Virus record (IMG/VR): IMGVR_UViG_3300047478_000080
Location: 1 to 20,675 of that record
Reading direction: 5' to 3' (one strand)
DNA length: 20,675 nucleotides
Source of the DNA: a virus
Part shown: one piece after another, positions 1 through 20,675 of the stretch
Position numbering within the stretch: the first letter of the stretch is position 1
Layout of the letters: every line of letters starts with the position of its first letter
The notes under the pieces: model-generated
The model's database searches: none
What the model saw: only the letters and a program-made list of their open reading frames with translations
Told to the model about the DNA's origin: nothing
Position numbers and translations under genes: made by a program

Positions 1-60
1 CCCCTACCCTTCCTACTCCCCTACCCTTCCTACTCCCCTACCCTTCCTACTCCCCTACCT
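1..60. repeat. 17-bp pyrimidine-rich tandem repeat
   Basis: Three perfect tandem copies of CCCCTACCCTTCCTACT (1-17, 18-34, 35-51) are followed by a partial copy (52-60). The array begins at the first base of the window, so it may continue to the left. The + strand holds only C, T and regularly spaced A. The - strand therefore has repeated GGG and GGGG runs and could fold as a loose G-quadruplex. A degenerate copy sits at 467-488, just before the terminase gene, so the two blocks flank the AT-rich repeats. Function is unknown; a packaging or terminal-repeat role is an inference from position. Confidence 0.95.
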
Positions 61-229
61 GCGTCAGTTCTTTAACCCGTAAAAGCATTAGCGCCACGAC
101 AGATATTTTGCATTGACTTGCGTAGCTGTGTCGGTTCTTTTGTGTTGAAGGGAATTTAAAAATATTTTTCATATCGAGGGGGTACGTCAAAAATTAGACA
201 TGGCGAAAAAAGTTATAAAGGCCGAACCG
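61..229. other. Non-coding spacer with an AT palindrome
   Basis: I see no supported gene, tRNA or terminator here. A perfect 12-bp palindrome AAAAATATTTTT lies at 158-169. A short reading frame opens at ATG 200 (MAKKVIKAEPKN...) and runs 29 codons into the first iteron repeat before stopping at 287. Its nearest purine-rich stretch (GAGGGGG, about 176-182) is too far upstream to be a normal ribosome binding site. It could be the remnant of a small gene cut by the repeats, but this is weak. Confidence 0.5.
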
Positions 230-454
230 AAAAATTGTGTAATTTTTTTTAAAGTATTTTCCACTCTACAATGTTTAAAAATTGTGTAATTTTTTTTAAA
301 GTATTTTCCACTCTACAGTGTTTAAAAAATTATACGCATTAAAAATTGTGTAATTTTTTTAAAGTATTTTCCACTCTATATATTTTCCACTCTATATATT
401 TTCCACTCTATATATTTTCCACTCTATATATTTTCCACTCTACAATGTTTAAAA
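230..454. repeat. AT-rich iteron-like repeat array
   Basis: Two 47-bp direct repeats (230-276 and 277-323) differ at one base. A third partial copy starts at 341 after a 17-bp interruption. Each begins with a perfect 7-bp inverted repeat, AAAAATT and AATTTTT around GTGT. From 379 the end of the unit alone is amplified as four exact 16-bp copies of TATATTTTCCACTCTA (379-394, 395-410, 411-426, 427-442). The array closes at 443-454 with the same CAATGTTTAAAA tail as the first unit. The 12-mer TTTTCCACTCTA occurs seven times in all. Its TTTTCCACT part is one base from the relaxed DnaA-box consensus TTWTNCACA. The array may be a replication origin, a terminase recognition (pac) site or a regulator-binding array; the sequence does not decide. 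Confidence 0.9.
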
Positions 455-459
455 CACAC

Positions 460-488
460 TTGACAGTCCCCTCCTACTCCCCTAACCT
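460..488 (+). promoter_or_regulatory. Candidate promoter for the packaging/late operon
   Basis: A perfect -35 hexamer TTGACA (460-465) is followed after 17 bp by TAACCT (483-488), a poor -10 with only 3 of 6 consensus matches. Start would fall about seven bases later, at or next to the ATG at 495. The terminase gene has no Shine-Dalgarno sequence, so a leaderless transcript would fit. The pyrimidine-rich repeat copy (467-488) fills the spacer and the -10. The weak -10 keeps confidence low. Confidence 0.3.
467..488. repeat. Degenerate copy of the left-edge 17-bp repeat
   Basis: The stretch is CCCCT, CCTACT and CCCCTAACCT in a row. It matches the junction of two 17-bp units at 1-60 with a short internal deletion and one inserted A. 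It ends seven bases before the terminase small subunit start codon. Together with 1-60 it brackets the AT-rich array. Confidence 0.7.
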
Positions 489-494
489 AGTTTT

Positions 495-1346
495 ATGAGT
501 AACCGTATATTTCCGATTCCACCTGGTCAGGTGGGTTCTAAAGGCACACAGGACGTGTCTGCCAGCACTAGGCAGAGTAACGTAAGTCTTCCAGAACCAT
601 CTGGCCTGCCTAGTGCTGGTTCTTTAAAGCTCTCTGACGCAGACCTGCCGCCTATGACTGAGAAGGGGTTAGACCCAGATACGATAGCTTTCATACTTAA
701 GACGACATTAAGACCTGAACACTATGAAGATGAGGTACTACTTAAGTTCATATCAAGCTACATGAATTGCCGAGATGTGGCGCAAGCTTCAAGAGAGGCT
801 GGAGTTACCACGCAGCAAGGGCGAGCGATGCGTAACCGTAAGGACATACACAACGCCATATCTAAACTCACTGAGCAGGCTGTGTTGAAGAATGGTTTCG
901 ATGCTGGTGAGTTAATAGAGAAGGTAAAAGAGGTGGTCTACATAGACCCCGTGGAGTTTGAGAACCCAGATGGGTCCTACAAGACCAGCATGAGTCAGAT
1001 AAAACCAGAGGCGCGTAGGGCAGTTAAGAAGTTTAAGGTTAGAAATACGTACGAGAAAGACCCGAATGGGATGGATATTATCACAGGTCAGATAATTGAG
1101 ATTGAGTTGTATGACAAAATGAAGGGCGTGGAGTTACTTGGTCGTGAGGTGGCTACGTTTAAAGAGACTTCAGTAGTAGAGCACGACATAACAAGCAACA
1201 TGAAGGCTGTGTTATTGGGCGCTAGGGAGAGGGCTGAAGGGGCTGTACGGGAGTTAAACGCACCTGTGATTGAAGGACGTGGGGTTAGAGTAGAGCCGTT
1301 AGAGCCAGGGATGTTACAACCTGTAGAGGGTTCAGATGCCGAGTAA
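495..1346 (+). CDS. terS: Terminase small subunit
   Basis: This 283-aa protein is the probable DNA-recognition subunit of the packaging motor, which binds viral DNA and hands it to the large subunit. Residues 1-60 are polar and Pro/Ser-rich, probably disordered. About 82-125 is a helix-turn-helix-like segment (NCRDVAQASREAGVTT, then RAMRNRKDI). It is followed by the DPVEFENPDGSYK stretch (151-163) and a basic helix (PEARRAVKKFKV) that I associate with phage small terminases. It is longer than T7 gp18 (89 aa) and closer to other podovirus and siphovirus small terminases. ATG 495 is the first possible start after an in-frame stop at 483-485, yet no Shine-Dalgarno precedes it, so it may be translated leaderless. 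It overlaps the large subunit gene by 11 nt. The repeats just upstream are natural candidates for its binding site. Confidence 0.8.
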   Translation: MSNRIFPIPPGQVGSKGTQDVSASTRQSNVSLPEPSGLPSAGSLKLSDADLPPMTEKGLDPDTIAFILKTTLRPEHYEDEVLLKFISSYMNCRDVAQASREAGVTTQQGRAMRNRKDIHNAISKLTEQAVLKNGFDAGELIEKVKEVVYIDPVEFENPDGSYKTSMSQIKPEARRAVKKFKVRNTYEKDPNGMDIITGQIIEIELYDKMKGVELLGREVATFKETSVVEHDITSNMKAVLLGARERAEGAVRELNAPVIEGRGVRVEPLEPGMLQPVEGSDAE

Positions 1347-2910
1347 AGAGGACATAGAGGAGTTTAAAAAGGCGATAGAGGAGTACAGGTACGACTTCTG
1401 TAGACTCGTGTATGTGCTGTTTCCGTTCGGTGAGAAGGATCATGCGTTAGAGCACATGGCCCCGTACAAGTGGCAGATGGAGGAGTGGAAGAAACTCTCA
1501 GACCATTTAAGTGACTCCGAGACGAGGCATGAGGCGTATAGACTGATAATATCTTCTGGTAATGGTGCCGCTAAGACGGCGTTCGGGGCGATGACGTTTT
1601 TGATGCTTATGTATACCCAACAATTACGAGCGCGTATAACGGCTAACACAGCTCCACAGCTTGCATCGGTGGTGTGGCCCGAGTATGACGTGTGGTTTCG
1701 TTACGCTCGCTACAGTGAGTATTTCTTTGAGAAATTTGGAACTAGTATAAAGGCTAAAGAACCTGCGCTTGCAGAGACATGGAGGCTTGATGCGGTAACG
1801 TGGAGCCAAGAGGCGCCGGCGAGCATCTCTGGGTTACACAATAAAGGTAAAGCAATAGCATATATCTTTGAGGAGGCGCCGGGGATACCAGCTGTTATAT
1901 GGCAATATGCTAGCGGTGCGTTTACAGAGACAGATACGGTTAAGATATTCATGGCATTTGGTAACAGTGACGACCCGGAGAGTAAGTTTGAGCAGAATAT
2001 GGCATCTCCGCTATGGCACGCAAGGCGCATTGATACAAGAGAGCTTGAGCACATTGACAAAAAACAAATAGCAGACTGGTTATCAGAGTGTAACGGCAAT
2101 GAGGACCACGACGACTTCAGAGTGCGAGTTCGAGGGTTGCCGCGTAAGACATCAAAGGACTCGATAATAGCAGCGGAGACGGTGAATGGAGCAATAGCTC
2201 GTGGCAATAAATTCGACAAAAGTACACTCAAACACTTGCCTGTAATATTGACATGTGACCCTGCGTGGACAGGAGGAGACGAGACGACGATATGGTATCG
2301 TCAAGGTAATTACGCTTGTTTGCTTGAGAAATATAAACTCGACAAGAGCGCGGGGCAGGACCACATGTTTACATATTTAAATTTGTGCAGGTGGGAGAAG
2401 GAGCTTGGTGCCGATGCGGTATTCATAGATCAAGGGGAAGGTACTGCTATTTATACGCTTGCCAATAATGCCGGCAAGTCGTGGGAGCTGGTGTCGTTTG
2501 CGTCGACACCCAATGACACGGCCGAGTTTAAAGACAGTGAGTATGCTAATCTAAGAGCGCAGATGCACTATGAGGCCAACAAGTGGCTCGTGAAGGTTGG
2601 AGTATTGGACGCGGTTCAGATTGAATGGCTTGATGAGATAAGAAAACAACTGACATGGACCAAAGGGGCAAGGCATAAAATTAACGGGAAGAAGTTAGCA
2701 GAGTCCAAACTTGAGATTAAAGCCAGAGTGGGCAGGTCTCCTGACGTAAATGATGGATTTGTTCTTAGTTTTGCCCGGCAAGTAACGGAACGGAATTGGG
2801 AGAACAGTGTAGCCAGTGGGGACCGAGCGGTAGGTGGGGATGCGTTTAAAATGCCAGATCATGGAGACCCTTATTCAGACATGAGTTACGAATCGACCTT
2901 GTATGATTAA
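1336..2910 (+). CDS. terL: Terminase large subunit (ATPase/nuclease)
   Basis: The 524-aa protein is the packaging motor: an N-terminal ATPase drives DNA into the prohead and a C-terminal RNase H-like nuclease cuts it. Walker A is SGNGAAKT (74-81), with Ala in place of the usual Gly before Lys. Walker B is IAYIFEEA (174-181), reading Glu-Glu where Asp-Glu is commonest. A coupling-type motif MAFGNSDDP follows (206-214). Likely nuclease acidic residues are D308 (ILTCDPAW), D365 (AVFIDQGEG) and D470 or D473 (SPDVNDGF). Length is close to T7 gp19 (586 aa). AGAGGG (1325-1330) is the ribosome binding site, inside the end of the small-subunit gene, and the 11-nt overlap suggests translational coupling. 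All motor parts are present, so I expect it to be functional. Confidence 0.92.
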   Translation: MPSKEDIEEFKKAIEEYRYDFCRLVYVLFPFGEKDHALEHMAPYKWQMEEWKKLSDHLSDSETRHEAYRLIISSGNGAAKTAFGAMTFLMLMYTQQLRARITANTAPQLASVVWPEYDVWFRYARYSEYFFEKFGTSIKAKEPALAETWRLDAVTWSQEAPASISGLHNKGKAIAYIFEEAPGIPAVIWQYASGAFTETDTVKIFMAFGNSDDPESKFEQNMASPLWHARRIDTRELEHIDKKQIADWLSECNGNEDHDDFRVRVRGLPRKTSKDSIIAAETVNGAIARGNKFDKSTLKHLPVILTCDPAWTGGDETTIWYRQGNYACLLEKYKLDKSAGQDHMFTYLNLCRWEKELGADAVFIDQGEGTAIYTLANNAGKSWELVSFASTPNDTAEFKDSEYANLRAQMHYEANKWLVKVGVLDAVQIEWLDEIRKQLTWTKGARHKINGKKLAESKLEIKARVGRSPDVNDGFVLSFARQVTERNWENSVASGDRAVGGDAFKMPDHGDPYSDMSYESTLYD

Positions 2911-2958
2911 ATAACCATGGGTAATATGCAAGAATAAATTGACATAAGTAGTCGAATT

Positions 2959-2978
2959 ATTCACTCTTAGGGGTGAAT
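2959..2978 (+). promoter_or_regulatory. Hairpin upstream of the TTG-start gene
   Basis: ATTCACTC (2959-2966) and GGGTGAAT (2971-2978) form an 8-bp stem with one G-U pair and a TTAG loop. No T-tract follows, so it is not a standard intrinsic terminator. It abuts a 10-bp palindrome TCCCGCGGGA (2978-2987) whose right half forms the start of the next gene's Shine-Dalgarno. It could be an RNA processing or translational control site, or a weak terminator. A TTGACA at 2939-2944 lies just upstream but has no -10 at proper spacing. Confidence 0.5.
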
Positions 2979-2997
2979 CCCGCGGGAGGACAACGCT

Positions 2998-3495
2998 TTG
3001 GGTTTTCTTGACGACTTTAAAGAACAGATAGAGAGCGTCGTCAATGATGTGGCGGAACACGTCGTTGGCCTAACCTCAATGGGGCAACTCAAATACAAAG
3101 ACGGTAAACTCACTTCGCCGCTTTTAGAGAGTGACTTTGTAAGAGACATCGGGCGTTCAGTTAAGAGCGTGTCACCAGAGCTTCTCAATGCTCAAGTTAA
3201 CCTCATGACAGGCGGCATGGCCGGCTATAAAGATGGCAAAATCACAGAGGGTCTTGACTTTAAAGTGCTAGATAGAATAACGGGGCGGGACTTGGTAGAA
3301 AGACAAATGCGGATGCAAGAGGCTCAGATCGAGAGAGAAGAGAAACTGCGCGACAGGTTTTTACTTGAAGAAAGAACCACAAGACAGCACGAGGACTTAG
3401 CGGCGTCTAACATGGCACAAGCCTCGCGCAGGAGTGCTGAGATGAGATCTGGTTTTTTTGGGTCTCCTTTGGAACGTAACTTTTTAGGACTATGA
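2998..3495 (+). CDS. Hypothetical virion-module protein, TTG start
   Basis: The family is not recognised. The 165-aa soluble protein contains a short internal repeat, YKDGKLT (33-39) and YKDGKIT (77-83). A long charged helix with coiled-coil character (about 99-147, rich in R, E, Q and M) follows, and the C-terminus (SGFFGSPLERNFLGL) is Gly/Phe/Leu-rich. TTG 2998 is chosen because an in-frame stop lies at 2974-2976, a strong GGGAGGA (2984-2990) sits seven bases upstream, and no ATG or GTG fits. The next Met is residue 28. The gene overlaps the portal gene by 4 nt (ATGA). Its place between terminase and portal suggests a minor head or portal-associated role; this is inference from position only. 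Confidence 0.75.
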   Translation: MGFLDDFKEQIESVVNDVAEHVVGLTSMGQLKYKDGKLTSPLLESDFVRDIGRSVKSVSPELLNAQVNLMTGGMAGYKDGKITEGLDFKVLDRITGRDLVERQMRMQEAQIEREEKLRDRFLLEERTTRQHEDLAASNMAQASRRSAEMRSGFFGSPLERNFLGL

Positions 3496-5219
3496 TGATT
3501 TACCCAGGTGTTAATAAACAAAACTGTGAATATCTGAGAAACCAAGCCAAGCAGAAGTTCGACAAGATTCGTGGGACGTGGCTTGAGTGCGGACGCTGGG
3601 CGCTCCCCCATCGTATTAAGTGGATGTTGTCGCAGACCGAGGGTGAGCGCAACAACATGCATGTCGTTGATGTAACGCACATACTGGCTTTGCGGTCATA
3701 TGTCGCCGGATTCCTTGAGGGCAATACGTCAGCAACGAGGCCGTGGTATCGTATCGGTATTGGTGAACCTACAATCGACATGTCACAAGAGAACCATGAA
3801 TGGCTCGATACGTTTACTCGGCGCACACTTAAGGCACTTAGCTCAAGTAATTTCTATCACGCAGCGGGTGAGTTTTATTATGATTTTGGCACGTTTAATA
3901 CTGGTTGCCACTATGTCGAGGAAGTGCAAAAGGGGTTATTTTTTCACACTCTTACGCCCGGGTCATATTATCTGTTAAATAACGGATATGGTGACGCAGT
4001 GGTGATGGTCAGAGAGTTGTCTTTGACAGTTAAAGCTCTTGTTGACACATATGCAGTTAAGAAGCCAAACGGTTCTTGGGACTGGTCCAACTTCTCATCA
4101 CGAGTGAAGAAAATGTACGACGATGGGAACTATACCCAGATGATCGACATCGTGCATATAGTTAAAGAAAACAACGAGTTTAACCCCGAAGAACCCGTTG
4201 CCGGCATGAACAAAGCGTGGCTTGAGGTAACGTATGAGCTTGGCGGAACGGGCGGTCAGTATTACGCAGACGGTATGGAGTTCGGAGCGGCAAACCCTGA
4301 CCCCCACGAGAAAGACACCTATTTAAAGATAGCGGCTCGCAAACGTAAACCGTTTATTGCCGGCAAGTCTAGTACATCAGGGAATTATGAATATGGTGAA
4401 AAGGGTCCAACTCTCGACGCGCTGGGTGTCATTAAATCTCTTAATAAAAAGGCCATTGGTAAAGACCAGGCGCTTGAGCAAATGCTTAAGCCACCCCTTC
4501 AGGGTCCGGCTAATCTTAAGAAGTCTTACATTACAACAGCCCCCAACTCCTATGTACCGCTAGACCCCACAAGCCTGTCGCAGAAAGGGTTACGAACGAT
4601 TTATGAAGTCAACCCCGCAATCGCTCCACTCATACAGGACGTGACCGATTTGCGACAACAAGTAGATAGGCTTTATTATGCTGATTATTTGTTATATTTG
4701 AGTAAAAACCCAAAGACTCGAACGGCGACGGAAACCAATGCGATTGTAAACGAACAGCAAATGGTTATCGGACCAAATCTTCAAAGTCTTAACTGGACGT
4801 ATAACGTACCGGTCGTTGACTACGTTATGGACTATGTACTTGACAATGACCCATTTTTACCACCACCTCCGGCAGACTTAACCGGAAGGTTCTTGTCACC
4901 AGAGTTTATCTCAGTGTTTGCACAGGCCCAAAAAGCTGCTGACTTGCCCGCAATTGACAGGTATATGGCAATGATAGCAAATGTTGGTCAGTTGCAACCT
5001 GACATATGGTACAAAGCGAATCTTGACAAGCTCGCTGATCTTTATGAAGATCGTTTATATTTGCCTGCGGGTTTAAATAATCCGCAAGACAAGGCAGATG
5101 CGTTAAGAGAACAGGCAATGGCACAAAGACAACGGCAACAACAAATAGAGCAGATGGCTCAACTTGCTGGCGCCGCTAAAGATGTAGGTTTACAAGCTAA
5201 TAATGCAAAGGGAGAATAA
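3492..5219 (+). CDS. Portal protein (head-to-tail connector)
   Basis: The 575-aa protein would form the portal ring at one vertex, through which DNA enters and leaves and to which terminase and tail attach. It fits the podovirus head-tail connector family (T7 gp8 type, 536 aa; Pfam Head-tail_con as I recall it). Family-like features are WLECGRWALPHR, the region SSNFYHAAGEFYYDFGTFNT then HTLTPGSYYLLNNGYGDA, and the C-terminal RTATETNAIVNEQQMVIGP stretch. The tail (538-575) is Gln/Ala-rich. The gene starts ATGATG: the first ATG (3492) overlaps the previous stop, but AGGA (3486-3489) is better spaced for the second ATG (3495), which may be the true start. It sits in a terminase, portal, scaffold, capsid order. 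Confidence 0.9.
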   Translation: MMIYPGVNKQNCEYLRNQAKQKFDKIRGTWLECGRWALPHRIKWMLSQTEGERNNMHVVDVTHILALRSYVAGFLEGNTSATRPWYRIGIGEPTIDMSQENHEWLDTFTRRTLKALSSSNFYHAAGEFYYDFGTFNTGCHYVEEVQKGLFFHTLTPGSYYLLNNGYGDAVVMVRELSLTVKALVDTYAVKKPNGSWDWSNFSSRVKKMYDDGNYTQMIDIVHIVKENNEFNPEEPVAGMNKAWLEVTYELGGTGGQYYADGMEFGAANPDPHEKDTYLKIAARKRKPFIAGKSSTSGNYEYGEKGPTLDALGVIKSLNKKAIGKDQALEQMLKPPLQGPANLKKSYITTAPNSYVPLDPTSLSQKGLRTIYEVNPAIAPLIQDVTDLRQQVDRLYYADYLLYLSKNPKTRTATETNAIVNEQQMVIGPNLQSLNWTYNVPVVDYVMDYVLDNDPFLPPPPADLTGRFLSPEFISVFAQAQKAADLPAIDRYMAMIANVGQLQPDIWYKANLDKLADLYEDRLYLPAGLNNPQDKADALREQAMAQRQRQQQIEQMAQLAGAAKDVGLQANNAKGE

Positions 5220-7175
5220 ATGAAAACGAAAATGAAACAACTAGCGGTCGCTCTTGGTTTGTTTATGGGTGGCTACTCGCTTTACGCGAGCTTTGAGGTT
5301 ATCGCAGGAAGTACGAAACTCGGCGGTGGAGCGTTTAATAAAATATGGTGTAGCACAGGCGTAACCTGTAGTCGCGTAGGTGACAAACTTAAGATTGTTA
5401 CTAACGCCGCTGTTGTTGGTGACATCACCATGGACAGCGCAGAGCTTATATCAAATGCGGTAGACGACACTATTGAAGTTAAATCCAACGACGAACATAC
5501 TACGTTGCGCGTCGAAGGCTATGAAGCGAAGAACAGTATTTTAGAACTTGCGGCAGATGACGGTGACGACACTGGTGACAAGTATTATTTAAAATCAGAC
5601 ACGTCAAACGTGTTTACTATAGGTAATGGGTCGACCGATCTTACTACACTCACCACTGTTGGTGACTGGACTTATGGTGGCACTACTCCCTATCTAACTG
5701 TTGGAGACAACGGAGCGGAAGATTCTGGTCTCGTGCTTGATGGATCTGCCGCAAACTGGAACATCTCGCACGACGAGACGGCAGCAAAACTAGTCGTTGG
5801 TCTAGGTACAACTGCCGGTACAACAAACCGCATGGCGTTTGACAGCGCAGACCTAAACATATGGTTAGGTGACGCAAGTGCAGCCGACATGGGCCTTATC
5901 TTCGACGGTAACGCTCAAGACTTTAATATCAGCATGGACGACTCAGTGGATAAACTGGTTATCGGTCTAGGAAGCGTAGCCGGCACAACAAACCGTATGG
6001 CGTTTAACAGTGCCGATTTGAACATAGTGTTGGGTGACGCAAGTACAGCTGACATGGGTCTTGTTTTCGACGGTAATGCCCAGGATTATAACATTTCTTT
6101 AGACGATTCGACCGACGACCTTGTTATTGGTTTAGGAAGCGCAGCCGGCACAACAGATGCAATGCGGATTGACGAGAACCAAGTTGTTACATTTCTTCAA
6201 GACCCCGCTTTCCAAGGTACTACCCCCTATGTAACTGTTGGGGACAACGGAGCGGAAGACTCTGGTATCGTATTCGACGGTGCTGCTGGCAACTGGAATA
6301 TCTCGCACGACGAGACGGCCAGTTCGCTAGTAATCGGCGTAGGTACTGCGGCGGGAACAACTGATGCCATTCGCATTAACACTTCACAAGTTGCTACGTT
6401 TTTAGCTGATCCGATATTTGCAGGTACAACACCTAACGTAACCGTAGGTGATGCCGGCGCGGAAGATGCTCAAGTCACTTTTGACGGTAACGCTCAAGAC
6501 TTCCATGTAGGTCTTGACGACAGTTCAGATAAACTAGTCATTGGTCTAGGTAGCGCATTGGGAACCACAAGCCGAATGACGTTTAATAGTGCCGACCTTG
6601 ACGTTATTTTAGGTGACGCAACAGCCGCCGACGTAAGTTTAATGTTCGACGGTAACGCTCAAGACTTCCATGTGGGTCTTGATGATAGCACTGATGACCT
6701 AGTCATTGGTCTAGGCAACGCACCCGGTACTACAGATGCGATTCGTATTGACGAAAACCAAGTTGTTACTTTCGTGCAAGAGGTTCTAGGTTTAGGTACT
6801 GATAGCTTGTCTGGATTTTTAAACAAGCAAACGGCATCTACCACCACCACCATTACAGCGGTACAATGTGGTCAGACATTCGTAAGCAATAGTGCAGACA
6901 CTCTTACACTCCCCGAAGCGTCTTCGGTGTTGGGTTGTCGTCTAACTTTTGTATGCGGAACTGCTGATGACTTCCACATCGACACAGACGGCACAGATGC
7001 CATCGGTGGCGTGTCAGTGATTACAGGTAGTAACACCACTGCTGTACTCGCTCCGTCTGCTGGTGATCGCATCATGTGTACAGACATCGGCTCAAGTGTT
7101 GTTCTTGAGGCTGTAGGTGCTAACCTGTGGGCTTCCATAGGCGCCGCTGGTGGCGTTTGGACAGATGCCAACTAG
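5220..7175 (+). CDS. Repeat-rich fibre-like protein with signal peptide
   Basis: The 651-aa protein begins like a secretory signal peptide: basic MKTKMKQ, a hydrophobic core LAVALGLFMGG, then SLYA at 20-23 as a possible cleavage site. Two Cys follow (C44, C50). Residues 150-520 hold six repeats of about 30 residues built on DGNAQDF, a D(D/E)(S/T) turn and LVIGLGxxxGTT, starting near 174, 229, 284, 353, 422 and 477, spaced 55 or 69 aa. The end (about 537-651) is a beta-rich domain with ITAVQCGQTFVSN and a final WASIGAAGG, like C-termini of phage fibre proteins, with Cys at 550, 573, 579 and 620. It is probably a fibre, decoration or adhesin protein, perhaps exported. Its position between portal and scaffold is odd. 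AGGGAG (5209-5214) is the ribosome binding site and ATG directly follows the portal stop. Confidence 0.7.
   Translation: MKTKMKQLAVALGLFMGGYSLYASFEVIAGSTKLGGGAFNKIWCSTGVTCSRVGDKLKIVTNAAVVGDITMDSAELISNAVDDTIEVKSNDEHTTLRVEGYEAKNSILELAADDGDDTGDKYYLKSDTSNVFTIGNGSTDLTTLTTVGDWTYGGTTPYLTVGDNGAEDSGLVLDGSAANWNISHDETAAKLVVGLGTTAGTTNRMAFDSADLNIWLGDASAADMGLIFDGNAQDFNISMDDSVDKLVIGLGSVAGTTNRMAFNSADLNIVLGDASTADMGLVFDGNAQDYNISLDDSTDDLVIGLGSAAGTTDAMRIDENQVVTFLQDPAFQGTTPYVTVGDNGAEDSGIVFDGAAGNWNISHDETASSLVIGVGTAAGTTDAIRINTSQVATFLADPIFAGTTPNVTVGDAGAEDAQVTFDGNAQDFHVGLDDSSDKLVIGLGSALGTTSRMTFNSADLDVILGDATAADVSLMFDGNAQDFHVGLDDSTDDLVIGLGNAPGTTDAIRIDENQVVTFVQEVLGLGTDSLSGFLNKQTASTTTTITAVQCGQTFVSNSADTLTLPEASSVLGCRLTFVCGTADDFHIDTDGTDAIGGVSVITGSNTTAVLAPSAGDRIMCTDIGSSVVLEAVGANLWASIGAAGGVWTDAN
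5690..6755 (+). repeat. Intragenic repeats of the fibre-like gene
   Basis: DNA-level copies underlie the protein repeats. GACGGTAACGCTCAAGACTT occurs at 5904-5923, 6483-6502 and 6648-6667; the last two copies match for 26 bases and lie 165 nt apart. A longer block near 5684-5820, coding GTTPYLTVGDNGAEDSG through NISHDET, recurs near 6219-6360 about 535 nt away with mostly silent changes. The pattern indicates successive tandem duplication and divergence, with 165-nt (55-codon) and 207-nt (69-codon) periods. Confidence 0.85.
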
Positions 7176-7181
7176 GTTAAT

Positions 7182-7499
7182 ATGTCTCGCGAGTTGAGCC
7201 CTGAAGAGATTAAAGAAGCCGTTGAGCACCGAGAGGTGCTCAATGACATTTGTGCGGTACTTGCAACCAAGTCCGGTCGCAATTTCATTAAATATTTGTT
7301 TAAACATCTTGGTGCCTCCGAGTTACCTGAATTAGGTTTGACTGGTGACATCTTGATGGATAAACTCGGTTTCTTAAGAGCAGGTAATTCAATTTTTAAA
7401 CTGGTGGCCGAGGCAAATCACGAGGCAGCGGGTTTAATTTTAGCAGAAAATGAAAGGTGGAAAAATGAACAAATATATGCTGATGAACGAGAAGAGTGA
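7182..7499 (+). CDS. Small Bbp19-like phage protein
   Basis: The 105-aa acidic, helical protein resembles the small Bbp19-type family found beside podovirus capsid genes. It shows an N-terminal helix, a segment VLATKSGRNFIKYLFKHLG (about 27-45), a middle LTGDILMDKLGFLRAGNSIF and a helical, charged tail. Family function is unknown to me, and the family call rests on overall pattern, not a diagnostic residue. The ribosome binding site is weak (TAGG just after the previous stop, before ATG 7182). Its 3' end overlaps the scaffold gene by 35 nt, so the two are probably co-translated. A role in head assembly is inferred from position. Confidence 0.7.
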   Translation: MSRELSPEEIKEAVEHREVLNDICAVLATKSGRNFIKYLFKHLGASELPELGLTGDILMDKLGFLRAGNSIFKLVAEANHEAAGLILAENERWKNEQIYADEREE

Positions 7500-8235
7500 A
7501 GCCGATGCGGGCGGGGGTAAAAAACAAGTTCCACCGACGCCGCCGCCTCCAAAAGACAATGCGCCACCTAAAGAGGCAGGGGATACTCTCGACGAGTACG
7601 GTTATGACAAACCCAAAGACGAAGTACCGAAAGATCAAAAACCAGCGCCAAAAGGCGAAGAAGACTCCGAGGGAGAAGCGCCCCCTACTGGATACGAAAA
7701 AGAACCCGAGAAACTAGAGCCCCCAAAAGACGACAAACCTAAAGACTCCCCGCCACCCGAGGACGATCTCAAATTGGACCCAAAAGGATTGGCAGACGAG
7801 GACGTTAAAAACGTCAAAGAGTTTGCTAAAAAGCATAAAATAAGCAAAGAGGTGGCTCAAGCACTTCTTGACGAGAGAAAGGCCGCTTTCGATAAGGCAG
7901 TAAAAACATTGGCAGATCAACAAGCCGAAGAAGAGGCCGACATTAAGCGAACAAAGATAGAATGGTATAAAGAACTAAAAAATGATGCGACTTTTGGTGG
8001 CGATAAATTTGAGCACAACATTAAGCAGATCGGCAAAGTTGTAGACGATTTTATGCCAAACTTAAAAAAGGTATTGACAGAGCGTAAGGTTATGATGCCT
8101 CCTTATATCATGAAAGACTTGGCAAAGATTGCCGGTCACTTGTATTCAACAGATAAGATGATACAAGGCGACCCACCGGCGCCAAGTAAAAAAGATGAAC
8201 CGGAAGATGATTCGTTAGCGTTCTATAACTCTTGA
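7465..8235 (+). CDS. Probable capsid scaffolding protein
   Basis: This 256-aa protein lies directly upstream of the major capsid gene, the usual place for the scaffold that guides prohead assembly and is then removed. Residues about 10-105 are extremely Pro-, Lys-, Asp- and Glu-rich and surely disordered. A helical region follows (NVKEFAKKHKISKEVAQ, then a charged coiled-coil-like stretch), then WYKELKNDATFGGDKFEHNI, a pattern I associate with podovirus scaffold-like proteins. The end is acidic and closes with LAFYNS. The frame extends five codons upstream to ATG 7450, but AGGTGG (7455-7460) favours ATG 7465. T7 scaffold gp9 (307 aa) is similar in size, acidity and disorder. No protease motif is visible. 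Confidence 0.7.
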   Translation: MNKYMLMNEKSEADAGGGKKQVPPTPPPPKDNAPPKEAGDTLDEYGYDKPKDEVPKDQKPAPKGEEDSEGEAPPTGYEKEPEKLEPPKDDKPKDSPPPEDDLKLDPKGLADEDVKNVKEFAKKHKISKEVAQALLDERKAAFDKAVKTLADQQAEEEADIKRTKIEWYKELKNDATFGGDKFEHNIKQIGKVVDDFMPNLKKVLTERKVMMPPYIMKDLAKIAGHLYSTDKMIQGDPPAPSKKDEPEDDSLAFYNS

Positions 8236-8247
8236 AGGAGAAATTAA

Positions 8248-9273
8248 ATGGCAGCATTAGGTAGCACACTAGTCACGTTGCTCGATGTAGCGAAAAGCAA
8301 AGACAAGCAAATCGGCAAAGTGGCCGAGGTTCTCATCCAAGAGAACCCGATGTTGATGGACATCCCTTATATGGAGATGAACGAAGGTACAGTTCACAAA
8401 GAAGAAATTCGTTCAGCTTTACCCGATGTTTACTATCGTAAAGCTAACCAAGCTATTCCGGCCTCTAAGACCACTACAGAAGAACGTACGTTTCAGGCGT
8501 CTCACTTTGAGTCAAAATCTCAAATTGATGCGGCTGTTGCAAAGCGCGGCGGTTTAGATCGTATCGCTTATAATCGTTGGAATCAGGCGCAAGGTCACAT
8601 TCAAGCACACGCGATTGAACACGCGAACTTGACGATATATGGCTCACCTGAAGATTCAACTCGTAAGGCGTCAGGATTTTTTGATGTGTACTCGACACTT
8701 GCCAGTACTGAACCAACATACAATCAAATCATTGACGGTGGTGGCACAGGTTCAGACCTAACTTCAATCTTACTTGTCCATTGGGGCGAGCGTTCAATTT
8801 TCGGCGTGTACCCCAAAGGTACACAAGCTGGACTTAAGCGCACAGATCGTTCAGCGGGTAACAAAGAGGTTCAAATTCAAGCTCTTGATTCAAACGGCGC
8901 TGCCGGTTCATTTTGGGGCTATGAAGAACAATTTGAAATCGACCACGGTCTTGTAATTAAAGATTATCGCCAAGGCGCTCGTATTGCCAACATCGACCCT
9001 GCTCTTTTGTTGAGCGGCGTTGGTGCAGCAGACTTGATCGACTTGATGATTAGTGCGGCATACAAAATCCATAACCCACAAAACGGGAACGGGGTTTGGT
9101 ATGTGAATCGCACAATCGAAGCGTTCTTGCACAAACAAGCGTTAAGCAAAGTTGGTGCAGGCGCAGGTCTTACCTATGAGAACTATCAAGGTATGCCTGT
9201 TCTTATGTTCTTGGGTCGCCCTGTCCGTAGATCAGACGCGCTCTTGAATACTGAAGATGAAGTAACTGCTTAA
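8248..9273 (+). CDS. Major capsid protein
   Basis: The 341-aa protein should form the icosahedral shell with the HK97-type fold general in tailed phages. The N-terminal pattern (STLVTLLDVAKSKDKQIG, then VLIQENPMLMDIPYMEMN) and the following PDVYYRKANQAIPASKTTT are typical of a podovirus major capsid family that includes BPP-1-like phages. Later features are QAHAIEHANLTIYGSPE, GVYPKGTQAGLKR and GFFDVYSTLA. Length matches T7 gp10A (345 aa). A strong AAGGAG (8235-8240) sits seven bases before ATG, fitting high expression. The gene lies between scaffold and cement genes. I saw no slippery site for a longer frameshifted form at the 3' end. Confidence 0.92.
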   Translation: MAALGSTLVTLLDVAKSKDKQIGKVAEVLIQENPMLMDIPYMEMNEGTVHKEEIRSALPDVYYRKANQAIPASKTTTEERTFQASHFESKSQIDAAVAKRGGLDRIAYNRWNQAQGHIQAHAIEHANLTIYGSPEDSTRKASGFFDVYSTLASTEPTYNQIIDGGGTGSDLTSILLVHWGERSIFGVYPKGTQAGLKRTDRSAGNKEVQIQALDSNGAAGSFWGYEEQFEIDHGLVIKDYRQGARIANIDPALLLSGVGAADLIDLMISAAYKIHNPQNGNGVWYVNRTIEAFLHKQALSKVGAGAGLTYENYQGMPVLMFLGRPVRRSDALLNTEDEVTA

Positions 9274-9300
9274 TTGAACGCTAATTTTTTGGAGGATTAA

Positions 9301-9738
9301 ATGAGATTTGACGTTGAAAACCAATTATCAGTAGCACAGGCTTTTACCGGCGCAGCTACGGTGTCCACTAACTCCTATAAAAAACAGAGTGCGGCTCAAG
9401 ACTTGAGCATTGGTCGTCGAGTGGCTCTTATGCTGCTCCCGACTGTTGCCGCTGGTTCTGGCTCGACTCATACAATGGAAGTGATTCAGGCTGACAACGC
9501 TGCTTTAACCAGCAACGTAGAGTCGCTTGCAAGCAAATCCATAGCTGCTGCGTCTTTGACTGTTGGCAGTGTGCATGAGTTGCCGATTCCTCAAGGTGTA
9601 ATGACTAGACAGTATCTTGGATTTCGTAACACTTCTACAGGTGGAACAACCACTGTAACTCTTGATGTGTACATTGTGCCACAAGATGAAATCCCATATT
9701 ACAAGTCATTCCCTAAAGTTGTAGACGCAGAGGTATAA
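9301..9738 (+). CDS. Bbp16-like capsid cement protein
   Basis: The 145-aa protein matches the pattern of the Bbp16 family, the capsid cement protein of Bordetella phage BPP-1, which sits on the outer shell and stabilises it. Supporting features are an N-terminal FDVENQLSVAQAFTG followed by VSTNSYK, a DLSIGRR turn, a central beta-rich region, LPIPQGVMTRQYLGF (about 94-108) and a final strand TTTVTLDVYIV. GGAGGA (9291-9296) is a strong ribosome binding site four bases before ATG. Its position directly after the major capsid gene is the usual one. I rate the family as probable, since it rests on recognised pattern, not alignment. Confidence 0.75.
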   Translation: MRFDVENQLSVAQAFTGAATVSTNSYKKQSAAQDLSIGRRVALMLLPTVAAGSGSTHTMEVIQADNAALTSNVESLASKSIAAASLTVGSVHELPIPQGVMTRQYLGFRNTSTGGTTTVTLDVYIVPQDEIPYYKSFPKVVDAEV

Positions 9739-9739
9739 G

Positions 9740-10003
9740 ATGTCTTCTGATAAGAAAATGCCTAGTCTTCATTCTTTCGAGATGGTTGAGAAGCCGGCAG
9801 CAGTGTCGGCTGAACCAAAAGTGATCGAAGTTGTGGCTATGCGACCGGGTTTCTTTAAACAAATTCGTCGTAAAGTCGGAGACAAGTTTGTAGTCTCCGA
9901 CATGTCAAAAGTCGGCGAATGGATGAAGTGTACAGACAGAGACCTTGAGAAGAAGCGTCAAGAGATGGTTCTACAAAAGAAACGAAAAGCAGCGGGACGA
10001 TAA
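9740..10003 (+). CDS. Small basic hypothetical protein
   Basis: No named family is recognised, though small proteins with this central pattern are common after phage capsid genes. The 87-aa protein has a core MRPGFFKQIRRKVGDKFVV followed by GEWMKC, which looks like a small beta-barrel-like module, and a strongly basic C-terminus (KKRQEMVLQKKRKAAGR) that could touch nucleic acid. GAGG (9730-9733) gives the ribosome binding site; the gene starts one base after the cement gene ends. A head-completion or minor virion role is possible but inferred only from neighbours. Confidence 0.75.
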   Translation: MSSDKKMPSLHSFEMVEKPAAVSAEPKVIEVVAMRPGFFKQIRRKVGDKFVVSDMSKVGEWMKCTDRDLEKKRQEMVLQKKRKAAGR

Positions 10004-10026
10004 GACCCGCTTTCGAGAGGCGGGTT
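10004..10026 (+). promoter_or_regulatory. Hairpin enclosing the gp11-like gene's ribosome binding site
   Basis: ACCCGC (10005-10010) pairs exactly with GCGGGT (10020-10025). A G-U pair at the base and three weaker inner pairs extend the stem over a small loop. The Shine-Dalgarno GAGAGG (10015-10020) lies in the loop and 3' arm, and the ATG at 10028 follows at once. There is no T-tract, so a terminator is less likely than translational restraint or RNA processing. T7 has its late terminator at the comparable place, after the capsid gene. Confidence 0.6.
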
Positions 10027-10027
10027 C

Positions 10028-10651
10028 ATGGCAGTTACTAAAGCAAAAATTTATAACTTAGCTCTCGGCGCCCTTTTATTACAGAGACGAGTCTCTGACC
10101 CAGAAACAGACCAATCAAACGAAGCCAGGGTTTTAAATACTCATTATGAGGCGGCACTCGACAAGGCGTTGATCGACTGTGATCTCGACTCGACTTCGAC
10201 TGAAGCGACACTGGCATTAGTGGAAGAGGACCCGAACGACGATTGGGAGTATTCCTACACGTATCCCGCAAACGCGGCACTATTTCGTCGCGTTAAGTCG
10301 TTAAACGGTTCAGCGCCGGACAATAGATCGAGTCATGTACCAAAGAAAATCCAGATCGTAGATGGCGTGAAAGTGATATTGACCGACGAACCCGACGCAG
10401 TGGGTGAGTATATCGACAGAACGGTCAGCCTTACCTATTTAAGTTGGCCCATGGCCTTTTGCGTAGCCTATCAACTAGCCATGCTTGCAGCGCCTCTAAT
10501 TGTTGGTAAAGGGGCAAAGGCGTTACGAGATGAAATCTCAGCAAAGTATTTAATATCAAAAGCCGAAGCACAAGAGCACGACAAGCAAGAGAGCTTTAAC
10601 TTCATCGACGAGAGCATTGAGTCTGAATTTGTGGAAGCAAGGACCTCGTAA
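10028..10651 (+). CDS. Tail tubular protein A (T7 gp11-like adaptor)
   Basis: The 207-aa protein fits the gp11/tail tubular A adaptor that forms a ring below the portal and joins the nozzle. Supporting features are the helical N-terminus KIYNLALGALLLQR, the conserved NEARVLNTHYEAALDKAL helix, and WEYSYTYPANAALFRRVK, a hallmark of this family (aromatic Y.YP then a basic helix). The C-terminal half has YLSWPMAFCVAYQLAMLAA. Length is close to T7 gp11 (196 aa). The stop overlaps the next start as TAATG. The ribosome binding site lies in a hairpin, which may lower or time expression relative to the capsid genes. Confidence 0.88.
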   Translation: MAVTKAKIYNLALGALLLQRRVSDPETDQSNEARVLNTHYEAALDKALIDCDLDSTSTEATLALVEEDPNDDWEYSYTYPANAALFRRVKSLNGSAPDNRSSHVPKKIQIVDGVKVILTDEPDAVGEYIDRTVSLTYLSWPMAFCVAYQLAMLAAPLIVGKGAKALRDEISAKYLISKAEAQEHDKQESFNFIDESIESEFVEARTS

Positions 10652-13212
10652 TGGCACTAAGACCACAGATGAGCTTCTCCTCGGGAGAGCTTGACCCAGC
10701 ATTACACGAGCGAACGGACCTTGAGAAATATAGGTCAAGTCTTGCCACTGCTCGAAATGTGGTGGTTGGTAAAACGGGTCGAATTGTATCGAGACCAGGT
10801 AGACGACACTTTGTTGAGACCAGCATAACAGGACGCAGGGTTAAGATATTCCCCGTAGCTCACCGTGGATATTTTATCGAGTGGGGTCACTTGTATGTTA
10901 GAGCATACGATATTACTACAGGTGTATTGCTAAACGAAGAGACCCACGCTCTTACTGAAGACGACTTAGACTATGTAAATTTTGTTTTGATAAAAGGATT
11001 AAACGTTACTTATCCTGGTGGCGCAGTAAACGTAACATGGGCTGACAGTGACCTAATCTTAGTATTCAGAGAAGATAATGACATTCTAGTCCTTGACCCA
11101 ATTAACGGGTGGCTTACAAGTTATTTCAGCGGCTTCAACGTCACGTCGCTAAGTATTTCAAATACTGCAGGCACGGGTACAGGATATGCCGTATTATATC
11201 TTGCAAATTTTGTTACACGCGGAGAAGAGTCAGCAGGTACGAGTACAGTGGGGGGTAGCTTACCCATCAACGTCGGTGAGGCGGAGTCTTTATCGGCAGT
11301 AAGACAGTATGCCGCCGACTACGACGAGTTAATATCAGAGGTTAGATTTTACAGAAAGCCATCCGGCGGCGGTGCTTTTGGTTATATTGGAAGCGCCGCT
11401 GAAGGTTCTATCACAGCCGGCGCAAATCACGTTACAGCGGTGTTCGACGACAACGGACAAGAGGCAGACTATACAAATTCACCACCTGTAATTCCTCCGT
11501 CTTTGCTCGATGCCCTAAGCCCTACGGAAGCAAACCTTGGTTCAAAAACTGCCGTCGTATATCAACAACGGATGTTGTATTCTTATGGTGAGATTATAGT
11601 TGCAAGTAGGCCTGGGTTTTATCACAACACATTTGCTGACTATCCATTGTCTGATGACTCATCTCTTATTTTCAAATGTGGAACCGATAACTACGCAAGA
11701 GTTCTTTGGATGGTAGAGACCAACGGTCTACTCGTGTTTACAACTCAAGGGGTTTTCGCACACTCCGGCGCACTTACGCCTACGAATCTCACAATGGAAA
11801 AGATTGGTAATTGGGCGTGTGACGAGAAGTTGGCGCCCGTTAAAATCCCCGGAGGTGTTTTGTTCTTAGACGCATCGACTAACACAGTGAGAGAGTTGTC
11901 TGCAAACGACGACGCCAATAGATTTAAAGGCGTTGAGGTAAGCATATTTAGTGACCATTTGTTCCGAGACAACAAAGTTGTGTCGTGGGCGTTCCAAGAG
12001 GGACCACTCCCTTTATTGTGGGTGGTGTTTTCTGATGGAACATTTGCGTCGTTTACTTACGAAGCTGACCACCACATGAGATCGTGGACAAGACACGACT
12101 CGGGTGTAGGTGTCGAGTATGTGTGCAGTATGGGTGCGGGGTTTGAATACACAGACGGAGTGACTCCAACACTACCTCAAATTTTATTTGTCACTAGAAC
12201 CGGAACTGATGGAGATCGTAACATCGAAATCGGTGTGCCAAGATATGTCTCCGCTGACATAAAACTGGCTAATTACGAATGGGATAAAAACGAGTCAATC
12301 GCGGCCATGGACTCTATGGTGTCGTGGGAGTATTTACTTAACGACGACCTCAACGGCTCCGATGTCTTCGAGCTTACGCCCACCACGCCCGATGATTGGG
12401 AAGGCACATTAACTCTCACTTGTGGTACGTCAGGCGTGTTTGTGTCCCCTGGTCTTGGTGTTGTGGGCGAAGTTTATAGGTGGTTTCATCCTGTCGACAG
12501 AAGTTCTATTGACCTAGAAATCACAGCACGAGCCGGTGACAACTCTGTTACCGTTCAACCTTCTGCTGAATTTGATAGCGATTACGCAAGTGACATGAGA
12601 CTTTACTGGACCAAGGATACTTTCACAGGTCTCGATCATATGGAAGGCGAGAGCGTTGCGGTCATATCAGACGGCTACCTTCTCGCGTCACCTAACAACG
12701 ACGTTGAAGATTACGACGTGGTGACAGTATCGAGCGGGTCCATAACTTTACCCAACAGCGAGCGCGGTGCGATCGTTCATGTCGGTCGACCTTACACGAT
12801 GGACGTTGAGACTTTGGACATTGATACGATCGAGCAAAGGCCCGTGATGATTGAGTCAATGACCCTAAACAAGCTCTATATAAAAGTTAAAGACTTTAGG
12901 GGGTTTTACATTAACGGTCGTTTTCCAGACGATGACGACGCCTTAACGGGTGTCGATACGACTACGATGTCAGAGGTTGAGGCGATAGACACCAGTAGTT
13001 ACGAGGTTGATTATGAAGACCCAGACCCTATTGTAGGTAATCGCTACGACCAACCAGTTGACAGGCGCGTTGAGGTTACTCTCCCTGGTGATTGGAGTTC
13101 ACAAGGTCGTGTTTGCATTAGGCAGGTCGACCCGATACACTTTGAGATATTGTCAATAATACCAGATCTGACCGACATTCAACGAATGAACAGATCAGGC
13201 GGAGGTGAGTAA
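10651..13212 (+). CDS. Tail tubular protein B (T7 gp12-like nozzle)
   Basis: The 853-aa protein is the probable tail nozzle that carries DNA and ejected proteins to the cell surface. The N-terminus has the family signature: MSFSSGELDPALHERTDLEKY, then LATARNVVV and SRPGRRHF (to about residue 54). The C-terminus carries GDWSSQGRVCIRQVDP followed by FEILSIIPD (about 811-839), also typical. Between them are beta-propeller-like repeats with many aromatic and Gly residues. Length is close to T7 gp12 (794 aa). AAGGA (10639-10643) is the ribosome binding site and the gene is coupled by a 1-nt overlap to both neighbours. Spikes or fibres that bind it are not visible in this part. Confidence 0.88.
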   Translation: MALRPQMSFSSGELDPALHERTDLEKYRSSLATARNVVVGKTGRIVSRPGRRHFVETSITGRRVKIFPVAHRGYFIEWGHLYVRAYDITTGVLLNEETHALTEDDLDYVNFVLIKGLNVTYPGGAVNVTWADSDLILVFREDNDILVLDPINGWLTSYFSGFNVTSLSISNTAGTGTGYAVLYLANFVTRGEESAGTSTVGGSLPINVGEAESLSAVRQYAADYDELISEVRFYRKPSGGGAFGYIGSAAEGSITAGANHVTAVFDDNGQEADYTNSPPVIPPSLLDALSPTEANLGSKTAVVYQQRMLYSYGEIIVASRPGFYHNTFADYPLSDDSSLIFKCGTDNYARVLWMVETNGLLVFTTQGVFAHSGALTPTNLTMEKIGNWACDEKLAPVKIPGGVLFLDASTNTVRELSANDDANRFKGVEVSIFSDHLFRDNKVVSWAFQEGPLPLLWVVFSDGTFASFTYEADHHMRSWTRHDSGVGVEYVCSMGAGFEYTDGVTPTLPQILFVTRTGTDGDRNIEIGVPRYVSADIKLANYEWDKNESIAAMDSMVSWEYLLNDDLNGSDVFELTPTTPDDWEGTLTLTCGTSGVFVSPGLGVVGEVYRWFHPVDRSSIDLEITARAGDNSVTVQPSAEFDSDYASDMRLYWTKDTFTGLDHMEGESVAVISDGYLLASPNNDVEDYDVVTVSSGSITLPNSERGAIVHVGRPYTMDVETLDIDTIEQRPVMIESMTLNKLYIKVKDFRGFYINGRFPDDDDALTGVDTTTMSEVEAIDTSSYEVDYEDPDPIVGNRYDQPVDRRVEVTLPGDWSSQGRVCIRQVDPIHFEILSIIPDLTDIQRMNRSGGGE

Positions 13213-13730
13213 TGGCAGCCCCATTATTGTTAGTAGGAGCAGGACTCAGCGCCCTTCAGTTGTGGTCAGGCATACAACAGTCGCACATGATACGGGAGCA
13301 AGCAGGATTACAAAACCGCATAAACATCTTAAACGCCGAATACGCAGAACTTGACGCTTATGAGGCTGAGAAGATGGGTTACACGCGGTCGGCTCGTTAC
13401 CAGTCCGTTATTGACGCCACAATAGGCGCACAGCGGTCGGCCTACGCCGCAGAAGGTGTGGACGTAAATTTCGGCACAGCCGCAGAGGTTCAAGCCGAGT
13501 CGCAGCTTGCAGGGTTTTTAAATAAATTGGATATGCAAAAAGAAGCAAGACAACGCGCTTTGGGGTTGAAAGTCGAGGCGTCGAACATTAGGTTAGGTGC
13601 AGGGATGCAGCGATCACAAGCCGAGATGCAAGCGTTTGGTGCTTTAATGGGTGGTATAACAGGTGCAGCGAGTACCGCATTTTATGCGGGCGCTGAGTCC
13701 GGTTTCTTTAAACCTTATGCGCGGGTATAA
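13212..13730 (+). CDS. Internal virion protein (T7 gp14-like)
   Basis: The 172-aa protein matches the small internal core protein that is ejected first and forms an outer-membrane pore in T7. A hydrophobic N-terminus (PLLLVGAGLSALQLW, about 4-18) is followed by a long helical region, the EKMGYTRSARYQSV and QRSAYAAEGVDVNFGTAAEV pattern typical of this family, and a second Gly/Ala-rich hydrophobic stretch FGALMGGITGAASTAF near the C-terminus. T7 gp14 is 196 aa. GGAGG (13201-13205) lies in the end of the nozzle gene; start overlaps its stop as TAATG. It is first in the gp14, gp15, gp16-like order. Confidence 0.8.
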   Translation: MAAPLLLVGAGLSALQLWSGIQQSHMIREQAGLQNRINILNAEYAELDAYEAEKMGYTRSARYQSVIDATIGAQRSAYAAEGVDVNFGTAAEVQAESQLAGFLNKLDMQKEARQRALGLKVEASNIRLGAGMQRSQAEMQAFGALMGGITGAASTAFYAGAESGFFKPYARV

Positions 13731-13748
13731 GACTAGAGTGGAGTTAAC

Positions 13749-15581
13749 ATGGCCGTTCAGATACCTCAAATTAGACGAACAGAACCAGTTGACCCCTCGT
13801 CAGTTGGTCGTGTAACGGCAAATGTACCTGAAGGTGGCGCAGAGGTTTATGGTAAAATTACCAGCGACATCACAAAAATTGGAAAACAAGCGTTTGATTA
13901 TTTAAACGAAGAAGATAAAAATTTTGCCAACACCGAGAAAACCAAGGTCACACAAGACTATGAGACGTGGTATCGCACACAAATCGAAGGGTCTTACGAC
14001 TCTGCTACGAAACAGAGAAAGCCCGGACTTAAACATCTCGACGGAGACCCAACAGAGGCATATCTAAACTTCGACAATAGCGCCAAAGAGAAGATGAATG
14101 AGTTGCTTGGCGGAAACAAAAACTATTCTGAGCGTGTTCGTGCAGCCGTTCAACAAGGGTTAGAGAGCACACACTCTTCGCTTTATCAACAACGGCTTGC
14201 GATTGAAGGTCAGCAATACGACACTTACGATCAGGTCACCACAGACGGGCGAGTGGCTCTTGATAAACTTGGCACTGTAGAGAGCTTGCAGTTTTTTGAC
14301 ATCAATAAACCAACGTCTACTCTTCGCCCTTTTGAGGACAAGTTAGACTCGATCGAAGACACCATTCTTCAGCGTTCTATAAGAGTTGGCTCTGCCGCAA
14401 AAGACGAAGCGGGCGAGTATGCAGTTAAAGAGGGTGACACTTTTGTACGGGTCAAAGCCAACCCCTCGGTCAAGGTGACAATAGCTAAACACCAAAGTGA
14501 GGCCGTTTACGAGGCCATAAATAATTTGTTTGCGGCGGGAAGGCTCGATCAAGCTGAATACATGATGACTCGTTATAAAGAGTTTATCGACCCTGTACAA
14601 GACGCAAAACTTACAGAACAACACGAAAAACTAAAAGTTGAAAAAGAAGCGTATAGTGCATTTGAGAAATACGGCGACTCTACGACTAAAGAAATAGAAG
14701 AAGGAATCAAGAAGCTGTCACCCAAAGCGAAGTCAATGGCCTATGAGCTTATCGACGCTCGCGATAGGCGCATAGAAGAGTTGGACAAGCGCAGGTCTAC
14801 AGACGCTTATGATGCCATCATGATAGAGGTCGAGCAGCGTAAATTAAGCGGCAACGACATTTTGTCGACAGGGGCGTTAAAGCAAGACCCGATTTATAAG
14901 GCTCGAATCAAAGATGTAACAAACGAAAAACAGTACAAAGCCATTCATGCGATTACGGAAAAACCCAAAGAATCTGACCCAAGTGTTCGTGATAGTGTTT
15001 CGGACTTAATGTCAAGCGGCGGATTTGAGGGCATGAGTGCGTCTGAACTGAGAACACATTTGGCGGGACTCAACGAAAAGCACACCGAGTATTTTTTAAG
15101 ACAACGAGAGAAAATCAATAGCACCACTGACTCTGGTGAACGGGCCGGCGCAAACTACATGTTCAAAGAAGGATACAACCAATGGCTCTCTAGCAAGGAA
15201 CTGTACAAAGAAGTCCGTGGTTTTGAGACCTCAAAAAGTAAACAAGCTCGAATGGATTTTCAAAATCATGTTCGTGAACTCTATCGACCCGGTATGTCCA
15301 ATAAAGAAATGGAAGCAATTGTCAAACGCGAAAAAAATAGAATCATTCAAGAGAAATTAAAAAACAAAGGTTCGTCTTGGTGGGACTTCGACACTAACGT
15401 ATTCAACTGGTTTGGTGCATCGAAAGACAAACCAAAAGCAAGCGAAGAGGGGGTGCCCGTTGATACAAAAATCGAGGCAAAAGACTTGCAAGGAAGCATG
15501 CAGGCTTTTAAAAAAACCAACGGGCGACTACCTAATGACTACAAAGAACTCGACGAGTGGGTCAAAAAAGGTGGCAAGTAA
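13749..15581 (+). CDS. Internal virion protein (T7 gp15-like)
   Basis: The 610-aa, largely helical and highly charged protein sits where T7 has gp15, part of the ejected core that spans the periplasm. It has no membrane segment or signal peptide. Visible features are an N-terminal PxIRRTEPVDPSSVGRV, helical stretches such as SSLYQQRLAIEGQQYDTYDQ, a repeat-like motif AAGRLDQAEYMMTRYKEFIDP, and Trp-rich SSWWDFDTNVFNWFG near residue 545. T7 gp15 is 747 aa. Sequence resemblance to gp15 itself is weak and the call depends on position, length and composition. TGGAG (13739-13743) is the ribosome binding site; the stop overlaps the next start by one base. Confidence 0.7.
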   Translation: MAVQIPQIRRTEPVDPSSVGRVTANVPEGGAEVYGKITSDITKIGKQAFDYLNEEDKNFANTEKTKVTQDYETWYRTQIEGSYDSATKQRKPGLKHLDGDPTEAYLNFDNSAKEKMNELLGGNKNYSERVRAAVQQGLESTHSSLYQQRLAIEGQQYDTYDQVTTDGRVALDKLGTVESLQFFDINKPTSTLRPFEDKLDSIEDTILQRSIRVGSAAKDEAGEYAVKEGDTFVRVKANPSVKVTIAKHQSEAVYEAINNLFAAGRLDQAEYMMTRYKEFIDPVQDAKLTEQHEKLKVEKEAYSAFEKYGDSTTKEIEEGIKKLSPKAKSMAYELIDARDRRIEELDKRRSTDAYDAIMIEVEQRKLSGNDILSTGALKQDPIYKARIKDVTNEKQYKAIHAITEKPKESDPSVRDSVSDLMSSGGFEGMSASELRTHLAGLNEKHTEYFLRQREKINSTTDSGERAGANYMFKEGYNQWLSSKELYKEVRGFETSKSKQARMDFQNHVRELYRPGMSNKEMEAIVKREKNRIIQEKLKNKGSSWWDFDTNVFNWFGASKDKPKASEEGVPVDTKIEAKDLQGSMQAFKKTNGRLPNDYKELDEWVKKGGK

Positions 15582-18500
15582 TGTTCGAAGAAGAAGAGGA
15601 CCCACAGCAACCGGATGTTTCTGACAGCACTAGTTTGGCCTCACGGGAGATTGGTGACATTTATTCGCTTTCTGATTCTACACCCGAACAAGCCGCCGAC
15701 AACATTAACAAATCAAAAGCGCGTGGCCTGTCCCCCACTACTTATCGAGACCTTAAGGCTGACCCTCTTTCTGGGTTTACGGACAACGACAAACCAGAGA
15801 ATACTCATCCTGTAGTGGTTGATCGAATGATTCAATCCGAAGAACACGCAAGCGCCATGCAGAATGACGTTGGTCATTTTAATGCGATGAGAGACATTGT
15901 AAGCCATACGCTTGACACCATAAGAGGCAAAGACGTTGCACGTGATTTGTCTAATCTTCGCTATCGTCAGTTGTCGGGCGAGACTCTAACAAATGAAGAA
16001 GAGTTTAATGTTGTACTGTACAACGCACGACTCGATGCTTTAAACAAGCAAAGAGAGAAATACGGCCTTGGTACATTTGCGAGTTTGCCCGGCGAAGTTA
16101 CTGCGATGTTTTACGACTTTGGTCGGGCGACAGTCCAGCAAGCACCGATACTTGGTAGCGCCATTGGCATCGGTGCTGTTACAGGCGCCGCAAGAGGAAT
16201 ACCGGGTGGACCAGCAGGAATAGGCGCAGGAGCGGCGACAGGTATCATCACCGGCGGATTGTTGGGTTTTGAAGCGGCTCAGATCGTAGATTTATATCAA
16301 CAGTCGGCGGGTACACTTTACAACGAGATTCATGTTTCTCCTGGTGACACTCCCCTTCCAGACGACCAAGCAAGAGTATTAGCAAAAGGCGGCGCACTTC
16401 TTATAGCCGGTGCCGGTCTTGCTGTTGGTCGAATGGTGCCCAAAAATGTACCGTGGGTCAATCGACTCATGAACGGTAAAGCATTTGCGAAGTTTGTCAC
16501 AAGCGCACAAGGTCAGACAATTAGAGAACTTGGTATCGCACTTGGTAAGTCTGCCACTGTCACGGGGTCTGTGACAGGAATACAGACCGCCATTGGCATT
16601 ATCACTCAAGAGATGGCCAAGACGTATGACGGAAACGAGGCGAGCTTTTACAAGGCAATGCAAAACTCAGCCGATAGGTTAGATGAAATAGCTGAAGGTG
16701 TCTTGAAGGGTGCCGCTGCTGGGGCAGCGTTTACCGGGGTCGCAAGAATTATAAAACCTGGGTCTAAGGGCGCACCCGTTCCCCCTCGTAGCGGTACGCC
16801 CGATGGTGGCCCAACTGTTATGAATGAGCCCCCGCCGTCAAGTCCTCGTGGTAAACCGGGCGCAGGACAAGTCATTGACATTACTCCGTCTAGCAACCTC
16901 CCTATTGTCGTCAAAGGTACACAAGCCATTCAACTTCAAACTGCACTCGAACACGTGAGTAAAGTCACAAGCGAGACAGTGGCGGCGAAGCACTTACCGG
17001 ACGACATGGACGCCATCAGACAGCAGACCTTTAAAGACGCTGGTGTCTCTCACATTAACATTGACAAAGACGAACTCAACAAGTGGGCGGACAGTGAGAA
17101 AAAAGCCGAAGCCGCAAGAAAATTACTTGGCACCAAAGAACTTGCCGAGGCGGTAGTAAACTCTCCAATTCGTTTAGAGTCCTATAAGTTCTCAAGGTTA
17201 GTCGATCAATTCCCAGAAGTAGCCGCACTTGCTAAACCGTCCCCCGATGGTATTTCAGCGCAGCGATTTCGTGAACTAGTTGATGAAGCGGAGAAAAAAC
17301 GCAAGGAGATTAAAACCGAATCAGATACAGGGTTATTACCAGAAGGTACGCCTGTTCAGCAACGAGAGATTCGCACAATAGACGAGCAGATCACAGGTGA
17401 AGAGTCATACTTAGAACAACCCACGTTTACCGAAGATATGAACAAGGTGCTACCGAAGTCTGAGATTTTGCGAGTAAACGCTGCACAAACTATTGTTCGC
17501 GCACAGATGGCTGATGAGATCAAAGGCGCCGCAAAAGATAAACCCGACGAGATCACCTTAAACACTGCAAAAACCAAGGCCGCTGGAAGATTGATGCGCA
17601 AAGAGCTTGAAAAAACTATTCGCCTTAAGTCTTTTGAGGAGATGGTTGACGAAGACGTTTATACCGATGAGATGTTAAAACTCAGAGCAGAAGCAGCCAA
17701 AGCCGCACGAACTGAACCGGGGATATTTGATGTAACATCCGTTCAACATGAGTTGACCAAACTAATTGACCGCGAAAAAGATATACAATCCAGAACAGGA
17801 GACGATGCAATCAAGGCCATTAAAGCCGCTGACGAGGCCGACAGCAAGTGGGAGAAGGTGACGCTCGAAGAGATCGAGAAGTCAGCACTCGCTAAAGCAT
17901 ATGAGGATATTTCAAAGCTACACCTCAAAGAGCTTAAAGTAATTGTAAACAAGCACTATGGCGCGTTTAAGTCAGGTGTTAAGCGCATGGCACTTCCGAT
18001 TGTTCTATCGAAAGATCTTCAAATTAGAGCACGTACCCACATCGGCAAACTAAGAGTTATGGATTTAAACGTAAAGCAATGGGAGGTTGGTGAGCGCAAG
18101 TCTCAACGTAATTCGATTGATGCCGTTTTAAAAAACCAGCTCGAGTTAGCAGCCAGAGAGAAAGAAAACGCCGCATACAATATTCAATTAGCAAAGCAAA
18201 CCGTAATAGCTATGACCAGGGTTCAAAGAGCGTATGCTTGGATTGCGGCACTAAAAACACCAAAGGCACAGGCCGTTTTAGGGGTGAGCAGTACATACCT
18301 CAATGCTGTAAACGAGTTGCTTGATGTTTATAATTTTGACCCCTCGCTCAAGAACCAACACAAAGTTGACGCATATTCTAAGTTTGTAGACAAAATGATT
18401 TCGGAAGGTAAAGGAGATTTTGCAATCCCGCCCGAAGTGCAAAAGTGGCTCGATGTGCGCAAACACGCACAAGAACTAACAGTTGACCAGACGCTTTACC

Positions 18501-20675
18501 TTTATGACAAAATGAAAAACATTTTTCATCAGGCCAAACTTCATAATCGACTGTTGAGTGATTTCTCCAAAGACCAGCTAACGGCCACCAACGAAACAAT
18601 TGCCGCCGCTACTGAAAAAATATTAGTAAAACACCCGCAGTATGACGAGAGCAAGTCAGTCAAGCCAACTGTTAAATTACCAGACACTATCAATCTTGCG
18701 ACGTATATTAGAAGTGGCGACCTTTTTGACTTGTTCAACAATATTCAATTCATTGCCAAGGAGTTAGACCAAGGCGTAAATGCCGGGTTTTTTGCTGAGA
18801 TGATTTATCAACCTCTCGCTGGAACAGGTAAACACGAAGGACCTTATGGTTCCGCAGCAGAGGTCAAACTACACGCTGAAATATTTAAGGCGTGGGAAAA
18901 GGGTGTAAAAGAGTACGGCAAAAGAATTAAATACTTGGGTGTTGAGAGTGTTTTCGTACCAGAGTTTTCTAATATAGCCGAGCTAAATTATGGTAAACTT
19001 AAGAAGGTCGACCTGCTTGGTATGATTCGTCATCTTGGCAACGAGGACAACATCGAGGCTTTGACGAACTACAAAGTTAAAGGCCCAGACGGTAACATGG
19101 TCCAAGCGTTGTCGGTCGAGACGATTAAAGCTGTTATCGAACGTCACATGACTCAAAAAGACGTAGACCTCATTCAACACCACGAGTGGGACATGTACAA
19201 GAAACTAGCACCAAGACTTGTGGCGGTTCACAAGGTTACAACAGGTCTTGACCTTGAGTTAGTGAAACCGAAGCCGTTTAAACTTTTCGGCAAAGACTAC
19301 GAAGGCGGATACGCGCCGATAGAATACTCAGATGCTTCAACTAGTGAGAACATAGCCAGAATACACCAGGAGCTTTTAGAACTTGCCGACCCCAATAATG
19401 ATGTCAAACCCGTTCCATTCAGTGCGTTTGAGGGCATCGTTAGATCACCACACACCAAGGAAAGAAAAGGGTCCAATCGAACGGTAGCCTTAGATTTTGA
19501 AGCGATTGGTCGCGGGTTTCAAAACGTGGTTCACGATATAACCATGCGCGTACCTGTACGAGATGTTGTTGGTTATTTAAAGAACAAATCAAACCGTAAA
19601 CATATTGCGTCTGTTATTGGTCACGACAGATATATGACACTATTGAACCATGTCGTGTCACAGACTAACTCTTTGTCGGCCCAAGGGATGTTGTACAGCG
19701 AGAATCAAAAGAAGTTTCAGAGCATGATACAAAACGTAGAACAGTCGATAGGTATTGTTCACATTGCATACAACATTGGCTCAGTCGTTATGACTCTCTC
19801 TGGTGTTCCGCAGGCGTTAGGTGAAATGGGCGTCGTATCGGGAAAGAAACATTTGAGTAAAGTGGCGGCTAAGTTTGCATATGCGGCAACGCACGATTGG
19901 AAACTTTTTAACAAAATGATTGATCTTGCTAATGAGATTGACCCCTCGCTTAAAAAATCTCGCGAAGGGCTGGGAGAATTTACCACAAATCCGTTGTCTA
20001 AAATAGAACCCAAGAAGCGAGCTAATATGCTCACCTACTACGTGGGTAAAGCTCGCGAGGCAATGGTTACAGTTGCGTTTGAAAAGATACTTGGTACAAG
20101 CGACAACATTATGAAAACCATGGTAGCACTCGCAGCCTATGAGCAATATGTGGCTGGTGAAGCGCCCGGACATCCGCTTGAGAAAATTGTAGCAATGGAA
20201 CCTAGAGACTTAGACCTTGCTGCGAAGGGTTACGCTGCACAAATAAACGCTTCGACACTAATGACAGCAATGGACCTTGAGAAAGCTGCGATTCAAAAAA
20301 CGCCATACCTTAAGTCAACGGCGCGGTATTGGAACGAAGCCAGGGGCGCGTTAAATAGCAGGTTTCAAGACACTCGCGACATTAGAAACAGCAACACCAA
20401 AATGGTCGAGGCCATGAAGCGCGGTGACATATTAGAAGCCGTGGCACATTCAAGAGACGCCAACGACACATCAGTACGAATGATATATATCGCTGTTTTG
20501 ACTTACATGGTTTCGCAACTAGCAAGACTTAAAAACCCCGTGATCTCTGAAGAAGAAGAGCAAGAGGGCACAGAACTTACAGGTAGTGAGACGATTAAAA
20601 ACTTACCGTCGTTTCTGCTCAGACAGGTCACAACTGGCGAAGGTGTCGGGAATGTTTTATCTCATACTTACGGCG
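15581..20675 (+). CDS. Giant internal virion protein (gp16-like), partial
   Basis: The frame is open from ATG 15581 to the window edge, at least 1,698 codons, and the end is missing. AGGTGG (15569-15574) is a good ribosome binding site; TAATG overlaps the previous stop. The N-terminus is acidic. Residues 186-230 (start APILGSAIGIGAVTG), 266-285, 318-345 and 370-392 are Gly/Ala-rich hydrophobic segments that could insert in membranes. Then come long charged helices. Near 1148-1249, IRHLGNEDN, HHEWDMYKKLAPRL and YEGGYAPIEYSD resemble a module I know from very large phage polyvalent or internal proteins. Further hydrophobic stretches lie at about 1390-1415 and 1634-1650. T7 gp16 (1,318 aa) is shorter. 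No transglycosylase (Glu plus GxxQ-type) signature or RNA polymerase motif was seen. It is probably the ejected channel protein. Confidence 0.78.
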   Translation, partial: MFEEEEDPQQPDVSDSTSLASREIGDIYSLSDSTPEQAADNINKSKARGLSPTTYRDLKADPLSGFTDNDKPENTHPVVVDRMIQSEEHASAMQNDVGHFNAMRDIVSHTLDTIRGKDVARDLSNLRYRQLSGETLTNEEEFNVVLYNARLDALNKQREKYGLGTFASLPGEVTAMFYDFGRATVQQAPILGSAIGIGAVTGAARGIPGGPAGIGAGAATGIITGGLLGFEAAQIVDLYQQSAGTLYNEIHVSPGDTPLPDDQARVLAKGGALLIAGAGLAVGRMVPKNVPWVNRLMNGKAFAKFVTSAQGQTIRELGIALGKSATVTGSVTGIQTAIGIITQEMAKTYDGNEASFYKAMQNSADRLDEIAEGVLKGAAAGAAFTGVARIIKPGSKGAPVPPRSGTPDGGPTVMNEPPPSSPRGKPGAGQVIDITPSSNLPIVVKGTQAIQLQTALEHVSKVTSETVAAKHLPDDMDAIRQQTFKDAGVSHINIDKDELNKWADSEKKAEAARKLLGTKELAEAVVNSPIRLESYKFSRLVDQFPEVAALAKPSPDGISAQRFRELVDEAEKKRKEIKTESDTGLLPEGTPVQQREIRTIDEQITGEESYLEQPTFTEDMNKVLPKSEILRVNAAQTIVRAQMADEIKGAAKDKPDEITLNTAKTKAAGRLMRKELEKTIRLKSFEEMVDEDVYTDEMLKLRAEAAKAARTEPGIFDVTSVQHELTKLIDREKDIQSRTGDDAIKAIKAADEADSKWEKVTLEEIEKSALAKAYEDISKLHLKELKVIVNKHYGAFKSGVKRMALPIVLSKDLQIRARTHIGKLRVMDLNVKQWEVGERKSQRNSIDAVLKNQLELAAREKENAAYNIQLAKQTVIAMTRVQRAYAWIAALKTPKAQAVLGVSSTYLNAVNELLDVYNFDPSLKNQHKVDAYSKFVDKMISEGKGDFAIPPEVQKWLDVRKHAQELTVDQTLYLYDKMKNIFHQAKLHNRLLSDFSKDQLTATNETIAAATEKILVKHPQYDESKSVKPTVKLPDTINLATYIRSGDLFDLFNNIQFIAKELDQGVNAGFFAEMIYQPLAGTGKHEGPYGSAAEVKLHAEIFKAWEKGVKEYGKRIKYLGVESVFVPEFSNIAELNYGKLKKVDLLGMIRHLGNEDNIEALTNYKVKGPDGNMVQALSVETIKAVIERHMTQKDVDLIQHHEWDMYKKLAPRLVAVHKVTTGLDLELVKPKPFKLFGKDYEGGYAPIEYSDASTSENIARIHQELLELADPNNDVKPVPFSAFEGIVRSPHTKERKGSNRTVALDFEAIGRGFQNVVHDITMRVPVRDVVGYLKNKSNRKHIASVIGHDRYMTLLNHVVSQTNSLSAQGMLYSENQKKFQSMIQNVEQSIGIVHIAYNIGSVVMTLSGVPQALGEMGVVSGKKHLSKVAAKFAYAATHDWKLFNKMIDLANEIDPSLKKSREGLGEFTTNPLSKIEPKKRANMLTYYVGKAREAMVTVAFEKILGTSDNIMKTMVALAAYEQYVAGEAPGHPLEKIVAMEPRDLDLAAKGYAAQINASTLMTAMDLEKAAIQKTPYLKSTARYWNEARGALNSRFQDTRDIRNSNTKMVEAMKRGDILEAVAHSRDANDTSVRMIYIAVLTYMVSQLARLKNPVISEEEEQEGTELTGSETIKNLPSFLLRQVTTGEGVGNVLSHTYG

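Follow-up and report, generated by a model that had tools for sequence, protein, structure and literature searches.

We confirmed that a fibre-like protein with a signal-like N-terminus and conserved cysteines is encoded directly beside the portal gene of an uncultivated podovirus, and found that such fibre-like proteins, predicted to be exported, are a real, conserved and modular family, not a one-off. The features computed here are the kept signal-peptide character, paired conserved cysteines, a modular fibre build, a spike-like predicted tip fold and the position of the gene; the preliminary description, which had noticed the protein in a single genome, is thus borne out as to the observation and supported in part as to its interpretation. 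Tailed phages are taken to make and assemble their virion parts in the cytoplasm, a compartment in which disulfides normally do not form. A family with an export signal and paired cysteines would therefore mean either an unrecognised route of fibre assembly or unrecognised exported adhesins that alter the envelope of the infected cell. The export-signal design is common to dozens of relatives from other uncultivated phages, and no relative of the tip was found in the named phage records searched.

The gene, its neighbours and its relatives

The window, that is, the whole stretch of DNA that was analysed, is one complete IMG/VR virus record of 20,675 bases, with terminase, portal, scaffold/protease, GP7 capsid and tail proteins all encoded on its + strand. 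Its PF12236 portal, GP7-type capsid protein and typical gene order make the phage an epsilon15/BPP-1-like podovirus, and its portal and capsid proteins are all less than 60% identical to those of named-phage relatives. The portal gene (3492-5219, +; PF12236, E 2e-78; PHROG 332) is followed straight after its stop by the ATG of the 651-residue ORF studied here (5220-7175, +; predicted exported fibre-like protein), and a ribosome-binding site, GGGAG, can be read directly at 5210-5214 (+), 5 nt upstream of that ATG. Downstream come a 105-residue small protein (7182-7499, +) in the position of epsilon15 gp5 and BPP-1 Bbp19, called Bbp19-like by position and by eye (PHROG 528 only at E 0.03), the scaffold/protease (7450-8235, +; PHROG 458, E 2e-16) and the major capsid protein (8248-9273, +; PF20911 GP7, E 1e-84). 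The gene had been described as lying between portal and scaffold; it does adjoin the portal, but the Bbp19-like gene intervenes before the scaffold.

The N-terminus reads as described earlier, with a lysine-rich start, a hydrophobic core and SLYA at residues 20-23. The predicted signal peptide covers residues 1-23 (5220-5288, +), with cleavage at SLYA|SF, a score of 4.81 by the rule given below, and a helix at residues 3-22 in a weak AlphaFold model. It is followed by a conserved two-cysteine N-domain, residues 24-60 (5289-5399, +), with the motif FNKIxCSTGxTCSR containing C44 and C50; F39, C44 and C50 are invariant in alignments A1 and A4. The fibre body, common to many other phage fibres, extends over approximately residues 147-522 (5658-6785, +, edges approximate) and contains the Asp-rich, fibre-like DGNAQDF/LVIGLG repeats first noticed there, which we resolved into six units within the 651-residue ORF, with the motif [FL]DG.A at residues 173, 228, 283, 352, 421 and 476. 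The C-terminal tip domain, residues 537-651 (6828-7172, +), has homologues in 46 loci and holds C550, C573, C579 and C620, so that the count of six cysteines, two N-terminal and four C-terminal, was correct, none of them within the signal region. The predicted mature protein is strongly acidic, with a net charge of about -69. No credible family for the protein emerged from Pfam, PHROGs or NCBIfam, and a sequence search of the PDB gave no match; an NCBIfam hit to thiamine phosphate synthase (E 4e-5) was rejected, as it scored 23 bits where the cut-off is 218 and fell within the repeats.

A search with the whole protein found one near-identical copy (L002). Portal relatives were found at 17 loci, of which L011 and L012 end just past the portal, and a homologue lay next to the portal in 13 of the 15 testable contigs, the copy in L015 being inverted and at the contig end. 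The other two, L009 and L010, had no homologue at the locus or anywhere on their contigs (31 and 46 kb, possibly incomplete), and the gene is therefore probably dispensable. A context-blind search with the DNA pattern of the N-domain gave 21 stretches, and this pattern together with a search with L016 gave 21 distinct proteins, the window's included. In 40 of 41 locus rows, several of them copies of one contig, the gene lies 3' of the portal, either immediately or with one small ORF in between; the exception is again L015, and, that locus apart, the Bbp19-like gene comes next in the portal-locus rows wherever the contig extends that far. L015, which is the L365 contig and combines a gene inverted relative to the portal, a contig end and an odd number of cysteines, is included in the counts of 13 and 21 above and of 44 below. 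Two homologue groups, A4 and A5, have the signal and N-domain alone in common (hhalign probability 99.1 over 56 columns), and beyond these their C-terminal parts are unrelated. An alternative C-terminal domain of the L008 type was considered as a relative of cement proteins (PHROG 427, E 0.003), which profile comparison did not confirm; its AlphaFold model has a pLDDT of 41. At two of these loci there were further peculiarities: in L018 decay or sequencing error has broken the terminase, portal and capsid genes into several frames, whereas the family gene is intact, and in L005 (5098-5589, +), as also in L006, a second protein of 163 residues with a signal-like start (MKCFSLIFLLLFSFDALGA) is encoded between the portal and the family gene.

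When IMG/VR was searched with the tip alone, blind to both N-terminus and position, 46 loci were recovered, 17 of them on contigs already seen. The new loci span other phage backgrounds, and the gene again lies in the head or head-tail block (several labels by eye): it follows scaffold- and capsid-like genes in L330, is flanked by a capsid-like and a tail gene in L358, belongs to a connector-like block in L334, and comes after capsid and cement genes in L346. Two 665-residue tip relatives, L366:1315-3312(+) and L367:1312-3309(+), begin with a signal-like sequence (MKKLLIILLFFACVIPCFG) and have a body of quite another kind; their tips retain just one of the four cysteines.

Predicted signal peptides and cysteines across the family

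Signal peptides were scored with a home-made, unbenchmarked rule, distinct from SignalP and based on hydropathy values, which requires a net positive charge, a hydrophobic core free of charges and small residues at -3/-1. The rule scanned Met starts within the first 25 residues for the 21 homologues, the same-locus ORFs and the repeat-sharing fibres, and within the first 30 for the fibres with an LPTxTDTLVG motif, the second-locus fibres and the tip loci. All 21 distinct homologues passed, each at 4 or above (lowest score 4.56), the window's own signal being among the weaker ones with 4.81 and a Leu at -3. Among the other ORFs of at least 100 residues at the same loci, 3 of 178 passed, two of them at 4 or above and both lipoprotein-like (spanin Rz1-type, by eye). 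Control fibres sharing the repeats and having their own start passed in 4 of 112 cases, two at 4 or above, and those with the LPTxTDTLVG motif (17 ORFs without an own start were left out) passed at any score in 10 of 105, two at 4.5 or above, none between 3 and 4.5 and eight below 3, in both sets among the matches listed. Convincing signal-like starts outside the family were thus seen in two of the 112 FDGNAQD-repeat fibres and two of the 105 LPTxTDTLVG fibres among the matches listed, namely L021:5622-7619(-), L050:3137-4846(+), L233:3031-3966(-) and L263:6659-7414(+). The tip search, in which the N-terminus played no part, gave the same picture: a start was present in 44 of the 46 loci, and 42 of these 44 passed, all at 4 or above, with L348 and L350 signal-like by eye. 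The remaining two have an open 5' end; in one of these, L324, an inner Met still marks a signal-like stretch. The 29 newly found loci include 27 with a start, of which 25 passed, and counted as distinct mature tip proteins, 37 of 39 did so.

The signal region and the domain behind it have been conserved quite differently. Over 171 pairs, from which the near copies L002 and L014 were left out, mean identity was 24% in the signal region and 56% in 22 residues of the N-domain, and the N-domain was the more similar of the two in 166 pairs. A plain alignment made without the rule (A1, 10 sequences) shows a nearly invariant Ala23 column and an invariant Phe25; the Ala at -1 in 19 of 19 sequences is partly circular, since the rule itself picks Ala, Gly or Ser at that place. 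The residue at +1 is Gly in 16, Phe in 2 and Ser in 1 of these 19 and never Cys, so there is no lipobox. A peptide that docks a fibre on a virion is expected to be well conserved, which a signal peptide need not be; a region that is poorly conserved while its signal character is kept thus argues against the suggestion that the N-terminus might be a virion anchor. With its positive n-region, hydrophobic core and small residues at -3 and -1, the sequence has the features of a substrate of Sec and signal peptidase I, and the idea of a Sec-type export signal is well supported by the comparison (by the rule, 21 of 21 homologues and 42 of 44 tip loci with a start). We consider Sec export of the 5220-7175 protein likely on these sequence features. 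A published survey states that the DGR target proteins of phages are without the signal peptides seen on bacterial ones (PMC6199706), and set beside that statement the present family is unusual in having them.

Two known classes of exported phage proteins were tried and rejected. A SAR endolysin does not fit, as a cleavage motif is present and no lysozyme match was found in Pfam, PHROGs or NCBIfam; nor does the Llp/Cor class of superinfection-exclusion lipoproteins, which have a signal peptidase II lipobox with Cys at +1.

The suggestion that the cysteines would suit an oxidising compartment gained good support. An even number of cysteines (4 or 6, at matching places) was found in 18 of 19 complete mature homologues, the exception being the contig-end copy in L015, and their density, 2.38 per 100 residues, compares with 0-1.10 in 13 other gene families on the same contigs. 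In the first set of full-length tips (n=12), 10 have both the third and the fourth cysteine of the tip (FVC and RCTD) and 2 have neither. Among the 39 distinct tips 37 were informative, L362 (cut) and L365 being set aside; of these, 23 have both, 14 have neither and none has just one, as is expected of a bonded pair. Related tip sequences are not independent events in this count. The tip search patterns hold the first two tip cysteines, whose presence is therefore partly selected, whereas the third and fourth lie outside the patterns. The mature proteins have an even number of cysteines in 37 of the 39 distinct tip proteins, the odd ones being L365 and L367; L366 and L367 keep the second tip cysteine and lack the first, which speaks against pairing there.

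Fibre modules, tip fold and a second locus

The FDGNAQDF/LVIGLG repeat body occurs in at least 123 ORFs at no fewer than 120 IMG/VR loci, mostly with ordinary fibre starts. The structure prediction proposed for the protein gave a mixed result: the AlphaFold model is weak overall (mean pLDDT 53), and the tip is fairly well predicted, with blocks of 66-85 over most of residues 541-640 and one block of 41, and matches phage virion domains. With VIA-align the tip gave Z values of 9.7 for CBA120 TSP4, 9.6 for the Pa223 capsid spike and 8.2 for T4 gp9, which are moderate and somewhat above the reach of unrelated folds, the poorly predicted repeats having hit Z 9.1 against MORN proteins. The MORN-like and OspA-like matches of the repeats were not taken as relatives, their rmsd being mostly 4-12. 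Foldseek found no PDB match at E 0.001 or below (best 1.9e-3), and in a sequence-profile search the spike structure 9ny6 was not significant (E 0.53). Predicted viral structures that matched include marine phage fibres, among them the BFVD entry 'Phage tail fiber-like protein, uncultured marine virus', and the homologue L003 matches the tail-fibre family PHROG 4209 (E 5e-5); of 11 tips, only one matches this family. The predicted tip fold thus resembles phage spike and tail domains, a likeness of fold and not of function; with its repeat body and a tip whose predicted fold is like that of virion fibres or spikes, the protein is, on the model, of the fibre/spike type. That a phage might make a virion fibre and an exported protein with one and the same tip, as a decoy, was considered and gained no support from the 26 records compared, many of which are fragments: none has any tip type more than once.

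On seven related contigs the sequence extends to the gene that follows the tail-fibre adaptor, and in six of them (G001 and G003-G007) this gene too has a signal-like start, five by rule and that of G007 by eye; the counts are small. These tail-locus fibres are L187:2093-4597(+), L190:3397-4581(-), L195:8567-11956(+), L196:307-1566(-), L197:10678-11454(+) and L194:8225-11170(-). Two of the three adaptors tested match the N-terminal part of the tail-fibre family PHROG 5510. G002 has two tail-locus fibres without a signal and is also without the head-locus gene, and G001 has the signal-bearing tail-locus fibre with the head-locus gene absent. A named relative of the G005 fibre, that of podovirus MW202898 (Manatee Spring; L199:1949-4702(+)), also has a signal-like start. 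The mature N-termini of the second-locus fibres are dissimilar, with no obvious common docking piece, and the G006 and MW202898 fibres have one and five mature cysteines, respectively. By eye, ribosome sites favour the signal-peptide Met in several of the tail-locus fibres. The helicase genes L187:13026-15530(+) and L189:7638-10289(-) carry an apparent P-loop intein (GAGK/GGGK then CLGxxTPVLMYDG), which is not in that of G002 (L192:6617-8257), again by eye.

The named phages and bacteria searched yielded no member of the family. With two tips as queries, tblastn detected no relative of the tip among 50,697 named phage records, and tblastn of the whole protein, of L004 and of one tail adaptor against named phages found no homologue; L007 gave 16 weak matches, none within its tip, and the other C-terminal type gave four, to tail proteins of Mycobacterium phages (E 0.2-0.3). 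By the hydrophobicity of residues 1-32, none of the genes listed after the portal in 15 named phages with a related portal has a signal-like start, DC33 and ctEw122 being readable just to the end of the record; the most hydrophobic start belongs to a gene of Cobetia phage Carin1, probably the scaffold, that precedes its capsid gene. In Limnohabitans DC33, ctQRb9 and zth2-2 the slot beside the portal holds a fibre-like gene (by eye) with a common GAPWLY-like start and no signal, and the slot thus appears to be a place for accessory fibres, of which there are two versions. In Caulobacter phage Jess A another accessory gene, for a GDSL-like protein (by eye; L180:5137-6270(+)), lies between portal and Bbp19. 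A portal scan of bacterial genome contigs confirmed no bacterial home, and two bacterial matches to the N-domain pattern were put down to chance, one having no ORF of at least 80 residues on that strand at the place of the match and the other lying in an unrelated lipoprotein-like start. In the literature, no Sec-exported tailed-phage fibre was found described and no title concerned a spike structure of Pa223, in both cases among the matches listed.

Probable export, possible docking and known systems

From these features we infer that the protein is exported by Sec, cleaved after Ala23 and given disulfides in the periplasm, and that it forms a trimer, acts as an adhesin and docks; and we tentatively propose, as a possibility for the whole chain of steps from export through docking at lysis, that the protein is a Sec-exported, disulfide-locked fibre or spike of the virion. 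It would be produced together with the capsid proteins, leave the cytoplasm unfolded via Sec and be cut after Ala23 by signal peptidase I; oxidation in the periplasm would then form one disulfide in the N-domain (C44-C50) and probably two in the tip (C550-C573 and C579-C620). The repeats and tip would make up an adhesin, the constant N-domain would be its attachment end, and body and tip would be swapped between phages. Stored in the envelope until lysis, the protein would most likely then meet the progeny and dock on the virion, at the head or portal region, as an accessory adhesin. The constant N-domain, the modules of virion type and the signal-bearing fibres of the second locus are in keeping with docking at lysis. 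A Sec substrate is normally unable to join virions assembled in the cytoplasm, and docking at lysis is therefore an added assumption. Relatives encode Rz1-like lipoproteins (by eye), which makes a diderm host probable.

Export could equally serve a role away from the virion. The same exported protein might never join a particle and instead, in the periplasm, at the outer membrane or once freed at lysis, bind the receptor there, which we think doubtful; no less doubtful, in our judgement, is the purpose it would then have, of keeping progeny from being lost on debris or infected cells (the superinfection exclusion or receptor masking first suggested). Such a role would explain the export signal and cysteines without extra assumptions and in fewer steps than docking, the gene is absent from two relatives, its binding parts are swapped like those of host-adapted binders, and a precedent is T5 Llp, a phage-made periplasmic disulfide protein that blocks FhuA (PMC9586334). 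Against it, the protein is not a lipoprotein and is presumably late by its position in the capsid operon, no second tip copy was found in the 26 records, many of them fragments, that would make it a decoy of a virion tip, and fibre and spike modules are virion modules. Given these modules, the place in the capsid operon and the signal at the second locus, a virion-related fibre is at least as likely as superinfection exclusion or receptor masking. The family is also a warning that a signal peptide should not be taken to show that an adhesin comes from a bacterium and not from a phage.

Tailed-phage fibres normally have an N-terminal anchor, and the repeats and tip are of virion-module type, so the hydrophobic stretch might instead stay uncleaved and serve a fibre of the usual cytoplasmic kind as its virion anchor or as an assembly peptide. 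We judge this improbable, because such an anchor should be conserved, yet identity there falls far below that of the N-domain and charge, hydrophobicity and the Ala before the mature start alone persist, because the three fibre-like counterparts at the same place in named phages have no hydrophobic start, and because the even, paired cysteines would be left unexplained. That the signal peptide is the relic of a captured host gene in a protein now cytoplasmic is very improbable indeed, for nothing direct favours it beyond a possible host source outside the collections searched, the signal character persists at every one of the 44 tip loci that have a start (by rule in 42, by eye in the other 2) across several phage backgrounds, and the two bacterial pattern matches are not relatives.

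If docking at lysis were general, some tailed phages would export fibres or spikes through Sec, fold and disulfide-lock them in the periplasm and click them on at lysis, one podovirus clade doing so with both a head-locus spike and a tail-locus fibre; this broader proposal is speculative, and we would regard it as rather unlikely at present. Compared with known systems, the window has the block order of epsilon15 and BPP-1 (portal, Bbp19-like, scaffold/protease, capsid, cement), and, unlike it, the 15 named relatives of this type are without a signal-like gene among those listed after the portal. Other phage fibres with FDGNAQDF/LVIGLG repeats have the same repeat body as the window protein, whereas nearly all of them, among the matches listed, start without a signal peptide. 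Over about 90 residues the predicted tip fold is like that of the Pa223 capsid spike (PDB 9ny6) and the CBA120 TSP4 domain (7rej/7rfo), a likeness of the tip alone and of predicted fold, not of established sequence homology. With T5 Llp the protein, if exported as predicted, would have in common that it is phage-made, periplasmic and disulfide-bearing (PMC9586334). Llp, however, is described as a small, acylated, early lipoprotein, whereas the protein described here is large, has no lipobox and is encoded in the capsid operon.
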